Source: Myxococcus xanthus
GTDB lineage: Bacteria; Myxococcota; Myxococcia; Myxococcales; Myxococcaceae
Assembly: GCF_006402735.1 (NCBI RefSeq)
Contig: NZ_CP017174.1
Coordinates: forward strand, 6,738,001 to 6,802,000
DNA length: 64,000 bases
Reading direction: 5' to 3'
In this document: piece after piece, positions 1 through 64,000 of the stretch
Position numbering within the stretch: the stretch's first letter is position 1
How the letters are laid out: the number at the start of each line of letters is the position of its first letter
Program-made: the position numbers and the translations under genes
The notes under the pieces: model-generated
What the model was told of the DNA's origin: nothing
Databases searched by the model: none
Seen by the model: the letters and a program-made list of their open reading frames with translations, nothing else

Positions 1-447
1 CTTCAGCTCCTCATCGTACTGGAGCGTGCGCCCCAGCTGCCGCTGGCTGATGACGGCGGTGACGACCTCGGCGATGCCGTTGACGTCCGCCTCGGAGAGC
101 TGTGCCTCGCGGCGCGCCTCGGCCTCCGCCTTGGCCTTGGCTTCCACCACCTTCAAGCCCTCGCGCGCGGCGGCCATGGCCTCCGGGGTGCCGGCGTCCA
201 CCAGCGCCCCCAGGTTCTGCAGGCCCTTCATGAGCGAGCCGTACACATCCAGCATCCGCCGCTGGTAGCCCACGTACGCGTCCAGCTTCTCCTTCGTCAC
301 CGTGTAGGGGCCAGCCTCCACCACACCGGCGGGAGCGCCGGGGGCCTGCTCACCCACCGCCCCGGCGGGCGGCGCGGAAGCGTCCTCGGGTTTCTTGCAG
401 GCCGAGAAGGCCACGAGCACCCACAGTCCCCACAGCACCTTGCGCAC
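1..447 (-). CDS. Lipoprotein of unknown function, 3' end outside window
   Basis: The visible part encodes about 149 residues and runs off the left edge without a stop, so only the N-terminal part is seen. It starts at a GTG preceded by GGAGGAAAG at normal spacing. The N-terminus VRKVLWGLWVLVAFSAC is a short signal peptide ending in a lipobox, so the mature protein should be lipid-anchored through that cysteine. A Pro/Ala/Gly linker follows, then a charged, probably helical region rich in Ala, Glu and Lys. I do not recognise a family. It is divergent from sixA with about 190 bases between. Lipoprotein assignment is fairly sure; function is unknown. Confidence 0.75.
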   Translation of the reverse strand, partial: MRKVLWGLWVLVAFSACKKPEDASAPPAGAVGEQAPGAPAGVVEAGPYTVTKEKLDAYVGYQRRMLDVYGSLMKGLQNLGALVDAGTPEAMAAAREGLKVVEAKAKAEAEARREAQLSEADVNGIAEVVTAVISQRQLGRTLQYDEELK

Positions 448-639
448 GCGCTTTCCTCCAGACGGGACATGTCAGCCCCTCATGTATGCTGCTCCGGCAA
501 CCTGGGCGGTGAGAGGCGTCCCGCCTCTGTCTGTCATGGTGGGGTTGTTCCGGCCACTGAACAATCGCCGCATTACCTTTGACCAACCCTGCCGCGCTCG
601 TGTACGAACCGCGGTTCTGTCGAAAGCGGTGGAGGGAAT

Positions 640-1137
640 TTGAGGCTTTTCCTGGTTAGGCACGCGGATGCGGACGCGGAGATCCCCGAGGGTCTCGGTG
701 ACGAGGCACGCGCCCTCACCGCGAAGTCCCGCACCAGCACCGCCCACCACTTCGCTTCGCTGACCGAGCGCATTGGTCCCGTGGGGCGCATCCTGACCAG
801 CCCGCTGGTTCGCACGGTGCAGACGGCGCAGATCCTCTCCATCTCCGCCAAGTTCGAGGGCCCGCTGAAGGTGCATCGCTGCTTGCTGCCCGACATGCCC
901 GTGGGCGCGGTGGAGCCGGTGCTCAACGAATACGCGGACGAGAACCTCGTCCTCGTGGGTCACCAGCCGTCCATGGGCGCCCTGGCGGCCCATCTGCTCG
1001 GCATGCAGTCCTTCCCCAAGCCCGTCAACCCGGGCACCGTCATCGGCCTGGAGCGCGCGGAGGGGGAGTCTTCACCGCCGTTCAAGTTCCTGTTCTACGC
1101 CGCCCCTGGTCAGCAGGTGCTCGACATCATCCAGTGA
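640..1137 (+). CDS. sixA: Phosphohistidine phosphatase SixA
   Basis: 165-residue histidine-phosphatase-superfamily protein of normal SixA length. SixA enzymes remove phosphate from histidine, for example on phosphotransfer domains of two-component systems. The catalytic LVRHADADAE motif sits at residues 4-13, a TSPLVRTVQTAQ segment holds the second conserved arginine near residue 58, and LVGHQPSM near residue 104 carries the second catalytic histidine. The start is TTG, preceded by GGAGGG a few bases upstream; no better start exists. cyaY begins 13 bases after the stop, so the two are probably cotranscribed. Cytoplasmic. Confidence 0.88.
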   Translation: MRLFLVRHADADAEIPEGLGDEARALTAKSRTSTAHHFASLTERIGPVGRILTSPLVRTVQTAQILSISAKFEGPLKVHRCLLPDMPVGAVEPVLNEYADENLVLVGHQPSMGALAAHLLGMQSFPKPVNPGTVIGLERAEGESSPPFKFLFYAAPGQQVLDIIQ

Positions 1138-1150
1138 GGCCATTGCGGCC

Positions 1151-1483
1151 ATGATGGACGAAGCTCGCTACAACCAGCTGGTCTCCGCCGCGTTCAAGCG
1201 CATCCTCGCCGCGGCGGATGCCATCGACCCCGACATCCTGGAAGCCGACAGCACCGGCGACATGGTGACGCTCACCGCGGCCTCGCGGGAGAAGTGCATC
1301 GTCAACACCCAGCGCGCCGTGCGGCAGATCTGGGTGGCGGGCCGGGGTCAGGGCATCCACTTCGACTACGACGCGGCCACCGGCACCTGGAAGGACGACA
1401 AGGGCCGGGGCCTGGAGTTGATGTCCTTCGTCGCGGACGTCGTCCGCGGCATCACCGGGGCGGACTTCGCCTATCCCGGCTGA
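1151..1483 (+). CDS. cyaY: CyaY, bacterial frataxin homologue (iron donor)
   Basis: 110 residues, the usual CyaY length (about 106 in E. coli). Frataxins bind iron and regulate iron-sulfur cluster assembly on IscS/IscU. The N-terminal helix (YNQLVSAAFKRILAAADA) is followed by an acidic stretch, and the sheet signature VNTQRAVRQIWVAGRG then GIHFDYD and TGTWKDDKG matches CyaY strands (compare E. coli INRQEPLHQVWLAT and GGYHFDL). Follows sixA closely on the same strand. Its last 13 bases overlap the end of the convergent regulator gene. Assigned by remembered family motifs rather than a search. Confidence 0.85.
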   Translation: MMDEARYNQLVSAAFKRILAAADAIDPDILEADSTGDMVTLTAASREKCIVNTQRAVRQIWVAGRGQGIHFDYDAATGTWKDDKGRGLELMSFVADVVRGITGADFAYPG

Positions 1484-3150
1484 GTCCTGCCGCTCGCGGC
1501 CTCCACCCAGTCACCACCCGCGGCCTGAGCGCGGCGCAGGGCCTCTCCGGCCTCTTTGAGGAGGCCGCCGAAGCTGACCTGGGCCAGGGCGCCCGCCACG
1601 GGTCCACGGCCCGGCGGGGGCTCGGAGACGGCGACGCCCACGGAGGCGCTGGCGCCCTCGAAGGCCGTCAGGGACTTGATGAGCTCGCGCAGGCGCTGCC
1701 CCACCACCAGCGCGCCGGAGCGCGGCGTGTGCGGGAGGAAGACGACGAAGCGGCTGTCCGCGAAGGGCACGGCGACGTCGATGTCGCGCACGCCGGACAC
1801 GAGCAGTCCCAGGGCCTCGGCGAGCGCGAGCTTCCGCGCGGCGGGGGCCAGGGGCGCGGCTTTCTCCGCGAACTTGTCGATGTCCACCAGCAGCACGGCG
1901 ATGGGGTAGCGGTAGCGCCGGCTGCGCTTCACTTCCATCAACATCAGCCGCTTGAGGAACTCGAAGTCCGGAGAGGAGCCGACCGCCGCCAGGTCAGACC
2001 GGCTGACGCGGCTGCCGCCCGGAACAGGCGTGGGGGCGAGCGCGGGGAAGGAGCCGGAGTGCCGGGCACCCACCGAGGAAGGCGGAGCGCTGGCGGCTGG
2101 TGTCGCGGTGGAGGCGTCAGGCACGCTCGTGGATACAGCGCCCGAGTCCGAAGGTTTCGCCGCCGAGGTAGCCGTGGCCTCGGGCGGAGACCTCTGCGCG
2201 TCCGCGGGCTGCGTCGCTGCCTCGGGCCGGGTCGTCGGCTCGGACGACGCCTCGAGACCGGCTCCTGACGCAGCGACAGCCTCCGTGGCCTCGGGTCCGT
2301 CCTCGGACGCTTGCCCGGCGGCATCCGACTCGTCGGCCTCTGGCTCCGCGTGGAGCAGTGGAAGGTCGTCTTCCTCGGAAGCCTGCGTCTCCGCTGTGGC
2401 CGAAGCAGGCGCCGCGCCCACATCCGGGGCCGTGCTGCCCGCTTCGGAGGACGGCGACGTGATGGGCTCTTCGTCCAGCTCAGGTGGCAATGACGCGGAC
2501 TCCGCGCCGCGGCCCTCGGACAACGGCGCATCCGCTTCGCGCGACGGTGGCACCACCAGCGCCTGTGCGGTCTCCGCTTCCGGTGCCTCTTCGTCGAGCG
2601 GCGGCGGAGGGGGCATGCCCCGCGCATCCGCGCTCTCGACAGGTGCATCCACGTCGTCGAGCGGCGGCGGAGGCGGAACCATCCGCCCGCCCAGCGCGCC
2701 CGGCAGCGGCGGCGGCCCGCCCGAGTGAGACGCTCCATCAAACGAGGGGAATGGCGGCCGCGCGCCCACGGAACCCACCCGCCGCAGCGCCTCCTCGCGC
2801 TGGACGAGCAGGGACACGCACGTCAGCACCGTGGGGCGCTTCAGCGGCCCCACCAGGCACCCGTCCGCGCCCGCCTGGGCGGCCCGCGTGTCCGCCTGCT
2901 CCTCGTCCGGCGAGTACAACAGCAACACCGGCACGGCGAGGCCCTCGGCCCGCACACTCCGGCACAACGCCTCACCGTCCAGGGCGCCCGTTCCGGACGC
3001 CAGCAGGACGGTGGGCGTGCGTTCCCGCACCGTGCGCAGCGCCTCGTCGACGCTGCTCACCCAGGACACTTCGTGACCGGCGGACTCGAGATAGCGGCGC
3101 AGAACGCCCGCCACCGGTGCGGAGGGCTCGGCGAGGACAATGGAGGGCAT
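1471..3150 (-). CDS. Response regulator with long low-complexity linker and degenerate GGDEF domain
   Basis: 559 residues. Residues 1-120 form a receiver-like domain (IVLAEPSAPVAGVLRRYL), but the usual phospho-Asp region reads VLLASGTGALDG, so phosphorylation is doubtful. Residues 125-395 are a Pro/Ser/Ala/Glu-rich, probably disordered linker with PPPPPLD repeats. The C-terminal 150 residues have the diguanylate cyclase fold pattern (YPIAVLLVDIDKF), yet the GGDEF signature is replaced by ADSRF in VAVPFADSRFVVFLP, so cyclase activity is unlikely. The ATG start shares its A with the frr stop (TGATG), with GGAGG upstream, giving translational coupling. It may bind a nucleotide or act as a scaffold; that is inference. 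Confidence 0.8.
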   Translation of the reverse strand: MPSIVLAEPSAPVAGVLRRYLESAGHEVSWVSSVDEALRTVRERTPTVLLASGTGALDGEALCRSVRAEGLAVPVLLLYSPDEEQADTRAAQAGADGCLVGPLKRPTVLTCVSLLVQREEALRRVGSVGARPPFPSFDGASHSGGPPPLPGALGGRMVPPPPPLDDVDAPVESADARGMPPPPPLDEEAPEAETAQALVVPPSREADAPLSEGRGAESASLPPELDEEPITSPSSEAGSTAPDVGAAPASATAETQASEEDDLPLLHAEPEADESDAAGQASEDGPEATEAVAASGAGLEASSEPTTRPEAATQPADAQRSPPEATATSAAKPSDSGAVSTSVPDASTATPAASAPPSSVGARHSGSFPALAPTPVPGGSRVSRSDLAAVGSSPDFEFLKRLMLMEVKRSRRYRYPIAVLLVDIDKFAEKAAPLAPAARKLALAEALGLLVSGVRDIDVAVPFADSRFVVFLPHTPRSGALVVGQRLRELIKSLTAFEGASASVGVAVSEPPPGRGPVAGALAQVSFGGLLKEAGEALRRAQAAGGDWVEAASGRTQPG

Positions 3151-3707
3151 CAAACCTCCATGACCTCCTTCTCCTTCTTCTTCACGATTTCATCCACCTG
3201 CGTGATGCCCGCGTCGGTCTGCTTCTGCACGACCTCGGTGATGCGCTTGTGGTCGTCCTCGGTGATCTTCTTGTCCTTCAGCTGCGTCTTCAGCGCCTCG
3301 TTCGCGTCGCGGCGGAGGTTGCGGATGGTGACCTTGAACTCCTCGCCCTTGTTCTTCACCTGCTTGGCGATGTCCTTGCGGCGCTCCTCGGTGAGCGGCG
3401 GGAAGGGCAGGCGAATCATCTCGCCGTCGTTCATCGGGTTGATGCCCAGGTTCGCCTCGCGCAGCGCCTTCTCGATGTCCTTGAGGACGCTCTTCTCCCA
3501 CGGCTTGATGGTGATGAGCCGGGGCTCGGGCGCGTTGACGCTGGCCACGCCCGACAGCGGCGTCGGCGTGCCGTAGTAGTCCACCCGGACGCCATCCAGG
3601 ATGGCGATGCTGGCGCGGCCCGTGCGGACCTTCGTCAGGTCCGTGCGCAGGCCCTCGATCGACTTGTCGATACGGCCCTTCAGTTCGGCGACGACGTCTC
3701 CACTCAT
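3150..3707 (-). CDS. frr: Ribosome recycling factor
   Basis: 185 residues, the standard length. RRF splits post-termination ribosomes with EF-G. Typical segments are visible: LRTDLTKVRTGRASIAILDGV near residue 20, then GVASVNAPEPRLITIKPWE, GLNP-like LGINPMNDGEMIRLPFPPLTEERRKD, and the C-terminal helix rich in Lys and Glu. It follows pyrH by 38 bases, as in most bacteria (rpsB-tsf-pyrH-frr). An AAGGAGAG ribosome site precedes the ATG. Its stop overlaps the start of the downstream response regulator. Confidence 0.97.
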   Translation of the reverse strand: MSGDVVAELKGRIDKSIEGLRTDLTKVRTGRASIAILDGVRVDYYGTPTPLSGVASVNAPEPRLITIKPWEKSVLKDIEKALREANLGINPMNDGEMIRLPFPPLTEERRKDIAKQVKNKGEEFKVTIRNLRRDANEALKTQLKDKKITEDDHKRITEVVQKQTDAGITQVDEIVKKKEKEVMEV

Positions 3708-3745
3708 TGCGTTCTCTCCTTGAGTGCTTGCCAGTGGGTCGGGGC

Positions 3746-4498
3746 TCAGGCCCAGACTGTCTCGCTGCCACCCACCAACGTACCAATGTCCCCATCACCC
3801 AGCACCGCGCGGCGGATGTTGCCCCGCTGCGTCAGGTCGAACACGATGATGGGCAGCTTGTTGTCCATGCACAGCGAGATGGCCGTGGAGTCCATGACGT
3901 TGAGATTCTGCTTCAACACGTCCATGTAAGTCAGCGACCGATAGCGCCGTGCCGTGGGGTCCTTCTTCGGGTCCGCGCTGTACACCCCGTCCACCTTGGT
4001 CGCCTTCAGGATGACCTGCGCGTTGATTTCCATGGCGCGCAGAGAGGCGGCGGTGTCGGTGGTGAAGTACGGGTTGCCGGTGCCCGCCGCGAAAATCACC
4101 ACGCGGCCCTTCTCCAGGTGGCGCACGGCGCGCCGGCGGATGTACGGCTCGGCAATCTGCTCCATCTTGATGGCGGACAGCACGCGCGTGTGCAGACCCT
4201 TCTTCTCCAGCGCGTCCTGCATGGCCATGGAGTTGATGCAGGTGGCCAGCATGCCCATGTAGTCGGCGCTGGCGCGGTCCATGCCCTCCGTGGCGCCAGC
4301 GACGCCCCGGAAGATGTTGCCGCCACCAATCACCAGGGCGACCTCCACGCCAGCCTGCGCCACCTCGATGACTTCCTCGGCGATGCCCATCAGCGTGGGC
4401 GGATGGATTCCGTACTTCCCCTCCCCCATCAGGGCCTCGCCCGAGAGCTTGAGGAGAATGCGCTTATACGGGAGCGGCTTCTTCGTGTCGGAGGACAT
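3746..4498 (-). CDS. pyrH: UMP kinase
   Basis: 250 residues. Phosphorylates UMP to UDP in pyrimidine nucleotide synthesis; cytoplasmic amino-acid-kinase fold. Hallmarks: [15 protein letters not shown] at residues 11-25, [13 protein letters not shown] for the phosphate loop, the UMP-site segment [20 protein letters not shown], and [16 protein letters not shown]. Length and motifs match the bacterial PyrH family, distinct from eukaryotic UMP/CMP kinase. Lies between tsf and frr in the conserved order; a strong hairpin (4614-4667) separates it from tsf. Confidence 0.97.
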
Positions 4499-4613
4499 GC
4501 GCCACCGCTTCTATCCCCCGCTCAGCGAGGGATCAACGCTGGAGTCGGTGGGCCGGCCCCACATCGTCCGCTGGCGGTCGCACGGGGAGGGGCCAAACAG
4601 ACCCGCAAAAGCG

Positions 4614-4667
4614 AGGGCCGCGTCGCCCGGACGCCCCGTGTGGGGCATTTCCGGTGCGCGCGGCCCT
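4614..4667 (-). terminator. Nested GC-rich hairpin between tsf and pyrH
   Basis: A perfect 9-bp outer stem (AGGGCCGCG / CGCGGCCCT) encloses a 4-bp CCGG pair and an inner GCCCC-GTGT-GGGGC stem. It lies about 50 bases downstream of the tsf stop and about 115 bases upstream of pyrH. There is no T-run, so it may attenuate or protect the 3' end rather than terminate intrinsically. Confidence 0.45.
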
Positions 4668-4714
4668 TGTCAGCCCTGCGTCCAGGCTCGCGGCCCGTGA
4701 GGACCGCGGAGGCC

Positions 4715-5368
4715 TTACGCCTGGCCTAGCGTCTTGGCGACTTCGGCGGCGAGGTCGTCCTTCTTCTTCTCGATGCCCTCACCCACCTCGTAGCGGACGA
4801 AGCGGCGCACGGAGACCTTCTCGCCAATCTTCGCGGCGCGCTCGGAGATCATCTCGCCGACCTTCTTCTTGTCGTCCTTCACCCAGAGCTGGTCCACGAG
4901 GCACACGCCCTCGTAGTACTTCTCCATCTTCCCGACGAGGATCTTCTCCAGCATCGCCTCAGGCTTGCCCTGCTGCTTGAGGAGCTCGCGCTGGATGTCC
5001 TTCTCCTTGTCCAGGTTGTCCGTGGGGACCTCCTCACGACGGACGAACTTGGGGCCGGCCGCGGCAATCTGCATGGCCACGTCCTTCACCAGCTCCTGGA
5101 AGTCGGGGTTGCGGGCGACGAAGTCCGTCTCGCAGTTCACCTCGACGATGACGCCGATGCGGCCACTGTGAACGTAGGTGCCAATGACACCTTCGGAGGC
5201 AACGCGGCCTTCCTTGCCAGCGGCCTTGGCGATGCCCTTCTTGCGCAGCCACTCCTCGGCCTTGGCGAAGTCGCCACCCGACTCGGAGAGCGCCTTCTTG
5301 CAATCCATCATTCCCGCGTTGGTCCGCTCGCGGAGCTCCTTCACCATCTGGGCGCTAACTTCGGCCAT
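4715..5368 (-). CDS. tsf: Elongation factor Ts, short form
   Basis: 217 residues from ATG at 5368 (MAEVSAQMVKELRERTNAGMMDCKKAL). A longer frame to 5419 exists, but GGAGACGACG precedes the internal ATG and the family's N-terminus starts there. EF-Ts exchanges GDP for GTP on EF-Tu. The UBA-like N-terminal domain and the core motif NCETDFVARNPDF (near residue 78) are intact. It is shorter than E. coli EF-Ts (283), resembling the compact forms with one core subdomain reduced. Directly downstream of rpsB. Confidence 0.96.
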   Translation of the reverse strand: MAEVSAQMVKELRERTNAGMMDCKKALSESGGDFAKAEEWLRKKGIAKAAGKEGRVASEGVIGTYVHSGRIGVIVEVNCETDFVARNPDFQELVKDVAMQIAAAGPKFVRREEVPTDNLDKEKDIQRELLKQQGKPEAMLEKILVGKMEKYYEGVCLVDQLWVKDDKKKVGEMISERAAKIGEKVSVRRFVRYEVGEGIEKKKDDLAAEVAKTLGQA

Positions 5369-5527
5369 CGTCGTCTCCTGCCTCCGCCACTCCAGGGCGC
5401 ACTGCGCCGGGCGGAGCATTGCAAGTTCAAGGGGGATACTGCGGCACCAGGGAAACAGAGGCGGCCGGGGAGCTGGCCCGAACAGGCGCCACCCGGCCGC
5501 TTCGGCACTGACGTGAGGAAGGGACGG

Positions 5528-6505
5528 CTACTCGGCCGCCGCCTCACCCTCGGGAGCAGCGGCCTCGGCGGCCGGCTCGGTGGACGCGACAGGGGCCGCG
5601 GCCTTCATCTCAACGAGGGGGCCACGGCGGTCGCCGCCACGGTCACCACCCCGGTCGCGACGGTCGTCGCGGCGGTCACCGCGGCGCGGGCCACGGCGGT
5701 CATCGCGGCGGTCGCCACGGTCGTCACGGCCCTCACGCTCCTCCTGCTCGTCGCGCTCGGCGGCGCCCGAGGCGCGGTAACGCGCGGCGCCCTCGAGGCA
5801 GGACTCGGCAATCTTGGAGGTGAACAGCTTGATGGAGCGGATGGCGTCGTCGTTGCCGGGGATGACGAAGTCGATGCCGTCCGGATCGCAGTTGGTGTCC
5901 ACCAGGCCGATGACCGGGATGCCCAGGCGGCCCGCCTCGTGGATGGCGATGTGCTCCTTCTTCGGGTCGATGACGAAGACGCAGCGGGGCAGCTTCGACA
6001 TCTCCTTCACGCCGCCCAGGTTCTTCTCCAGCTTCTCGCGCTCACGCTCGAGCTGGGCGACTTCCTTCTTGGGCAGGCGCTCGAAGGTGCCGTCCTCGGC
6101 CATCTTCTCCAGCGTCTTCAGGCGGTCGATGCCCTGCTTGATGGTCTTGAAGTTGGTCAGCGTGCCACCCAGCCAGCGGCTGGTGACGAAGAACTGACCG
6201 GCGCGCGCGGCCTCCTCGCGGACCACGTCCTGCGCTTGCTTCTTGGTGCCGACGAAGAGCACCGAGCCACCGCGCGCGGTGATGTCCGCCACGAAGCGGA
6301 ACGCCGAACGGGCCATCACGACCGTCTTCTGCAGGTCGATGATGTAGATGCCGTTGCGGGCGCCGAAGATGAACGGCTTCATCTTCGGGTTCCAGCGCTT
6401 CGTCTGGTGGCCGAAGTGAACACCGGCCTCCAGGAGCTGCCTCATCGTGATGCCACCGGCGGCGGCCATCGCCTGCTGCTGCGTCTGCGTGTCCTGCGTT
6501 TCCAT
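5528..6505 (-). CDS. rpsB: 30S ribosomal protein S2 with charged C-terminal extension
   Basis: 325 residues against about 240 in E. coli. The S2 core starts at [18 protein letters not shown] (residue 17) and includes [34 protein letters not shown] and [28 protein letters not shown], all typical. After about residue 245 comes an extra tail: a run of Arg/Asp/Gly repeats ([18 protein letters not shown]) then an Ala/Glu-rich end. The start ATG follows GGAGAGACGAC. First gene of the rpsB-tsf pair. The tail is unusual and its role is unknown. Confidence 0.96.
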
Positions 6506-6655
6506 GTCGTCTCTCCGGTTGTTCCGCCACGTTCGAGAAACCTTCCGGCCGAAACGACCACGGGGGAGTCCCTCTCCGAGGAGAGGCCCTCACCCACGGA
6601 AGCACCGGCGACCGGCACGAACGTGTGAGTAGTGGGTACTGCCTGGGGTGGACTT

Positions 6656-6685
6656 CCCCCCGACCCCATACCTTGGGGCGGGGGG
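6656..6685 (-). promoter_or_regulatory. GC-rich hairpin upstream of rpsB
   Basis: Six C, G and four C pair with four G, C and six G, with a single bulged base and the 7-base loop ATACCTT. It lies about 150 bases upstream of rpsB. It could be a leader structure or a second terminator for secA; the sequence does not decide between them. Confidence 0.3.
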
Positions 6686-6811
6686 TCCTTAACAGAACCC
6701 CTCCGGGCCGCGCAAGCTTCACCGCACCGCCCGTCCGGGCAGGGACGGCACATGCCGCTCCCCCGCCCTCCAGCCGTCCCAGCGGGCGCTTTCCGCCCGG
6801 CTGAAATGGCA

Positions 6812-6849
6812 CCGGCGCGGTGCCTCCCCAAGGGGTGGCGCCGCGCCGG
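6812..6849 (-). terminator. Hairpin downstream of secA
   Basis: A 13-pair stem (one G-U) joins 6812-6824 to 6837-6849 around a 12-base loop, 36 bases past the secA stop. No T-run follows on the minus strand, so factor-dependent or 3'-end-stabilising roles are possible. Confidence 0.45.
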
Positions 6850-6885
6850 CGTCCTACACGGTGAGCCTGTCAGACAACCCGCGTC

Positions 6886-9708
<2,823 letters not shown>

Positions 9709-10058
9709 TCGGTCGGCTCTCTCGCCGGAGAATCCTCGAAGGACGGCGGCGAGTGAAGGGAAATCCCTGGAGGTGTAAGGGAGAAACGTATGGAAACCAC
9801 GTGCGTCCGCCGAAACTTCCACTCGGCAGGCCGCCCACCACGCAGCGGCTCAGAGTAAAGCGGAACCCGGCCCACGCAATGTCCCCCACACGAAATCAAC
9901 GCCGAGGCCCCTCCAGGCCTTCACAACGACCTCCCTCCCGCCATCCGGGCCGCCCCGGAGCGCCGCCTAACCGCCAGGGCCCTGCCCCCGGGGGCAGGCC
10001 CCCTGCACACACCGCGCCGCCCGCCCCCAAAGTCCCTCCCCGGGCAAAGGTCCCCGCC
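9709..10058. other. Intergenic region between divergent secA and rlmM
   Basis: 350 bases. Bases 9879-10058 are an open frame in phase with rlmM encoding an Arg/Pro-rich stretch, so rlmM may start at the ATG at 9879. That ATG has no good ribosome site, while the ATG at 10059 has AAAGG eight bases upstream. No clear promoter for either gene is seen. Confidence 0.4.
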
Positions 10059-11081
10059 ATGCCCGCCCGGACGCTGGCAGCCCGGCCCGGGCGCTGGCTG
10101 TGGACCTGTCGCGCGGGTTTCGAGGCCCACCTCTTCGAGGAGCTGGAGTGGGCCGGCGCCGAGCCCCGCCTGCTGGGCGAAGCCCTGGTGGAGAGTGACG
10201 CCATCTCCGGCCCTCCGCCCGCCTTCGCTCGCGCGGGCTATCAGGTGGCCGCCACCCTGACGGCCACCAGCCCCGAAGCCATCGCTGAAGCCGCGACTCG
10301 GACCGTGCTGGCGCTTCCCGGGCGGGCGCCCTGGGCGGTGCAGGCCTTCACGCCCGACACTCCGCGTGGCAATGCCCTGGCACCCGTGGCGGAAGCGCTG
10401 GAATCCGCCGTGTCCGCCAGGCTGCCGCCGGGGCGGCGCGTCGAGGACGCCCAACGGGCGCGCGAGGCGGGGGCGCTGCTGGTGTCCCTGTGCGTGGCGC
10501 CGGACGACGTGACGGTGGTGGGCGCCGTGCACGCGCGCGAGGCAGTGTCCCTGGCGGCGGGCGGACGCAGGCGCATGCGGCGGGCTGGAGATGCGCCGTC
10601 ACGCGCGGCCATGAAGCTGGAGGAGGCCCTGGACGGACTGGCCTTCGAGCCTGGGCGCGGCGACGTGTGCGTGGACCTGGGCGCGGCGCCGGGCGGCTGG
10701 ACGCAGCGACTGGTGAGCCGTGGCGCGAAGGTGGTGGCGGTGGACCCCGCCCGGCTGATGCCGGAGCTGACGGGGAACCCGCGCGTGAAGCACGTCCAGG
10801 AGAGCGCCTTCGCCTATGCGCCCGACGAGCCGGCGGACTGGCTCTTCTGCGACATGGCGTGGCGGCCCCTGGAAGTGGCGCAGCTGCTGGCCAAGTGGGG
10901 CCGCCGCGGCTGGGCGCAGCACCTGGTGGCCAACATCAAGCTGCCCATGAAGGACAAGAACCCCATCCTGCTGCGGGTGCGCCACACGCTCGTCCAGGAG
11001 GGCGGCTGGGAGGGGCTCACCGTCCGCCAGCTGTACCATGACCGGGATGAGGTCACTGTCACCGCGCACAAGATGAAGTGA
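10059..11081 (+). CDS. rlmM: RlmM-like 23S rRNA 2'-O-methyltransferase
   Basis: 340 residues from ATG 10059 (E. coli RlmM is 366). RlmM methylates the 2'-hydroxyl of C2498 in 23S rRNA. The N-terminal THUMP-like half begins CRAGFEAHLFEELEW. The catalytic FtsJ-type half begins SRAAMKLEEAL, with the SAM loop VDLGAAPGGWTQRLVSRGAKVVAVD, the VCD-like FCDMAWRP, NIKLPMKDK with the catalytic lysine, and the C-terminal RQLYHDRDEVTV that is diagnostic for this family. An upstream Arg/Pro-rich extension to 9879 is possible. A GGDEF-like gene follows 42 bases later. Confidence 0.85.
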   Translation: MPARTLAARPGRWLWTCRAGFEAHLFEELEWAGAEPRLLGEALVESDAISGPPPAFARAGYQVAATLTATSPEAIAEAATRTVLALPGRAPWAVQAFTPDTPRGNALAPVAEALESAVSARLPPGRRVEDAQRAREAGALLVSLCVAPDDVTVVGAVHAREAVSLAAGGRRRMRRAGDAPSRAAMKLEEALDGLAFEPGRGDVCVDLGAAPGGWTQRLVSRGAKVVAVDPARLMPELTGNPRVKHVQESAFAYAPDEPADWLFCDMAWRPLEVAQLLAKWGRRGWAQHLVANIKLPMKDKNPILLRVRHTLVQEGGWEGLTVRQLYHDRDEVTVTAHKMK

Positions 11082-11123
11082 GGCCCTGCGCCCCGGCGGT
11101 GGACGCGCTACACAAGGAGCGCA

Positions 11124-11828
11124 ATGCCCTACCCGCTCGACGACGCCACGGCCACCGCCCTCATCGCCCTCCATCCCTGGGTGCTCACCCGCAGCCCCCA
11201 GGCCCCGGTGCAGGCCGCCGTGGAGGTGCTCGTCCAGGCGGAGCAGGCCCGGCGCGGCCAGCCGGACGCGAAGACGGGCGCGCTCCAGGTGCCAGCGCTC
11301 ACCCAGGGCAACCTCCTCAAGGAGGAGTACGACTTGTCCACCCACGGCCATCATGATGGGTGGCGCGTGGGCGCCGTCATCGCGGACGTGCAGGGGATGA
11401 TCAACGTCAACGCCCGCTTCGGCTTTCCCACCGGGGACGCGGTGCTGCGCGCAACCGTGGAGTCCCTCTCCGCGCAGTACCCCGGCGCGAAGGTGGTGCG
11501 CATCCACGCGGACGCCTTCGCCGCCCTGCTCGTGCCGACGTCGCAGCTCACGGTGGAGGAGCACCTCGCCGTCCCCACGCGTGAACGGCTGGCGCAGGAC
11601 GTGCGCCGCGTGCTGCCCCAGGGAACGCCCGACGCGGACGTGCCCTCATGGACGGTGAGCCTGCTGGAGCTGACAGTGGACGCACCTTCGCACTGGCAGG
11701 TGCTGGGACCGCTGCTGTGGGCGGAGCTGGAGCGAACCCACGTCATGGAGCGTACCGGCCGCGCGCAGGGACTTCAGCGCAGGCGCATCCGGCTGGATGG
11801 CTCCATCCCAGGCCCCGCGACGCTCTGA
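11124..11828 (+). CDS. Protein with degenerate GGDEF-like domain
   Basis: 234 residues with AAGGAG four bases before the ATG. Residues 82-136 follow the diguanylate cyclase pattern: VGAVIADVQGMINVNARFG corresponds to the VDHFKxINDxYGH strand-helix, PTGDAVLRATVESL to the next helix, and VVRIHADAFAALLVP occupies the place of the GGDEF beta-hairpin. The GGDEF residues are absent (HADAF) and the metal-binding Asp set is incomplete, so it should be catalytically dead. No other domain is recognised. It lies between rlmM and a convergent M23 peptidase gene. The fold assignment rests on pattern reading only. Confidence 0.6.
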   Translation: MPYPLDDATATALIALHPWVLTRSPQAPVQAAVEVLVQAEQARRGQPDAKTGALQVPALTQGNLLKEEYDLSTHGHHDGWRVGAVIADVQGMINVNARFGFPTGDAVLRATVESLSAQYPGAKVVRIHADAFAALLVPTSQLTVEEHLAVPTRERLAQDVRRVLPQGTPDADVPSWTVSLLELTVDAPSHWQVLGPLLWAELERTHVMERTGRAQGLQRRRIRLDGSIPGPATL

Positions 11829-11950
11829 ATCTGCGCGGGAGCGCCTGAGCGCCGGGCCCTTCTGGCCGTCCCCGCTGGGGCGGCAAATGCGCGCGCTCCC
11901 GGAGCCCTTCGGGCTTCCACGGGAGAGCGTCTCTTCCGTCCGGAGCGAGG

Positions 11951-11973
11951 CGCCTCGATGAACCACCGAGGCG
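11951..11973. terminator. Bidirectional hairpin between convergent genes
   Basis: CGCCTCG and CGAGGCG form a 7-bp stem around a 9-base loop between the convergent GGDEF-like and M23 genes. No T-run on either side. Confidence 0.4.
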
Positions 11974-11990
11974 TCATCCACCCGCGCCGA

Positions 11991-12908
11991 CTACTCCTCT
12001 AGGATGAACTTGCGCGGGTTCTGCCCGATGCCGTTGACGCGGACCTCGTAGTGGAGGTGCGGGCCCGTGGAGCGGCCGGTGTTGCCGACGGCGGCGATGT
12101 GCATGCCGCGCTTCACCCTGTCGCCGGCCTTCACCAGCATCTTCGACAGGTGGCCGTAGCGCGTCTTGATGCCGTAGCCATGGTCGATGACGAGCACGTT
12201 GCCGTAGCCGCCCTCCAGGCCCGCGAACACCACCGTGCCGTCCGACGGCGCGAAGACTTCCTTGCCGTGCGGCGCCGCGATGTCCATGCCGCCGTGCATG
12301 ACGCGGTCCGCGGTGTACGGGTCCAGGCGCGAGCCGAAATCGCTCGTCACCCAGCCGCGCGCGGGCCAGATGGACGGCGTGGAGGCCAGCAGCGACTTCT
12401 GGTCCTGGAAGTAGGCCTGCAACTCCTGGAGGCTCTGCTCCTGGCGGGTGGCCTCCGCGCTCAGCCGGTCCAACCGGCCCATCAGCGCCTTGGGCGTCTC
12501 CGTGGACGTCAGCTGCGTGAATTGCGTGTCGGTGGCCGGCGCGGACGTGCCCGCCTCGGGCTCCGTCGGGCCCATGGCCAGGTTGCGCTGAGGATCGGAC
12601 AGCAGCGTCACCGCGCGCAGCTTCTGGTCGAAGCGCTCCACCCGGTCCAACGTGGAACCAATGTGCTCGATGCGCTCACGCACCGACTTGAGCTGCGAGC
12701 GCAGCGTCAGGTTCTCTTCGCGAAGGATGCGGTTCTCGGAGGCGTCCGCGGCCACCTGGAAGTAGTGCACGCTCGCACCCACGCCCAGTCCCACCACGAG
12801 CATCAGTCCCATCCCCACCTGGGTGAGAAAGGACCGCTGGATGGTGTACCGCTTGACCGGAGCGTCATGGTCCGGAATCACCATCAGTGTGAAGGACTTT
12901 TTCGCCAC
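11991..12908 (-). CDS. M23 (LytM-type) metallopeptidase with membrane anchor and coiled coil
   Basis: 305 residues. An N-terminal cytoplasmic tail with KRYTIQRSFL precedes one membrane helix (about 29-49: VGMGLMLVVGLGVGASVHYF). A coiled coil follows (about 58-100 and 150-175), then the C-terminal M23 domain from about 190: WVTSDFGSRLDPYT, HGGMDIAAPHGKEVFAPSDGTV, YGHLSKMLVKAGDRVKRG and STGPHLHYEVRVNG, with the zinc ligands (H of HGGMD, D, H of HLHYEV) present. Such proteins cut peptidoglycan crosslinks or activate amidases in the periplasm. Zinc ligands being intact favours an active enzyme. Confidence 0.88.
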   Translation of the reverse strand: MAKKSFTLMVIPDHDAPVKRYTIQRSFLTQVGMGLMLVVGLGVGASVHYFQVAADASENRILREENLTLRSQLKSVRERIEHIGSTLDRVERFDQKLRAVTLLSDPQRNLAMGPTEPEAGTSAPATDTQFTQLTSTETPKALMGRLDRLSAEATRQEQSLQELQAYFQDQKSLLASTPSIWPARGWVTSDFGSRLDPYTADRVMHGGMDIAAPHGKEVFAPSDGTVVFAGLEGGYGNVLVIDHGYGIKTRYGHLSKMLVKAGDRVKRGMHIAAVGNTGRSTGPHLHYEVRVNGIGQNPRKFILEE

Positions 12909-13045
12909 GGGACAGCTCCCCTGCTTGCGTGGGACTACTGGCGAAGCAAGCTAAGTCGCTTGCTCTCGCGCAACACCTCCCCCCGCCGCCTACCCCTCCC
13001 GCTTCGTCGCCCACCGGCATTTCGACTCGGCTGGAAACGTTGGGG

Positions 13046-13075
13046 CAGCTACCACTCACATTCCAAGAGTGTCAA
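13046..13075 (-). promoter_or_regulatory. Possible sigma-70-type promoter for the M23 gene
   Basis: On the minus strand TTGACA (13075-13070) is followed after 18 bases by TAGCTG (13051-13046), with a TGG just before it as in extended -10 elements. It lies about 140 bases upstream of the M23 start. The -10 is weak. Confidence 0.3.
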
Positions 13076-13127
13076 GGTCAACAGACCCGCAGGGAGGTCT
13101 GCCGGCCACGTCCAGACTCTGGGTGTG

Positions 13128-13967
13128 TCAGGCCTCCACTCGCACGACGATGACGGTGATGTTGTCGTCGCCGCCACGCTCGTTGGCGAAGTCGATGAGA
13201 CGCTTGGGGACCTCTTCGAAGGTCCGCGCCTTCACCACGGTTTCGTGGATCTCCCGGTCCTCCATCATGTTCGCGAGGCCGTCCGAACAGAGGAGGAAGA
13301 CGTCGCCGGGCTCTGACACCAGCCCCATGACGTCCACCTGCACCTCCTCCTCGAAGCCGACGGAGCGGGTGATGATGTTCTTGTAGCGGGAGTGCTTCGC
13401 CTCTTCCGGGGTAATCATCCCCGCCTTGATCTGCTCGTTGACCAGCGAGTGGTCCTCGGAGATCTGCTGGATGAGGTCGCCGCGGATGAGGTACGCGCGG
13501 CTGTCACCCACGTGGGCGAAGAAGGCGTGCTCGTCGCGCACCACCAGGGAGATGACGGTGGTGCCCATGCCGGACAGCCGCGCATCTTCCTGCGCGGCCG
13601 TGAAGATGGCCAGGCAGGCCCGCTCCACGGCGGTGCGCAGCGCCTCCGGAATCGGAGAGTCCTGGAGGTTCGGGACGGAAAGGAAGGGGTTGTCCTTGCC
13701 TTCCCGCGCCCGGCGCATCTCTTTGTCGATGGTCTCCACCGCGATGCGGGACGCAGTGCCGCCGCCCGCATGGCCGCCCATTCCGTCGGCCACGACGTAG
13801 AGCTGGAGCTCATCATCAATGAGGAAGCTGTCCTCGTTGTGATTACGTTTGCGCCCGACATCCGTCAGGCCGGCGGAAATTATCTTCAAGCGGGAGGCCG
13901 CGGTCTGCCCTGCGGTGCTGGACACACCCGGGATGCTATGTGAGGCCCAAGGATGGGGCAAGGACAC
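13128..13967 (-). CDS. PP2C-family Ser/Thr protein phosphatase
   Basis: 279 residues from a GTG at 13967; a second GTG at 13925 would give 265. Metal-dependent phosphatase that dephosphorylates Ser/Thr, the counterpart of the many Hanks kinases of myxobacteria. Motifs: GLTDVGRKRNHNEDSFLID, LYVVADGMGGHAGGGTAS, GMGTTVISLVVRDEHAFFAHVGDSRAYLIR, ITRSVG, FLLCSDGLANMM and the final GGDDNITVIVV, covering all metal-binding aspartates. It begins 18 bases after recN. M. xanthus Pph1 is a protein of this type and size, but I cannot tell whether this is the same gene. Confidence 0.92.
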   Translation of the reverse strand: MSLPHPWASHSIPGVSSTAGQTAASRLKIISAGLTDVGRKRNHNEDSFLIDDELQLYVVADGMGGHAGGGTASRIAVETIDKEMRRAREGKDNPFLSVPNLQDSPIPEALRTAVERACLAIFTAAQEDARLSGMGTTVISLVVRDEHAFFAHVGDSRAYLIRGDLIQQISEDHSLVNEQIKAGMITPEEAKHSRYKNIITRSVGFEEEVQVDVMGLVSEPGDVFLLCSDGLANMMEDREIHETVVKARTFEEVPKRLIDFANERGGDDNITVIVVRVEA

Positions 13968-13985
13968 GGATGCACCTAGCGTACT

Positions 13986-15722
13986 TCACGCGGTGCGTCG
14001 GAGCCGCCCCCGGGGGCTCCCCTCCGGTCCAGACTCCCTGCGGGCCCGGGTCCCCAGCGCCCTGTTGGCAGAACGCACCAGGGCCTCCGCCGCTCCCAGG
14101 GCCTCACGCGTCACCTCGACACCCGACATCATCCGTGCCAGCTCCCGGGTCCGTTCCGCCCCTGCCTCCAGCACCACCACCTCCGAGACAGTGCGCTCGC
14201 CCTTGAGGCCCTTGCGGATGAGCAGGTGTGCATCCGCATAGGCGGCCACCTGCGGCAGGTGGGTGATGCAGAGCACCTGACGGTGACTGCTCACGTCCTT
14301 GATCATCCGCCCCACCACGTCCGCGATGGCGCCGCTGACGCCCGCGTCCGCTTCGTCCAGGATGTAGCACCCACCCCCGTCGCTGTCGGCCAGGGCCTTC
14401 TTGAGCGCCAGCAGCAGCCGGCTCGCCTCACCGCCAGAGGCCACCTTCGCCAGCGCTCGCGGCGGCTCGCCGGGGTTCGCGCTGAAGAAGAACTCCACGT
14501 CGTCCGCGCCGTCCGGGCGCAGCGACTCCGATGGCGTCACCCGCACCTCGAAGGCCGCCTTGCCCATGGCCAGCTGCCCCAGGCCCTCGCGCACCTGCGC
14601 GGCGAACGTCACCGCACTGGCCGTACGCGCCCGCGTCAGCGCCGTGGCGGCCTTCCGGGCCCGCTCCTCCACCTTGCGGCGGTCGGCGGCCAGCTCTTCC
14701 AGGATTTCCTTCCGGTTCTCCAGCGTGCCCAGCTCCACCTCGATTTCGCCCTGCTTCTTCAGCAGGCCATCCAGGTGCGTGCCGTGCTTGCGGCACAGAC
14801 GCTTGAGCGCGTCCAGCCGCTCCTCCACGTCTGCCAGCCGTGAAGGGTCCGACTCCAGCCCCTCCACATACCGGTTGAGCCGCCGCTGCGCCTCCTCCAG
14901 CTCCGACAGCGCGGTGCTCAGCGCCTGCGCCACCGGCGCCAGCGTGGCGTCACACTTCACCGATTCGTGCACCAGCCCCAGCGCGCGGCCCACCGTCTCC
15001 ACGGCGGACTGCTCCTCGCCGGACACCAGCAGCTCCGCTTCCGAGGCGTGGCGCTTGAGCTTCTCCGCGCCGCCCAGCCGCTTGCGCTCCGCGTCCAGCC
15101 GCGCGTCCTCGCCGGCCTCCGGGTCCAGGCGCGTGATTTCATCGAGTTGGAAGCGCAGGAACTCGGCGCGCTCGCGCACCTTCGCCTCGTCTCCGCCCAG
15201 CGCCTCCATGCGCGCGTCCACCTCGCGCAGGCCGGTGTACTCCCGGAAGAAGGCCGCCAACACCTCCTCCAGGTTGCCGTACCGGTCGAGCAGCACCCGG
15301 TGCAGGCCCGAATCAAAGAGGCTGACGTGCTCGTGCTGACCGGCGATGTCCACCGCCCCGCGCGTGAGCCTGCCCAGCACGCCCACTGTCACCAGTGAGC
15401 CGTTGACGTAGGCCTTACCGCGCCCGGTGCGTCCCAGCACCCGGCGCACCAGCACCTCTTCCCCCAGGTCCGGCAAGCCCAGCTCCTCCAGCCGGCTCTC
15501 CAACGCGGGAGTCCGCGCGAAGACGCCCTCCACGGACGCCTCTTCACAACCGGCGCGAATGACATCCGCGTCGGCGCGCCCCCCGAGCAAAAGGCCCAGT
15601 GCATCCACGAGGATGGACTTGCCCGCACCTGTCTCACCCGTGAGGACGGTGAGGCCGGCTCCGAACGCCACCTCCACCTCCTCGATCACCGCCACGTTCG
15701 AAATCCGCAGACCCAGCAGCAC
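13986..15722 (-). CDS. recN: DNA repair protein RecN
   Basis: 578 residues. SMC-like ATPase that gathers double-strand breaks for recombination. The N-terminal half-site has LRISNVAVIEEVEVAFGAGLTVLTGETGAGKSILVDALGLLLGGRA; the middle is coiled coil (about 150-370); the C-terminal half has LAKVASGGEASRLLLALK (signature) and CYILDEADAGVSGAIADVVGRM (Walker B) then VLCITHLPQVAAYAD. Start GTG with GGAGGG five bases upstream. A LexA-like site lies 36 bases before the start, so SOS control is likely. Confidence 0.97.
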   Translation of the reverse strand: MLLGLRISNVAVIEEVEVAFGAGLTVLTGETGAGKSILVDALGLLLGGRADADVIRAGCEEASVEGVFARTPALESRLEELGLPDLGEEVLVRRVLGRTGRGKAYVNGSLVTVGVLGRLTRGAVDIAGQHEHVSLFDSGLHRVLLDRYGNLEEVLAAFFREYTGLREVDARMEALGGDEAKVRERAEFLRFQLDEITRLDPEAGEDARLDAERKRLGGAEKLKRHASEAELLVSGEEQSAVETVGRALGLVHESVKCDATLAPVAQALSTALSELEEAQRRLNRYVEGLESDPSRLADVEERLDALKRLCRKHGTHLDGLLKKQGEIEVELGTLENRKEILEELAADRRKVEERARKAATALTRARTASAVTFAAQVREGLGQLAMGKAAFEVRVTPSESLRPDGADDVEFFFSANPGEPPRALAKVASGGEASRLLLALKKALADSDGGGCYILDEADAGVSGAIADVVGRMIKDVSSHRQVLCITHLPQVAAYADAHLLIRKGLKGERTVSEVVVLEAGAERTRELARMMSGVEVTREALGAAEALVRSANRALGTRARRESGPEGSPRGRLRRTA

Positions 15723-15757
15723 GCGCGCCCTCCAATGTCCGTACGACGGCCCTGGTA

Positions 15758-15774
15758 CCTGAACACCCTAGCAG
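15758..15774 (-). promoter_or_regulatory. Candidate LexA (SOS) box upstream of recN
   Basis: Minus-strand CTGCTAGGGTGTTCAGG agrees at 15 of 17 positions with the M. xanthus LexA consensus CTRHAMRYBYGTTCAGS as I recall it. It lies 36 bases upstream of the recN start, where a repressor would block transcription. recN is LexA-controlled in many bacteria. Confidence 0.55.
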
Positions 15775-15842
15775 GTCCGACTGACACTGCACAGGCGTTC
15801 GGGTTGAGCGCACGGATGGCGGGCGGGAGGGGAAGGGGCCTC

Positions 15843-15856
15843 GTTGGGGCCCCAAC
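15843..15856 (-). terminator. Palindrome after the SNF2 helicase gene
   Basis: Perfect 14-base palindrome GTTGGGGCCCCAAC just past the helicase stop and about 120 bases before recN. It may act in 3'-end formation; no T-run. Confidence 0.25.
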
Positions 15857-15867
15857 CTCGCAAGTCC

Positions 15868-18800
15868 TCAGATTTCCGTGAAGAGCTCCTGGATGTCCTG
15901 CTCCGTGAGGGTGCGGCCCAGCTCGTCACCTTCCCCGCCGAGCACGCCAGCGGCCAGCTCCCGCTTGCGGCGCTGGAGGGCGAGGATCTTCTCCTCCACG
16001 GTGCCGCGGGTGATCAGCTTGTAGCTGATGACGGCGCGCGTCTGCCCGATGCGGTGCGTACGGTCCGTGGCCTGGTCCTCCACGGCGGGGTTCCACCACG
16101 GGTCGAAGTGGATGACGTAGTCGGCCGCGGTGAGGTTCAAGCCGGTGCCGCCCGCCTTGAGGGAGATGAAGAAGAGCGGCGGACCGTCCGGGTTGTTGTA
16201 CTCGTCCACCTTGCCCATGCGGTCCTTGGTGCGACCGTCCAGGTAGAGGTAGCGCAGGCCCTTCTTGTCCGCCTCCTGCTTCAGCAGCTCCAGCATCTCC
16301 GTGAACTGGCTGAAGACGAGCGCGCGGTGGCCTTCCGCCACCAGGTCTTCCACCAGTTGGAGGAAGCGCTCCACCTTCGCGCTGGGCGGCATCAGGGTGC
16401 CGGGCGGCATCTTGAGCAGGCGCGGATCGCAGCACACCTGACGCAGGCGCATCAGCGCGGCCAGAATCGACACGCGGCTGCGCTTGAAGCCCACCTTCTC
16501 GATGCTCTCGTGCACCTTGCGGCGGCTCTCATCCAGCACCTCGCGATAGAGCGCGGCCTGACCGGGCTCCATCTCGCACCAGGCGACGCTCTCCGTCTTC
16601 GGCGGCAGGTCCTTGGCCACCTCCGTCTTCAGGCGACGCAGGATGAAGGGCTGGATGCGGCGGCGCAGCCGGTCCTTCGCGGTGCTGTCGTTGGCCACCT
16701 GGATGGGCTGCTCGTAGCGGTCCCCGAAGCCATCCGAGCTGCCGAGGAAGCCCGGCATCAGGAAGTCGAAGATGCTCCAGAGCTCCGACAGGCGGTTCTC
16801 CAGCGGCGTACCGGTGAGCGCCAGACGCGTCTCGCTGGGGAGCGCCTTGCACGCCTGCGCGGTGGCGCTGCCCGCGTTCTTGATGTTCTGCGCCTCGTCC
16901 AAAATGATGTAGCGGAAGCCCACCTGGGACAGCTGGTCCAAATCACGGCGGACCAGCGCGTAGGACGTGAGGACCAGGTCCATGCCCTTCAGGTCCTCTG
17001 CCCGCTCCTTGCGGTCCTGACCGTGCCACACCATCGTCTTGAGGCCCGGCGTGAAGCGCTCGGCCTCGCGCTCCCAGTTGGCCAGCACGCTGGTGGGCGC
17101 CACCACGAGCGACGGCTTGCGCCCCTCGTCGTTGGCCACCTTCTGCATCAGGCTGAGCGACTGGATGGTCTTCCCCAGACCCATGTCGTCCGCGAGGATG
17201 CCGGACAGGCCGTGGCGGCGCAGGAACCAGAGCCAGGACAGGCCCGCCTCCTGGTAGTGGCGCAGCGTGGCTTGGAGCCCATCGGGCACGCCCACCTTCG
17301 GCACGCCCGCCGTCTCGCGCAGCTCCAGCATCGCCTGGCGCGCCTTGGCCTCCACCTCGGTGAACTCCCCCAGGTCCGCCAGCAGGTCCAACGCGACGGC
17401 CTGGTGCAGCGGCAGCCGCGTGCGCGAGCGGCCCGGCAGCGCGCCGGCTTCCTCGAGCAGGTCCGCCACGCGCTTGATTTCGACGGGGTCCGCCTCCGCG
17501 AAGGTACCGTCCTTCAGGGGGACGAAGCGGCGGCCGGAGTCCAGCCACATGCGCACCGCGCCCAGGTCCACGGCCTGGTCGTCGGTGACGAACTCCGCAT
17601 CCAGGTCGAACCACTGCACGCCGCTCATGCCCACGCGGATGCGCGGCTTGAGCTTGGGACGCAGGCGCACCTTGGGGGCCTGCACGCCAAAGCGCTCCCA
17701 GTCCTCGGGGAGCGAGGCCAGGCCCCGGGCCCAGAACTCCAGCGCGGTGTCAGCCGTGGCGTCGAAGACCTGCGCCTGCGGCTCGAAGCGCAGGCCCAGG
17801 TCCAGCAGCAGCTTCCCTGCGCCGCGCTCCAGCTCCTCGCGACGCCGGTACAGCTTGCGGCTGTCCCCGCCCACGCCGCTGGCATAGCCCAGGTGCGTGG
17901 CGGTGGGGGACACCGGCACCGTCGTCTGGCCGTACTTGGCGGCCAGCTGAACCTTCACGCGCTCGGGGTTGCCTTCCAGCATGAGCATGAAGCGAGGCTC
18001 CACGGCCTCGTCCACGTCGATGTCGTCCGCCTTCAGCGCCATGCGGAAGCGCGGCAGGTGCGCGGCGAAGAAGGTCAGCACCCGGTCCAGTTGCCCCGTG
18101 GGGAAGGACATGCTGGGCTCGAGCAGCCACTTGCGCAGCAGCCGCGGCGGGAAGTCCGGCTCCACCGGGTGCAGGTTCTGGCCCTGGATGACCCAGGTGC
18201 GCCGGCCCGACAGGAGGATGACGTCCTTGAGCGCGTAGCTCGCGTTGTCCGGGAAGAGCAGCTCGATGCGCGCGGTGGCGCCGTCCGGGCGGGACTCCAG
18301 ATGAATCTGGGGCCGCACCGGCACCTCGGTGTCGATGAGCGCCGTGCCACGGTAGATGACGCGGCGGTGGCGCAAGAGCTCCAGCGCCTCGCTCAGCTCC
18401 TCGTCGGACAGGACCAGGCGCGAGTCATAGCGGTGCTCGTGGCGCGACAGCAGCATGAAGACGCGCTCGTCCGCGGGGGAGATGCGGCCCCCCGTCTGCA
18501 GCAACCGCTTGACGTGGATGGGCCCCTTCGTCTGCGCGTCCTGCCGGCGAACGTCGATGATCCACTGCCGGATGCTGCCGTTCCCCGTGCTGGCGGCCGT
18601 GAGGCGGTAGAAGAATTCGTAGTCGGGCTGAGAAGACAGACCGAGCCAGCTCTCCACCTTGGCCAGGGCCGGGAGGCTGACCGGGTCGCCGCTCGACGGC
18701 ACCGGCTCCACATGAGGCTCGTCATCGACGACGACGTCCTTCGGCTCGGGAGCGGCGGCGACGGGCTCGGCCGGGCGAGGCGCGGGCGGACCGGGCGGAC

Positions 18801-19128
18801 GGAAGCGCGCGGCGTAGATGAGCGCCGCGGCCACCACGTGTTTGCAGTGGGGGCCTTCGACATTCCACGACGGGCAGGTACAGGTCGACGTGGCTCGGCC
18901 GTTTCCCAGATGCAGGGCCGTCTGATACCGCTCGCCGGACGAACCGGCGACCTGGGCGCTGATGCGGTCCCCTTCACGATTGAGGCCGAAAACGCGGCGC
19001 GACTCCGCCACCTCTCGCCCCTGCTTGAAGGTCGTGGGTTGAACTTCGGCCTTCAGGGCACGGAGCCACTGGGTGTCCTGAGGCGGGAGGATCTCTCGGA
19101 TATCGGCGGTGGATTGCACGGCTGGCAC
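15868..19128 (-). CDS. SWI2/SNF2-family helicase with SWIM zinc finger
   Basis: About 1086 residues from GTG 19128 (VPAVQSTADIREIL), chosen because GGAG lies about ten bases upstream; the frame stays open to 19239 but that part looks non-coding. Near residue 80 is a SWIM finger, CTCPSWNVEGPHCKH, a DNA- or protein-binding zinc motif. The C-terminal half is a full SNF2 motor: ILADDMGLGKTIQSLSLM (I), VVAPTSVLANW (Ia), ILDEAQNIKN (II), ALTGTPLENRLSELWSIFDFL (III), ALVFSQFTEML and SLKAGGTGLNLTAADYVIHFDPWWNPAVEDQATDRTHRIGQTR (V-VI). Belongs to the bacterial HepA/RapA-like or DEAD/H SNF2 helicases; the target is unknown. Confidence 0.92.
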   Translation of the reverse strand: MPAVQSTADIREILPPQDTQWLRALKAEVQPTTFKQGREVAESRRVFGLNREGDRISAQVAGSSGERYQTALHLGNGRATSTCTCPSWNVEGPHCKHVVAAALIYAARFRPPGPPAPRPAEPVAAAPEPKDVVVDDEPHVEPVPSSGDPVSLPALAKVESWLGLSSQPDYEFFYRLTAASTGNGSIRQWIIDVRRQDAQTKGPIHVKRLLQTGGRISPADERVFMLLSRHEHRYDSRLVLSDEELSEALELLRHRRVIYRGTALIDTEVPVRPQIHLESRPDGATARIELLFPDNASYALKDVILLSGRRTWVIQGQNLHPVEPDFPPRLLRKWLLEPSMSFPTGQLDRVLTFFAAHLPRFRMALKADDIDVDEAVEPRFMLMLEGNPERVKVQLAAKYGQTTVPVSPTATHLGYASGVGGDSRKLYRRREELERGAGKLLLDLGLRFEPQAQVFDATADTALEFWARGLASLPEDWERFGVQAPKVRLRPKLKPRIRVGMSGVQWFDLDAEFVTDDQAVDLGAVRMWLDSGRRFVPLKDGTFAEADPVEIKRVADLLEEAGALPGRSRTRLPLHQAVALDLLADLGEFTEVEAKARQAMLELRETAGVPKVGVPDGLQATLRHYQEAGLSWLWFLRRHGLSGILADDMGLGKTIQSLSLMQKVANDEGRKPSLVVAPTSVLANWEREAERFTPGLKTMVWHGQDRKERAEDLKGMDLVLTSYALVRRDLDQLSQVGFRYIILDEAQNIKNAGSATAQACKALPSETRLALTGTPLENRLSELWSIFDFLMPGFLGSSDGFGDRYEQPIQVANDSTAKDRLRRRIQPFILRRLKTEVAKDLPPKTESVAWCEMEPGQAALYREVLDESRRKVHESIEKVGFKRSRVSILAALMRLRQVCCDPRLLKMPPGTLMPPSAKVERFLQLVEDLVAEGHRALVFSQFTEMLELLKQEADKKGLRYLYLDGRTKDRMGKVDEYNNPDGPPLFFISLKAGGTGLNLTAADYVIHFDPWWNPAVEDQATDRTHRIGQTRAVISYKLITRGTVEEKILALQRRKRELAAGVLGGEGDELGRTLTEQDIQELFTEI

Positions 19129-19520
19129 AGGCCCCAGGCTCCAAATCGCCAGGGAACCCGTTGAACTACCACAGCAACGAGGCTCCCGGTCGCGGGAAAA
19201 ATCAATGCGTCCGCCAGCAGAATCCGCCGCTGGCATCAAGCTGTGAGAGCATCAACCCCCGCCATGGCCCGGACCGTCCGCTTTCGCGCCTCCGATACCC
19301 GCCTGCTCTTCTGGAAGGCGTCCGGCGCGCCGAGCCGACGCGCCGCCCCTCCCCCCAGAGGCGGGACGCTCCCCGTGAGGCCATTCCGCTGGGCGAATGC
19401 CCCCTGCGGACAGGGGTCCGTCGCCATGGCGACAGGGCAGGCTGCCGTCCAAGCCCCCCGTCCACCGGTCCTCCCCTTCCCCGCCCCACCGTTTCTCATC
19501 CCCCCGCTGGAGCGCACGCC
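19129..19520. other. Intergenic region between divergent helicase gene and apt
   Basis: 392 bases. Two alternative upstream starts for the helicase (ATG 19236, TTG 19239) lie in it, in phase but with poor coding character. I see no convincing promoter, RNA or gene. Confidence 0.4.
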
Positions 19521-20075
19521 ATGACCCCGCCCGTCCCGAGCCTGACCGACACCACCCTCGTCGCCGACCTGAACGCCCGGCTCCGGGACGTGCCGGACTT
19601 CCCCAAGCCCGGCATCGTCTTCAAGGACATCACCCCCGTGCTGGCGGACCCGCGCCTGTTCGGCCGCGTCGTCAACGCCATGTCGGCGCCCTTCCGGGGA
19701 CAGCACGTCACGAAGGTGGTGGGCGTGGAGGCCCGAGGCTTCCTGCTGGGCGCGCCCATCGCGCTCGCCCTCAACGCGGGCTTCGTACCCGCGCGCAAGC
19801 CAGGGAAGCTGCCGCACCGCTCGGTGGTGGAGCGCTATTCCCTGGAGTACGGCTCCGACGGCGTGGAGATGCACGAGGACGCCATCCTCCAGGGGGAGCG
19901 GGTGCTCGTCGTGGATGACGTGCTGGCCACGGGAGGCACGGCGGAGGCCACCGCGAAGCTGGTGTCCCGGCTCGGCGGCGAGCTGGTGGGCTTCAGCTTC
20001 CTCCTCAGCCTGGACTTCCTCGAAGGCCCCAACCGCCTCGGGCGCGAGCGCGTGACGACGCTGCTGTCTTTCTGA
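19521..20075 (+). CDS. apt: Adenine phosphoribosyltransferase
   Basis: 184 residues from ATG 19521, preceded by GGAG at eight bases; the frame extends upstream but this start fits the family length. Converts adenine and PRPP to AMP (purine salvage, cytoplasm). Diagnostic segments: LRDVPDFPKPGIVFKDITPVLADP at residues 18-41, VVGVEARGFLLGAPIALAL, RKPGKLPHRSVVERYSLEYG and the PRPP-binding loop VLVVDDVLATGGTAEA. Confidence 0.97.
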   Translation: MTPPVPSLTDTTLVADLNARLRDVPDFPKPGIVFKDITPVLADPRLFGRVVNAMSAPFRGQHVTKVVGVEARGFLLGAPIALALNAGFVPARKPGKLPHRSVVERYSLEYGSDGVEMHEDAILQGERVLVVDDVLATGGTAEATAKLVSRLGGELVGFSFLLSLDFLEGPNRLGRERVTTLLSF

Positions 20076-20138
20076 TTGGCGCGTGACGACCGCGAAGCGC
20101 TCCGGCATCTCCCACCGGAGCGCGACGCCGCGCGCGGA

Positions 20139-20294
20139 CTACGGCACGCCCACGGGGATGAGCGGCGAGCAACCGAGGTGCGCCGGCATGCAGTCCGAGC
20201 GGCTCGGGCCCGGGCAGCACACCTGCGAGCCCGCACATGTCAGGCTCGCCGAGCACTTCGGACGGCAGGGAGGCACGTACGACTTCAGTTGCAT
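20139..20294 (-). CDS. Small cysteine-rich peptide, knottin-like cysteine spacing
   Basis: 51 residues beginning MQLKSYVPPCRPKC. GGAG lies eight bases before the ATG, which supports real translation. Seven cysteines (10, 14, 20, 26, 27, 35, 42) make up 14 percent of the chain. The last six follow C-x5-C-x5-CC-x7-C-x6-C, the order seen in inhibitor-cystine-knot peptides. There is no signal peptide or membrane segment. It sits alone, antisense to its neighbours, between apt and the HOD-like gene. I do not know a family; toxin, metal-binding or regulatory roles are all open. Existence of the gene is likely, function unknown. Confidence 0.6.
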   Translation of the reverse strand: MQLKSYVPPCRPKCSASLTCAGSQVCCPGPSRSDCMPAHLGCSPLIPVGVP

Positions 20295-20480
20295 GTGAAC
20301 GTCTCCTGCCGGGGTCATCCCGGGAAAGCAGGAACAGGATACTGCGCGAAACATGAATTGATTGAGCCAGCGGCCCTCCGTCCGGCCGGAACGGCCCCTG
20401 CCGTGTTGCCTGCTGACATGCGGGCCGGGCCTGCGCACCCTCCGACGAGAACCAACCAATGCTTCCACGGAGGGGACGAC

Positions 20481-21311
20481 ATGCCGGAAGTACACACCCG
20501 CGGCGGCGCCCGCATCCGCTACGACGACGTGGGCCAGGGCGAGCCCGCGCTTCTCTTCATCCCAGGGTGGTGCACCACCCGAGCGAGCTTCCAGAAGCTG
20601 CTTCCCCGCTGCTCCGCCTTCCGCCGTGTCCTGTCCGTGGACATCCGGGGGCACGGCGAGTCCGAAGGTGGCGGCACCGACTTCGACAGCACCACGGTGC
20701 TGGAGGACCTGCTCGCGGTCGTGGAGACCAGCGGCGCGCGGCACATCGTCCCCGTGGCAATGTCCCACGCGGGCTGGTGGGGGCTCGACCTGCGACGGGC
20801 GTTGGGCCCCGCGCGTGTGCCGCGGATGGTGCTGCTGGACTGGATTGCCACCGAGCCCACCCCGGCCTTCCTCCGCGCCGTGCGCGGGCTCCAGACGGAG
20901 CGCTGGAGCGAGGTGCGAGACGGCTTGCTCCAGGGCTGGCTGGAGGGGCTCGACGACGACGCCATCCGCCGCTTCGTGCGCGACGACATGGGCGCGTTCG
21001 ACGAAGCCATGTGGGCCCGGGCCGGGCGGGAGATTGAAGCGGCCTACGCCCGCGAGGGCTCTCCGCTGCGAGCGCTCGCGGCGCTGGAGCCGATGCCGCT
21101 CACGATGCACCTGTACGCGCGGCCAGAGTCACACGACTACCTGGCGGCGCAGGTGGACTTCGGCGCGGAGCATCCGGGCTTTCACGTGCTGAAGCTCCCC
21201 GCCACCAGCCACTTCCCGGTGCTGGAGGTGCCAGCGATGGTGGCCGCGGGCATCGAGGCGCTCGTCTCCGCGCGAGAGGTCCCCATCCACGCCAGCGCCG
21301 TTCCAGCCTGA
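20481..21311 (+). CDS. Alpha/beta-hydrolase of the HOD type (cofactor-free quinolone 2,4-dioxygenase-like)
   Basis: 276 residues; GGAGGGG five bases before the ATG. It resembles Arthrobacter HOD along most of its length: LLFIPGWCTTRASFQKLL, VDIRGHGES, the nucleophile elbow AMSHAGWW, MVLLDWIA, RWSEVRDGLLQGWLEG and SHFPVLEVP. Ser95, Asp120 and His244 align with the HOD triad Ser101/Asp126/His251 at nearly constant offset. HOD-type enzymes open 3-hydroxy-4-quinolones with oxygen and no cofactor, releasing CO; relatives degrade the Pseudomonas signal PQS. The alignment is from memory. A plain esterase is less likely because the elbow is S-H-A-G rather than G-x-S-x-G. Confidence 0.7.
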   Translation: MPEVHTRGGARIRYDDVGQGEPALLFIPGWCTTRASFQKLLPRCSAFRRVLSVDIRGHGESEGGGTDFDSTTVLEDLLAVVETSGARHIVPVAMSHAGWWGLDLRRALGPARVPRMVLLDWIATEPTPAFLRAVRGLQTERWSEVRDGLLQGWLEGLDDDAIRRFVRDDMGAFDEAMWARAGREIEAAYAREGSPLRALAALEPMPLTMHLYARPESHDYLAAQVDFGAEHPGFHVLKLPATSHFPVLEVPAMVAAGIEALVSAREVPIHASAVPA

Positions 21312-21324
21312 GGCGGCGCGGGGA

Positions 21325-22011
21325 CTACCGCAGCCCCAGGGCCTCCTTCATGCCATCGGTGCGCTCCCGGGCGCGCCGCATGGCGATGCGGTTGAGCTCG
21401 GGGTCCACGGGCAACGGCATCCACGCCAGGTACCGGGCACCGGAGCCGCCTTCTTCGGACTGCGCGCTCGCGACGACCATCGTCCGGTGCTGGAAGGCCT
21501 CTTCCCAGGGACCGCACCCCGACATGGAGAACTTCTTCACGGTGTCGTCCTTCGCCTGCGTCCAAGCAATGCAGGGGAATTCGGAGCAGTCCACCGCCAC
21601 CACGTCGAGCCCCATGCCGCACTCGTTGGCGGCACGGAAGGCCACACGCTCGAAGCCCTTCGGCGTGAAGGGCTCCGGCAACTCGGGCGCGAAGGCGAGG
21701 GGCCGGTCTTCGGGCGCCGTGTCCTGCGCGGGCGCAGCCGGGACAGCCGCAGCGGGTTCCGGGAGCCTGCGAAGCACGGTGGCTTCACGTGCCGCCGAGG
21801 GCGTTGTCACGGCAGCCTCCCGCCTCGGAGCCTCCGACGACCGCGGTGCGGCGCGCGCATCGGACGGAGTGGGTGCGACGACGGTGGGCGCCTGGACGGC
21901 GGCATCCCTTGCCGGCACCTGCGAAGTGACGGAGTCCCTGCTGAACCAGACCCCGGCGGAGAATGCCAGGGCCACGACGAGCCCCCACAGCGCGAAGCGA
22001 AGCAGTTTCAT
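21325..22011 (-). CDS. Membrane-anchored or secreted protein of unknown function
   Basis: 228 residues from ATG 22011 (MKLLRFALWGLVVALAFSAGVWF), which has GAGGTG six bases upstream. One N-terminal hydrophobic helix, then a Pro/Ala/Ser/Arg-rich linker (about 25-100), then a folded C-terminal domain with three cysteines (NECGMGLDVVAVDCSEFPCIAW) and a fourth in SMSGCGPW, suggesting disulfides in the periplasm or outside. Starts just after the stop of the upstream gene (three bases between), so the two form a pair. No family recognised. Confidence 0.7.
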   Translation of the reverse strand: MKLLRFALWGLVVALAFSAGVWFSRDSVTSQVPARDAAVQAPTVVAPTPSDARAAPRSSEAPRREAAVTTPSAAREATVLRRLPEPAAAVPAAPAQDTAPEDRPLAFAPELPEPFTPKGFERVAFRAANECGMGLDVVAVDCSEFPCIAWTQAKDDTVKKFSMSGCGPWEEAFQHRTMVVASAQSEEGGSGARYLAWMPLPVDPELNRIAMRRARERTDGMKEALGLR

Positions 22012-22020
22012 GGCCACACC

Positions 22021-22455
22021 TCATTCATCGAGGATGAACTTCACGGGGTGCCCCGCCGCGCCGAAATAGCCCGCGGGCACGTCCTTGCCGGGGACGAGCG
22101 TGAGCGCCGCTCCCTTCTTCTTGAGGACCCCTCGCTTCAGGGGCTTGCTCTTTCCCGGCAGCCCCACGGAGACCTCATAGGTTCCGGAGTCACTGCGAGT
22201 CGCCTGCAGGCGCAATGCGCCCTTCCAGTCGGGCCAGCGCACCTGGACCTCGCTTCCGGACTCGACGCGGAGGGCGTTTGTCCCCCGGCCATCTTGCACC
22301 TGCAGGGCGACCATCTTCGCGTCGCAGAAAGCGGGCGGGTCATTGGGGCCGCACGGCGGCGGCAGGGCCCAGGTGACTCCCGGCACGCCCAGGCAGAGTC
22401 CCACCAGGAATCCAGACAGCACCACGGCGCGACAGCGACGGGCGGTTCGTGTCAT
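22021..22455 (-). CDS. Secreted protein of unknown function
   Basis: 144 residues from ATG 22455 (MTRTARRCRAVVLSGFLVGLCLG), with a classic signal peptide ending near TWALPPP. A GTG at 22491 is an alternative start. The mature part is basic and beta-rich (KMVALQVQDG, EVQVRWPDWKGALRLQAT, PLKRGVLKKKGAALTLVPG) and has two cysteines (PPCGPNDPPAFC). No family recognised. Forms a tight pair with the downstream gene. Confidence 0.65.
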   Translation of the reverse strand: MTRTARRCRAVVLSGFLVGLCLGVPGVTWALPPPCGPNDPPAFCDAKMVALQVQDGRGTNALRVESGSEVQVRWPDWKGALRLQATRSDSGTYEVSVGLPGKSKPLKRGVLKKKGAALTLVPGKDVPAGYFGAAGHPVKFILDE

Positions 22456-22523
22456 GCGCTCCACGCTAGCAGCGCCTTGGGGCCCTTCCACATTCGGGCC
22501 CTCGCCCCCAGGGGCAGGTGGGA

Positions 22524-22552
22524 TTGACGCCCTTGCCCGCCCTGTTTATAAG
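22524..22552 (+). promoter_or_regulatory. Sigma-70-type promoter of the tetR operon
   Basis: TTGACG at 22524-22529, a 17-base spacer and TATAAG at 22547-22552, about 30 bases before the tetR start. The region is AT-rich against its surroundings. The -10 lies inside the left arm of the inverted repeat described next. Confidence 0.7.
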
Positions 22553-22573
22553 TTGGTCAAACAACTAATAAAC
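22544..22573 (+). promoter_or_regulatory. Candidate TetR operator
   Basis: GTTTATAAGTTG (22544-22555), spacer GTCAAA, then CAACTAATAAAC (22562-22573): a 12-bp inverted repeat with one mismatch that overlaps the -10 box. Binding would block transcription of tetR itself and the coupled downstream genes. Confidence 0.65.
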
Positions 22574-22581
22574 ATCCCACC

Positions 22582-23190
22582 ATGCCCCGTCCATCCAACA
22601 CCGAGGAGCGCCGTCAGCAGATTGTCGCGGGCCTGCTGAAGGTCATGTCGGAGCGCGGTTACGAGCGCGCCTCCGTGGGCGAAATCGCGAAGGCGGCGGG
22701 GTTGAGCCCGGGGCTGGTGCACTACCACTTCAGCGGCAAGCAGGAGATTCTCCTCTCGCTGGTGGAGCAGTTGGCGGCGCAGGCGCGGCAGCGGGTGGCG
22801 ACGCGGCTGGAACGGGTGAAGGGCCCGGACGCCCGAGCCCGCGTCGATGCCTTCGTTGAGGCCTTCCTCGCCACGGGCGACGACGCGGCCCCGGCGGCCG
22901 TCGCGAGCTGGGTCACCATCAGCGCGGAGGCCATCCGGCAGCCCGAGGTTCGGGCCATCTACGAGCAGGTGGTGCGCGCCGACCTGGAGCACCTGACGTC
23001 ACTCGTCGCCGCCGTGGTGGGACGGCGCAAGGCGCCCGCGCTGGCAGCCGGGCTGTTCGCCGCCGTGCAGGGCTACTTCGTGCTCGCCGCCAGCGTCCCG
23101 GGCCTGGTCCCCGCGGGCTCCGCCGCCAGCACGGTGAAGCGCATGGCCGCGGGGCTGATGGACTCGGCCGGCGCGAAGGAGGACGCATGA
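22582..23190 (+). CDS. TetR-family transcriptional repressor
   Basis: 202 residues. The N-terminal helix-turn-helix is TEERRQQIVAGLLKVMSERGYERASVGEIAKAAGLSPGLVHYHFSGKQEILLSL (residues 7-60), a BetI-like variant of the TetR signature. The C-terminal all-helical domain should bind a small ligand. It is preceded by a promoter whose -10 is embedded in a palindrome, so autoregulation is probable. The stop overlaps the transporter start (ATGA), so it probably controls the transporter and the genes behind it. Confidence 0.93.
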   Translation: MPRPSNTEERRQQIVAGLLKVMSERGYERASVGEIAKAAGLSPGLVHYHFSGKQEILLSLVEQLAAQARQRVATRLERVKGPDARARVDAFVEAFLATGDDAAPAAVASWVTISAEAIRQPEVRAIYEQVVRADLEHLTSLVAAVVGRRKAPALAAGLFAAVQGYFVLAASVPGLVPAGSAASTVKRMAAGLMDSAGAKEDA

Positions 23191-24398
23191 AGACGGCCAC
23201 GAAGCTGGGGCTGCTCTCCAGCCTCTACCTGTCGCAGGGGCTGCCCTTCGGTTTCTTCACCCAGGCCCTGCCCGTGCTGCTGCGCCACCAGGGCCTGTCG
23301 TTGCCCTCCATCGGCCTGGCGCACCTGCTGGCGCTGCCCTGGGCGCTCAAGTTCCTCTGGGCCCCGACCATGGACCGGCACGGTTCGGCGAGGTGGGGCC
23401 GGCGGCGTGGCTACATCCTGCCGCTGCAGTTCCTGTCGTCGGGGATCCTGCTCGCGCTCGCGCTCCCCGAGGGAGGCCTGGACATGCGGCTGCTGATGGC
23501 CGCGGTGCTGGGCATCAACCTCCTGGCAGCCACGCAGGACGTGGCCACCGACGGGTTGGCGGTGGAGCTGCTCGCGCCAGCCGAGCGCGGCTGGGGCAAC
23601 GGCGTCCAGGTGGCGGCCTACCGCGTCGGGATGATTCTGGGCGGCGGCGTGATGCTCGCCGTCTTCGACGCGGTGGGCTGGCGCCCCACGTTCCTCGCGC
23701 TGGGCGCACTGCTGCTCCTGGCCACCGTGCCCATTGCCCTCTTCCGCGAGCCCCCCACCGAGCCGCCGCCCGCGCAGAGCCTGGGCCTGCGGTGGTGGCT
23801 GAAGCGGCCGGGGGCCGGCGCGTGGCTCACGCTGCTCGTCGTCTACAAGGCGGGTGAAGCCCTGGCCACCGGGATGCTGCGCACCTTCCTGGTCGACGCA
23901 GGCCTGTCGCTGACAGCCATCGGCTGGATGTTGGGCGGCGTGGGCTTCACCGCGGGACTCGTGGGCGCGCTGCTGGGCGGCGGCCTGGTGGTGCGGCTCG
24001 GACGACGACGTGCGCTGCTCGTCTTTGGAGGCATCCAGGCCGGAGCGGTGCTGCTCTACGCCCTGGCGGCCCAAGGCCCTACGTCCCTGCCCCTGCTCAC
24101 CCTCGTCTGCGGCGTCGAGCACGTCGCCAGCGGCATGGCCACCGCGGCCGTCTTCACCGCGATGATGGACGCATGCCGGCCGGACCACGCCGCCACGGAC
24201 TACACCGTGCAGGCATCCTTGGTGGTGCTGGCCACGGGCGCCGCCGCCGCGCTGAGTGGCTTCAGCGCCCAGGCCCTTGGCTACGCCGGCCACTTCATAC
24301 TGGCCGCGTTCCTGTGCGCGGCGGGCACGCTGTACGCCGCCCTCACCTTCCACCCGCCCCGGAGCCTGGCCTCCGCGGCCGCTCCCGAGGTGTCGTAA
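23187..24398 (+). CDS. AmpG-like MFS transporter
   Basis: 403 residues with about 12 membrane helices. The N-terminus SLYLSQGLPFGFFTQALPVLLRHQGLSLPSIG and the segment ATQDVATDGLAVELLAPAERGWGNGVQ are typical of the AmpG/acetyl-CoA-transporter branch of the major facilitator family. AmpG imports anhydro-muropeptides for peptidoglycan recycling; whether this copy does so is not shown by sequence. Overlaps tetR by four bases and coaD by one (TAATG). TetR control next door suggests induction by the transported or a toxic compound. Confidence 0.8.
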   Translation: MKTATKLGLLSSLYLSQGLPFGFFTQALPVLLRHQGLSLPSIGLAHLLALPWALKFLWAPTMDRHGSARWGRRRGYILPLQFLSSGILLALALPEGGLDMRLLMAAVLGINLLAATQDVATDGLAVELLAPAERGWGNGVQVAAYRVGMILGGGVMLAVFDAVGWRPTFLALGALLLLATVPIALFREPPTEPPPAQSLGLRWWLKRPGAGAWLTLLVVYKAGEALATGMLRTFLVDAGLSLTAIGWMLGGVGFTAGLVGALLGGGLVVRLGRRRALLVFGGIQAGAVLLYALAAQGPTSLPLLTLVCGVEHVASGMATAAVFTAMMDACRPDHAATDYTVQASLVVLATGAAAALSGFSAQALGYAGHFILAAFLCAAGTLYAALTFHPPRSLASAAAPEVS

Positions 24399-24895
24399 TG
24401 ACCATCGCCGTCTACGCCGGCAGCTTCGACCCCGTTACCGCCGGCCACATGTCCGTCGTCCGGCAGGCGGCGCGCCTCTTCGGCCACGTCGTCGTGGTGG
24501 TGGCCGTCAACCCGGACAAGGAGAGCCTGCTGTCCGCCGATGAACGCGTGGCCCTCCTCCGTGAAGCCGTGGCGCACCACCCCAACGTCACCGTGGCCCG
24601 CACGCAGGGGCTCATCGTCGACTTCGCGCGGGACATTGGCGCCAGCGTCCTGCTGCGCGGCGTGCGTGGTGCCACGGATGCCCAGTTCGAGACGACGCTG
24701 GCGCAGAACAACCGCGCGCTGGCGCCCGAGCTGTCCACCCTCTTCCTTCCAGCCGAAGCCCACCTGGCCGAGGTGAGCAGCAGCGGACTCAAGGCGCGCG
24801 TGGCGCGCGGAGAGGACGTTTCCGCCTTCTGTCCACCGGCCGTCGCGGCGAAGCTTCGGGAGCGACTCGACCCTTCCCTCCGGAGCCTGCCTTGA
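24398..24895 (+). CDS. coaD: Phosphopantetheine adenylyltransferase
   Basis: 165 residues from ATG 24398, which overlaps the transporter stop. Adds AMP to 4'-phosphopantetheine in coenzyme A synthesis. The nucleotidyltransferase motif AVYAGSFDPVTAGHMSVVRQA is at the N-terminus, with VLLRGVRGATDAQFE and AHLAEVSSSGLKARVARGEDVSAF later; length and order match the family. An essential enzyme placed inside a TetR-type operon by overlapping genes is a noteworthy arrangement; it may also have its own promoter within the transporter gene. Confidence 0.96.
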   Translation: MTIAVYAGSFDPVTAGHMSVVRQAARLFGHVVVVVAVNPDKESLLSADERVALLREAVAHHPNVTVARTQGLIVDFARDIGASVLLRGVRGATDAQFETTLAQNNRALAPELSTLFLPAEAHLAEVSSSGLKARVARGEDVSAFCPPAVAAKLRERLDPSLRSLP

Positions 24896-25638
24896 GCCTG
24901 TCCTTCATCACCCTTGGCATCGGCGACGCCTTCTCCGCCCTGCGCTATTCGTCCTGCTTCGCCGTGGAGGCGGAGGACCAGGTCCTGCTGGTGGACTGCC
25001 CGCACCCCATCCGGAAGATGATGCGCGAGGCGTCCGAGTCCTCCGGCGTGCCCCTGGACGCGGACCGCGTCAGCGCCGTGGCCCTCACCCACCTGCACGC
25101 GGACCACGCGTCGGGCCTGGAGAGCCTGGGCTACTTCTCCTTCTTCGTGCTGCAGCGGAAGCTGGAGGTGCTGGCCCACCCCGCTGTCGCGGACCGGCTG
25201 TGGGAAGGCAACCTGGCCGCGGGCATGGAGTGCCTCATCGAGCGGCGCGGGGAGCCCCCCAACGACAAGCACTTCGAGGACTACTTCGACCACACGCCGC
25301 TCTCCACGGAGACCGCCGTGCGGCATGGGCCCTTCCTCATCGAGAGCCGGATGACGTACCACCACGTGCCCACCACCGCGCTGCGCATCCACGCGGGGGG
25401 CCGCTGCCTGGGGTACAGCGCGGACACCGCCTTCGACGAGGGCCTCATCGACTGGCTCTCCACGGCGGACCTCATCATCCACGAGACGAACTACGGCGTG
25501 CACACGCCCTACGAGAAGCTGGCGGCGCTGCCCGCCGAGCTGCGCGCCCGGATGCGGCTCATCCACTACCCGGATGACTTCGACACCAGCGCGAGCGTCA
25601 TTGAGCCGCTCGCGCAGGGCCGGCGCTACAACGTCTGA
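24892..25638 (+). CDS. Metallo-beta-lactamase-fold hydrolase (RNase Z-like subgroup)
   Basis: 248 residues. The zinc motif is THLHADHASGLE near residue 62; ESRMTYHHVPTTALRI, LGYSADTAFDEGL and IIHETNYGVHTPYEKL supply the remaining ligands. The last two resemble the RNase Z / phosphonate-phosphodiesterase branch, where a displayed Asp and His bind the second metal. The start is TTG overlapping the coaD stop (TTGA), with GGAG six bases upstream. Substrate unknown. Last gene of the tetR operon. Confidence 0.82.
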   Translation: MSLSFITLGIGDAFSALRYSSCFAVEAEDQVLLVDCPHPIRKMMREASESSGVPLDADRVSAVALTHLHADHASGLESLGYFSFFVLQRKLEVLAHPAVADRLWEGNLAAGMECLIERRGEPPNDKHFEDYFDHTPLSTETAVRHGPFLIESRMTYHHVPTTALRIHAGGRCLGYSADTAFDEGLIDWLSTADLIIHETNYGVHTPYEKLAALPAELRARMRLIHYPDDFDTSASVIEPLAQGRRYNV

Positions 25639-25649
25639 GGCGCGAGCGA

Positions 25650-25676
25650 GCGCCCGGGAGATTCCACCCCGGGCGC
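25650..25676. terminator. Hairpin between convergent genes
   Basis: GCGCCCGGG and CCCGGGCGC pair over nine bases around AGATTCCAC, between the convergent metallo-hydrolase and GH13 genes. It could serve both directions. Confidence 0.5.
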
Positions 25677-25692
25677 CCGGTGCCGTCAGGCG

Positions 25693-27603
25693 CTACTGCG
25701 AGAAGATGACCAGCGAGTAGGGACCGATGGCGAACGACGCGTTGTGCGACAGGCCGTCCTTCGCGCCACTGTAGGCCACGGTGTCAATCGACGCCGTGTT
25801 GCCGAAGTCGCCCGAGTACCCGTTCCAGTCGCTGTTGAAGCGCGAGTACCACATGCCCCCGCGCGGGAAGCCGATGTTGTAGCTGGGGAAGTACGTGCCG
25901 CTGAAGTTGGCGACGATGACGACGTCATCCCCGGGCCCGCCGCTCTCCCAGCGGTGGTACGCAATCACCTTGCCGCTGTTGTTGACGTGGTGGACGTTGA
26001 CGTTGCCGCCGCGCAGGCCGCGCGTGTTGTTGAACCAGTTTCGGCGCAGGCGGATGAGGTCGCGGTACAGCGTCCGGATGCCGCCGTAGGTGCTGTTCTT
26101 GCCCCAGTCCACCGGGTCCGTGTCCTGGAAGTAGCCGTCCTCGAGGAACTCCTGGCCCTGGAAGATCATCGGGATGCCGGGCGAGGTGAAGACGACGCCC
26201 GCCGCCAGCGTGGAGCGCTTCTTGGCGGCCCAGCTGCCCGCGTTGCCCGGCCAGATCTCCTCCGGGACGCGCGCCTTGCCGTTGGCCACTTCATCGTGGC
26301 TCTCCGAGTAGATGACGCGCGCGGTGTGCCGCCCGCTGTAGCGCTGGGTGATGGCGTTCTTCACCGAGTTCATGTCACGGCCGCTGTCGTTCGACGCGAT
26401 GACCGCCGCGCGGATGGCGTGCACGAAGTCGCCGCCCCACTGCGAGTCGAAGTCCGCGCCGCCCGCGGTGTCGGACGAGGAGGCGTTGGTGATGGAGTCA
26501 CCGCCGCCGAAGTCCTCGGCGATGCTGATCTTCCAGGGCTGCGTGGAGTTGATTTCCCGGTTGATGGAGCGGAACACGCGCCACGCGTCGGGGATGGCGG
26601 TGGCGTCGCTGCCATTCTGCGTGCGCATGTACTTGGTGGCGTCCCAGCGCAGGCCGTCGCCACGGAAGTTGTGAAGCAGGTTCATCATCGAGTCGCGGAT
26701 GTACGCGCGAACCTCGGGGCGGCCGTAGTCCGGACGCGTGTCACCCCACGGCGTGCTCTTGCGCGAGTCGTTGTAGAAGTACTCGCCGCCCGAGCCCAGG
26801 CAGTCGCCGCTGTAGCACCACATGGGCAGGTCGCTGGGGCCGTAGTGGTTGTGCACCACGTCGAAGATGACGCCGATGCCGCGCATGTGCGCCTCATCCA
26901 CGAAGCGCTTCATGTCGTTGGGGTGGCCGTAGGCGCTCTCGGGCGCGAACGGGAAGGCCGCGTTGTAGCCCCAGGAGAAGTCACCGGCGAACTCGTACGC
27001 GGGCATGACCTTGACCATGTTCGCGCCCAGGTCGCGGACGTGGTCGAGCCTGGCGATCGCGCTGTTCCAATTGCCGGGGCCCCAGCCGGGCGAGTCATTG
27101 AACGTGCCGACGTGCAGCTCGTAGATGATCATCTCATTGAAGGCCGGCGTGCTGAACTGCTGCGCGTTCCACCAGTACTCGCCGTGGTCGTAGATGATGC
27201 TGGAGCCAGTGGAGTTCTCCTGCCACGCCGAACGGGGGTCCGCCCGCCACGCGTCGCTGCCCCACTGGTTGCGGGTGATGAACTTGTACTTCTGGCCCTT
27301 CACGGCGCCGGCCACGTCGCCGGAGAAGTTGCCGTTGAACTCGTTGCCCAGCTCAATCCAGGTGCCCCAGCCGTTGAAATCGCCGGAGACGAACACCCGG
27401 CTCGCCAGCGGCGCCCAGGTACGGAACGTGGTGCCACCCGCATAGACGGTGGCGCCCATGCCAGGCCGCGTGGACGAACTGAGCTGCTGGCTGATGACCG
27501 CCGTCTCTTCCGTGGAACCTTGCTGCTCTTCGAGCGCGGACTCCCCACAGCCGGCAATCACACCGGCCAGCAGGAGCGCACTCCACCTGTTGCTGTGCCT
27601 CAT
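25693..27603 (-). CDS. Secreted GH13 lipoprotein (CBM48 plus alpha-amylase/branching-type domain)
   Basis: 636 residues from ATG 27603 (MRHSNRWSALLLAGVIAGCGES), with GGGAGG nine bases upstream; lipobox cysteine at 19. Residues 50-135 are a CBM48-like beta domain (FRTWAPLASRVFVSGDFNGWG). The GH13 barrel follows: MIIYELHVGTF, FDVVHNHYGPSD, the nucleophile in GDGLRWDATKY (Asp321), the acid in SIAEDFGG (Glu363) and the third Asp in YSESHDEVANG (Asp437). These resemble glycogen branching enzymes more than classic amylases. Being lipid-anchored, it acts on external or periplasmic alpha-glucan. It is 16 kb from the main glucan locus and convergent with the tetR operon. Confidence 0.88.
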   Translation of the reverse strand: MRHSNRWSALLLAGVIAGCGESALEEQQGSTEETAVISQQLSSSTRPGMGATVYAGGTTFRTWAPLASRVFVSGDFNGWGTWIELGNEFNGNFSGDVAGAVKGQKYKFITRNQWGSDAWRADPRSAWQENSTGSSIIYDHGEYWWNAQQFSTPAFNEMIIYELHVGTFNDSPGWGPGNWNSAIARLDHVRDLGANMVKVMPAYEFAGDFSWGYNAAFPFAPESAYGHPNDMKRFVDEAHMRGIGVIFDVVHNHYGPSDLPMWCYSGDCLGSGGEYFYNDSRKSTPWGDTRPDYGRPEVRAYIRDSMMNLLHNFRGDGLRWDATKYMRTQNGSDATAIPDAWRVFRSINREINSTQPWKISIAEDFGGGDSITNASSSDTAGGADFDSQWGGDFVHAIRAAVIASNDSGRDMNSVKNAITQRYSGRHTARVIYSESHDEVANGKARVPEEIWPGNAGSWAAKKRSTLAAGVVFTSPGIPMIFQGQEFLEDGYFQDTDPVDWGKNSTYGGIRTLYRDLIRLRRNWFNNTRGLRGGNVNVHHVNNSGKVIAYHRWESGGPGDDVVIVANFSGTYFPSYNIGFPRGGMWYSRFNSDWNGYSGDFGNTASIDTVAYSGAKDGLSHNASFAIGPYSLVIFSQ

Positions 27604-27849
27604 GGATGACAACCTCCCTTGGTCTGGGAGCGTCCTAGCAACCGGCGTAAATCCCGCGCAAACGGCTCTGCACGGAATCTGTAATTTTCCACCATGACGG
27701 GCTGCATCAAATGTTTCAGCCAGCACACCTGCTCCTCCCCTGTGCGACACGGCGTGTGATGTCCCCGGCGCTCGCCATCGACGCCTGAGTGCGATACGCC
27801 CCACACGTTGCGCCCCACCCAGGGAGCGCGCTGGGGAGAGCGACGCACG

Positions 27850-29460
27850 ATGACGAAGAAGACAGCGCTGGCCCGACGTGAGGCCCTGCTCGCGTTGGCC
27901 GCGGTCCTTGCCAGCGGATGTGCCACGAGCGCCCCCTCCCCCACGCCAGCACCGCCTTCCGGCACGGTGCGCCTGACGCTCCTTCACCTGGCGGACGTCT
28001 ACCAGGTCCAGGCCGTCGAGGAAGGAAGGGGGGGCATGGCCCGCGCCGCCACGCTGCGCAAGCAGGTGCTTCGCGAGAGCCCCCACGTCCTGACGCTGAT
28101 GGGGGGCGACACGCTGTCTCCGTCCGTGGAGTCGTTGGTGGAGGTGGACGGCGAGGCGCTCAAGGGCCGGCACATGGTGGCCGCGTGGAATGCGTTCGGC
28201 CTGGACTACGCGGTGCTGGGCAACCACGAGTTCGACTTCGGCGACGACGTGCTGCGTGAGCGCATCCGCGAGTCCCGCTTCACGTGGCTCGGGGCCAACG
28301 TGCAGGACGCGAAGTCCGGGGGCCTCTTCGCGGGGGTCCAGGCCTCCGCGGTGCGGGAGTTGGGCGGCATCAAGCTGGGCCTCTTCGGCGTGGTGCTCCA
28401 GGAGACGAAGGGCACCACGAAGGCCGGCAAGGACACGCGCTTCGGGGACGTCTGCGAGGCGGCCCGGGGCGAGGTGGCGAAGCTGCGCGAGGCCGGCGCC
28501 CAGGTGGTGGTGGCCCTCACCCACCTGACGGCGGACCAGGACCGGGCGCTCACCCGCTGCGTCAAGGTGGACGCGGTGCTCGGGGGGCATGACCACGAGG
28601 CGCTGGAGGACCGCAGCACGGGCACGCCCATCTTCAAGGTGGCGGCGGACGCGGTGGACCTGGGCCGGCTCACGCTGGACGTGGACGCGGCGACGGCCAC
28701 GGTGCGCCAGGTGACGTGGCAGACGCTGCCGGTGACGCGGCAGGTGCCGGAGGACGCGGCCTTCAACGCGGCCATGCAGCCCTATGCCGCGCTGTTCAAC
28801 CGGCTGTCCGAGCACGTGGGCCGCACCCCGGTGGCCCTGGAAGCGCGGGCCGCGCTGGTGCGCACCCAGGAGACGAACCTGGGCTCGTTCGTCGCGGATG
28901 CGTTCCGCGCGGCGGCCAGGGCGGACGTGGCGCTGGTCAACGCCGGGGCGCTGCGCGCGGACGCGGTGCTGCCCGCGGGTGGTGTCACCCGGCGGGATTT
29001 GCACGCCATCCTGCCGTACGCGGATGAGCTGGTGGTGCTGGAGGTGAAGGGGGACACGCTGCGCGCGGCGCTGGAGAACGGCGTCAGCCTCAGCCGCGAG
29101 GACTCACGGCCGGGCCGCTTTCCGCAGGTGTCCGGGATGGAGTTCACCTTCGATTCGGACCGGCCCGCCGGACAGCGGGTGCTGGGCGTGAAGGTGGGCG
29201 GCAGGCCGCTGGACAAGGCAGCCACGTACCGGCTGGCGACGCTGAGCTTCCTCGCCAGCGGCAAGGACGGCTACGACATGCTGCGGAACCAGCCGTCCAC
29301 GCCGGCCAGGGTGACGGGTAACTCGCCCCTGGACGTGCTGGCGGAGGCGTTCCGCACCGGCACGCCGTTGCCGCATGCCCAGGCGGATGGCCGTATCTCC
29401 CGGCTCGGCACGGGCGCCCTGGCTCCCGACGCGCGTCAGCCGCCCGCGCCGCTGAAGTAG
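27850..29460 (+). CDS. 5'-nucleotidase / UshA-family lipoprotein
   Basis: 536 residues from ATG 27850; the lipobox VLASGC ends the signal peptide at about residue 24. The N-terminal metallophosphatase domain has LLHLADVYQV (in place of the usual DxHG), LMGGDTLSPS, VLGNHEFDFG, VVALTHLTADQD and VLGGHDHE. The C-terminal 5'-nucleotidase domain has ETNLGSFVADAFR, VNAGALRADAVLPAGGVTRRDLHAILPYADELVVLEVKG and FLASGKDGYDML. Enzymes of this family hydrolyse external nucleotides to nucleosides. The first metal site deviates (ADVY), so activity should be tested. Divergent from the GH13 gene, convergent with DUF218. Confidence 0.88.
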   Translation: MTKKTALARREALLALAAVLASGCATSAPSPTPAPPSGTVRLTLLHLADVYQVQAVEEGRGGMARAATLRKQVLRESPHVLTLMGGDTLSPSVESLVEVDGEALKGRHMVAAWNAFGLDYAVLGNHEFDFGDDVLRERIRESRFTWLGANVQDAKSGGLFAGVQASAVRELGGIKLGLFGVVLQETKGTTKAGKDTRFGDVCEAARGEVAKLREAGAQVVVALTHLTADQDRALTRCVKVDAVLGGHDHEALEDRSTGTPIFKVAADAVDLGRLTLDVDAATATVRQVTWQTLPVTRQVPEDAAFNAAMQPYAALFNRLSEHVGRTPVALEARAALVRTQETNLGSFVADAFRAAARADVALVNAGALRADAVLPAGGVTRRDLHAILPYADELVVLEVKGDTLRAALENGVSLSREDSRPGRFPQVSGMEFTFDSDRPAGQRVLGVKVGGRPLDKAATYRLATLSFLASGKDGYDMLRNQPSTPARVTGNSPLDVLAEAFRTGTPLPHAQADGRISRLGTGALAPDARQPPAPLK

Positions 29461-29475
29461 GACGGAGCGCGGCGC

Positions 29476-30252
29476 TCAAGGCGCCGTCCAGCCTCGCACG
29501 CGATACACCGCACGCCCCGCCAGCTCGCGCAGGGCGTCGGTGCTCAGGTTGAGGGCCCCAGACCTCGGCAGCCAGCTCATGCGCCGCAGCGGCGTGTTCG
29601 ACGCCCGCGAATCCACCGGCAACAGGTCCGGACGCAGCCCCACCGCCGCGAAGCAACCCGCGGCGCGCGGCATGTGCGCGGCGCTCGTCACCAGCAGCAG
29701 GGACTTCCACCCTCGCTCCTGGATGATGCGCGCGGACTCCACCGCGTTCTCCCGTGTATTGCGGCTGCGCCCCTCCGTGACGATGCGCTCCTCCGGAATC
29801 CCCCACTGCTGGAGCTGCCGGAGCAGCACGTCCGCCTCCACCACCGCCTCGGGCCTCGGGTCCAGCGAACCGCCGGAGAGGAGCACCTGCCGAGCCCGGC
29901 CTTCGCGCAGCAGCTCGAAGCCCCGCAGCACCCGCTCCGCCGCCGCGTTGTACTCCGGCACGCCGGTGCGCTCCGTGGCGGCCGGATCCAACCCGCCCCC
30001 CAGGACGATGACGGCGTCATACGTGGCCCCCGGCTGGAAGGACCGCACCGCCCCCGCCTCCGTCGCCCGCATCAGCCCCATGGCCACCGGCTCGATGGAG
30101 AAGGCGTACAGCACCACTCCGCCCAGCACACTCAGCACCCGCGACAGCCGCTCACGTCGCCGCCGCAGCCCCCAGGCCACCAGCCACAGCAGCAGCGCCC
30201 AGGAGAGCGGCGCCAGCAGCAGGTCCAGCACCTTCGACAGGAACAGGAACAC
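29476..30252 (-). CDS. DUF218 / YdcF-family membrane protein
   Basis: 258 residues. Two N-terminal membrane helices (about 5-27 and 36-58), then a DUF218 domain: YDAVIVLGGGL, YNAAAERVLRGFELLREGRARQVLLSGG, ADVLLRQLQQWGIPEERIVTEGRSRNTRENAVESARII and LLVTSAAHMPRAAGCFAAVGL. Relatives SanA, ElyC and YdcF affect envelope integrity and lipid-carrier metabolism; the reaction here is not defined. Start is GTG, 15 bases after the nadK stop, so it is cotranscribed with nadK. Confidence 0.88.
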   Translation of the reverse strand: MFLFLSKVLDLLLAPLSWALLLWLVAWGLRRRRERLSRVLSVLGGVVLYAFSIEPVAMGLMRATEAGAVRSFQPGATYDAVIVLGGGLDPAATERTGVPEYNAAAERVLRGFELLREGRARQVLLSGGSLDPRPEAVVEADVLLRQLQQWGIPEERIVTEGRSRNTRENAVESARIIQERGWKSLLLVTSAAHMPRAAGCFAAVGLRPDLLPVDSRASNTPLRRMSWLPRSGALNLSTDALRELAGRAVYRVRGWTAP

Positions 30253-30267
30253 GGCGCACGGCGCCCT

Positions 30268-31113
30268 TCAGCGCTCGCCCCAGTGGAGCTTCTGCCGGAG
30301 GATGGAGAAGTAGGCCACCTTCGGGTTGCGCACCAGGTTCACCCGGTTGGGCGAGCGCACCACCTCGATGCAGTCCCCACCCTGGAGCCCGTGGCCCGTC
30401 TGCCCGTCGATGGTCAGGTACGTGTCCGCCGTCTCACTGCGCAGCGTCACCCGGATGGTCCGGTCCGCCGGCACGACGATGGAGCGCTGGGTCAGCGCAT
30501 GGGAACAGATGGGCGACAGCACCGTGCAGTCCACCGACGGGTGGACGATGGGCCCCCCCGCCGACAGCGAGTACGCCGTGGAGCCGGTGGGCGTGGCCAG
30601 GATGACGCCGTCCGACTTGTAGGTGGTGATGGACACCCCGTCGATGGACGTCTCGTGGTCGGCGATGCGCGCCAGCGCGCCCTTGTTGATGACCACGTCG
30701 TTGAGGACCTCGTCCTCGATGAGCACCTTGCCCCCGCGCAGCAGGCGGCAGGTGAGCTTCATCCGGGAGTCCACCTGGAAGCGCCCCGCGAGCACCTGCT
30801 CCAGCATGGGGTACAGCTCTTCCACCGGGACTTCCGTCATGAAGCCCAGGCTGCCCAGGTTGACGCCCAGAATCGGAACCCCGCGGCCGCCGAGCAGGCG
30901 CGCCGCGTAGATGAGCGTGCCGTCACCGCCCAGCACCACCATCAGGTCCGCCCGGGTCACCAGCTCCCGGTCATCCACCCGCGGCCAGCCCAGCTCATGG
31001 GCCAGCGTGCGGTCCGCCAGCACCGACAGGTGGGGGTACCGCTCACGGATTTGAGCCGCGAGCGCTACCGCCTCGGGCTTGTCCCTCTTCGCGACGATTG
31101 CAAGGGTCTGCAC
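30268..31113 (-). CDS. nadK: NAD kinase
   Basis: 281 residues from GTG 31113 (VQTLAIVAKRDKPEAV), chosen because the family begins here and GGGG lies five bases upstream; the frame runs on to 31185. Phosphorylates NAD to NADP in the cytoplasm. Motifs: LMVVLGGDGTLIYAARLLG, GVNLGSLGFMTEV, NDVVINKGALARI, YKSDGVILATPTGSTAYSLSAGGPIVHPS and ICSHALTQRSIVVP. Upstream of the DUF218 gene on the same strand. Confidence 0.96.
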   Translation of the reverse strand: MQTLAIVAKRDKPEAVALAAQIRERYPHLSVLADRTLAHELGWPRVDDRELVTRADLMVVLGGDGTLIYAARLLGGRGVPILGVNLGSLGFMTEVPVEELYPMLEQVLAGRFQVDSRMKLTCRLLRGGKVLIEDEVLNDVVINKGALARIADHETSIDGVSITTYKSDGVILATPTGSTAYSLSAGGPIVHPSVDCTVLSPICSHALTQRSIVVPADRTIRVTLRSETADTYLTIDGQTGHGLQGGDCIEVVRSPNRVNLVRNPKVAYFSILRQKLHWGER

Positions 31114-31188
31114 GCAACCCCATCTTCTAGTCCAGGAGGGCCCCGGGCGCGCATGGGAAATGCCCGGGTGCCCGCCGGCTGACACACG

Positions 31189-32642
<1,454 letters not shown>

Positions 32643-32646
<4 letters not shown>

Positions 32647-34226
32647 GGCAACCTCTCGAGCTGCAGGGGGATGGGCAGAAAAACGGTGAAGCAGGAGCCT
32701 TCGCCGACCTGGGTGTCCACGTGGAAGCTGCCCCCGTGGTCCTGGACGATGCGGTAGGCAATGGAGAGCCCCAGGCCGGTGCCTTCACCCGGGGCCTTGG
32801 TGGTGAACGACGGCTCGAAGATGCGAGGCAGGTGCTTCTCCTCGATACCCGTGCCGGTGTCCGTCACCGCGAAGAAGCAGCGGTCGCCTTCGCGACCCGT
32901 CACCAGCTTCAGCTTGCCCTCACGCGTGGGCAGCGACTGGAGACCGTTCTGCAGCAGGTTGAGCACCACCTGCGCGAGCTGGCCGGGGTCGCCGTACACC
33001 TTGGGCAGGCCGTCCGCGAGCCCCAGCGACAGCTCCACCGTGGGCATGGACTTGAGCTGCGCGCGGAACAGCACCGCCGCGTCCTCCACGCACTTGGACA
33101 AGTCGAAGGGCCGCCGGTCCTCCACGCGGCTGTGGCGGCTGAACTTGAGCAGGCTCTCCACGATGCGCTTGCAGCGCAGCGCGCTCTCCTCGATGAGGCC
33201 CAGCGACTCCAAATCCGCGTCGCTGCGGCCCGCGTCGCGCGACATCAACTGCGCGAAGGCGAGGATGCCGCCCAGCGGGTTGTTGATTTCGTGCGCCACC
33301 CCGCCGGCGAGCTGCCCCACCGCGGCCATCTTCTCTGTCTCGATGAGCCGCCGCGTCATCGACTGCTCCTCGGTGACGTCCCGGTAGGTGCAGACGACGC
33401 GCTCGTCCCCCGCCATGGGGTAGGCGGCCACCACGAAGGTGCGCCCGCCCTGGCGGACCTCACCCCGCGCGCCCTTGCCGCTCTCCACCGCCGCCGGCAG
33501 CGGACAGCCCGTGCACGGCTCGTTGCGGCCGAAGAGGTAGCGGTAGCACGTGGTGTCGGAGGGAATCTCCTCGATGGAGCGCCCCGCCACGTCCGCGTAC
33601 GCGAGGTTCGCCCGCCGCACCGCGAAGTCCCGCGCGCGCACCACGCACAGCGGCGTCTCCATGCAGTCGAAGGACAGCTCCCACTCGCGCTTGGCCTGGC
33701 TCAGCATGCGCGTGCGCTGGGCAACGCGCTCCTCCAGGTCCGCGTTGAGCAGCTTCAGCTCCGCGTTCTGCGCCTGCGTCACCGTGTAGAGCCGCTCGTT
33801 CTCCGCCTGGAGCGCGTACTGCTCGAAGGCGCTCTTCACCGTCAGCACCAGGTGACTGTCGTTCCAGGGCTTGGAGATGAAGCGGAAGATTTCCGACCGG
33901 TTGATGGCCTCTTCGATGGCCTGCTGGTCCGCCTGCCCCGTCAGCATGATGCGCTGGGCCCGCGGCTCCTGCTGCTTCACCCGGGTAAGGAAATCGACGC
34001 CATTCATCCCCGGCATGCGGAAATCGGAGATGACCACCTCGGGGTGGAATGCCTCCACCGCCCGCAGGCCCTGCTCGGCGTCCGTCGCCGTCTCGATGTC
34101 CCAATCGCCGCGGCGCAGCACCCGGCGGATGGACTTGAGGATGTTCTCCTCGTCATCCACCAGGAGCAGCCGCCCGCGTGGCGATTCGGCCTGCTGACCG
34201 TGGACATATGCGGCTTGAGAACCCAT
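32643..34226 (-). CDS. Histidine kinase with N-terminal receiver and cysteine-bearing PAS domain
   Basis: 527 residues, no membrane segments, so cytoplasmic. Receiver 18-135 (phospho-Asp68 in VVISDFRMPGMNG), a coiled coil about 140-180, a PAS-like domain about 183-285, HisKA 298-365 with His312 (VAHEINNPLGG), and HATPase 390-520 with LNLLQNGLQ, DTGTGI and GEGTGLGL. Three cysteines in the PAS (227, 238, 241 in CYRYLFGRNEPCTGC) could bind a metal or cofactor. Coupled to the downstream NtrC regulator by overlap. Combined receiver-kinase and NtrC pairs are known in M. xanthus (HsfB/HsfA), but identity with that pair cannot be judged here. Confidence 0.93.
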
Positions 34227-34250
34227 GAATTGTTTCCGCCCCTAGACAAG

Positions 34251-34266
34251 TGCAATGGCCCTGCCA
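34251..34266 (-). promoter_or_regulatory. Sigma-54 promoter of the kinase/NtrC operon
   Basis: Minus-strand TGGCAGGGCCATTGCA matches the -24/-12 consensus TGGCACG-N4-TTGCW with one deviation and exact spacing. It predicts a start near 34240 and a 14-base leader containing GGGGCGGAA before the kinase ATG at 34226. Confidence 0.72.
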
Positions 34267-34333
34267 GCAGAAACTCCCTGCCCAACAGTCTGGAATCACG
34301 GGCCTTGACATTTCCGTGGCGTGAAAAAACGCC

Positions 34334-34378
34334 GGGTCTAATTAGACCCATCCCCACCAAATGGGTCAATACAGACCC
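34334..34378 (-). promoter_or_regulatory. Paired palindromes, candidate enhancer for the NtrC-type regulator
   Basis: Perfect 16-base palindrome GGGTCTAATTAGACCC (34334-34349) and a second repeat GGGTC-N6-GACCC (34363-34378). Their centres lie about 100 and 130 bases upstream of the predicted sigma-54 start, the usual place for activator sites. The first is also followed on the minus strand by GGCG and six T, so a terminator role for the upstream gene cannot be excluded. Confidence 0.55.
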
Positions 34379-34395
34379 CGGGTCTTTGACCCGGG
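34377..34395 (-). terminator. Hairpin directly after the diguanylate cyclase gene
   Basis: CCCGGGTC and GACCCGGG form a perfect 8-bp stem with a 3-base loop immediately after the stop codon. It repeats the GGGTC/GACCC core of the neighbouring palindromes and shares two bases with them. Confidence 0.5.
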
Positions 34396-35331
34396 CTAGG
34401 TTCCGAGCGGACCGACCGGGAGCTGGGGATGTAGGCAGATGCGATCCCTGCCGTCCCGTTTGGCCTGGTAGAGGGCCTCGTCGGCCGTCAGGAGCAGCTG
34501 CTCCGGGGTGAGGACGGTGCGGTGGGGGAAGCTGGAAACCCCCAATGAGGCGGTGACTTGCAGGCTGTCCTCCACCTCCAGCCGCAGGGCGCGCAGCTCG
34601 CGGCGGACGCGCTCGGCGACGGTGAGCGCCCCGGTGAGGTGGGTGCGGGGCAGCAGCACCGCGAACTCCTCCCCGCCGTAGCGGGCCACCAGGTCCGTCT
34701 CGCGCACGCCCCGGGTGAGCGCGGCGGCCACCTCGCGCAGCACGCCGTCGCCCGCGGAGTGGCCGTACTTGTCGTTGATTTCCTTGAAGTAATCCAAGTC
34801 CAGCAGGATGAGCGACAGGGCGTCGTCGTAACGCTGGGCGCGGCGGAACTCCTCCCTCAGCCGCTCCTGGAAATGCCGGTGGTTGTGGACGCCCGTGAGG
34901 CCGTCCGTCGACGACAGCCGCTGAAGCTCGCTCACCTGGGTGGCGAGCGCCTCCATCCGAGCCTTCGCGGCCAGGGCGCGATGCACCCGGGCTACCAGTT
35001 CATCCGGCGCCCATGGGTCCAAGATGACCTCAGCGCCGCGGCGCAAGGCCTCCAGCCAGAGGGCCCTGGGTTCGAGTGGGGCCAGGAGCACCACGGGGGG
35101 ACCCACCGGGCCTTCCGCGGGTATCAGGCGCTCGAGCAACCCCACGCTGGCCTGGGCGTCCTCGCCCGGACAGAGCACCACCAGCGATACCTCCCGCGCC
35201 AACCTCGGCACCTCCGGGCCGTGGGCGGTGATTCGGAGGGCGAAATCCTCCGGGCCCAGCGCACGGGCCAACCGAGGCAACGTCGACTGCGAGTCGTCCA
35301 CTACCAGCAGGGTGAAGGGCCTGGAGTTCAC
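34396..35331 (-). CDS. Diguanylate cyclase with pseudo-receiver domain
   Basis: 311 residues from GTG 35331 (VNSRPFTLLVVDDSQ), which has GGGG about five bases upstream; a GTG at 35358 is possible. Residues 5-120 look like a receiver, but the phospho-Asp position reads VVLCPGEDA and the lysine region reads LDPWAPDEL, so it should not be phosphorylated normally. The GGDEF domain (about 135-305) is complete: LSSTDGLTGVHNHRHF, LILLDLDYFKEINDKYGHSAGD and RYGGEEFAVLLP, with an I-site RETD five residues before GGEEF for product inhibition. It should make c-di-GMP from GTP in the cytoplasm. Confidence 0.93.
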   Translation of the reverse strand: MNSRPFTLLVVDDSQSTLPRLARALGPEDFALRITAHGPEVPRLAREVSLVVLCPGEDAQASVGLLERLIPAEGPVGPPVVLLAPLEPRALWLEALRRGAEVILDPWAPDELVARVHRALAAKARMEALATQVSELQRLSSTDGLTGVHNHRHFQERLREEFRRAQRYDDALSLILLDLDYFKEINDKYGHSAGDGVLREVAAALTRGVRETDLVARYGGEEFAVLLPRTHLTGALTVAERVRRELRALRLEVEDSLQVTASLGVSSFPHRTVLTPEQLLLTADEALYQAKRDGRDRICLHPQLPVGPLGT

Positions 35332-35462
35332 AGTGTCCCCGCAAAATGGTGATTTCACGGTAGCATAGGCGTGCGACGGCGTGCGACCCCTACCATTGGA
35401 TAAAAACCGGATTCTCTGCTAGCGAGCCGCCAACTTCGCAGGTCCGCCCGCCGAGGTCGCTC

Positions 35463-36254
35463 GTGGCCCAATACCCAAGCATCAGCCTGTTCTTCCCCGC
35501 ATGGAACGAAGAGGACTACGTCGAGCGTGCCGTCAGTCGGGCGCTGGAGGTCCTCCCGGCACTGACGGACGACTTCGAAATCATCGTCGTCAACGACGCG
35601 TCCACGGACCGCACCCGTGAGGTCTGTGAGGCGCTGGCCCTGAAGGTTCCCCAGCTGCGGGTCATCCATCACCCCGTGAATCTGAAGCTGGGTGGCGCCA
35701 TGCGCACCGGGCTGGCGGCCTCGACGAAGGACATCGTCGTGTACTCCGATGTGGACCTGCCCTGGGACATGCGCGAGCTGGAGCGGGCGCTGCACCTGAT
35801 GTCGTACCTGGAGGCGGACATGATTTGCGCCTTCCGGTTCGACCGCACGAGCGAGGGCCCCAAGCGCATCGTCTACTCGTTCGTCTACAACATGCTCATC
35901 CGGTCGCTGTTCGACATCCAGATAAAGGACGTCAACTTCAGCTTCAAGGTGATGCACCGCCGCGTGCTGGAGGCCATGGAGCTGCACAGCCAGGGCTCGT
36001 TCATCGACGCGGAGCTCGTGGTGAAGGCCATCCGCCAGGGCTTCCGTGTGTTCCAGATGGGCGTGGACTACTTCCCGCGGACACGCGGCGTGTCCACGCT
36101 GGCCTCGCCCTCCGTCATCACGAAGATGGTGCGGGAGCTGGTGAAGCTCTATCCCAAGATGCGCGCGCCGCAGCCTCCGGTGCACCCGGTGCGCCTGCCG
36201 CCTTCCGTGCAGCAGCTCCACGCCGTGCCGCCGGGCCGCACGGCGCGAGGCTGA
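35463..36254 (+). CDS. Family 2 glycosyltransferase (polyprenyl-phosphate sugar synthase type)
   Basis: 263 residues, GTG start. GT-A fold of GT2: ISLFFPAWNEEDYVERAV at the N-terminus, IIVVNDASTDRT, NLKLGGAMRTGLAAST and the metal-binding VVYSDVDLPWDM, then SFKVMHRRVLEAM and FIDAELVVKAIRQGFRVFQMGVDYFPRTRG. No membrane helices at the end. The pattern fits dolichol/undecaprenyl-phosphate mannose or glucose synthases, which charge a lipid carrier with sugar at the inner face of the membrane. Next to a ChbG-type deacetylase and opposite a PIG-V-like transferase that could use such a donor. Confidence 0.88.
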   Translation: MAQYPSISLFFPAWNEEDYVERAVSRALEVLPALTDDFEIIVVNDASTDRTREVCEALALKVPQLRVIHHPVNLKLGGAMRTGLAASTKDIVVYSDVDLPWDMRELERALHLMSYLEADMICAFRFDRTSEGPKRIVYSFVYNMLIRSLFDIQIKDVNFSFKVMHRRVLEAMELHSQGSFIDAELVVKAIRQGFRVFQMGVDYFPRTRGVSTLASPSVITKMVRELVKLYPKMRAPQPPVHPVRLPPSVQQLHAVPPGRTARG

Positions 36255-36261
36255 GCCCCGC

Positions 36262-37110
36262 ATGACGCGCCCCCTCACGCGCCTGGTGGTGAACGCGGAC
36301 GACCTGGGGCTCCATGCCTCGCTGGACGCGGGCATCCTCCGCGCGCACCGCGATGGCATCGTCACCAGCGCCACGCTGCTGGCCACGGGCCCCACCGCGC
36401 CCGAGGCCGCCGCCCGCGCGAAGGAGGCACGGCTCGCGGTGGGCCTCCACCTGGCGCTCTCCACGCGGCTGCCTCCCGCGGCGCCCGCGCACGAGGTGCC
36501 CACGGTGGCACCGGAGGGCCGGCTGCGAGGCAGCTGGGCCGACTTCGCCCGCGCCTGGCTCACCGGACAGGTGCGCCGGGACGAGCTGGCGCGCGAGCTC
36601 TCCGCGCAGCTTCAGCGAGCCCGCGCCCTGGGCGTGACGGTGGACCACCTGGACGGGCACCAGCACCTGCACCTGCTGCCCGGTGTACGTCCCCTGGTGG
36701 AGTCCCTGGCCGCGCGCGAAGGGCTGCCCCTGCGCTGGCCGGACACCCTCCCCCGCCCTCGCTGGCTGAAGGCGCCGGGCCCCGCGCTGAAGGCCACGGT
36801 GCTGGCCGTGCTCGCGCGCGCCGCGCCTGCGGCCCCCAAGGGCGTGCGCCGGGTGAGCGCGGGCGGCGTCTTCGAAGCGGGGATGCTGGACGAGACCGCC
36901 CTGCTCGCGGTGGTGGACGCGCTGCCCACGGGCGACTTCGAGCTGGGCTGTCACCCGGGTGAAGGCACGCCGCACGTCCCCGAGGACCCGGCGTGGCGCT
37001 ACGGCTGGCAGGCGGAGCTGGCCGCCCTCACCAGCCCGCGCGTGAAGGCGCGGCTGCACGAGCGCGGCATCGAGCTTCACAGCTACGGAACGCTGTTCTC
37101 CGCCACGTAG
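36262..37110 (+). CDS. ChbG/HpnK (YdjC)-family carbohydrate deacetylase
   Basis: 282 residues, seven bases after the glycosyltransferase gene. Family hallmarks: RLVVNADDLGLHASLDAGI at residues 7-25 (metal-binding Asp), TLLATGPTAPEA, VGLHLALS (His), VTVDHLDGHQHLHLLPGV (HxH metal site) and FELGCHPGE. These enzymes remove acetyl groups from N-acetyl sugars such as chitobiose or hopanoid-bound sugars; the substrate here is unknown. The last 28 bases overlap the convergent methyltransferase gene. Confidence 0.9.
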   Translation: MTRPLTRLVVNADDLGLHASLDAGILRAHRDGIVTSATLLATGPTAPEAAARAKEARLAVGLHLALSTRLPPAAPAHEVPTVAPEGRLRGSWADFARAWLTGQVRRDELARELSAQLQRARALGVTVDHLDGHQHLHLLPGVRPLVESLAAREGLPLRWPDTLPRPRWLKAPGPALKATVLAVLARAAPAAPKGVRRVSAGGVFEAGMLDETALLAVVDALPTGDFELGCHPGEGTPHVPEDPAWRYGWQAELAALTSPRVKARLHERGIELHSYGTLFSAT

Positions 37111-37751
37111 AGGACGTGCGGCGTGGTGTAGCCCTGGCCCAGGTCCACCACCTCCTGCACCGCGAAACCCGCGTCCTTCAGGTAGCGCGTCATCTCGGCT
37201 CGCGGCTTCAGCGCCATGCCGCCGCTGGCCTTCGTGCGGCCCAGCAGCGACACCATCACCCATTCCTGCGCCAGCGCCTTGCGGTGCTTCCAGGAGCCGT
37301 CTCCTTCCACCTCCTTGAGCAGCAGCCGCCCGCCGGGCTGAAGCAGGCCACGCACCGTGGAGAGGAAGCCGGGCCACTTCGCCTCCGGCAGCAGGTACAG
37401 CACGTCGCACACCACCGCCGCGTCGAAGCGCCCGGAAGCGCCTCGGGCCAGTGTCTCCTCAACGGTGCCTTCCTCGATGCGCACGTTGGGCTGGCCCGCG
37501 AGCGCCCGCCGTGCCCAGGCCACCTTTCGCGAGTCCGGGTCCACGCCGTGCACGGCGCGGCTCGGGTCCGCCAGGGCCAGCAGCGCGGACAGCAGCCCAT
37601 GCCCGCAGCCGATGTCCGCCACGGCGCCCGCGGGCGTGCGCGCGGCCATGGCCAGCAGCGGCGCGGAGAAGGCCCGCGCGTGGACGTGGAAGCGCTCGGC
37701 GACGGGCAGCCCGTCGTAGCGAAGGAGGGCCTGTTCGAGGAGGTCGCTCAT
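37083..37751 (-). CDS. Class I SAM-dependent methyltransferase
   Basis: 222 residues from ATG 37751, overlapping the stop of the upstream transferase gene (ATGA). Rossmann fold with the SAM loop GAVADIGCGHGLLSALLALADPSRAVHGVDPDSRKVAWARRAL, the acidic post-motif AAVVCDVLYLLPE and GLLQPGGRLLLKEVEGDGSWKH. The C-terminal half resembles UbiE/CbiT-like small-molecule enzymes but gives no substrate. Co-transcribed with the PIG-V-like gene, so it may modify the same glycan or lipid. Confidence 0.85.
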   Translation of the reverse strand: MSDLLEQALLRYDGLPVAERFHVHARAFSAPLLAMAARTPAGAVADIGCGHGLLSALLALADPSRAVHGVDPDSRKVAWARRALAGQPNVRIEEGTVEETLARGASGRFDAAVVCDVLYLLPEAKWPGFLSTVRGLLQPGGRLLLKEVEGDGSWKHRKALAQEWVMVSLLGRTKASGGMALKPRAEMTRYLKDAGFAVQEVVDLGQGYTTPHVLYVAENSVP

Positions 37752-38881
37752 GAGACGTAGTAGTCCGCGCCAAAGGCCCACGAGAGGACGAGCAGCGACG
37801 CGGCGCCCACCGCCAGCGCCCCGCGCAGCAGCAAGGGCCGCTCGCGCAGCAACATCGCCGCGGTGAGGAAGACGGGGAAGGCGGACAGCAGGTAGCGCCC
37901 CATGCCCATGAAGTCCTTGGTGGACCACGCGGGCAACCCGACGATGGCCAGCACGTAGACGGCGTAGCCCCACCCCAGCAGCTTGCGCGTGGGCCACACC
38001 AGCGCCAGCGCCAGCAGCGTGAAGAAGGCGTGCGCGGCCAGCCGGAAGGCCTCGCGCTTGTCCTGCGGCGCCAGCACGACGCGCTCGAACCAGCTCACCT
38101 TCAGCCACGTGTGCCAGCCCGGAATCTGCTCCCAGCCGGGCGAGCCCTGCACCTTCACGAAGGCCACCGGGTCACCGAACTGGTGCCACAGGAAGAGCAT
38201 GTATGCGCCGAAGCCCAGGCCCGACAGCACCGGCAGGAAGTCCACCGCGCTCCACTTCTCGCCTCGGGCGTGCTTCCACTCCAGGCGGCGCACCAGCAGG
38301 CCCAGCACCACCGCGGGCGCCACCGGCCGGGCCGCGGTGGCCACCGCCGCCACGAGGACGGCGGGCCCCAGGTGCCCGCGCTCCAGCAGCAGGAAGGCCG
38401 CCACCACCAGGAGGACGAACAGCGCGTCCGAATACATGGCGCCGTAGAAGTAGAGCGTGAAGGGGTAGCAGGCCATCAGCAGCCCGGCCTTCAGCGCCGT
38501 GTCCTCGTCCGTCAGCTTGCGCGCCCAGACGGTGAAGAGCATCAACGCCAGCGGGCCGCACAGCAGCGTGATGAGCACGCCGGACTGGTACACATTGGGG
38601 CCCAGCGACTCCACCGCGCGGATGAGCAGCGGGTACACCGGGAAGAACGCCACCGAGCTCTGCTGGCCCGGGACGAACTGGTAGCCCTCCTGGGCAATCC
38701 GCATGTACCAGCTGGAATCCCAGGCCACCCAGCCCATGGTGAAGTACTCGTCGAGCCGGACGACGGGGTTGTTGGGGTCCTTGTGGAAGAAGCGCCAGGC
38801 CCCGGCGGTGGCGGCGGCGCCACAGGCCACGACGGCCGACAGGACGACGAGGACGAAGGTGCGGGACGCGGAGCGTGCCAT
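37748..38881 (-). CDS. PIG-V-like integral membrane mannosyltransferase
   Basis: 377 residues with about nine to ten membrane helices. The first external loop holds the catalytic-type motif WVAWDSSWYMRIAQEGYQF followed by SSVAFFPVYPLLIRAVE, typical of PIG-V/GT76-like GT-C transferases that use polyprenyl-phosphate mannose outside the membrane. Later helices include YFYGAMYSDALFVLL and MGMGRYLLSAFPVFL. Start ATG at 38881. It may use the lipid-linked sugar made by the nearby GT2 protein; that is inference. Confidence 0.82.
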   Translation of the reverse strand: MARSASRTFVLVVLSAVVACGAAATAGAWRFFHKDPNNPVVRLDEYFTMGWVAWDSSWYMRIAQEGYQFVPGQQSSVAFFPVYPLLIRAVESLGPNVYQSGVLITLLCGPLALMLFTVWARKLTDEDTALKAGLLMACYPFTLYFYGAMYSDALFVLLVVAAFLLLERGHLGPAVLVAAVATAARPVAPAVVLGLLVRRLEWKHARGEKWSAVDFLPVLSGLGFGAYMLFLWHQFGDPVAFVKVQGSPGWEQIPGWHTWLKVSWFERVVLAPQDKREAFRLAAHAFFTLLALALVWPTRKLLGWGYAVYVLAIVGLPAWSTKDFMGMGRYLLSAFPVFLTAAMLLRERPLLLRGALAVGAASLLVLSWAFGADYYVS

Positions 38882-38973
38882 GTGGCCCGGGAGGCTCGGG
38901 CCAGAGACGGCCTCCGGTCAAGCCCGGGAGTCCCTGATACGCGAGTCTCCCGGGAGGCCACCACCGGAACGGC

Positions 38974-41214
38974 TCAGCGCGGGTAGAACGTCTTGCCCGC
39001 CTTCACCATCTCCACCAGGTGCGGCGCGGGGGCGAAACGCTCCCCGAGCTTGTCGTGGTAGTGCTCCAGCTTGCGCAGCACCTCGGCGGGGCCGCGGCTG
39101 TCCACGTAGTGAAAGGGGCCACCGAGGAAGGGCGGGAAGCCCAGGCCGAAGATGGCGCCCACGTCGCCGTCACGCGCGCTGCGGAGGATGCCCTCGCCCA
39201 GGCAGCGGATGGCCTCGTTGACCATCTGCAGCACCACGCGCTCCGCCATCTCCGCGCGGTCGAAGGAGCGGCGCTCCGTGCCGTGCGGCAGCAGGGCGTA
39301 GATGGAGCTGTCCACCTCCGTCTTCTTCCCGTCCTCGTACAGGTAGAAGCCCTTCTGCGTCTTGCGGCCCAGGCGGCCGTCGGCCACCACCTTCTCCAGG
39401 GCCTTGGGCGCCGCCATGCGCTTGCCGAAGGCGGCCTCCATGAGGGGGCCCACCTTCTGCGCCACGTCGATGCCCACCTCGTCCAGGAGGGTAATCGGGC
39501 CCACGGGGAAGCCGAACTCGACCAGCGCCCTGTCCAGCTCCGCGATGTCCGCGCCTTCCGCCAGCAGGTACGCCGCCTCGTTCATGTACGGGGCGAGGAT
39601 GCGCGAGGTGTAGAAGCCCGGCCCGTCGTTGACGACAATGACCGTCTTGCCCTGCTTGCGCCCCACCTCCACGCAGGTGGCCGTCACCCAGTCCGCGGTG
39701 CCCGCGTGGGTGATGACCTCCAGCAGCGGCATCTTGTGGACCGGGCTGAAGTAATGCATGCCAATGACTTGCGCCGGCCGGCGGCTGCCCTTGGCCAGCT
39801 CCGTAATCGGGATGCTGGAGGTGTTGGACGCGAAGATGGTCTGGTCGCCGGTGACGGCCTCCACCTCCGCGATGATGCGGTGCTTGAGCTTGAGGTCCTC
39901 GAACACCGCCTCGATGACCAGGTCCGCGGACTTGAAGCCGCTGTAGTCCGTGCCCGCCGTCACCAGGGCCGACTTCGCCGTGGCCTCGCGGCGCGTGAGC
40001 GAGCGCCGCTTCACGCGCTCGTCCAGGATGGACTGCACCTGCTTCATGGCCCGGCCCACGCCCGCGTCGTCCTTGTCCTTCACGCGCACGGGCACGCCCT
40101 GGAGCACGCTGGTGACATAGGCGATGCCGCCGCCCATCAGCCCGCCGCCCAGCACCGCCACCTTCTTCACCTCGCGCGGCTTCGCGTCGGGGTTGGAGGT
40201 GCCGTTCTCCTTCTTCAGCGCCGTGGTGGCGAAGAAGATTTCCACCAGCCGCTTGGAGACGTCCGACACCACCAGCTCGCCAAAGGCCTTCGCTTCCGCT
40301 TCCTGGCCCGCCTTGTGCCCGGACTCCAGGCCCACGCGCACGACCTGGAGCGCCTTCTCTGGCGCGGGGAACTTGCCGCGCGTCTTCTTCAGGAGCTGCT
40401 TGCGCGCCTGGTCGAAGAGGACCTTGCGGCCCAGCGGGTTGTCCTCCAGCGCCACCTCCGCCCACAGCTCCTTGTTGGCCAGGCCCTGGATGAAGCCCGC
40501 CAGCCCCTTCGCCTTGCCGTTCGCGGCCACGCCCTTGAAGCCCTGGCCGTGACGGCGGTCCACCTTCAGCGTGCCCGCGGCCAGCTCCTTCGCGCGCCGC
40601 ACGGCGATGGCGCGGAGGATGGGCGCCGGCACCACTTCATCCACTACGCCCAGCTTCTTCGCCTTCGCGGGCTTGAGGCTCTTGCCGGTGAGGATGAGGT
40701 CCAGCGCCGCCTGCACGCCAATGAGCGCCGGCAGCCGCTGGGTGCCGCCCGCGCCCGGAATCAGGCCCAGCTGCACCTCCGGCAGCCCCAGCGACGTCTT
40801 CGGGCTGTCGGTGGCGATGCGGTAGTCACACGCCAACGCCCACTCCAGGCCGCCGCCCAGACATGCGCCGTGGATGGCCGCGACGACGGGCTTGGGGAAG
40901 GCGGCCAGCTTGTCGAAGCCCTCCTGCCCGTTGCGGCTGATGGCGGTGGCCTCCTCCGCCGTCTTGATGGTCTGCAGGAAGTCGATTTTCGCCCCGGCGA
41001 CGAACGAGTCCCTCTTGCCGGACGTGAAGACGACGGCCTTCACCTCGGGCTCGCGCTCCGCGCGCATCATGACGCGCAGGAAGGCCTCGCCCGTCTCCGG
41101 CGACAGCGTGTTCACCGGCGAGTCCGGCAGGTCGAAGGTGATGACGGCGACGCCGTCCTCCACCTGGTACGAGAAGCCCTGCTTCACCTCGAGCTCTTCC
41201 GCCTTGGTGGCCAT
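38974..41214 (-). CDS. fadJ: FadJ-type multifunctional enoyl-CoA hydratase / 3-hydroxyacyl-CoA dehydrogenase
   Basis: 746 residues from ATG 41214, which overlaps the fadI stop (TGATG); the frame continues upstream without coding sense. The N-terminal crotonase domain (1-200) has AAIHGACLGGGLEWALACDYRIAT and PEVQLGLIPGAGGTQRLP with both catalytic glutamates. The dehydrogenase domain has the NAD loop KVAVLGGGLMGGGIAYVT near residue 355, FASNTSSIPITELA, GMHYFSPVHKMPLLEVI and GFYTSRILAPYMNEA. Second and third steps of fatty-acid beta-oxidation. Full length. Confidence 0.95.
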   Translation of the reverse strand: MATKAEELEVKQGFSYQVEDGVAVITFDLPDSPVNTLSPETGEAFLRVMMRAEREPEVKAVVFTSGKRDSFVAGAKIDFLQTIKTAEEATAISRNGQEGFDKLAAFPKPVVAAIHGACLGGGLEWALACDYRIATDSPKTSLGLPEVQLGLIPGAGGTQRLPALIGVQAALDLILTGKSLKPAKAKKLGVVDEVVPAPILRAIAVRRAKELAAGTLKVDRRHGQGFKGVAANGKAKGLAGFIQGLANKELWAEVALEDNPLGRKVLFDQARKQLLKKTRGKFPAPEKALQVVRVGLESGHKAGQEAEAKAFGELVVSDVSKRLVEIFFATTALKKENGTSNPDAKPREVKKVAVLGGGLMGGGIAYVTSVLQGVPVRVKDKDDAGVGRAMKQVQSILDERVKRRSLTRREATAKSALVTAGTDYSGFKSADLVIEAVFEDLKLKHRIIAEVEAVTGDQTIFASNTSSIPITELAKGSRRPAQVIGMHYFSPVHKMPLLEVITHAGTADWVTATCVEVGRKQGKTVIVVNDGPGFYTSRILAPYMNEAAYLLAEGADIAELDRALVEFGFPVGPITLLDEVGIDVAQKVGPLMEAAFGKRMAAPKALEKVVADGRLGRKTQKGFYLYEDGKKTEVDSSIYALLPHGTERRSFDRAEMAERVVLQMVNEAIRCLGEGILRSARDGDVGAIFGLGFPPFLGGPFHYVDSRGPAEVLRKLEHYHDKLGERFAPAPHLVEMVKAGKTFYPR

Positions 41215-42515
41215 CACGCACGCTCCAGGATGACGACTGCGCCCAGGCCGCCCGCCGCGCAGACGGTGCACATCGCCGTGTTCTTGTTCCGACGCTTCAG
41301 CTCATTGAGGGCCTGGGTGACGATGCGCGCCCCCGTGGCCCCGAAGGGATGACCAATGGCGATGGAGCCACCCGTCACGTTCAGCCGCTCCCGGTCGATT
41401 TCGCCCACCGGCGCGCTCCAGCCCGCCTTCTTCGCGAAGGCCTGGGACGCCAGCGCCTGGATGTTGCTGGCCACCTGCGCGGCGAAGGCCTCGTGCATCT
41501 CCACCAGGTCGATGTCCGCCAGCGTCATGCCCGCACGCTTGAGCGCCGTGGGCACCGCGTAGGCCGGGCCCTGGAGCAACTGGTCGCCCGGGTCCGTGGC
41601 CGCGTAGGCATGGCTGCGCAGGAAGCCCAGCGGCTCGTAGCCCAGCGCGCGCGCCTTCTCCTCGCTCATCAGCAGCAGCGCCGCGGCGCCGTCCGTCAGC
41701 GGCGACGCGTTGCCCGCCGTAATCGTGCCGTACTTGCGGTCGAACGCCGGCTTGAGCTGCCCCAGCGCCTCCATGCTGGAGTCCTCACGGACGATGTTGT
41801 CGCGCTCCGCCGTCTTGTCGAACTTCGGCGGCACGACGACGTGCATGACCTCGTTGTCGAACAGGCCGTCCTTCCACGCCTTGGCCGCGTTGCGGTGCGA
41901 GTTGAAGGCGATGCGGTCCTGCTCCTCGCGGGAGATGCCGTTCTCCTTGGCCATCTTCTCCGCGCTCTCCCCCATCGTCATGCCGGTGGAGTACTCGGCG
42001 ATGGCCGGGGGCACCGGCAGCAAATCCTTGGCCTTGAGGCGCTGGAAGGGCTTGAGCTTGTCCGGCAGCGAGCGCCCCTTGGACGCCGCCACCAGCGCGT
42101 GGGCCAGCGGCCGGCTGGTGAAGATGGGAGCGTCCGACATGGATTCGGTGCCACCGGCGATGATGACGTCCGCCTCCCCCGTGGCAATCGCGTTGGCCGC
42201 CGTCGTCATCGCCTGGATGGACGTGGCGCACGCGCGCGACACCGTGAAGGCATCAACCCTCTTCGGCAGCCCCGCCGCGATGACGACCTCGCGGGCAATG
42301 GACGGGGCCGTCAACGTGGGGACGACCTGGCCGAACACCACCTGGTCGATGACGTTCGGGTCCAGGTCCGTCTTCTGAACCAGTTCCTGGACCACCAGGC
42401 GGCCCAAATCCAGCGCCGTCAGCCCCGAGAAGACGGAGCCCGCCTTGACGAACGGGGTCCGCAGGCCGCGGACGATGGCCACCCTTCGGGGGCCGTTGCG
42501 CTTCTCGCTTGCCAT
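41214..42515 (-). CDS. fadI: FadI-type 3-ketoacyl-CoA thiolase
   Basis: 433 residues. Thiolase that releases acetyl-CoA in the last step of beta-oxidation. The active-site cysteine lies in AFTVSRACATSIQAMTTAANAI (near residue 96), GTESMSDAPIF follows, NASPLTDGAAALLLMSEEKA and EMHEAFAAQVASNIQAL are present, and the C-terminal NVTGGSIAIGHPFGATGARIV and CTVCAAGGLGAVVILE complete the catalytic set. The length and the match to E. coli FadI rather than FadA fit pairing with FadJ. Preceded by a promoter and a palindrome. Confidence 0.95.
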   Translation of the reverse strand: MASEKRNGPRRVAIVRGLRTPFVKAGSVFSGLTALDLGRLVVQELVQKTDLDPNVIDQVVFGQVVPTLTAPSIAREVVIAAGLPKRVDAFTVSRACATSIQAMTTAANAIATGEADVIIAGGTESMSDAPIFTSRPLAHALVAASKGRSLPDKLKPFQRLKAKDLLPVPPAIAEYSTGMTMGESAEKMAKENGISREEQDRIAFNSHRNAAKAWKDGLFDNEVMHVVVPPKFDKTAERDNIVREDSSMEALGQLKPAFDRKYGTITAGNASPLTDGAAALLLMSEEKARALGYEPLGFLRSHAYAATDPGDQLLQGPAYAVPTALKRAGMTLADIDLVEMHEAFAAQVASNIQALASQAFAKKAGWSAPVGEIDRERLNVTGGSIAIGHPFGATGARIVTQALNELKRRNKNTAMCTVCAAGGLGAVVILERA

Positions 42516-42550
42516 GTGTGCCTCACCTCCAGTGAAGTCGGGAGGTGGGC

Positions 42551-42579
42551 ATCTAACGAGCGGCGATGCGCCGCGTCAA
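42551..42579 (-). promoter_or_regulatory. Promoter of fadIJ
   Basis: On the minus strand TTGACG (42579-42574), a 17-base spacer containing a GCGGCG/CGCCGC stem, and TTAGAT (42556-42551), about 36 bases upstream of the fadI start. Confidence 0.5.
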
Positions 42580-42586
42580 TCGTCCG

Positions 42587-42602
42587 TTGATTCAAAAATC
42601 AA
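42587..42602 (-). promoter_or_regulatory. Palindrome upstream of the fadIJ promoter
   Basis: TTGATT and AATCAA form a perfect 6-bp inverted repeat with a 4-base spacer, eight bases upstream of the -35. It is AT-rich in a GC-rich setting, so a binding site for a fatty-acid-responsive regulator is plausible; none is named here. Confidence 0.4.
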
Positions 42603-42651
42603 TCGGTGGACACTCCCCCGGGGCGGCTGGCCGTCCCGGGGGAAGACGACC

Positions 42652-43698
42652 CTAGGCGCCCAGCGTGCCCTGGCGCAGGGCCACGCCGTGGCGGTGGACG
42701 GCCTCCACCAGGAACTTCGCGGCGTCGGGGTCCGTGGGCGGGAGGATGCCGTGGCCCAGGTTGAAGATGTGCCCTTCGGGGCCCGCGCGGCGGAGGATGT
42801 CCTTCACGCGGCCGTCCAGCTCCTCGCGGGGGAGGAACAGGTGCAGCGGGTCCAGGTTGCCCTGCACCGCCACGTCCGGCCCCAGCACCTTCCGGCCCTC
42901 GTCCATGGGCAACGTCCAGTCCAGGCCCACCACGTCCGCGCCCGTGCTCTTGAGCAGCGGCAGGTGGTTGGACATGCCCACGCCGAACACGATGACGGGC
43001 ACGCCGGTGGCCTTCAGCTCGGACACCATGCGCTTGAGGTAGGGAATGCAGAAGCGCTCGTAGTCCCATGGCGACAGCGCGCCGCCCCACGAGTCGAAAA
43101 TCTGGACGATGCTCGCGCCCGCCTCCACCTGCATCTTCAGGTAGGGGATGAGCGTGTCGGTGAGCTTGCCGAAGAGGCGGTGCGCCAACTCGGGCTGCTC
43201 GAACATCAGCCGCTTGATGAGGATGTAGCTCTTGGAGCCGCCACCCTCCACCATGTACGCGGCCAGGGTGAAGGGCGCGCCCGCGAAGCCGATGACGGGC
43301 ACGGAGTCATTGAGTGCCTTGCGCGTGCGGCGGATGGCCTCGGCCACGAAGCCGGTGCCCTCCACCGGGTCGGGCACGCCCAGCTTGTCGATGTCCGCCG
43401 CGGAGCGCACGGGGTTGGGGAAGTGCGGCCCCTTGTCCCCCAGCTCCAGGGTGATGCCCATGGCCTCCACGGGGATGAGGATGTCCGAGAAGATGATGGC
43501 CGCGTCCACACCCAGCCGCGTCACCGGCTGGACGGTGACTTCCGCCGCCAGGTCCGGGTGCTTGCACAGGTCCAGGAAGGCGATGTTGCCGCGAATGGCC
43601 CGGTACTCGGGCAGGTAGCGGCCCGCCTGGCGCATCAGCCATACCGGCGTCGTGTCAGTGGGCTGGCGGCGCGCCGCGCGGAGGAGTCGGTCGTTCAC
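42652..43698 (-). CDS. hemE: Uroporphyrinogen decarboxylase
   Basis: 348 residues. Removes four carboxyl groups from uroporphyrinogen III in haem synthesis; cytoplasmic. Signatures: TPVWLMRQAGRYLPEYRAIR at residues 17-36, ITLELGDKGPHFPNPV, VIGFAGAPFTLAAYMVEGGGS, FDSWGGALSP, VGLDWTLPMDEGRK and FNLGHGILPPTDPD. Lies 54 bases after the CBM20 amylase gene on the same strand, so it may be read through from the glucan locus. Confidence 0.97.
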   Translation of the reverse strand: MNDRLLRAARRQPTDTTPVWLMRQAGRYLPEYRAIRGNIAFLDLCKHPDLAAEVTVQPVTRLGVDAAIIFSDILIPVEAMGITLELGDKGPHFPNPVRSAADIDKLGVPDPVEGTGFVAEAIRRTRKALNDSVPVIGFAGAPFTLAAYMVEGGGSKSYILIKRLMFEQPELAHRLFGKLTDTLIPYLKMQVEAGASIVQIFDSWGGALSPWDYERFCIPYLKRMVSELKATGVPVIVFGVGMSNHLPLLKSTGADVVGLDWTLPMDEGRKVLGPDVAVQGNLDPLHLFLPREELDGRVKDILRRAGPEGHIFNLGHGILPPTDPDAAKFLVEAVHRHGVALRQGTLGA

Positions 43699-43752
43699 TT
43701 CGAACCTCGGAGTGGGCCCCGCGCCAGGCGGGGCGAAAGGAAACAGATGCGG

Positions 43753-46122
43753 TCAGCGCTGGCTCCAAGCCAGCGTCTGGCGCAGCGGCCCGGTGCCCTC
43801 GTCCACGAACAGCAGACGGTTGGCGCCGTCCTCCCAGTCAAACGTGCCCTGGGAGCGGTCGCGCAGGAGCTTGTACTCGAAGACGGCGCCCACGGGCAGC
43901 GACAGCGCGAAGCCGTCGGGCCCTGGACGAAGCGAGCGCTCGGGTTTCCACCCGCCCAGCTCCGGCCCGCTGCCCACCAACCGCACCGACGGGTCATCCA
44001 CGGCCAGCTCCACCTTGCGCCGCGCGCCCATCCCCCGCCACCGCAGACCCGCGAGCCTCGCCGCCGTGGCGAAACCGCCCGCCGCCAGGGGCTTCAGCCG
44101 CGCCAGGGCCACCTCGCCGGCGGGCACGCGCATGAAGCCCGCGCCCCCGGCGGCCAACGGCGGCGCCAGGGCCAGCGGCTCCAGCTTCGCGCCGGCCAGC
44201 CCGTCGGGCAGCGGCACGTCCACGGCGCTGTCACGGGTATTCACGGCGATGACGACGGCCTCGTCGGCGGTGACGCGGGCGTAGGCGAAGAGGTCCTCCC
44301 GGGCGGCGAGCATCAACGTCTCGCCACGCTGGAGGGCCTCACTGCCTCGACGCAACGTCAGCAACCCGCCAATCCACGACCGAAGCGAGTGGTTCGTGAA
44401 GCGCATGTCGCCCCGGTTCTCCGGCTCCTTCGCGCCCTTCAGGCCCTCCTCGGTGCCGTAGGTGAGCGCCGGCACGCCGCGCGCGGTGAGCTGCACCGCC
44501 AGCGCCCGCTTCACCCGCTCCACGTCACCACCGCACTCGCTCATCACCCGGGGCAGGTCGTGGTTGTCCACCATCGTCACGAGCGAGCCCGGCGCCGGGT
44601 ACAGCCGGTCGTTGAAGAGGATGGCGCCCAGGTGCGACGGGGAGCGGTCCCTGCAGAAGACGTCCACCAGCGCGAAGGCCAGCGGGAAGTCGAACATCGT
44701 CCCGAAGCGACCTTCCTTCATCGTGTTCGACAGCAGCACCGGGTCGCCGTCCAGCATCTCCCCCAACAGCAGGAAGTCCGGCCCCGCGTGCTGGCGCAAG
44801 TCGTCGTTGTAGCGAGCCCAGAAGGAGGTGGGCATGTGCTTCACCGCGTCCAGCCGGAAGCCCGCGGGCTGGAGCACGTCCACCCACCGGCGCGAATGCG
44901 CCAGCAGGTGCGCGTACACGTCTTCCCTCTCCACGGCGAGGTCCGGCAGGCCGTGCACGTCTCCCATCACCAGCTCGCGTGAATCGTTCCAGTCCTTGAT
45001 GGGCCCCTGGCCGTGGAACCAGTCGGGCCGCTCACGCGACAGGCGCGTCTCCGGCCCCACGTGGTTGAGCACCACGTCCAGCACCAGCCGCATGTCCCGG
45101 CGGCGCAACTCCGCCGCCAGCGTCTTCAGCAGGGCCTCGTCTCCGAAGCGCGGTTCCACCTGACCGAAGTCCTCCACCCAGTAACCGTGGAAGGCGCCGT
45201 ACCCATGGAACTTGTCGGTGCGCATCTGGAAGACGGGTGAAAGCCACACCGTGCGGACACCGAGCTGCCGCAGCCCGTCCAGTCGGTCAATGACTCCTCG
45301 CAGGTCTCCGCCGTGAAAGGCCTGCGCGTCCTCCAGGTCCACTGCACCGTCGTTCTTCGGGTCTCCATTGGAGAAGCGGTCCACCATCACGAAGTAGACC
45401 GCGTCTCCCGCCGGCGGCTCCCACAAACCCCGGTAGGGCTGGGGCACATCCGGCGTGCCCGTGCCCGGCTCGATGCCCGGTCCGGCCGGCGCGTCGAGGC
45501 CCGGCACCGTACCCGGCCCCCCGTCCGTGTCCGGCACCAGGAAGGGTGAGGCCAGGAAGGAGTCGAACAGCGCGCCCGCCTGTCCGGCAATCTGCGTGGC
45601 CACCTCCAACTGCGCATCGTCCTCGCGCTGCTGGTCGAACTGAAGCGCCGCGCCGTAGTCCTGGGTGACGACGGTGGGCGCCATGGCGGAGTCCGCGCGC
45701 GCGCCCGTGGTCCGCACCGAGATGTCCCACGAGAAGCGGCCCCCCACCTGGCTGAAGAACGACACCCGCGTCTCCACCAGCAGGTGCAGCGGCGCCTCCG
45801 GCGTCAGCGCCTTCAGCATCTCGAAGCGGCGCTGCGAGTCGCGCACCTTCGCGAAGTAGGCGGCGTAGTCCGCGTAGGGCACCACCTCCACGCGCAGGTT
45901 GCGCCTGGCCAGGGTCTCCGCGATGCGCTGCTTCAGTCCTTCCGGGACGTCCGCCACCACGCCGGCCCGCCTCGCGTCATCCCGCACGTAGGCCACGGCG
46001 ACCACCGTGCCGCTGGGAGCCAGGGGCGGAGGCGCCGCGCGGGGAAGACACGCCGCGAGCGTCACCGCGGCCAGCGCCGCGGTGAGGGAGACCACCACGC
46101 TCCATCGCCTTGTCAGAACCAT
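43753..46122 (-). CDS. Lipoprotein alpha-amylase (GH13) with novel N-terminal domain and C-terminal CBM20
   Basis: 789 residues; lipobox TLAAC with Cys25. Residues 37-195 form an alpha/beta domain not usual in amylases (GTVVAVAYVRDDARRAGV, LVETRVSFFSQVGGRFSWDISVRTTG), then a Pro/Gly linker. GH13 barrel about 235-620: VYFVMVDRFSNGDP, LVLDVVLNHVG, nucleophile in GFRLDAVKH (Asp425), acid in LLLGEMLDG (Glu455), TMVDNHD (Asp522). The last 90 residues resemble a CBM20 starch-binding domain (VRLVGSGPELGGWKP, FEYKLLRDRSQGTFDWEDGANR). The start overlaps the end of the barrel-protein gene by ten bases. It should cut starch or maltodextrin on the cell surface or in the periplasm. Confidence 0.88.
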   Translation of the reverse strand: MVLTRRWSVVVSLTAALAAVTLAACLPRAAPPPLAPSGTVVAVAYVRDDARRAGVVADVPEGLKQRIAETLARRNLRVEVVPYADYAAYFAKVRDSQRRFEMLKALTPEAPLHLLVETRVSFFSQVGGRFSWDISVRTTGARADSAMAPTVVTQDYGAALQFDQQREDDAQLEVATQIAGQAGALFDSFLASPFLVPDTDGGPGTVPGLDAPAGPGIEPGTGTPDVPQPYRGLWEPPAGDAVYFVMVDRFSNGDPKNDGAVDLEDAQAFHGGDLRGVIDRLDGLRQLGVRTVWLSPVFQMRTDKFHGYGAFHGYWVEDFGQVEPRFGDEALLKTLAAELRRRDMRLVLDVVLNHVGPETRLSRERPDWFHGQGPIKDWNDSRELVMGDVHGLPDLAVEREDVYAHLLAHSRRWVDVLQPAGFRLDAVKHMPTSFWARYNDDLRQHAGPDFLLLGEMLDGDPVLLSNTMKEGRFGTMFDFPLAFALVDVFCRDRSPSHLGAILFNDRLYPAPGSLVTMVDNHDLPRVMSECGGDVERVKRALAVQLTARGVPALTYGTEEGLKGAKEPENRGDMRFTNHSLRSWIGGLLTLRRGSEALQRGETLMLAAREDLFAYARVTADEAVVIAVNTRDSAVDVPLPDGLAGAKLEPLALAPPLAAGGAGFMRVPAGEVALARLKPLAAGGFATAARLAGLRWRGMGARRKVELAVDDPSVRLVGSGPELGGWKPERSLRPGPDGFALSLPVGAVFEYKLLRDRSQGTFDWEDGANRLLFVDEGTGPLRQTLAWSQR

Positions 46123-47609
46123 CCTTCGGCCTCAATCGCGACCACCGAGTGCCAGTGACGCTCGGGGCCGACGTAAACGTTGTACTGGTCCAGGCTGTCC
46201 ACGAAGGAGTTGCCGAACGCCGCATGTTGGGTGGAGCGCTGGAGCCCGTACAGCAGCCGCAAGCTGGGGCGCGCGTAGATGCCGCGGCCCGTGGGGTTGA
46301 GCACCACACCGGCCTTGAACTGCCAGGTGTCGCGCGTATCGCTGTCACCGAACTCCAGGCCGCGCGCGTCCGCCATGCCGTCGGTGCTGGTGAACACCGA
46401 GTCCACATGGTTGCGGTAGAGATTGCCGTTCAGGCTCTTCTCGCGCGCGATGCTGCTCTCCGCCAGGAGGTGAACCCTGTCGGTGAGGAAGTACTGAAGG
46501 CGAAGCACCGTGGAGGCGATGACGCGGTTGTCCTCACCCGCGGCGATCTTGTTGTCCTTGTTGAACGAGTAGCCGGCCCACACGCCCCAGAGCGCCTCCA
46601 GCTTGTCGGGGATGATGCGCAGGTAGGCCTCGTTGCCGAGGTTGGCGTCGTAGCGCTCGTCGGTCTGGTCCGTGACGTACACGGTCCAGTCCCGGCCCCG
46701 GAAGTTCTCCGTGTAGAAGGGCTGCGGGTGGCGCTTCTCGAACGTCAGGTACAGGTTGCTCCACACCAGCGGCCCCACTCCGCCGAAGCCCACGTAGCCC
46801 ATGGCCCGGTACGACAGCGCGCTGCGCGCCTTGAGGTCCGGTACCAGGTCCTCCGCGCCCGGGTTGGCCTCGAAGTAGCGCCGCACCACCTCGCGCCGCG
46901 CGAAGCTCTCGTAGCTGGTCCCAGGCGACGCGTAGAGCGCGTTCCGGTTGCCGCGCACCGCGGGCTCGTAGCCCACCTGGCCGCGGATACCCACCTCCAG
47001 GTGCCCGGGGATCAGCCGGTAGCGGAACGACGCGGCGCCCGTCAGCACCGTATTGTAGTTGTTCGGGCGCAGTGTGTAGCCGCTGTCCCCCACCGCCAGC
47101 AGGACGTCGTAGCGGTCGCCCTGGTACGTGCCGGACAGGCCCACCGTGTCCCAGAGCAGCGTGCCGGGACGCTGGTCGTAGATGTGCAGGTCGTTCCAGC
47201 GGTCCTCGAGCGTGCCGAGCTGCCACGTCACCCGGTCCAGCAGGATGTTGCCGGCGCGGACGAAGAGGTAGTCGGCGCTGAAGTTCACCAGCGAGCCATT
47301 ACCGGGGTCCGCCGAACGAAACGACCTGCCGGAGATACGGGAGTGAACCTCTGCCCACACCTCGTCGGACCCCGGCGTGGCCTGCAGCGCATCCAGCCGG
47401 AGGTTGAGCTCTCCGTAAGGGCTTTCGTTGAGGAGCCGTCCGTAGAGCCAGTAATAGCCCAGCTGGCCAGAGCCGCCCGAAAAGTCCGGACGGGTCATGA
47501 TGCGGAAGTAACCCGCTGCCCCGAAGCGATCGCGAGGCGCATCGGCCAGGGCAACGAGCGGCAGGAACGTCAACAGGATGGCGCCGAGGCGCGCAGGCAG
47601 GACTCGCAT
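46113..47609 (-). CDS. Outer-membrane beta-barrel protein, maltoporin-like
   Basis: 498 residues from ATG 47609 (MRVLPARLGAILLTFLPLVALADA), a signal peptide. The mature chain is made of alternating aromatic/polar strands (LGYYWLYGRLLNES, YDVLLAVGDSGYTL, WSNLYLTFEKRH, LRLQYFLTDRVHLLAES) and ends in Phe (AIEAEGWF), the assembly signal of outer-membrane barrels. The end, with ARPSLRLLYGL and then an E-x-W-F finish, recalls LamB maltoporin (RPAIRVFATY ... MEIWW). Its position between two alpha-glucan hydrolase genes supports an oligosaccharide channel, but the family assignment is tentative. Confidence 0.72.
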   Translation of the reverse strand: MRVLPARLGAILLTFLPLVALADAPRDRFGAAGYFRIMTRPDFSGGSGQLGYYWLYGRLLNESPYGELNLRLDALQATPGSDEVWAEVHSRISGRSFRSADPGNGSLVNFSADYLFVRAGNILLDRVTWQLGTLEDRWNDLHIYDQRPGTLLWDTVGLSGTYQGDRYDVLLAVGDSGYTLRPNNYNTVLTGAASFRYRLIPGHLEVGIRGQVGYEPAVRGNRNALYASPGTSYESFARREVVRRYFEANPGAEDLVPDLKARSALSYRAMGYVGFGGVGPLVWSNLYLTFEKRHPQPFYTENFRGRDWTVYVTDQTDERYDANLGNEAYLRIIPDKLEALWGVWAGYSFNKDNKIAAGEDNRVIASTVLRLQYFLTDRVHLLAESSIAREKSLNGNLYRNHVDSVFTSTDGMADARGLEFGDSDTRDTWQFKAGVVLNPTGRGIYARPSLRLLYGLQRSTQHAAFGNSFVDSLDQYNVYVGPERHWHSVVAIEAEGWF

Positions 47610-47646
47610 GGGCGGGCCCTGCTTATAGCGCAACCTGCTTGCCTGC

Positions 47647-50088
47647 CTACTCCGCACGCAGGACGACGATGGTTCTTTCCGGCATCCCGTACGTCGGACC
47701 GTTCACTGGTGACGGCATATCAAGCCACGAGTTACCCGTGGACCGGCTGTCCAGGCCCGCCGTCGTGAGATAGGCGGGGCTGTCGAAGTACGCCTGCGTG
47801 TCGATGAGCCGCGTCCACTTGCGGCCTTCGGGCAGCGTGAACTCCACCGCGCGGGGCTCCATGTTGATGAGCACCAGCAGCTCCGGCCCGTAGGACGCGT
47901 CGTGGTAGTGAATCATCAACTGCTTGCTGTCCCACGCCGCCTCGGTGTTCTGCGCGCTCTTCCAGGCCAGCGGCGCGCCCTTGCCATAGTCCTTCGGCGC
48001 GAAGGCGTAGGCGTGCTCCTTGCGCAGGCGGATGGCGGCCTTCACGAACTCGAACATGCGGTGACGTTCGTCGCGCGCCAGGTACGCGCCCCACTGGTAC
48101 CAGTTGAAGGGATTGTCAGACAGCGTGGAGTAGGCGTTGTTGTTGCCCAGCTGCGTGCGCATCCACTCGTCGCCGCCCAGGATCATCGGCGTGCCGTGGC
48201 TGATCATCATCGACATGAAGGCATTGCGAATCATCTGCCGCCGCATGCTCTCCGCGCGCTCGTCGCCAATCGGCCCCCAGCTGCGGGAACGGTTGTGCTC
48301 CTCACCGCTGACCTTGTCGCAGAAGGGGCTGTTCGGTGTGTCACAGCACACCGGGTTCAGCGGACCGCAGCGGTTCTGCTTCTCGTCGTACGCGAACAGG
48401 TCGTACATCGTGAAGCCGTCGTGCACGGTGATGAAGTTCATGGAGTGATACGGGCGGCGGCCATTGCGCTCGAACCACTCCTGGCTGCCATGCATCAGGA
48501 AGCCGCCGTCCACCGTGCCGGGCCGGCCGCACAGCGACCCCTCGTTGGAGTTGAGCTTCCAACCGTCCTGGTTCATGAACGCGCGCCACCAGTCGCGGAA
48601 GCGGCCGTTCCACTCGTACCAGCCATTGCCCGGCTGCGTCTTGGCGTTGGGGAACTCGCCCAGCGGCATGCAGTACCAGCCGCCCGCGCTCCACGGCTCG
48701 GCCATGATGCGGGTGTTGTACTTCTGGAGCACCGGGTCGTCGATGACGTCCTGGAGCACGGTATTGCGCGGGTCGTCCCAGCGGTTGTAGTCGCCGTCGC
48801 GCTCGCCCAGGATAGGCGCCAGGTCGAAGCGGAAGCCGTCCACGTGAAGCTCTTCCACGTAGAAGCGCAGGCTGTCGATGATGAGCTTGCGCGTGGGCCG
48901 GTGGTTGGGGCGCGTCTGGTTACCGACGCCGGTGTTGTTCCAATACGTGCGGCGGTCCGGGTTGAGCGCGTAGTACGCCTGGTTGTCGATGCCGCGGAAC
49001 GAATAGAGGCCAGCCGTCTCCGCGGGGTCCAGGGACTCCAGCGGCTCGCCGGGCATGACGTCATCCGTCTCCAGCTTCTCGCGCCAGAGGCCCCCCTCGC
49101 CGGTGTGGTTGTAGACGACGTCGATAATCACCTCGATGCCGTGCTTGTGGAGTTGCTCCACCATCCACTTGAACTCGTTGATGACCTGGTGCGGCTCCTT
49201 GAAGGCCGCGTAGGACAGCTCGGGCGCGAAGAAGTTGATGGTCTGGTAGCCCCAGTAGCCACCGTCCAGCGGCTTCTCGTGGATGGGCAGCAGCTCCACC
49301 GCGGTGATGCCCAGCTCAGCCAGGTAGGCCGCCTTCTCACCGAAGCCGCGGTAGGTGCCCGGGAAGCGCACGCCGCTGGCGGGGTCCGCCGTGAAGCCCT
49401 TGGCGTGGACCTCGTAGACGATGAGGTCCTGCCAGCCGTGGCCCTGCCAGTTCTCGTCCTGGCGGTTGGCGCGCCACTGCTGCTCCACCTCACCCCACTG
49501 GTAGTCGCCGCTCTTGACGAGGACGCTCTTGGCGGAGGCCGCGTAAGTCACCTCCGTGCGGGCCGGACCGCTGGCCGTGCTGCCCTTGCTCCAGTCGTGA
49601 TCGCGGTGCAGGGCCTTGGAGTACGGGTCCGTGAGCAGCTTGTTTGGATTGAAGCGGTTGCCGTAGACGTCCGCGTCCGCCTTGAAGCCATGGATGGACC
49701 CGGGGAACCACCGCGGGTCGAACTCCCAGTTGGGTCCCCATGCGCGGAAGCCGTAGTGCTGTCCCACGCCCACGCCTTCCACGTAGACGCTCCACACGTC
49801 GCCGTAGCGTGTCATCTCATAGGCGCGCGCCGGGCGGTTGCTCTCCGGGTCTTCGAAGAGCAGCAGCTCCAGCCGGGTGGCGTTCTCCGAGTACAGGGCG
49901 AAGTTCACGCCCTTGTCCACGTAGGTGGGGCCAATCTGGCGAAGGGACTCGATGTCGTCCACCGAGTAGCTCGGGGCCCGAGCATCACTGTGGTACAGCC
50001 GGACGTAGTCGCTCTCGCTACAGCCAGTGATGAACAGGGCGGTGGACAGCGCCGCGCCCACGAGGCGGGACATTCTGGGAGTGCGCAT
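47647..50088 (-). CDS. Lipoprotein GH13 debranching enzyme (GlgX/isoamylase-like)
   Basis: 813 residues from ATG 50088 (MRTPRMSRLVGAALSTALFITGC), a lipoprotein signal; the frame runs on to 50250 without coding sense. CBM48-like domain about 45-150 (VNFALYSENATRLELLLFED), then the isoamylase-type barrel: IVYEVHAKGFT, LGITAVELLPIHEKP, IIDVVYNHTGEGG, nucleophile in VDGFRFDLAPILG, acid in IMAEPWSAGGWYC, and FITVHDGFTMYDL. GlgX/isoamylases cut alpha-1,6 branches. The cytoplasmic relatives lack a signal, so surface or periplasmic debranching is implied. First gene of the leftward arm. Confidence 0.9.
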   Translation of the reverse strand: MRTPRMSRLVGAALSTALFITGCSESDYVRLYHSDARAPSYSVDDIESLRQIGPTYVDKGVNFALYSENATRLELLLFEDPESNRPARAYEMTRYGDVWSVYVEGVGVGQHYGFRAWGPNWEFDPRWFPGSIHGFKADADVYGNRFNPNKLLTDPYSKALHRDHDWSKGSTASGPARTEVTYAASAKSVLVKSGDYQWGEVEQQWRANRQDENWQGHGWQDLIVYEVHAKGFTADPASGVRFPGTYRGFGEKAAYLAELGITAVELLPIHEKPLDGGYWGYQTINFFAPELSYAAFKEPHQVINEFKWMVEQLHKHGIEVIIDVVYNHTGEGGLWREKLETDDVMPGEPLESLDPAETAGLYSFRGIDNQAYYALNPDRRTYWNNTGVGNQTRPNHRPTRKLIIDSLRFYVEELHVDGFRFDLAPILGERDGDYNRWDDPRNTVLQDVIDDPVLQKYNTRIMAEPWSAGGWYCMPLGEFPNAKTQPGNGWYEWNGRFRDWWRAFMNQDGWKLNSNEGSLCGRPGTVDGGFLMHGSQEWFERNGRRPYHSMNFITVHDGFTMYDLFAYDEKQNRCGPLNPVCCDTPNSPFCDKVSGEEHNRSRSWGPIGDERAESMRRQMIRNAFMSMMISHGTPMILGGDEWMRTQLGNNNAYSTLSDNPFNWYQWGAYLARDERHRMFEFVKAAIRLRKEHAYAFAPKDYGKGAPLAWKSAQNTEAAWDSKQLMIHYHDASYGPELLVLINMEPRAVEFTLPEGRKWTRLIDTQAYFDSPAYLTTAGLDSRSTGNSWLDMPSPVNGPTYGMPERTIVVLRAE

Positions 50089-50327
50089 CAGGTAGGCTGA
50101 CCTCGAGGTCCGGACATGACTCGGCCCGGCAACAAAACTCCGTTTCCATAACAAGCGCCTTCCGTGCCTGACAAGGCAGGGCCCCGGTTTCGACTCGGGA
50201 ACAGACCTTCGTTCACTGATGCACGCCTGGGAATGATGTAGCGCGTGCAACCAAGGAGGTTTGAGGAAACAAGGAGCGTCCGGGTAAGGTGTGCGACCGT
50301 CTCCCCATTCATTTCTCCGAGCACGAC

Positions 50328-51416
50328 TTGTCCGAAGTCACCCTGAGCGGGATCAAGAAGTCGTTTGGCCAAAACCTCATCGTGAAGGGCGTGGACCTTC
50401 AGGTGGGTGAAGGTGAATTCCTGGTGATGGTCGGCCCGTCCGGGTGCGGGAAGACGACCTTGCTGCGGCTCATCGCGGGCCTGGAGCAGGTGGACGCGGG
50501 CGAGGTGCGCATTGGCGGCGCCCGGGTGAATGACGTTCCGCCGCGTGATCGCGACGTGGCGATGGTGTTCCAGTCCTATGCGCTCTACCCGCACATGACG
50601 GTGCGGGAGAATCTGGCCTTCGGCCTGACGCTCCGGAAGTTCCCCGCCACGGAGATTGAGTCGCGCGTGCGGGAGGTGGCCGGAATGTTGGAGCTGAGCC
50701 ACCTCTTGGAGCGCAAGCCCAAGGCCCTGTCCGGCGGCCAACGCCAGCGCGTGGCCATGGGGCGAGCCATCGTCCGCCGCCCGAAGGTCTTCCTCTTCGA
50801 CGAGCCCCTCTCCAACCTGGACACCGCGCTCCGGGTCCAGATGCGCGGCGAGCTGGCCCGGCTGCACCGCCGGCTGGGCGCGACGATGATCTACGTCACC
50901 CACGACCAGGTGGAGGCCATGACGCTGGCCACCCGCGTGGCCGTCTTCAATGGCGGGCTCCTCCAGCAGGTGGGCCCGCCGCTGGAGCTTTACAACCGCC
51001 CCGCCAACCCATTCGTCGCGGGGTTCCTCGGCTCCCCCTCCATGAACTTCCTGGAGGCGCGGCGCGAGGGGGCTCAGTTTACCGGCAAGGGCTTCACCCT
51101 GCCCTGTCCAGCGGACGTGGCCACTGAGGAAGCCACGGTGCTGCTGGGTCTGCGTCCCCAGGATTTGCGCGTGATGTCCCAGGGGCCCCTCACCGGCACC
51201 GTGGACGCGGTGGAGCGACTGGGCTTTGACGGGTACGCCTTCGTCAACACGGAGGCCGGTCCGGTGGCGGCGCGCTTCGACAAGGGTGTGAATGTCGTGG
51301 TGGGTGACAAGGTGCACCTGGTCCCCGTGGCGGACGCGCTGCACGTCTTCTCCAAGGACGGCGCGAAGGCGCTGCGCCATCCGGAGCAGCCCGCCTCGCT
51401 GGAGGTCGCGTCGTGA
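50328..51416 (+). CDS. malK: MalK/UgpC-type ABC transporter ATPase
   Basis: 362 residues if it starts at TTG 50328 (LSEVTLSGIKKSFGQ), where the family normally begins; a GTG at 50289 would add 13 unlike residues, and neither start has a strong ribosome site. ATPase of a CUT1-type sugar importer, on the cytoplasmic face. Walker A VGPSGCGKTT, Q-loop FQSYALYPHMTVREN, signature LSGGQRQRVAMGRAIVR, Walker B VFLFDEPLSNLD, H-loop VTHDQ. The C-terminal regulatory TOBE domain (about 235-355) is present. Its stop overlaps the next start (GTGA). Context with GH13 genes points to maltodextrin. Confidence 0.92.
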   Translation: MSEVTLSGIKKSFGQNLIVKGVDLQVGEGEFLVMVGPSGCGKTTLLRLIAGLEQVDAGEVRIGGARVNDVPPRDRDVAMVFQSYALYPHMTVRENLAFGLTLRKFPATEIESRVREVAGMLELSHLLERKPKALSGGQRQRVAMGRAIVRRPKVFLFDEPLSNLDTALRVQMRGELARLHRRLGATMIYVTHDQVEAMTLATRVAVFNGGLLQQVGPPLELYNRPANPFVAGFLGSPSMNFLEARREGAQFTGKGFTLPCPADVATEEATVLLGLRPQDLRVMSQGPLTGTVDAVERLGFDGYAFVNTEAGPVAARFDKGVNVVVGDKVHLVPVADALHVFSKDGAKALRHPEQPASLEVAS

Positions 51417-53593
51417 GCCAGTGGCTCGGCCTGGCGCTGCTCGCCACGGCGCTGAGCGCGCACGCGGCGCCTGAGACGGAGAAGCCGCTGAAGCTGTGGC
51501 ACGCGTACCGCGGCGGCGAGGAGACGGCGCTCGTCCAGGCCACGGAGCTCTTCACCGCGAAGACGGGCGTCCAGGTGGAGCTGCTCGCCCTGCCCTACGA
51601 CGCCTACGCGGCCAAGCTGACCAACGCCATTCCCCATGGCGTGGGCCCGGACCTCTTCATCTTCAACCACGAGCGGCTGCGCAACTTCCACGCGCTGCAC
51701 CTGATGGCCCCCGCCAGTGGCCTGGCGCGCGAGGACTACTTCCCCAACGCCGTGGAGGCGCTGGAGGTGGATGGCCAGGTGTACGGCTACCCCATGTCGC
51801 TCAAGTCGCTGGCGCTCTACGTCAACACGAAGCTCGTGACCCAGCCGCCGGAGACGACGGACGCGCTGCTGGCGATGCTGCCCGCGCTGTCGGACGCGGA
51901 CGCGGGCCGCTTCGGGCTGGCCTATGAGAGCGGCGACTTCTACTTCCACGCGGGGTTCCTCTTCGGCTTCGGCGGCGAGCTGTTCGATGCAAACGGCCGC
52001 GCGAGCTTCGACACACAGGGGATGGCCCGCTCCCTGGCCTTTGTGAAGGACCTGCAGGACCGGCGCTTCATCCCCCAGGAGGCCTCGGGCGCGCTGGTGA
52101 AGAGCCTCTTCAACGACGGCCGTGCCGCCATGATCATCAGCGGGCCGTGGTTCGCCGGGGAGATTGCCCCCAACGTGGACTACCGCGTGGTGGGGCTGCC
52201 GGTGGTGAGCACCACGAACATCCCCATCCGCCCCTTCCTGGGCGTGGAGACGGCCTACGTATCCGCGCGCTCCAAACGAGCGGAGCAGGCCCAGGCGCTG
52301 GCGCGCTTCATCTCCTTGGGCGAGGCCTCGCGCGTGCGGGCCATGGTGGGCCGGCAGATTCCGGCGGACGTGGCCGCGTACACGCTGAAGGAGGTGCGGG
52401 AGGACACGCTCATCTCCTCCTTCCGCGAGGCGGCCCGCCACGCGACGCCCATGCCCAACACGCTGGAGATGGCGCGCGTCTGGGAGCCCATGAAGCTGGC
52501 GCTGCGCGCGGTGCTCCAGGGCGGCACCGAGCCCCAGGACGCGGGCGCGCTGGCGGACCGGCGCTACCGCGCGCTGCACCGCGAGCGCCCGCCCGACGCC
52601 AGCCCCCTGCCCTGGCTGGGCCTGGTGGGCGCCATGGCGCTGGGCGGCTCCGTCTATGTGCTGCGGCGCCCGGCGGCGACGCTGCCCTTCAAGCGCCGTT
52701 ACCCGGATGTGGCGCAGGCGGTGGCGTACATCACCCCCGCGGCGGCCGGCGTGGCGGTGCTGGTGTTCGTCCCCTTCGCGGTGGGCCTCAGCCTGTCGCT
52801 GTTCCACCACGAGGCAGGGGAATACTCCTTCGTGGGCCTGGCCAACTTCGTGGATATCCTGGCCAGCCGCGGCTACAGCATCACCGAGCCCCTGTCCTTC
52901 TATTTCACGCTGGCCGTGACGCTGCTGTGGGCGGTGGTCAACGTGGTGCTCCACGTCAGCATCGGCCTGTTCCTGGCGCTGCTGTTGAAGGATCCACTGC
53001 TGAAGCTGCGGGGTGTCTACCGGGTGCTGCTCATCATCCCCTGGGCCGTGCCCAACTACATCACCGCGCTCATGTGGAAGGGCATGTTCCACCGGCAGTT
53101 CGGCGCCATCAACGGCCTGCTGGTCGCCCTGGACCTGGAGCCGGTGAGCTGGTTCACCCGCTTCTCCACGGCCTTCGCGGCCAACGTGGCCACCAACACC
53201 TGGCTGGGCTTTCCCTTCATGATGGTGGTGGCGCTGGGCGCGCTCCAGTCCATCCCCCAGGAGCTCTACGAGGCCGCGGAGGTGGACGGCGCGAGCAAAT
53301 GGACGCAGTTCCGCCGCATCACCCTGCCGCTGCTGAGGCCCGCCATGCTGCCGGCCGTCATCCTGGGCAGCGTGTGGACCTTCAACATGTTCAACATCAT
53401 CTACCTGGTGTCCGGCGGTGAGCCGGGCGGCGGCACCGACATCCTGGTGTCCGAGGCCTACCGTTGGGCCTTCCAGCGCAACGAGCAGTACGGCTTCGCG
53501 GCGGCGTACTCGGTCCTCATCTTCGTGGTGCTGCTGGTCTGGTCCGCCTTCACCAAGCGCCTGATGCGGTCGTCCTCGGAGGTGATGGGATGA
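51413..53593 (+). CDS. Fused MalE-MalF: sugar-binding protein joined to ABC permease
   Basis: 726 residues in one uninterrupted frame. Signal peptide 1-19, then a type-1 solute-binding domain about 24-385 (LKLWHAYRGGEETALVQ, VGPDLFIFNHERL, YGYPMSLKSLALYVNTKLV, GRAAMIISGPWF). A membrane helix at 401-418 followed by a basic stretch (RRPAATLPFKRR) anchors it, then the MalF permease from about 435 with the EAA loop EAAEVDGASKWTQFRRITLP (620-639). In most bacteria these are separate proteins; here the binding domain is tethered to the channel. The GTG start overlaps malK and the stop overlaps malG. Substrate is probably maltodextrin, from context. Confidence 0.9.
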   Translation: MSQWLGLALLATALSAHAAPETEKPLKLWHAYRGGEETALVQATELFTAKTGVQVELLALPYDAYAAKLTNAIPHGVGPDLFIFNHERLRNFHALHLMAPASGLAREDYFPNAVEALEVDGQVYGYPMSLKSLALYVNTKLVTQPPETTDALLAMLPALSDADAGRFGLAYESGDFYFHAGFLFGFGGELFDANGRASFDTQGMARSLAFVKDLQDRRFIPQEASGALVKSLFNDGRAAMIISGPWFAGEIAPNVDYRVVGLPVVSTTNIPIRPFLGVETAYVSARSKRAEQAQALARFISLGEASRVRAMVGRQIPADVAAYTLKEVREDTLISSFREAARHATPMPNTLEMARVWEPMKLALRAVLQGGTEPQDAGALADRRYRALHRERPPDASPLPWLGLVGAMALGGSVYVLRRPAATLPFKRRYPDVAQAVAYITPAAAGVAVLVFVPFAVGLSLSLFHHEAGEYSFVGLANFVDILASRGYSITEPLSFYFTLAVTLLWAVVNVVLHVSIGLFLALLLKDPLLKLRGVYRVLLIIPWAVPNYITALMWKGMFHRQFGAINGLLVALDLEPVSWFTRFSTAFAANVATNTWLGFPFMMVVALGALQSIPQELYEAAEVDGASKWTQFRRITLPLLRPAMLPAVILGSVWTFNMFNIIYLVSGGEPGGGTDILVSEAYRWAFQRNEQYGFAAAYSVLIFVVLLVWSAFTKRLMRSSSEVMG

Positions 53594-54438
53594 ACCGCCC
53601 CTCGCGCTTGAAGATGGCCGCCATCCACGCCGGGCTGACGCTGCTGTGCATGGCCACGCTCTACCCGGTGCTCTGGGTGGTGAAGATGGCGCTGTCGCCC
53701 ACGGACGGGCTGGCGCTCACCGCCAACCCCTTCCCCGAAACCGTCACGCTGGAGCACTTCCGGCAGGTGCTCTCCGGCACGGACGCGGCGGGGCGGTGGG
53801 TGTTCGGCCGGCAGCTCCTGGCGAGCATCGTCGTGGCGGGCGCCACCACGCTGGTGGGCCTGACGCTGGCGGTGTCCGCGGCCTACGCGCTGTCGCGCTT
53901 CCGCTTCCCCGGCAAGGAAGGCGGGATGCAGGCGCTACTGGTGACGCAGATGTTCCCGGCGACGCTGATGATGGTGCCCATCTACAGCATCCTCCAGAAG
54001 CTGCACCTGCTGGACAGCCTCACGGGGCTCGTCCTCGTCTACGCCACCACCGCCCTGCCCTTCTGCATCTGGAACCTCAAGGGCTACTTCGACACGCTGC
54101 CACGCGAGTTGGAAGAAGCGGCGGTGATGGACGGCGCCTCCACCTTCCAGGTGTTCGTGCGCGTGGTGCTCCCGCTGGCCCGGCCCGCGTTGGCCGTGAC
54201 GGCGCTCTTCTCCTTCATGACGGCGTGGAACGAGTTCATCCTCGCCGCCACGCTGCTCAATGACCCGTCCCGCTTCACCCTGCCCGTCGCGCTCCAGCGG
54301 TTCGTGGGCGAGCACAAGGTGGAGTGGGGCAAGTTCGCCGCGGGCGCGCTCATCGTCTCCGCGCCGGTCATGGCTTTGTTCTTCGCTCTCCAGAAACACC
54401 TCGTCGGCGGGCTGACCGCTGGCGGCGTCAAGGGGTGA
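53590..54438 (+). CDS. malG: MalG-type ABC transporter permease
   Basis: 282 residues from ATG 53590, overlapping the fusion gene's stop (ATGA). Six membrane helices. The EAA loop contacting the ATPase is ELEEAAVMDGASTFQVFVRVVLPLARPA (near residue 175). Starts RLKMAAIHAGLTLLCMATLYPVLWVVKMALSP and contains SAAYALSRFRFPGKEG, both typical of MalG. Forms the channel with the MalF part of the fusion protein. The following lipoprotein gene begins at or just after its stop. Confidence 0.95.
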   Translation: MNRPSRLKMAAIHAGLTLLCMATLYPVLWVVKMALSPTDGLALTANPFPETVTLEHFRQVLSGTDAAGRWVFGRQLLASIVVAGATTLVGLTLAVSAAYALSRFRFPGKEGGMQALLVTQMFPATLMMVPIYSILQKLHLLDSLTGLVLVYATTALPFCIWNLKGYFDTLPRELEEAAVMDGASTFQVFVRVVLPLARPALAVTALFSFMTAWNEFILAATLLNDPSRFTLPVALQRFVGEHKVEWGKFAAGALIVSAPVMALFFALQKHLVGGLTAGGVKG

Positions 54439-54443
54439 TGTCG

Positions 54444-57400
54444 ATGTCGTCTCGCTGTCTCCGTGCCCTCTTCCTCGTCCTGCCTCTGCTGGTCGTCGCC
54501 TGTGACGGTGACTCAGACGGAGGTCCTTCTCCCAGCGACAACGCGCCCATCGTGCGGGAGGTCCAGCCTTCGGGCGGCCCCGTCGCGGGCAACACGCTCA
54601 TCAACGTCTACGGCTCCGGCTTCAAGGAAGGCGCGAAGCTCTACTTCGGCCAGCAGGAGGCCCTGCGGGTGGTGGTGGTCAACACCTACCGCATCTACGG
54701 CTACACCCCCACCGCCACCTCCGGCGTGGTGGACGTGCGCGTGGTGAACCCCGACAGCGCCCACGGCACCCTGGTGGGCGGCTTCACCTTCGAAGGCGCG
54801 CCGTCGGCGAACATCGACCAGGCCGAGGTGCTCAACGGCAACGTGGACGCGGTCAGCAACGGTCAGCCGGTGGGTACCACCGTGCGCGGCGCCGTCACCG
54901 TGGCCGGCATCACCCGTGGCACGGGCCAGGGCGGCGGCACCCGCGCGCAGGTGGGCTTCGCCCCGGCGAACGCGGAGTTGCTCAACCCGGAGAGCTACAC
55001 CTGGGAAGAGGCCACCTACGAGGGTGACTCGGGCAACCGCGAGGCGGACATCTACCAGGGCACCGTGCTGCTCCAGCCGGCCATTGGTGGTGCGCGCAAC
55101 GAGTGGGTCGTCACCATGCGCTTCTCCATCGACAACGGCGCCACGTGGGTGATGGCGGACGGCGATGGCAGCGCCAACGGCGTGTCGGAGGACATGCTGC
55201 GCCGGGTGTTCATCTCCCGTCCGCGCGTGGACTATTGCAAGCTGGGCCCGGACAACAACCGCGGGCCGCTCAACGTCTTCTACCGGCCGGGCGACACCGC
55301 GCTCATCAAGGTGGCCGGCCAGGTGTACGCGGCGGGCGTCACCCAGGGCGGTGGCGCGGGCTCGGGCCTGGTGGCGCAGCTCGGCTACGGCCCGGCGGAT
55401 TCGGACCCGAGCAGCGACAGCGGCTGGACGTGGATCAACGCCAAGTACAAGACGGACCACGGAAACAACGACGAGTGGGAAGCCGACCTGCCCAACCCGG
55501 GCACCGTGGGAACCTGGCGCATCGCCTACCGCTTCAGCATCAGTGAGAACGCGTGGCGCTTCTGCGACGTGGACGGCGTCAACGACAGCAACGAGGGCGA
55601 GCTGACCTTCAGCCTGACCAAGCTGGGCACGCTCACCGTGGGTGATGAGGCGCCGAAGCCGCAGGTGACGTGGTGCAAGATTGGCCTCGACCAGACGGCG
55701 CCGGAGCCCATCAACTACACGACCACGCAGACGTCGGGCCTGAAGACGGTGTACGCCCAAGTCAACCTGCCGGGCGTGACGGACCGCGAAGGCGCAGGGC
55801 CGAACCTGGCGGGCCAGCTCGGCTGGGGTCCCGTGGGTGAGGACCCGCGCACCTCGCCGCTGTGGAACTGGTCAGCCCAGCTGACTTTCGACAAGGACAA
55901 CTTCGAGGTGAATGACCAGTGGAAGGGCACGCTGCCCAACCCGGCCATCAACGGCGAGTACCGCTACGCGGTGCGCTTCAACCACGACGGCGGCCCCATC
56001 CGCGTGTGCGACGGCAACGGCGTGGACGATGGCGGTCAGAACTTCGAGATGGACCAGCTCGGCACGCTCAACGTGACGGGCCAGCCCGTCATCCCGCGCG
56101 TCATCGGGTACTGCAAGCTGGGGCCGGATGGGAACAACACGCCGGAGACGGTGACGTATACGACGACCACCACGCCCAGCCGCCGGGTGGAGGCGCAGGT
56201 GTACGTGCAGGGCGTGACGAACGCGGTCGGCCAGGGCGCGGGCATTGTGGGTCAGCTGGGCTGGGGGCCCGCCGGTGAGGACCCGGCCACGTCCTCGCAG
56301 TGGAACTGGACCACGAGCGGCACCTACGTGTCGGACCTCGGCAGCGCCAATGATGTGTACGAGGCCACGCTGCCCAACCCGGGCGCGGTGGGCAGCTACC
56401 GGTTCGCCTACCGCTTCCAGGTGAACGACGGCGAATTCCTCTACTGCGACGCGGACGGTAACAGCGGCGGGGCCTCCGGCTTCGACGCCGCGCTGATTGG
56501 CACGCTCACGGTGACGGAGGCCCAGGCCATCAACGTGGTCAACTACTGCAAGCTGGGACCGGATGGGAACAACACGCCACAGTCGCTGGCGTACACCACA
56601 GGCGAGGCGGCCAGCCACGTCATCATCGCGTACGTCAACGTGGCGGGCATCACCGACACCACCACGGGCGAAGTCGCGGACATCGTGGGCCAGCTCGGCT
56701 GGGGTCCCGTGGGTGAGGACCCGGCCACATCCGACGAGTGGGCTTGGAGCACGACGGCCCAGTTCAAGGACGACTTCTGGGACAACGACGAGTACGAGGC
56801 CACGCTGCCCAACCCGGGCACGGTGGGCAGCTACCGGTTCGCCTACCGCTTCCAGGTGAACGGCGGCGCGTTCATGTACTGCGACGCGGACGGCAACAGC
56901 ACCAACCCGGAGCACGGCTTCGACGTGGCGCTGACGGGCAGCCTGGCGGTGAGCGCGCAGAACCCGGAGCCCGAGCCGACGGACAGCTACTGCCGCCTGC
57001 TGAACGTGAGCGGCACGACGGTGGGCAGCGGCGACATCGTCACCGTGGTGGGCCGGGTGCACATCCCGGGCGTCACCGCGGGCGAGGGTCCGGGCGCCAA
57101 CGTCCAGGTGCAGGTGGGCGTGGGCGCCGCGGACGCCAACGCGTCCACCCAGGCGGTCGCGTTCACCTGGAAGGCCGCGGAGTACACCGGCGAGGCGAAT
57201 GGCGAGGCGGACACGGATGAGTTCTCCACCACCGTGACGCCTGCCTACACCGGCGACCGCGCCGTCAGCCTGCGCTACTCCACGGACGGCACGACGTGGA
57301 CGTACTGCGACAAGGACGGCAGCAACGTGGGTGGGTACACGCTGGGCCAGCAACACGCCCTCACGGTGGGCAAGCACACGGGGATTGGCTACTGCAACCT

Positions 57401-57776
57401 CCAGTGGCCCTTCGAGATTGCCGTGGGCGCCGAGGGTGACCCGCGAATCGTCTACGGCCAGCTACACGTGGACGGTGTCACGCCCGGCAGCGGCCAGGGT
57501 GCTGGCGTCGTCGCTGAGCTTGGCTACGGCCCCGCGAGCAGCGACCCGGGCATCTCGGGTTGGACGTGGGTGGCAGCCACGTACCTCAGTGACGAGGGCA
57601 ACAACGATCAGTACTCCGTAAGCCTGCCGGAGGGAGTGTCGGCCGGGACGTCCTACGCGTACCGCTACTCGCTCAATGGCGGGCCGTTCTGCTACGGCGA
57701 CCGGAACGACCGGGGCGGCAGCGGTAACACCGGTAACGGCTTCCAGGGTGGGGACCTCGGCACGGTCATCCCGTAG
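54444..57776 (+). CDS. Large lipoprotein: IPT/TIG domain plus seven tandem repeats
   Basis: 1110 residues from ATG 54444, placed eight bases after AAGGGG; an ATG at 54438 overlaps the malG stop. Lipobox VVAC (Cys20). An IPT/TIG domain is at about 33-117 (VREVQPSGGPVAGNTLINVYGSGF). Seven repeats of 130-148 residues follow. Most have a (Y/W)C(K/N/R)LG start, a V-x-GVT strand, QLGWGPxGxDP, NDxYEAxLPNPG, YRFAYRF and a YCDxDG end, so each probably forms a disulfide. No enzyme motif. Last gene of the ABC-transporter operon, so glucan binding on the cell surface is the likely role; that is inference from context. Confidence 0.82.
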   Translation: MSSRCLRALFLVLPLLVVACDGDSDGGPSPSDNAPIVREVQPSGGPVAGNTLINVYGSGFKEGAKLYFGQQEALRVVVVNTYRIYGYTPTATSGVVDVRVVNPDSAHGTLVGGFTFEGAPSANIDQAEVLNGNVDAVSNGQPVGTTVRGAVTVAGITRGTGQGGGTRAQVGFAPANAELLNPESYTWEEATYEGDSGNREADIYQGTVLLQPAIGGARNEWVVTMRFSIDNGATWVMADGDGSANGVSEDMLRRVFISRPRVDYCKLGPDNNRGPLNVFYRPGDTALIKVAGQVYAAGVTQGGGAGSGLVAQLGYGPADSDPSSDSGWTWINAKYKTDHGNNDEWEADLPNPGTVGTWRIAYRFSISENAWRFCDVDGVNDSNEGELTFSLTKLGTLTVGDEAPKPQVTWCKIGLDQTAPEPINYTTTQTSGLKTVYAQVNLPGVTDREGAGPNLAGQLGWGPVGEDPRTSPLWNWSAQLTFDKDNFEVNDQWKGTLPNPAINGEYRYAVRFNHDGGPIRVCDGNGVDDGGQNFEMDQLGTLNVTGQPVIPRVIGYCKLGPDGNNTPETVTYTTTTTPSRRVEAQVYVQGVTNAVGQGAGIVGQLGWGPAGEDPATSSQWNWTTSGTYVSDLGSANDVYEATLPNPGAVGSYRFAYRFQVNDGEFLYCDADGNSGGASGFDAALIGTLTVTEAQAINVVNYCKLGPDGNNTPQSLAYTTGEAASHVIIAYVNVAGITDTTTGEVADIVGQLGWGPVGEDPATSDEWAWSTTAQFKDDFWDNDEYEATLPNPGTVGSYRFAYRFQVNGGAFMYCDADGNSTNPEHGFDVALTGSLAVSAQNPEPEPTDSYCRLLNVSGTTVGSGDIVTVVGRVHIPGVTAGEGPGANVQVQVGVGAADANASTQAVAFTWKAAEYTGEANGEADTDEFSTTVTPAYTGDRAVSLRYSTDGTTWTYCDKDGSNVGGYTLGQQHALTVGKHTGIGYCNLQWPFEIAVGAEGDPRIVYGQLHVDGVTPGSGQGAGVVAELGYGPASSDPGISGWTWVAATYLSDEGNNDQYSVSLPEGVSAGTSYAYRYSLNGGPFCYGDRNDRGGSGNTGNGFQGGDLGTVIP
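54847..57776 (+). repeat. Seven tandem coding repeats of about 390-445 bases
   Basis: Units begin near 54847, 55230, 55667, 56107, 56541, 56986 and 57387. Units 4 and 5 are close at DNA level: about 35 bases near 56109 and 56543 differ at one position, and about 65 bases near 56361 and 56794 are almost the same. The first and sixth units are the most diverged. Confidence 0.85.
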
Positions 57777-57794
57777 CCACATAGCCAGTCCACT

Positions 57795-57828
57795 GGCCGC
57801 CCGGATGCCCACCAAGGCCCGGGCGGCC
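57795..57828 (+). terminator. Hairpin ending the ABC-transporter/lipoprotein operon
   Basis: GGCCGCCCGG and CCGGGCGGCC pair over ten bases, starting 18 bases after the lipoprotein stop. Only two T follow. Confidence 0.55.
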
Positions 57829-57861
57829 TTGCGGAATGATCGGACCTGCTGAAGCGTATGC

Positions 57862-57890
57862 TTGACAGTGTCGGATGAGGCCGATAAAAG
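57862..57890 (+). promoter_or_regulatory. Promoter of the tRNA cluster
   Basis: TTGACA at 57862-57867 and an AT-rich GATAAAAG at 57883-57890, giving a 15-17-base spacer depending on the -10 register. It lies about 35 bases before the tRNA-Val gene. Confidence 0.55.
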
Positions 57891-57922
57891 CCGGCCTCAC
57901 CGAAGCGCGGCGGACGCCTGAC

Positions 57923-57994
57923 GGGCGGATAGCTCAGCGGTAGAGCGGCGCCCTTACAAGGCGATGGTCACAGGTTCAATCCCTGTTCCGCCCA
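57923..57994 (+). tRNA. tRNA-Val (anticodon TAC)
   Basis: Acceptor GGGCGGA pairs with TCCGCCC, the D-arm is GCTC-AGCGGTA-GAGC, the anticodon loop is CTTACAA and the T-arm is ACAGG-TTCAATC-CCTGT. CCA is not encoded. The top pair of the anticodon stem (G27-A43) is a mismatch. Confidence 0.92.
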
Positions 57995-58009
57995 CTGTTG
58001 TACCGATGT

Positions 58010-58086
<77 letters not shown>

Positions 58087-58090
58087 ATAA

Positions 58091-58131
58091 GAAGGGCCCG
58101 GAATCGCAAGGTTCCGGGCCCTTCGCCTTTT
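58091..58131 (+). terminator. Intrinsic terminator after tRNA-Asp copy 1
   Basis: A perfect 13-bp stem (58091-58103 with 58112-58124), an 8-base loop, then CCTTTTA. A textbook Rho-independent terminator. Confidence 0.9.
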
Positions 58132-58176
58132 AGTGAGAGGCTCGGGTTTTGGCCCTGCCGCTCGCAGCCCCCATCT

Positions 58177-58253
<77 letters not shown>

Positions 58254-58258
58254 TTGAG

Positions 58259-58297
58259 AGCCCAGCAATCCTCAGGGGTTGCTGGGCTTTTCTTTTT
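58259..58297 (+). terminator. Intrinsic terminator after tRNA-Asp copy 2
   Basis: AGCCCAGCAA and TTGCTGGGCT form a 10-bp stem with a 10-base loop, followed by TTTTCTTTTT. Confidence 0.9.
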
Positions 58298-58318
58298 CCT
58301 CCGTCTCCCTATGTGCCC

Positions 58319-58648
58319 TCAGTGTGCCCCTCCGGCGTCGTTGGCCGGAGCGGCGTGGAACTGGAGGGGTACCGGCCGGTCGAGTTGCTGCACCGCGCTC
58401 TCACGCGGCCTCCGGCGCGAGGTGAGCGTACCGCATCGTCATTTCGATGGTGGCGTGGCCCATCAGCTCCTGGATGACCTTGAGTGGGACACCTCGCATG
58501 GTGAGGTGGCTGCTTAGGTGTGGCGCAGGTCGTGCCAGGTGATGCGCCCCTGCTCGCGGCTGATGCCCGCCCGGCCCACCGCCCGCGATAGCCGGTGCTC
58601 CGTCATGCTCGCGGTGAGCGACTGGCCGTCCGGCTGCGGGCGATTACC
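58319..58648 (-). pseudogene. Tyrosine recombinase (phage-type integrase), C-terminal relic
   Basis: Minus-strand translation in three frames rebuilds a typical integrase end: DGQSLTASMTEHRLSRAVGR, then RITWHDLRHT (HxxR box), a frameshift with TAA at 58516-58514, then MRGVPLKVIQELMGHATIEM followed by TMRYAHLAPEA (GH and catalytic Tyr), a second frameshift with TGA at 58403-58401, and SAVQQLDRPVPLQ to the stop at 58319. The N-terminal half and the first catalytic Arg are missing. It points at the tRNA-Asp gene, the usual attachment site of such elements. Clearly non-functional. Confidence 0.85.
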
Positions 58649-59073
58649 GCGCGCGACGCGCTGAAGGAAATCCTGGAGCGCAGCTCGCGCGGCGGACCGC
58701 CCAGCTTCCTCTCGGTGCTGAAGACGTTCGGTGGCACTCCCTCACCGGGGTGGCTGTCCTTCCCACGCGAGGCGTGACGCTGGCCATGGACTTCGCCAAC
58801 CGCGGCGAGAAGACATGGAAGTTGGTGGAGGACCTGGACCGGCTGACGCGGCAGGCGGGCGGCGCGGTGTACCCGGCGAAGGACTCGCGGATGAGCCCGG
58901 AGAACTTCGCGGCGTACTTCCCGCAGCGCGACCGCTTCAAGCAGTACGTGGACCCGTCGTTCTCCTCGTCGTTCTGGCGGCGGGTGAACCCGGTGTCCCT
59001 GCCCTTCTCCCTGGCCGAGGAGCGGTGTGCGTCGGCGGCGCCCCCGCCACAGTCCCTGCTTGCCCTCCGCTGA
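58648..59073 (+). pseudogene. DprE1-like FAD oxidoreductase, C-terminal relic
   Basis: Only the C-terminal part remains: ARDALKEILERSSRGG, SVLKTFGG, PGWLSFPRE, then a one-base deletion near 58772 after which the frame continues GVTLAMDFANRGEKTWKLVEDL, GGAVYPAKDSRMSPENFAAYFP and YVDPSFSSSFWRRV. The VYPAKDSRMSPENF part matches the end of decaprenylphosphoryl-ribose oxidase DprE1 (YTTKDSRTTAETF in M. tuberculosis, from memory). The 5' end is cut where the integrase relic begins. It precedes the DprE2-like relic, the normal order of this pair. Confidence 0.72.
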
Positions 59074-59097
59074 CCTTCCTTCCGAGATTCGCTCCCC

Positions 59098-59657
59098 ATG
59101 AAGAAAGTGCTCGTCCTCGGCTCCACCAGCGCCATTGCCCAGGCGACGGTGCGGCTCCTGGCCGCGCGCGGAGCCTCGCTGTACCTCACCGGCCGCAACG
59201 CGGCGAACCTCGACGCGGTGACGATGGACGCCGCCACGCGCGGCGCGGCGAAGGTGGCGTCGCAGGTGGTGGACCTGAACGACTTCGACACCCACGAGGC
59301 GCAGAAGGCCGGTACGCTGGTGGTGATTTCGTCGGTGGCGGGCGACCGCGGCCGGCAGAGCAACTACGTGTACGGCGCGTCGAAGGGCGCGCTCAACGTC
59401 TTCCTCCAGGCCTGCGCAACCGGATGGCGAAGTCCAACGTGGCGGTGGTGACGGTGAAGCCGGGCTTCGTCGACACGCCGATGACGGCGCACCTGCCGAA
59501 GAACAAGCTCTTCGCCTCGCCGGAGAAGGTGGCGCGCGGACTGCTGAGCGCCGCGGACGCGAGGAAGAACGAAGTCTACGTCCCCGGCATCTGGGCGCTC
59601 ATCATGCTCATCATCCGGACCATTCCGGAGACCCTGTTCAAGCGCATGAAGCTCTGA
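59098..59657 (+). pseudogene. DprE2-like short-chain dehydrogenase, broken
   Basis: Begins KKVLVLGSTSAIAQATVRLLAARG (NAD(P) loop) and ends FVDTPMTAHLPKNKLF and IMLIIRTIPETLFKRMKL, as DprE2-type reductases do. Two lesions are visible: about 50 codons are missing between DFDTHEA and QKAGTLVVISSVAG (near 59291), and one base is lost near 59411 so that VFLQ and LRNRMAKSNV lie in different frames. The catalytic YVYGASKG is still present. No good ribosome site precedes the ATG. Degenerate partner of the DprE1-like relic. Confidence 0.75.
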
Positions 59658-59840
59658 GCGCGCAGGGACTCCGGCGCGACTTGTCAGCGCGCTCTGCCAT
59701 CCCCACACGGCGGGCTGGACCGAGTGGGGCACCTACGGGGAAGAGGACACCCTCGGCCGCGTGGAGCCTCGCGCGGCGGTTGGGCTTTCGCTTCGCCTTC
59801 GCCTGCCTGGTCCTCGACTCCGCCCCCTTCAATCGCTGAC

Positions 59841-60881
59841 TCAGTCCAGCGGGGGCACGTCCCGGCCCTCGCCGAAGCCCAGGGCCCAGAAGCGTGGCCG
59901 GATGGGCTCGCGCGCCAGCAGCCACAGCAGGTGGTACTTCGCCTCGTCCTGGCCATCCGTCGCGAGCGCGAAGGTGCCGTAGTGCATGGCCACCGACGTG
60001 GACGAGCGCAGCACCTTGTGCGCCTGGAGGGCTTCCACCGGCCCCATGTGGATCGGACGGAAGGAGGTGGGCCGGTAGGCACCAATGGGCAGCACCGACA
60101 GCCGCATGGGCCCGAAGCGCTCGGCCATCATCGCGAAGTGGGGACCGAAGCCCGTGTCTCCAGCGAAGAAGACGGGCCCGCCGGACGTCGAGAGGACGTA
60201 GCCCGCCCAGAGCGTCGCCGCGATGTCGGTGAGCCCGCGGTTGGAGCTGTGCCGCGCCGGCACCGCCGTCACCGTGCGGCCCGGAGCCACCTCCGTGGAC
60301 TGCCACCAGTCCAACTCCACCACCTGGCGGAAGCCCTCGTCGTCCAGCAGCGCCTTGTTGCCCAGGCCCACGATGAAGCGCGGATGGTGCGCCTCCTCCA
60401 GGCGCCGCAGCGTCGGCAGGTCCATGTGGTCATAGTGGTTGTGGCTCACCACGACCACGTCGATGGGTGGCAGGTCCTCGAAGCGGATGCCCGGAGGCCG
60501 CACGCGCCTGGGGCCGATGAAGGACACCGGGCTCGGACGGTCCGAATAGATGGGGTCCGTCAGCATGTTGAGCCCATCCGCCTGGACCAACACGGTGGCG
60601 TGGTTGATGAACGTCACCCGGAGCTGTCCCGGCCCCACGCGCTCCGGAGGCGGCTTTCCTGGAGGAGACTCCTCGTAGTCCCGCCAGGAACCCCGAGGAG
60701 GCCCATTTCGCAGCGCCTCCATGATCTCCTCCGGACTCAGGGGCTTGACGGGCTCCAGGTTCTGGAAGTGCCTACCGTCGAAGTGCTCCGTCACCGGTCC
60801 CTGGTGACGCGGGCCGGCGAAGAGACAGCCTCCGAGCCACGGAACCCCCAACAGCAACAACACCGATGCGAGCCTCGACAT
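59841..60881 (-). CDS. NAPE-PLD-like metallo-beta-lactamase lipoprotein
   Basis: 346 residues from ATG 60881, with GGAG nine bases upstream; lipobox LGGC at about residue 19. The fold motifs are VTFINHATVLVQADGLNMLTDPIYSDRPSP, VVVVSHNHYDHMDLPTL (zinc site), VTAVPARHSSNRG, VFFAGDTGFGPHFAMMAERFG and the final VAMHYGTFALATDG. These are typical of N-acylphosphatidylethanolamine phospholipase D and UlaG-like hydrolases. Bacterial members are lipases or of unknown substrate. Intact gene among relics. Confidence 0.87.
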   Translation of the reverse strand: MSRLASVLLLLGVPWLGGCLFAGPRHQGPVTEHFDGRHFQNLEPVKPLSPEEIMEALRNGPPRGSWRDYEESPPGKPPPERVGPGQLRVTFINHATVLVQADGLNMLTDPIYSDRPSPVSFIGPRRVRPPGIRFEDLPPIDVVVVSHNHYDHMDLPTLRRLEEAHHPRFIVGLGNKALLDDEGFRQVVELDWWQSTEVAPGRTVTAVPARHSSNRGLTDIAATLWAGYVLSTSGGPVFFAGDTGFGPHFAMMAERFGPMRLSVLPIGAYRPTSFRPIHMGPVEALQAHKVLRSSTSVAMHYGTFALATDGQDEAKYHLLWLLAREPIRPRFWALGFGEGRDVPPLD

Positions 60882-61076
60882 GCGTGTGGCGCTCCATGCA
60901 AGACACCTCGGAAACCAACCCGCGCGGCCCGGGCCCGCGTCCGTGTGCCAGTCCAACAGTGGACTGGGTTCAGGCCCGGCCGGCAACCTGGAATGCGCAC
61001 ACCAGAAGCGGTGCACCGCCGGTGTCACGCGACGGTGACGGTGCGCGAACTCCCAGGCGGCCACCGCCCCCCGTGC

Positions 61077-61245
61077 TCACGTCACGATGCCGTGCAGGAT
61101 ACGCTCGAACAGCCAGGGCGTCTTCCCCAGCAGCCGCACCACGGGGCGGCGAAGCCAGGGCCGTCGCGCCAGCATGAGCAGCGCGCCCGTCGACCGGGCG
61201 TACTTGCCGAAGACACGCTGGAAGCACCGGCTTGAGGGCGCGTGG
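61077..61245 (-). pseudogene. C-terminal fragment of a probable FAD-dependent oxidoreductase
   Basis: The minus strand encodes RCFQRVFGKYARSTGALL followed by MLARRPWLRRPVVRLLGKTP and WLFERILHGIVT before the stop at 61077. Such basic, Trp/Leu-rich tails close geranylgeranyl-reductase-type flavoproteins. Nothing upstream continues the gene, and it abuts the DUF2917 relic. Family assignment is weak; that it is a truncated coding remnant is more likely. Confidence 0.4.
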
Positions 61246-61482
61246 GCACGCAGGGCGGAGGGCCCCTGACGCTCACATGTCAGGAGGGCCTGCTGTGGCT
61301 CACCTGCGAAGGGGACGTGAAGGACCTACGTGCTGCGACAGGGCGACACCCTGCACCTGACGCGCGCCGGACACGTGGTGGTCCAGGCACTGAGCGCCTC
61401 TCGCTTCTGCCTGGCACGACGTGCCTCCGTGCGCGCGCCGTGCACACCGCCGACCCAGGGACACGAGGCCCCTGTCCGGTAG
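61242..61482 (+). pseudogene. DUF2917-like gene with frameshift
   Basis: PLTLTCQEGLLWLTCEGDVKD is followed, after one surplus base near 61326, by YVLRQGDTLHLTRAGHVVV and QALSASRFCLARRA, which together fit the small DUF2917 beta domain (WLT-x-EGD-x-xD-Y-L-x-xG). A stop ends the corrected frame at 61482. Function of DUF2917 is unknown. The frameshift makes it a probable pseudogene unless it is a sequencing error. Confidence 0.6.
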
Positions 61483-61709
61483 GGAGGACGAGGACACACC
61501 CCCGAACGCCCCCGATGCCGTGAGCGGAGACGGAGACCGCCGCCGCTTCGCGCGCGTGCGGCCCCCGGCTGCGCAGGCGTGGACCAGCGCCAACGTATGA
61601 ACTGGCCAACGGTTCGCCCCCGGTTCGGACAAACACCCGCCGCAATTGAATACCTTGCCTGAACAGCAGGGCACCATTCCGGGCGAAGTCAGACCCAAGG
61701 AGGAATTGC

Positions 61710-63116
61710 ATGAAGCCGCAGGGGGGAATCCCATACATCGCTGTCGCAGTCATGGGCCTTTTCATGATGGACACAGGCATGTCCCACGCCCAGGAAGTGC
61801 AGCTGCGGGGCAGCACCAGCTACATGCCCGTGGCCCAGACGGAGCCCTTCGCTGACGTCATGGTGCGGATGAAGGCGGAGAAGCCCAAAATCACCGCGCG
61901 CCACCAACAGCTCCTCGAACACCGCTATGACCTGGGAAACCGTCCGGCCCGGGGCGTCACCATGTCCCGGGGGAAAGCCGTCCAGGAAGGCGTGCGGGTG
62001 AAGCTCCCGCAGGGCGTGACCTGGGAGTCCCTCGCCGCCATGAGCCCGGAGGCGATTCGAGACAGGGGGCTCTTCCCCGCGGGCTTCATGCCATTGCCCC
62101 ACCCGAATCATCCGGAAGGCGGCATGGTCTTCCCCAAGTTCCACATCGATGAAATCAAGCGGCAGGAAGGGAGGGACCTCACACGGTTCGACCTCGACTT
62201 CGACCTGCCGGACCACCTGCTGCCGGAGTTCCCGCCGCCCATCTTCCTCACCACGCGCCCGGACCTGGGGGATGTCTCGCAGGGGAAGCTGGTGACCATC
62301 ATGAACGTCCAGGAGCTGTTCAACGGCCTCCTGAATCCGAAGCAACTGGAAGGCCTCCGGCTGCTCGTCACGCCCTTTCCCCAGCAGCAGTTCAATCAGA
62401 CCGCCGACCGCCGCTCCGAGCTGCCCGGCCGGGGCGTGAGCTGCTTCGACTGTCACGTCAACGGCCACTCCAATGGCGCCACGCACCTGGTGGGCGACAT
62501 CCGGCCCCAGGAGTTCCGCCACCGCATCGATACGCCGACGCTCCGCGGGGTGAACATCCAGCGCCTGTTCGGCTCACAGCGGGCCCTGAAGACCGTGGAG
62601 GACTTCACCGAGTTCGAGCAGCGCGCGGCGTACTTCGATGGCGACCCGGTCATCGCGACAAAGAAAGGGGTCAACATCCTCGAGCGGGGCAGCCAGGTAC
62701 ACTTCATGGCGGAGGTCCAGGCTCTCCTCGACTTCCCGCCGGCCCCCAAGCTCCGCTTCGACGGGAAGCTGGACCCGAAGAAGGCCACCCAGCAGGAGCT
62801 GCGCGGACAGACGCTCTTCTTCGGCAAGGCGCAGTGCTCCGTGTGCCACCTCCCGCCGTATTACACAGACAACCTGATGCACAACCTGCAGGCGGAGCGC
62901 TTCTACAAGCCCCGGCTGGTGAACGGCGCGGTGATGGGCTCCGATGGCCCCATCAAGACATTCCCCCTGCGAGGCATCAAGGACTCTCCGCCCTATCTCC
63001 ATGATGGGCGGCTCATGACGCTGGAGGACACGGTGGAGTTCTTCAACCTCGTGCTGGAGACCCGGCTCAACGCGCAGGAGAAGAAGGACCTGGTCGCGTT
63101 CATGCGCACGCTCTGA
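61710..63116 (+). CDS. Periplasmic di-heme c-type cytochrome (cytochrome c peroxidase-like)
   Basis: 468 residues; GGAGGAATTGC precedes the ATG. Signal peptide cleaved near SHAQEVQ. Two CxxCH haem sites: CFDCHVNGH near residue 249 and [10 protein letters not shown] near residue 377. The C-terminal part ([53 protein letters not shown]) matches the second domain of MauG/CCP-type cytochromes; the N-terminal part (about 30-240) is not recognised. It should act in the periplasm as an oxidase, peroxidase or electron carrier. Confidence 0.87.
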
Positions 63117-63155
63117 CGCGCGCGCGGCAAGCCTGCCTCGGGCGCATGAGCGGCA

Positions 63156-63191
63156 CCCTCCCGCCGAGCCACACGTGGCTGGGCGGGAGGG
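63156..63191 (+). terminator. Long hairpin after the cytochrome gene
   Basis: CCCTCCCGCC and GGCGGGAGGG form a 10-bp stem enclosing AGCCACACGTGGCT, which adds an inner stem. It starts 40 bases past the cytochrome stop; no T-run. Confidence 0.5.
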
Positions 63192-63254
63192 CGCCGCGAG
63201 ACTCCGCCGATCCAGCATGAATCCCCGCTCTCCCATCCGTCAGGGGCGCGGCAC

Positions 63255-63405
63255 ATCCTTGCGCCCCGTAGCGGCATCGCCGTTCCAGTCCCTGCCTGTC
63301 GTTGACATGCAGGTGCGTGTTGGCGTGCAGGGAAAATCCCTCCAGCACGGAGCACCGCCACTGCTTGTTGGGAGGGGGCCGGACGTCCACCTCCGTCCAG
63401 CGGAG
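63255..63405 (-). pseudogene. IS91-type (Y2) transposase fragment
   Basis: The minus strand encodes [20 protein letters not shown] followed by [21 protein letters not shown], the conserved [10 protein letters not shown]...DRxGLERLCRYxAR block of IS91-like transposases, after which the frame loses similarity. No ends or other transposase parts are visible. The rest of the 63192-63554 gap holds nothing I recognise. Confidence 0.7.
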
Positions 63406-63554
63406 CCGTTGCTGGCGCGCAAGCGTCTCGTGCCCGCGAAGCATTGCAGGGCAGCAGATGCAAGCATTTGCCGGAGGGGCCCTTCAATGTTCGTGAATGA
63501 CGCAGCGCCTGGCGGCCGCACCACTCGGCGCGGCCGCCATCAGCCCCCCGCGGC

Positions 63555-64000
63555 TCAGGGCTTCTGCTGGGTGGCGGCGGCCTTCATCCGCTCGAAGGCC
63601 GCGATGTATTCCTCCAGCGTATCGAGCCCCACGGCGGCGCGCCGCTCGTTCACCTTCTCGGGGTCCTCCAGCGCCTTGGGCACCGTCTTTCCATCCACCT
63701 CCTCCAACTGGGTGGCGTAGCGCTGCGGCTTGCCGGTATTCACCAGCACCCGGTCCGTGAGGTACGCGAGGTCCTTCGCGGAGCCCTCCCCTCGCGCCAC
63801 GGACTTCTCCAGCATCGGAAGGACCTCGCTCTGAAAGGCCACATCCTGGTCCGCGTGCTGCACCAGCAACCACGCGGCAAAGGTACCGCGCCGGCCCACC
63901 AGGGCGCTTCCCGGCCAGCCCTGCTTCGCGATGACGCCCTTGAGCCAGGTGGTGTTGCGCGCATCGACGTCCATCATCTTCGCCTTGGCGGCCTCATCCT
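63555..64000 (-). CDS. DUF6624 protein, N-terminus outside window
   Basis: About 148 residues are visible; the frame is open at the right edge (DEAAKAKMMDVDARNTTWLKG), so the start lies beyond it. Conserved-looking parts are DVDARNTTWLKGVIAKQGWPGSALVG, AAWLLVQHADQDVAFQ, VARGEGSAKDLAYLTDRVLV and PQRYATQ, as in DUF6624 proteins. Function unknown. Ends QQKP with the stop at 63555. Confidence 0.75.
   Translation of the reverse strand, partial: DEAAKAKMMDVDARNTTWLKGVIAKQGWPGSALVGRRGTFAAWLLVQHADQDVAFQSEVLPMLEKSVARGEGSAKDLAYLTDRVLVNTGKPQRYATQLEEVDGKTVPKALEDPEKVNERRAAVGLDTLEEYIAAFERMKAAATQQKP

Follow-up and report, generated by a model that had tools for sequence, protein, structure and literature searches.

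The window analysed here is a 64,000-nucleotide stretch of the Myxococcus xanthus contig NZ_CP017174.1 (positions 6,738,001 to 6,802,000), and its genome is assembled as a single contig of 9.32 Mb. At 20481–21311 of the window, on the forward strand, lies an intact reading frame of 276 codons and a stop, which begins with ATG. The gene, the sites discussed below and the neighbouring genes are as follows, in window positions.

19521–20075, forward strand: phosphoribosyltransferase-domain gene, the upstream neighbour (Pfam Pribosyltran, synteny)
20469–20475, forward strand: Shine-Dalgarno-like GGAGGGG ahead of the ATG (sequence)
20481–21311, forward strand: coding sequence for a 276-aa HOD-like protein of the alpha/beta-hydrolase fold, clade A (reading frame, alignment, tree, model)
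20568–20582, forward strand: W30-C-T-T-R34, with W30 equivalent to HOD W36 and R34 to HOD H40 (alignment)
20763–20777, forward strand: nucleophilic elbow S95-H96-A97-G98-W99, HOD S101-H102-G103-G104-W105 (alignment)
20838–20840, forward strand: D120, acid of the His-Asp dyad, HOD D126, directly following a beta strand in the model (alignment, model)
21210–21233, forward strand: H244-F-P-x4-P251, the catalytic His (HOD H251) within HFP-x(4)-P (alignment)
22582–23190, forward strand: downstream TetR-family regulator, BetI-like, 76–98% identical in relatives (synteny)
23187–24398, forward strand: MFS transporter similar to RhtX/FptX and AmpG, with a 4-base overlap with the TetR gene (matches)

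We read the upstream neighbour as the adenine phosphoribosyltransferase gene apt, which is about 79–98% identical and syntenic across Myxococcus, Corallococcus, Pyxidicoccus and Citreicoccus. The TetR gene is syntenic in the same four genera, and these two are the only neighbours shown to be so; neither was found beside the Archangium copies that were examined. One convergent gene, to which no function was assigned, lies between the gene under study and the TetR gene. Two further features of the locus are recorded here in their own right. A small Cys-rich reading frame of about 51 aa (MQLKSYVPPCRPKCSASLTCAGSQVCCPG...) lies upstream of and divergent from the gene at 20139–20294 on the reverse strand; it is 58–74% identical in several congeners and weakly matches the WAP four-disulfide-core family (Pfam PF00095, 20.1 bits against a cut-off of 20.8), a domain typical of animals. 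At 24892–25638 on the forward strand is encoded a metallo-beta-lactamase-fold protein similar to RNase Z, with a match to the anti-Pycsar nuclease Apyc1 just below the cut-off (46.5 vs 50 bits).

The gene was found in all 27 genomes of the genus Myxococcus that were searched, the window's own included. With dN/dS values of 0.09–0.32 against its congeners the encoded protein is subject to purifying selection, and the reading frame is a real gene and not a chance frame. The closest named relatives, from Myxococcus sp. CA023, M. xanthus AM003 and M. vastator, are 94–96% identical. A Myxococcus-type copy (91% identity, same apt and TetR neighbours) is also present in a record titled 'Comamonas sp. 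KCTC 72670' (BNCN01000001.1), which is probably a mislabelled Myxococcus genome. Inspection revealed no signal peptide, and the protein would therefore act inside the cell.

The first-pass annotation had assigned the protein to the HOD family, and this assignment was confirmed. A phmmer search of PDB sequences returned AqdC (E = 1.4e-47), HOD (3e-47) and QDO (9.3e-47), with the next non-HOD structure at 3.6e-11. The window protein is 36% identical to AqdC, 35% to QDO and 34% to HOD, which are 33–41% identical to one another; that it is HOD-like is beyond doubt. The proposed HOD-type residues were likewise borne out by alignment with the three enzymes, in which Ser95, Asp120 and His244 correspond to Ser101, Asp126 and His251 of HOD and to Ser95, Asp120 and His244 of QDO. 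Of the HOD ligand contacts (residue list from PMC10548524), the window protein shares W36, C37, S101, H102, F136, L143, L156, W160, M177, W185, G189, I192 and F252, and five are altered, namely H38 to Thr32, H100 to Met94, G103 to Ala97, L140 to Val and S188 to Ala. In addition, HOD H40 is replaced by R34. In HOD the backbone of W36 binds the substrate NH and O2, the His-Asp pair suffices for catalysis and Ser101 modulates O2 and water, and in AqdC the elbow nucleophile is naturally an Ala (PMC10548524).

Pfam gave the window protein generic matches only (Abhydrolase_6, Abhydrolase_1), and NCBIfam gave weak matches to PcaD-type enol-lactonases, which the proven HOD and AqdC give as well. We saw no HQD-specific model in NCBIfam, where HOD and AqdC2 match generic hydrolases only, so a missing HQD annotation is uninformative. 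Wullich et al. reportedly defined the HQD (3-hydroxy-4(1H)-quinolone 2,4-dioxygenase) subfamily in 2020 by sequence motifs, among them an elbow motif, H-x(2)-W, and a motif that contains the catalytic His, HFP-x(4)-P. Members are also said to combine an alpha/beta-hydrolase core with a helical cap, to conserve hydrophobic contacts in the substrate cavity, and to have a triad acid that ends beta strand 6 and forms the base with His as a His-Asp pair. The window protein carries both motifs in this reported form, as H96-A-G-W99 and H244-F-P-x4-P251. Both occur together in 17/17 HQD-clade proteins, in 56 of the 90 clade A proteins (the group that holds the window protein, see below), and in none of nine enterobacterial and three outgroup proteins. 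The hydrophobic cavity is kept at W30, F130, L137, L149, W153, M170, W178, I185 and F245, with the positions of HOD H38, H100 and G103 changed.

An AlphaFold2 model of the window protein, built from a 51-sequence alignment, had a mean pLDDT of 94.0 and a pTM of 0.91. It predicts an alpha/beta-hydrolase core with a cap formed by helices 128–136, 142–154, 160–172 and 175–192; D120 follows strand 115–119, and H244 is present as its dyad partner. Foldseek searches with the model placed only HQD structures at the top (AqdC, E = 4.8e-28), the first non-HQD structure following at 1.8e-15. VIA-align superposed the model on AqdC with Z 38.8 at 1.5 Å, on QDO with Z 37.2 at 1.6 Å and on HOD with Z 37.3 at 1.8 Å, and the best non-HQD structure reached Z 27.0 at 2.9 Å. 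Since the structural alignments run from residue 1 to 263–267, the cap matches as well as the core.

Despite this likeness, our phylogenetic analysis places the window protein outside the clade of HOD, AqdC and QDO, in a separate sister clade that we call clade A. In a first tree, for which generic hydrolases from the same genome served as the outgroup, the three proven enzymes and 16 relatives formed one clade (support 100/99), which an enterobacterial group (Pantoea, Rahnella, Erwinia) joined at 97/87. The window protein fell outside it in a third group of 64 rows (84/37), with a core of 63 rows supported at 91/92. The first-pass annotation had named a grouping with esterases as the outcome that would speak against it; the protein instead groups with the HOD-like family. 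In a second tree, from which the long outgroups were dropped and in which full-length HOD was used, the branch separating the HQD and enterobacterial rows from clade A received 100/94. Path lengths from the window protein were 1.1–1.6 to most of the clade A members listed, 2.4 to a heterocystous cyanobacterial member and 3.1–3.4 to HOD, AqdC and QDO. Profiles of the two clades, both built without myxobacteria, scored the window protein at 343 bits for clade A vs 243 bits for HQD. The separation is thus well supported, yet it is not beyond dispute, because AU tests that forced the myxobacteria together with the HQD clade gave p = 0.07, or 0.14 with the enterobacterial rows, and so did not formally reject that arrangement. 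The trees, which do not include the PQS-cleaving enzyme of Streptomyces bingchenggensis, also leave the placement of the root between clade A and the HQDs uncertain.

The two clades also differ at individual residues. Arg34 of the window protein is Arg in 83/90 clade A proteins and His, Leu, Asp or Glu in the HQD clade, while A97 and A241 correspond to Gly in 19/19 HQDs, A198 to Arg in 18/19 and S243 to Thr in 18/19. Arg34, SHAGW and SHFP together form the signature of clade A. This bears on the five motifs that had been described as shared with Arthrobacter HOD. PGWC is identical letter for letter, but SHAGW, LDW, GWLEG and SHFP read SHGGW, MDW, VWLDG and THFP in HOD; SHAGW and SHFP are marks of clade A rather than of HOD, because the A97 and S243 positions separate the clades.

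HOD W36, W160 and W185 are each missing from at most one of 118 aligned family proteins, and H102, I192 and H251 are present in nearly all of them. The nucleophilic Ser is far more variable, being replaced by Ala in 28/49 non-myxobacterial and 2/41 myxobacterial clade A proteins, and the tree requires no fewer than 15 Ser/Ala changes; the window protein itself retains Ser. HOD Asp126, which the window protein keeps, is Glu or Ser in 13 clade A relatives. In four Corallococcus-like sequences the elbow His (HOD H102) is Thr, and in two of them Ser is also Ala (CIATAGY); His244 and Asp120 are retained in all four, which have naturally lost the O2-contacting residue of HOD. Because of these 13 relatives and four Corallococcus-like sequences, the chemistry may vary between members of clade A. 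Seven sequences from heterocystous cyanobacteria, in which Asp126 is Glu, make up a fast-evolving subgroup, and most of their loci, read by eye, share VOC-like and MarR-like regulator genes. The nine sequences of the enterobacterial group, from plant-associated Enterobacterales, are a third HOD-like group, some of them on large Pantoea and Rahnella plasmids; they have Ala at the elbow and keep HxxW, and have lost HFP-x(4)-P (THLAVLERP).

The distribution of the family was surveyed by an alignment-based scan of 84,980 genomes with a 6-sequence alignment as query, which yielded 94 relatives, of which 80 were kept; an alignment of 13 diverse sequences contained no stretch conserved enough for such a scan. 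Clade A includes proteins from Myxococcus, Pyxidicoccus, Citreicoccus and Archangium; matches at E below 1e-20 within Myxococcota were confined to five genera, all in one family. Relatives outside the myxobacteria came from Candidatus Kryptonium, Acidobacteriota, Propionivibrio, Plasticicumulans, uncultured Deltaproteobacteria, Chloroflexota, cyanobacteria and Nocardioides, and, among archaea, from Nitrosocaldus, Calditenuaceae and HR01–HR04. They are mostly 42–56% identical to the window protein, against only 34–36% for HOD, AqdC and QDO. In a test of whether archaea carry the gene generally, it was present in no more than 4 of 200 genomes from the class of Nitrosocaldus. This patchy distribution points to horizontal transfer as the probable explanation. 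Four closely related sequences, from Candidatus Kryptonium, an unclassified bacterium, an Acidobacteriota MAG and bacterium HR33, look like a recent transfer between phyla.

Gene context separates the clades as well. In Rhodococcus and Mycobacteroides an AqdB/MeqD-type flavin monooxygenase, an AqdA-type carboxylesterase and a Meq-type amidase belong to the pathway from HHQ to anthranilate (PMC5332414). We searched for the three by tblastn on locus DNA, most loci spanning 8 kb on each side and some being short. Among the HQD-clade loci the monooxygenase was found in 12/17, one of these cases being a weak 27–28% match some 6 kb off, the carboxylesterase in 4 and the amidase in 6. None of the three was found in 60 clade A loci or in nine enterobacterial loci, although loci within one clade are not independent. 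Nor did the clade A neighbourhoods searched contain any partner gene recurring across phyla; on unannotated contigs the neighbouring genes were predicted with a greedy longest-ORF rule, on which the tblastn test does not depend. Elsewhere in the window's genome, the best AqdB-like protein, at 3.98 Mb, is 30% identical and matches HpxO-type enzymes better, and the best AqdA-like esterase, at 1.97 Mb, is 38% identical and matches generic lipase models only. Both are distant and unlinked, and neither counts as evidence for a pathway. MeqD-like proteins in six myxobacterial genomes are likewise only 27–32% identical.

Taken together, we lean towards reading the window protein as a cytoplasmic, cofactor-independent, HOD-like dioxygenase-like enzyme of a sister clade that acts physiologically on a compound other than PQS. 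If it works as HOD does, its substrate would be planar, aromatic or heteroaromatic, with an acidic OH, and would lie under the helical cap between F130, L137, L149, W153, M170, W178, I185 and F245. The His244-Asp120 dyad would take its proton, and O2, held in the former oxyanion hole at the amides of W30 and H96, would attack the carbanion-like substrate, so that the ring would be cleaved with neither metal nor flavin. Ser95 would merely tune the binding of substrate and O2. A complete Ser-His-Asp triad could also belong to an ordinary alpha/beta-hydrolase, such as an esterase, lactonase or enol-lactonase that resembles HOD by chance, and the generic Pfam and PcaD-type matches would agree with that. 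We consider this very improbable. In E-value the proven HQDs lead all other matches by about 36 orders of magnitude, the model fits HOD and AqdC at 1.5–1.9 Å vs about 2.8–3.4 Å for most of the esterases listed, and the replacement of the nucleophilic Ser by Ala in over half of the non-myxobacterial members argues against hydrolase activity and favours base-assisted oxygenation over ester hydrolysis.

The substrate is the point on which the remaining explanations divide. Because the window protein carries the reported HQD motifs, it may cleave some 3-hydroxyquinolone, and the fold, the dyad and the hydrophobic pocket are those of AqdC. The first-pass annotation had suggested that it could cleave PQS and disarm the signalling of prey; in this form the protein would be a genuine 3-hydroxy-4(1H)-quinolone 2,4-dioxygenase, and the predator would use it within its own cells to break down PQS or a related 2-alkyl-3-hydroxyquinolone from pseudomonad prey, either to detoxify the compound or to quench quorum sensing. 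Pseudomonads are indeed among the prey of myxobacteria, and oxidation of HHQ to PQS and HQNO is reported for Cystobacter ferrugineus (PMC9257966). In the same report M. xanthus yields no such products and its swarming is inhibited by HHQ, and the passages of that report considered here contain no account of PQS degradation by M. xanthus. Moreover, the protein lies outside the clade of proven enzymes, its pocket carries Thr, Arg, Met and Ala in place of H38, H40, H100 and G103 of HOD, and the HHQ 3-monooxygenase, carboxylesterase and amidase are missing from all 60 clade A loci. The best AqdB-like candidate of the genome is remote and more HpxO-like, and the closest non-myxobacterial relatives occur, for example, in thermophilic hot-spring archaea with no known link to PQS. 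We therefore consider the PQS explanation distinctly unlikely, and the proposed disarming of prey gained no positive support, although removal of imported PQS within the cell is conceivable; since PQS enzymes have a different pocket rim and other neighbouring genes, the physiological substrate is probably not PQS.

A further possibility is that the enzyme is an HQD with a different physiological substrate, namely another endogenous 3-hydroxy-4-oxo heteroaromatic, for instance from anthranilate/kynurenine metabolism or a quinolone made by the cell itself. All HQD catalytic elements are kept alongside a different pocket rim, and the gene is present in every genome of the genus searched and is under purifying selection, which would suit such a role. 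No biosynthetic or degradative genes adjoin it, however, apt and TetR being the only neighbours with demonstrated synteny, and we regard this explanation as rather unlikely, less so than PQS cleavage. Tentatively, clade A could consist of cofactor-free dioxygenases found across bacteria and archaea, thermophiles included, that act on something other than 3-hydroxyquinolones, with HOD, AqdC and QDO as a specialised branch recruited into quinoline and alkylquinolone catabolism, a reading to which we give somewhat less than even odds.

To our knowledge, few HOD-type enzymes have been studied, nearly all of them on quinolones, and we know of no function for any clade A protein. Clade A is a deep sister clade, spanning hot-spring archaea and all Myxococcus, in which the oxygenation machinery is kept and the quinolone pathway genes are absent, and its proteins are well placed for tracing the ancestral reaction and the path by which a hydrolase fold became an oxygenase. 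It also means that motif searches for PQS-quenching enzymes will gather proteins unrelated to PQS, given the share of clade A that passes the motifs as reported.

Among the proteins compared, the clade A members from Kryptonium, Propionivibrio, Nitrosocaldus, Calditenuaceae, Acidobacteriota, cyanobacteria and others share PGWC..R, [SA]H[AS]GW and SHFP with the window protein; many of them have Ala in place of the nucleophilic Ser that it retains. AqdC, the PQS 2,4-dioxygenase of Mycobacteroides abscessus (PDB 6RA2, 6RA3), is alike in fold, in the His-Asp dyad and in the equivalents of W36, H102, W160 and W185. It differs at the elbow, where it has Ala and HGGW against Ser and HAGW in the window protein, and at HOD positions 38 and 100, which are His in AqdC but Thr and Met in the window protein; it is encoded within the aqdRABC cluster (PMC5332414), a context that the window gene does not have. 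The window gene likewise differs from the QDO clade relatives, which have MeqD/AqdB-type monooxygenases nearby. HOD of Arthrobacter (HodC, MeqE; PDB 2WJ3) agrees with the window protein in all three triad residues and in most ligand contacts, and its gene lies on plasmid pAL1, flanked by genes for a FAD monooxygenase and an alpha/beta-hydrolase, the latter taken as an amidase. QDO, a 3-hydroxy-4-oxoquinoline 2,4-dioxygenase (PDB 3IBT), shares even the triad numbering with the window protein, whereas its Gln32, His34, SHGCW and THFP stand against Thr32, Arg34, SHAGW and SHFP.

Follow-up and report, generated by a model that had tools for sequence, protein, structure and literature searches.

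Paired GGGTC-N6-GACCC dyads as putative HsfA sites upstream of a conserved sigma-54 promoter at the hsfBA operon of a Myxococcus

The window, by which we mean the whole 64-kb stretch of DNA that was analysed, carries on its minus strand a histidine kinase gene followed by a gene for a response regulator, and the two reading frames share 4 bases. Pfam searches assigned to the regulator a receiver domain, an AAA+ sigma-54 interaction domain and a Fis-type helix-turn-helix, the set that characterises an NtrC-type protein; the last of these (HTH_8) is a marginal match, with 22.3 bits against a cut-off of 22.0. Both products are at least 99% identical to those of Myxococcus xanthus strain AM003. 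The HsfBA phosphorelay of M. xanthus (mxan_5362-5365), as presented in the available text of PMC9109919, consists of the same two genes with the same domain order. Its published alleles affect Q98 and Q177 of HsfB and T288 of HsfA (PMC9109919, available text), and the proteins encoded here have Q, Q and T at these positions, with identical numbering. Because the domain order and the published residue numbers agree, the pair is identified by its sequence as hsfBA, encoding the known HsfBA phosphorelay, of a Myxococcus.

All the elements discussed below lie on the minus strand between the end of a diguanylate cyclase (GGDEF) gene at 34396 and the kinase ATG at 34226. The features of the locus are as follows.

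31189-32646, minus strand: hsfA, NtrC-type response regulator, 485 aa (Pfam Response_reg, Sigma54_activat, HTH_8)
32643-34226, minus strand: hsfB, histidine kinase with an N-terminal receiver domain, 527 aa (Pfam Response_reg, HisKA, HATPase_c)
34251-34266 (read 34266-34251), minus strand: predicted sigma-54 promoter TGGCAGGGCCATTGCA, -24 TGGCAGG and -12 TTGCA, called from the sequence and from 43/43 orthologous upstream regions
34283-34299, minus strand: conserved stretch GTGATTCC...GTTG between the dyads and the promoter; in a few relatives the aligned sequence is IHF-like
34334-34349 (read 34349-34334), minus strand: proximal putative HsfA dyad GGGTCTAATTAGACCC, half-sites kept in orthologues
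34363-34378 (read 34378-34363), minus strand: distal putative HsfA dyad GGGTCTGTATTGACCC, spaced 29 bp from the proximal dyad, called from the sequence and the spacing in orthologues
34377-34395 (read 34395-34377), minus strand: third hairpin CCCGGGTCAAAGACCCGGG, that is CCCGGGTC-AAA-GACCCGGG, with N3 spacing, just past the GGDEF stop codon

The consensus of sigma-54 promoters is TGGCAYG-N4-TTGCW with the core GG-N10-GC, and TGGCAGGGCCATTGCA fits this core. An initial annotation of this DNA had pointed to TGGCAGG-N4-TTGCA just before the kinase gene. The element is indeed there, and the pattern TGG[CT]-N7-TTGC follows the dyad pair in all 43 orthologous upstream regions, the window included. 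Within the 64 kb, TGGCA-N6-TTGC occurs a single time, at the hsfB promoter. The genome also encodes sigma-54 itself (one Sigma54_DBD match, E 3e-64). Counting C34252 as -12, the predicted +1 falls near 34240, which places the centres of the two dyads and of the third hairpin at about -102, -131 and -146. The palindromes that had been proposed about 100 and 130 bases upstream of the predicted start were thus both recovered, as GGGTC-N6-GACCC dyads. In the window, 75 bp separate the centre of the proximal dyad from the downstream -24 element, measured to its first base. The conserved stretch at 34283-34299 sits about 28 bp before that element; we considered it as an IHF site but keep this as a lead and make no claim for it, since the exact consensus was present in only 3 of 43 rows (L028, L029, L046) and the window did not score above shuffled sequences.

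The annotation had also described the sigma-54 contact loop of the regulator as intact. The loop reads GSFTGA, not GAFTGA, so that the description holds in the sense of a working variant: GSFTGA is named among the loop variants that retain activity in the available text of PMC4641369. Among 42 aligned HsfA rows (window included), 38 have GSFTGA, two have GAFTGA and two could not be read. The helix-turn-helix segment GVDRSNFRRLLKQYEV is invariant in all 39 rows whose sequence extends to the DNA-binding end.

Exact GGGTC-N6-GACCC occurs seven times in the 9.3-Mb genome, and two of these copies lie within a span of 45 bp at hsfB; the pattern read backwards occurs 72 times. With one mismatch allowed, the window holds 6 matches where 6.4 are expected, which is no enrichment, so the case for the dyads lies in there being two exact copies and in how well these are conserved. 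When half-sites were counted in 145-bp stretches, those with six copies of GGGTC/GACCC all started between 34251 and 34331, and the maximum elsewhere in the window was four, near 49600.

To follow the region in relatives, we kept 80 of 188 (79 loci) and used the 42 loci with at least 60% HsfB identity (L008-L049); 37 loci with 27-50% identity (L050-L086) were left out of this sample. Together with the window these make 43 rows, from Myxococcus, Pyxidicoccus, Corallococcus, Citreicoccus, Hyalangium, Archangium and MAGs. One record among them, L011, is titled Comamonas sp. KCTC 72670; its hsfBA locus is of the Myxococcus type, with 97% HsfB identity, so mislabelling or contamination is probable.

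With spacings of 27-31 bp allowed, the best dyad pair was 29 bp apart in 35 rows and 30 bp apart in the other 8, and when the range was widened to 17-89 bp, 29 or 30 bp was still best in 42 of 43. A pair score of at least 17 out of 20 was reached by 41 of 43 real sequences compared with 2 of 860 dinucleotide shuffles, counts that come from related species and are not independent draws; the two weak rows, L039 and L040, scored 15 and 16. The distance from the centre of the proximal dyad to the -24 element is 71-75 bp in 39 of 43 rows. In the alignment, the six central bases of the dyads vary freely and GGGTC/GACCC is largely retained. The distant MAGs diverge at most other positions of the promoter.

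The third hairpin behaves differently. The annotation had listed it as another GGGTC/GACCC hairpin at about 146; its position and half-sites are as described, but the N3 spacing makes it a different element from the N6 dyads. Besides the window, 9 of 42 loci have exact GGGTCAAAGACCC; the hairpin is degenerate in Corallococcus and missing from Archangium-like relatives. We therefore rejected it as a standard HsfA site. It is probably a hairpin at the 3′ end of the gene upstream, or else a cluster of half-sites that has degenerated or decayed.

The promoters of the pilY1 genes offered an independent test of the recognition element. According to the available text of PMC9109919, purified HsfA shifts the M. 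xanthus pilY1.1 and pilY1.3 promoters and not that of pilY1.2, and in an hsfA deletion pilY1.1 goes down and pilY1.3 goes up. We built a scoring matrix from 82 hsfB sites in 41 rows, dropping the rows that scored below 17 (L039 and L040). Upstream of pilY1.1 in the same genome, taken as the PilY1 gene bearing DUF4114, it found the dyad AGGTCTCCTGAGACCC (14.4 bits), which precedes the ATG by 141 bp and the sigma-54 element AGGCACGGCATTTGCC by 69 bp. Of 17 pilY1.1-type sequences (L134-L150, with that of this genome), a dyad above 6 bits is present in 14; nine of these reach at least 11 bits, each 69-70 bp before a sigma-54 site, and the remaining three have no dyad above 5 bits. A group of 13 loci (L151-L163), set apart as paralogous by their lower identity of about 32-40%, carries a diverged GTGTC/ACCC-type dyad or none.

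The gene taken as pilY1.3 encodes a PilY1 with a VWA-like start, following the description in the available text of PMC9109919; the domain was read from the translation and has no Pfam match. Its dyad GGGTCCATTCGGACTC scores 11.8 bits and lies 147 bp before a weaker sigma-54-like sequence, AGGCACGAGGTGTGCA. A dyad is present in six of seven pilY1.3 sequences (this genome included), each time at 147 bp. The site is 229 bp before the likely ATG, which places it outside the published EMSA fragments of 120-150 bp (PMC9109919, available text) unless the start annotation differs.

We assigned pilY1.2 through the third minor-pilin paralogue, which adjoins a 1456-aa PilY1-like ORF 37% identical to PilY1.1. 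Strict GGGTC-N6-GACYY is absent from this promoter, and a diverged GTGTC-N6-TACCC there scores 12.4 bits. Because this pilY1.2-type site outscores that of pilY1.3, and HsfA reportedly shifts the pilY1.3 promoter and not that of pilY1.2, the matrix alone cannot separate bound from unbound sites, and we rejected its score as the sole predictor of HsfA binding. Additionally, the pilY1-type promoters (L134-L170 and L176, the latter being the pilY1.2-type promoter of this genome, upstream of genome position 1262172) have a second dyad, CTCGCA-N5-TGCGAG, near the HsfA dyad. It matches at 9-12 of 12 positions in 38/38 sequences, with at least 10 matches in 1 of 125 control stretches, and is probably the site of another regulator.

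Elsewhere in the genome, we found 46 distinct GGGTC-N6-GACYY sites and classified 43, leaving out the three in the window. By a crude rule based on GC at each codon position, dyads of at least 12 bits are non-coding in 10 of 15 cases against a background of 145/1290 (Fisher p 8e-7), and those below 12 bits in 8 of 28 against the same background (p 0.02). The annotation had suggested scanning the genome for such sites upstream of other sigma-54 promoters. At pilY1.1 the dyad precedes the sigma-54 element by 69 bp; 37 of the 43 other sites have no sigma-54-like element (9/12 or better) within about 250 bp. A further dyad in the window, GGGTCCAAGATGACCT at 35015-35030, scores 16.7 bits and lies inside the GGDEF gene, and a similar dyad occupies that place in 12 of 19 readable relatives (L008-L027 without L025). 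We rejected it as an upstream enhancer: it is in the coding region, and its conserved letters coincide with the codons for E-V-x-x-D-P (GAG GTC xxx xxx GAC CC(x)). As the kept letters fall on codons, this dyad probably reflects coding conservation.

Three further genes, chosen since their own upstream regions matched, were followed in 19 genomes of the genus, this one included. The best dyad upstream of a carboxypeptidase-regulatory-like protein gene (L099) reaches at least 9 bits in 18 of 19 and at least 11 bits in 16 of 19. For a gene encoding a receiver-HATPase protein (L124), all 19 reach at least 7.8 bits and 16 at least 11 bits, and a second dyad is found 33 bp away in 15 of 19 genomes. 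The third, L001, is an unknown gene, where the best dyad scores at least 9.2 bits in 19/19 and at least 11 bits in 14/19, with its position shifted in the farther genomes. Among 65 control stretches of 510 bp, mostly coding and taken from the window's first 33 kb, the best score was 7.6 bits and none reached 11. The L099 and L124 genes may belong to the HsfA regulon; the literature that we searched yielded no tie between them and HsfA. In the loci L196-L214, the dyads 33 bp apart lie 280-330 bp upstream of a receiver-HATPase gene in 15 of 19 genomes, which makes this signalling gene a candidate HsfA target. Upstream of the gene for an 827-aa Lon (L095), which we take to be lonD from the length of LonD, the best score was 7.2 bits and the dyad motif was not found. 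This gene, the first HsfA target to be reported, is named as a direct one in the available text of PMC9109919.

The HsfA-shifted promoters of pilY1.1 and pilY1.3 carry the dyad, and three further loci keep dyads across most of the genus sample. GGGTC-N6-GACCC is therefore very probably the HsfA recognition site, as the annotation had predicted for GGGTC-type half-sites. A putative HsfA box at PhsfB is already published: the legend of Fig. 3E in PMC9109919 names such boxes in PhsfB, PpilY1.1 and PpilY1.3, aligned with a consensus. It is silent on the presence of two dyads and their 29-bp spacing, and on the sigma-54 element and how well that is conserved. The literature text that we searched does not give the letters of the HsfA consensus, which is itself drawn in a figure; nor did we find there the paired 29-bp architecture, the hsfBA sigma-54 element or the extra genus-wide sites. 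The text of PMC9109919 credits the consensus used for those boxes to Volz et al. 2012, its reference 23.

From the layout of the region, hsfBA is very probably autoregulated from the sigma-54 promoter. We are largely confident that phosphorylated HsfA, on two dyads 29 bp apart and with looping to sigma-54 polymerase, drives, or at least controls, the operon. In this scheme, HsfB would phosphorylate HsfA, and dimers of phosphorylated HsfA would occupy the two 16-bp dyads, which lie some 100 and 130 bp ahead of the predicted start and whose spacing of 29 bp is nearly three helical turns. Bound HsfA would then loop to the sigma-54 RNA polymerase at TGGCAGG-N4-TTGCA and open the promoter, which would raise HsfB and HsfA. 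We infer the occupancy of the two dyads, the start near 34240 and the activating effect of HsfA on its own operon. The self-activating two-component switch of the initial annotation is thus upheld in its autoregulatory layout, with sigma-54 elements in 43/43 rows and a near-constant spacing of the dyads; its sign, activation, is suggested by geometry.

That sign could be the reverse, with HsfA sitting on the same dyads to repress hsfBA and activation of the sigma-54 promoter left to some other enhancer-binding protein. The rise of pilY1.3 upon hsfA deletion would fit this, as would the repression of myxovirescin production attributed to HsfA in the available text of PMC4902038 and the many genome sites that have no sigma-54-like element nearby. 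On the other hand, pilY1.1 falls in the hsfA deletion and is therefore HsfA-activated (PMC9109919, available text), and its dyad lies 69-70 bp before the sigma-54 site, close to the 75 bp at hsfB and to the 71-75 bp of most relatives. This geometry favours activation, and no dyad for a second activator is apparent when the alignment is inspected by eye; we consider repression of hsfBA unlikely. Still less probable, in our view, is that the dyads belong to another NtrC-type regulator, such as a paralogue or a mixed oligomer (for example HsfA with MXAN4899), and not to HsfA alone. The genome does contain ten further matches to the DNA-binding end of HsfA (E up to 0.01), and lonD has no dyad. The title of Volz et al. 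2012 is said to mention hetero-oligomers. HsfA and MXAN4899 both bind natural-product promoters according to the available text of PMC7910581. Against this, the ten matches share only 34-45% identity with HsfA in that end, conservation of the dyad goes along with that of the HsfA helix in the same loci, and purified HsfA shifts the pilY1.1 and pilY1.3 promoters.

A very improbable reading is that the palindromes are not binding sites and serve to terminate transcription of the upstream diguanylate cyclase gene. On the minus strand, two terminator-like matches were flagged against 0.2 expected. One is the third hairpin, which folds as RNA at -16.2 kcal/mol (z -3.7), and the other is the proximal palindrome together with the GGCGTTTTTT that comes after it; the region also folds strongly as RNA (z -4.4). 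However, the T-run next to the proximal palindrome is found only in the closest relatives, and the N6 dyads with their 29-30 bp spacing are retained far more widely. The dyad also recurs before unrelated genes, including between divergent ones (L099, L133 and L107, by crude gene calls), a position that calls for no terminator. The terminator reading may still apply to the third hairpin on its own.

Returning to HsfA as the protein on the dyads, one code might have two outcomes depending on position. At 69-75 bp before the -24 element it would activate (hsfBA, pilY1.1), and farther away (147 bp, pilY1.3) or where there is no sigma-54 element it would repress, so that a single self-amplifying regulator would swap pilus tips and other surface genes in opposite directions. 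This is a tentative idea, which we hold with more doubt than belief.

In NtrC-type autoregulated sigma-54 promoters such as that of glnA-ntrBC, paired upstream dyads precede a -24/-12 element and the regulator is encoded in its own operon. The hsfBA operon resembles this system in all three respects, and differs from it in the GGGTC half-site, the N6 spacer and the 29-bp pairing, which are not those of the NtrC consensus, and in the N-terminal receiver domain of the HsfB kinase. It is also similar to the Nla28 promoters of M. xanthus, in the same species group, where an enhancer-binding protein has paired sites upstream of a sigma-54 promoter; unlike the tandem-repeat half-site CT(C/G)CG(C/G)AG of Nla28, the putative HsfA site is a GGGTC inverted repeat (PMC7910581, available text, for Nla28). 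In general, the hsfBA circuit appears to be an ordinary, well-conserved and largely expected NtrC-type autoregulated operon, and the understanding of such circuits is unchanged. What the analysis provides is a precise putative recognition rule, GGGTC-N6-GACCC in a 29-bp pair before a sigma-54 promoter, for a regulator tied to pilus function, secondary metabolism and development in myxobacteria, together with a short list of predicted extra HsfA targets that are retained over much of the genus.

Follow-up and report, generated by a model that had tools for sequence, protein, structure and literature searches.

Which sugar is handled by a divergent cluster of lipoprotein, porin and transporter genes in Myxococcus xanthus, and by what route would that sugar cross both membranes? 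The cluster lies within a 64,000-nucleotide stretch of DNA, the whole of which is here called the window. Its gene set probably serves to cleave sugars of the starch or glycogen type and to move them across both membranes, a concrete and testable sugar-uptake route in predatory soil bacteria. The overall explanation, which we judge likely as a whole, joins four elements: an alpha-glucan scavenging and import locus (the glucans meant being starch, glycogen and maltodextrin), an amylase N-terminal domain that partners the porin, a repeat lipoprotein that acts as binder or scaffold and, in one related clade, a ribosomal frameshift. The enzyme families, the LamB-family porin, the MalK/MalE–MalF/MalG importer, the three lipoproteins and the tight co-conservation are the parts established by sequence comparison.

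Gene content and conservation

The features are given in window positions.

47647..50088, minus strand: gene C, GlgX/isoamylase-like GH13 debranching-type lipoprotein with CBM48 (lipobox ITGC; open frame to 50250)
46113..47609, minus strand: gene B, LamB-family outer-membrane porin (open frame to 47657; Pfam LamB)
43753..46122, minus strand: gene A, lipoprotein with an LptE/PelC-like N domain (predicted), a GH13 alpha-amylase and a C-terminal CBM20 (lipobox LAAC)
45541..46020, minus strand: N-terminal domain of A, confidently modelled part; proposed porin partner
44410..45393, minus strand: GH13 catalytic domain of A (Pfam boundaries; catalytic motifs)
44881..44895, minus strand: in-frame counterpart in A (S-R-R-W-V) of the relatives' +1 frameshift site; no signal in the window
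43798..43989, minus strand: CBM20 of A (Pfam)
50089..50288, no strand: divergent intergenic region separating the two arms
50289..51416, plus strand: gene D, MalK-type ATPase
51413..53593, plus strand: gene E, MalE–MalF fusion, 726 aa in one frame
53590..54438, plus strand: gene F, MalG-type permease
54438..57776, plus strand: gene G, lipoprotein with a TIG domain and seven Ig-like repeats of 128–148 aa

All eight reading frames of the locus (hemE and the seven-gene set) are open, and the gene positions and two-arm layout stand as the preliminary description placed them; the repeat lipoprotein that it reported at the malG end is also present, at 1112 rather than 1110 residues. Likely starts are 50088 for C, 47609 for B, 53590 for MalG and 54438 for G. 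The malK and malEF genes overlap by 4 nt and B and A by 10 nt, the malEF/MalG junction is an ATGA overlap and the MalG/G junction a TGATG overlap, while hemE (PF01208 in Pfam) starts 54 nt past A. The earlier remark that no LacI-type regulator is near was checked on four flanking frames.

Gene A matches Pfam Alpha-amylase at 1.5e-47 and CBM_20 at 1e-6, above the gathering score. Gene C matches Alpha-amylase and CBM_48; its best NCBIfam model is GlgX, and its 459.8 bits against the GlgX equivalog (TIGR02100) lie below the cut-off of 640.9. A search for the GH13 motifs recovers regions I–III in A and I, II and IV in C, the others being located by eye. Gene B matches Pfam LamB (PF02264) at 4.7e-7 (30.5 bits against a cut-off of 25.1), in an alignment limited to the C-terminal third of the window protein. 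LamB is matched at E 0.1 or better by 14 of the 15 aligned porin members, the window protein included (best 8.6e-10), which supports the earlier proposal of a maltoporin-like channel at the level of protein family; a porin-family profile run against PDB sequences matched zero chains.

A binding protein, two permeases and a MalK-type ATPase in one operon have the composition of a CUT1 maltose-type importer. Their scores fall short of the NCBIfam equivalog cut-offs (MalE 141.1/291, MalF 185.5/392, MalG 198.5/261 and MalK 410.5/568 bits), so the genes are not filed as MalEFGK orthologues; the gene D ATPase scores above the NCBIfam UgpC cut-off. SBP_bac_8/1 and BPD_transp_1 of Pfam both fall within the single frame of E, and the tethered receptor of the preliminary description is thereby upheld as a MalE–MalF fusion. 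Such a fusion has a precedent in PDB 6ffl, listed as 'maltose/maltodextrin transport permease homologue' and presumably the Bdellovibrio protein. The two share a maltose-binding domain fused to a MalF permease; the locus here differs in its linkage to a porin, GH13 lipoproteins and a repeat lipoprotein. The MalE domain matches 2gha and 6dtu at 2.3e-39 and 6ffl at 2.0e-29, so 6ffl is not the nearest structure.

With two GH13 enzymes, a CBM20, a CBM48 and a maltose-type importer, the alpha-glucan specificity proposed earlier holds at the level of protein families, and the assignment as an alpha-glucan import system is well supported. In the proposed route lipoprotein C would debranch the glucan at its alpha-1,6 links and lipoprotein A would cleave the alpha-1,4 links, both at the outer membrane, porin B would serve for maltodextrin passage, and the tethered MalE domain would pass the sugars on to MalF–MalG–MalK.

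Lack of co-conservation had been named beforehand as an outcome that would refute this reading; the set proved to be co-conserved. All seven genes occur in the same order in the seven other genus members fetched (L031–L037), a recurrence that puts the set far beyond chance. Across 145 genomes of the order, porin B occurs in 58, the repeat protein in 57, C in 61 and A in 58 (57 from the search plus G129). The gene A list holds matches at 1e-70 only, and broken genes elsewhere in the phylum whose halves score lower could escape it, as that of G129 did. Porin, C and A occur together in 57 of the 145 genomes, all four including the repeat protein in 53, and none of them in 82. Genomes with separate MalE and MalF genes, presumably Corallococcus/Archangium-like, were set aside as a related but different system, because a porin search at E 1e-20 matched only the 58 listed genomes.

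The outer membrane and the N-terminal domain of A

Lipoboxes are present in A, C and G, and the lipoprotein N-termini of relatives were also examined. According to PMC3222651, M. xanthus inner-membrane lipoproteins are marked by Lys at +2 (8 of 12), matrix lipoproteins by Ala at +7 (7 of 10), and PulA is a surface lipoprotein. The N-termini of A, C and G carry neither the +2 Lys nor the +7 Ala signal; they fit an outer-membrane location and are compatible with either face.

The preliminary description saw in the locus a non-TonB counterpart of the Bacteroides Sus systems. This is no more than an analogy in outline, in that lipoprotein glucan enzymes and binders would stand at an outer-membrane channel; none of the eight proteins of the locus belongs to a SusC/SusD-type Pfam family. 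The channel is of the LamB family and not a SusC TonB-dependent receptor, SusD is missing, and inner-membrane uptake falls to an ABC importer. The locus comes closer to the maltose/pullulan system of enterobacteria (LamB, MalEFGK and the pullulanase lipoprotein PulA of Klebsiella), with which it shares a LamB-family porin, a CUT1 importer and a lipid-anchored debranching-type GH13 enzyme. It departs from that system in the fusion of MalE to MalF, in its arrangement as a single divergent locus, in the amylase with an LptE/PelC-like domain beside the porin and in the repeat lipoprotein.

The N-terminal domain of A is predicted to adopt an LptE/PelC/TolB-N-like fold. Foldseek and VIA lists for the model are rich in envelope lipoproteins, the best VIA match being FlgT (3w1e, Z 9.5, 140 aligned residues, rmsd 3.7). 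Among 999 chains 85 reach Z 8 or more, soluble enzymes among them, and values of Z 8–9.5 at 5–14% identity may reflect a common arrangement. A sequence profile of the domain found no match among PDB sequences or in Pfam. Like members of the LptE/PelC/CsgG/TolB-N/FlgT group, the domain belongs to a lipoprotein encoded beside an outer-membrane barrel; unlike them it shows no sequence similarity that was found to that group, and is in frame with GH13 in most genomes read.

Gene neighbourhood points the same domain towards the porin. Of 39 genomes read, 38 encode it immediately downstream of the porin gene (a count that pools loci per genome and omits the cut stretches L040 and L054, whose genomes are covered elsewhere). 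It begins 77–126 nt past the lamB stop (239 in one case), and in 8 genomes it is a free-standing frame; for this reason it looks like a porin partner. In G163 a GH13 frame without the N domain directly follows the porin. The domain would hold the amylase at the mouth of porin B, probably on the periplasmic side. The locus would then offer a case of a porin served by its own lipoprotein partner, which bears the enzyme.

An alternative is a Sus-like complex on the cell surface, in which all lipoproteins face outwards, the repeat lipoprotein binds starch and A works extracellularly. It is a possible but somewhat doubtful arrangement. The three N-termini free of both signals described in PMC3222651, the CBM20 on A and the co-conserved repeat lipoprotein are all consistent with it. 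The parts list, however, holds neither a TonB receptor nor a SusD family member, and the repeats show no sign of glucan binding in profile comparisons. Among the lipoproteins and domains that the N domain of A resembles, moreover, several are oriented towards the periplasm: LptE, PelC and TolB-N all lie on the periplasmic side.

The repeat lipoprotein G

Lipoprotein G, with Pfam matches to a TIG domain and repeats, would act in the same import system as a binder or scaffold built of several domains; that it binds glucan is a guess. Its repeat family occurs once in the window's genome, where the single other match covers the TIG domain. The repeats were rejected as a known starch-binding module, since Pfam, PDB profile, hhalign, Foldseek and VIA comparisons all stayed at background. 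CBM_48 scores 0.023 on the whole protein and appears in 4 of 79 repeat pairs (best 0.0086), the window pair not among them; hhalign of the repeats against the CBM48 and CBM20 of the locus itself gave no match, tblastn of three repeats against plasmids gave none, and the fold searches with Foldseek and VIA returned only a generic Ig-like sandwich.

G might instead be a mere bystander next to malG, such as a matrix or adhesion protein. Apart from the repeats without a CBM match, this reading could appeal to several relatives in which extra genes stand between malG and G, to four genomes with porin, A and C but no G, and to three with G-type matches but no porin. Against it, porin and repeat protein occur together in 54 of the 145 genomes, with porin only in 4 and repeat only in 3 (Fisher 4e-31, a test that ignores shared descent); counted by genus, the corresponding figures are 17, 3 and 2, with neither in 24, of 46 genera. 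Among the 24 fusion-type stretches fetched (L031–L054), 18 encode the repeat protein, versus 1 of 16 other stretches; its gene overlaps malG in the window, and in G139 it sits between A and malK. A bystander role is accordingly unlikely, and a place for G within the import system is preferred.

A conserved frame break in the amylase gene of relatives

In the window, gene A is read in one frame. Its counterpart lies in two frames in 12 metagenome-assembled relatives from four genera, two of which genomes (G051 and G136) carry the same sample label; in G135 the contig edge truncates the gene on the 5' side. The two-frame genes form one clade (support 98/99), which includes two in-frame members. 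Catalytic motif I precedes the break, and motifs II–IV follow it in frame +1.

The break falls at CGGAGGTGG[C/G]TTC in 12 of 12 genes, a motif present in none of the 29 in-frame sites read (from 30 loci, G040 giving none; 8 of 27 genus members were sampled). Each of the 12 sites has a Shine–Dalgarno (SD)-like sequence at 3-nt spacing, followed by CTT in 11 and GTT in one. Directly after CTT the zero frame has a sense codon; from TGG to the zero-frame stop there are six sense codons in 11 of 12 genes and 27 in G130, and 11 of 12 share the position of a zero-frame TGA. Counting only columns filled in all 12 genes, four consecutive codons at the break are invariant in nucleotide sequence; elsewhere in the 406 such columns no invariant run exceeds two. 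By the same count AGG makes up 7% of Arg codons. The Pro codon at the break is CCT in 10 of 12, versus 0 of 26 in-frame sites with Pro. As a dispersed repeat the motif was rejected: the 13-mer occurs one to three times per genome in seven genomes, about as often as its reversed control.

This arrangement recalls prfB, the release factor 2 gene, whose +1 signal places an SD-like sequence 3 nt upstream of the CTT slip codon (PMC12421855). The relatives, though not the window, share with it an in-phase xGG-AGG SD-like sequence, a 3-nt spacer, CTT plus pyrimidine and a frame-0 TGA. They differ in the sense codon after CTT, with TGA a few codons later, and in that the gene encodes an amylase and has no autoregulatory logic. 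Judged from these elements, the site would work like the prfB element but is not that element. The frameshift in the relatives' gene A is very probably programmed. A prfB-like +1 shift would then be needed for full-length amylase in this clade, while ribosomes that do not shift would yield the N domain followed by half a barrel without catalytic activity.

Two-frame genes could also be pseudogenes passed on by descent, or errors of assembly. All 12 genomes are metagenome-assembled, a shared ancestral one-base insertion would yield the same break position, and in G129 the frame breaks again near window residue 560. Yet the first break recurs in 12 genomes of four genera, and no second one is seen in the other 11 as far as the tblastn pieces show (the G135 gene being cut 5'). 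In every pair listed, a subset of all pairs, dN is below dS on both sides of the break, and both halves look constrained; decay or error also sits badly with the four invariant codons in a row, the shared TGA (11 of 12) and the choice of CCT for Pro. We therefore hold pseudogenes or errors to be improbable. More improbable still are separately made halves that arise by re-initiation and assemble as a split amylase: in all 12 an open +1 frame extends some way upstream of the break, and GGAGG could be a ribosome-binding site, but 8 of 12 have no ATG, GTG or TTG in the +1 frame from the preceding stop to the nucleophile motif, and the codons just past the break are already read as +1 frame.

Under programmed frameshifting, the N domain might be a dedicated partner lipoprotein of the maltoporin-type channel with three modes of supply: as a fusion to the amylase, from a gene of its own, or by way of the prfB-like shift; this extension is tentative. 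If it is true, one frameshifted gene gives two products, a partner carrying an inactive half enzyme and a full amylase docked at the porin. That the purpose of recoding is to set the ratio of channel partners to docked enzymes is proposed with far less confidence than the frameshift itself.

The literature searched yielded no account of an amylase frameshift or of this locus, and the word 'amylase' is absent from the main text of PMC3711429 and from part of PMC5009743. A glycoside hydrolase that needs ribosomal frameshifting for its full product is reported in PMC8037382: an archaeal alpha-L-fucosidase, expressed by –1 rather than +1 frameshifting and of a different family. In the relatives examined here an apparent prfB-style +1 signal in a metabolic enzyme is conserved across four genera and is absent from the two in-frame members of the clade, which makes recoding outside release factor 2 directly testable.

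Layout and co-conservation of the locus

The genome of the window is a single contig of 9,316,447 bases. Two divergent arms with a particular gene content had been described for the locus, and both the open frames and the family matches bear this out. The arms are separated by a divergent intergenic region of ~200 nt and, read outward from it, are composed as follows.

Left arm, first: C, a GlgX/isoamylase-like GH13 lipoprotein
Left arm, second: B, a LamB-family porin
Left arm, third: A, a GH13-CBM20 lipoprotein
Left arm, fourth: hemE
Right arm, first: D, a MalK-type ATPase
Right arm, second: E, a MalE-MalF fusion
Right arm, third: F, a MalG-type permease
Right arm, fourth: G, a lipoprotein with a TIG domain and repeats

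The nearest relatives of the GH13 domain of C are GlgX and isoamylase; those of the GH13 domain of A are 4e2o and Anoxybacillus amylases. B scores above the Pfam LamB cut-off, with the window protein aligned over its C-terminal part only, and the LamB model is matched by 14 of 15 aligned members of the B family; a profile search found no PDB match for B. The stated absence of a nearby LacI-type regulator holds among the four flanking frames scanned. Directly downstream of G lie a tRNA-Val and two tRNA-Asp genes (57923–58253) and, past these, a gene for a metallo-beta-lactamase-superfamily protein (59841–61064; Lactamase_B_2, 6.9e-40).

Failure of co-conservation had been named in the preliminary description as grounds for refutation. 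The gene set is co-conserved: among 145 genomes of the order (27 of the same genus, including the window's own), 57 have B, C and A, 53 have these three plus G, and 82 have none of the four. Individually, 58 genomes have B, 57 have G, 61 have C and 58 have A (57 of these at 1e-70, the other being G129 at 1.2e-65); four genomes have the porin, A and C without G. At genus level the porin and the repeat protein are both present in 17 genera, singly in 3 and 2, and both absent from 24; the co-occurrence tests on the porin, C, A and G ignore shared descent.

The MalE-MalF fusion tracks the porin, with matches across both parts in 52 genomes and three further partial matches on other contigs. One family (f8, five genomes) was scored as having split MalE and MalF; the two of its loci that were read, in G139 and G140, each have MalE and MalF in one frame. 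The single-frame fusions of this family (L056 6933–9551, L057 8831–11656) are longer than the window's, and that of L056 starts lipoprotein-like. Gene order varies. Several relatives have other genes between malG and G, and in G139 the stretch runs A, G, D, E, F, all in one orientation, which B and C, lying shortly outside it, share. C and B almost adjoin each other in the window, whereas three relatives have a PilZ-domain gene between them (L039 3703–4113, L042 3652–4101, L047 3768–4175; Pfam 6e-14 to 8e-12), which might tie the system to c-di-GMP.

The repeat lipoprotein and the proposed uptake route

G carries a TIG domain together with seven repeats, each 128–148 residues long; repeat number is 5 to 9 in relatives whose frames are uncut by the fetched stretch (L031–L049, L057). 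The window's genome has a single instance of the repeat family. Modelled as a pair (79 rows, pLDDT 95), the repeats form an Ig-like sandwich, for which no informative relative emerged. CBM_48 and other glucan-related Pfam families match the repeats below threshold, amid unrelated weak matches, and comparing their profile with those of CBM48 and CBM20 from this locus gave no match. It is the genomic company of G that suggests it may bind glucan.

Glucan uptake by LamB and CUT1 components is a known system, of which this locus is a variant. The proposed route is putative in every functional step: at the outer membrane C and A would trim branched glucans, which may come from prey glycogen or from plant starch, and the resulting maltodextrins would cross porin B, be captured by the tethered MalE domain and be imported by MalF-MalG-MalK, with G aiding binding or organising. 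The locus stands out for its fused receptor and its repeat lipoprotein, and most of all for the proposed porin-partner domain; the most surprising observation is a candidate frameshift in relatives.

The N-terminal domain of gene A

Residues 35–194 of A, which precede the catalytic domain (the N domain), have no Pfam match and no PDB-sequence match. Their model (mean pLDDT 86, above 90 across most of the core) matches envelope lipoproteins or domains, namely FlgT, TolB-N, CsgG, TraT, LptE and PelC (best Z 9.5), although Z values of 8 to 9.5 are moderately above background and the list includes some soluble enzymes. The genetic evidence is stronger than that from the fold. In 38 of the 39 genomes read there, the N domain begins 77–126 nt past the lamB stop (239 in one); the exception, G163, has GH13 directly after lamB. 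A free-standing N domain frame, ending soon after the domain, is present in eight of the 38, from five genera (G140, G141, G142, G090, G091, G124, G050, G053), and in three of these eight the GH13 domain is farther off or absent from the fetched stretch. Because the domain adjoins lamB even as a free-standing frame, it stays with the porin and not with the enzyme, and is probably a porin partner. Should its role be that of LptE or PelC, the periplasmic face would be where the amylase lies, contrary to the surface exposure first envisaged.

A candidate +1 frameshift in gene A of relatives

Outside the window's own genome, 12 genomes, from four genera (g4, g13, g25, g26), have gene A split over two frames. 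These are loci L073–L084, in order G130, G131, G133, G134, G135, G136, G132, G088, G129, G054, G051 and G052. A 195-genome phylum scan yielded no further genome with this break among matches at 1e-70, G129 having come from a separate search. The break, at about window residue 415, is marked by CGGAGGTGG in all 12, followed by CTTC (11) or GTTC (1), with one extra base relative to in-frame homologues; CGGAGGTGG is found in none of 29 in-frame sites read. A site-pattern scan of named species genomes (84,980) returned 12 contigs, equal in length to those of the 12 split genes and all metagenome-assembled; two of them share one sample label.

The break in the relatives has the layout of the prfB site described in PMC12421855: GG-AGG in phase, then three bases, then CTT and a pyrimidine. 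For prfB, PMC5009743 gives GG_AGG as an alternative sequence. Unlike in prfB, a sense codon follows CTT. In 11 of the 12 genes a TGA lies six codons on; 10 of the 12 preserve it by coding Pro as CCT, a codon absent from all 26 in-frame sites that have Pro. CGG AGG TGG TTC is the only nucleotide-invariant run longer than two codons (406 columns filled in all 12), and in the pairs listed dN stays lower than dS both before and after the break. Catalytic motif I lies 5' of the break, and the motifs of the nucleophile, the acid and the third aspartate lie 3' of it (the motif pattern missed one motif in each of G133 and G088); catalysis would thus be possible only for the shifted product. On these sequence features, the site is a candidate conserved +1 programmed frameshift. 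A further frame break occurs in G129 (L081) at around window residue 560 (locus position ~516), about 145 residues past the first; this may reflect decay, assembly error or another cause, and counts against a programmed frameshift.

In the tree the 12 two-frame genes form one clade with the in-frame genes of G050 and G053 (support 98/99), which suggests one gain of the frameshift and two losses. In G050 and G053 alike, the N domain stands free and the GH13 frame begins with a lipobox-like N-terminus of its own. This arrangement is consistent with a requirement for an N domain made separately, though it falls short of proof.
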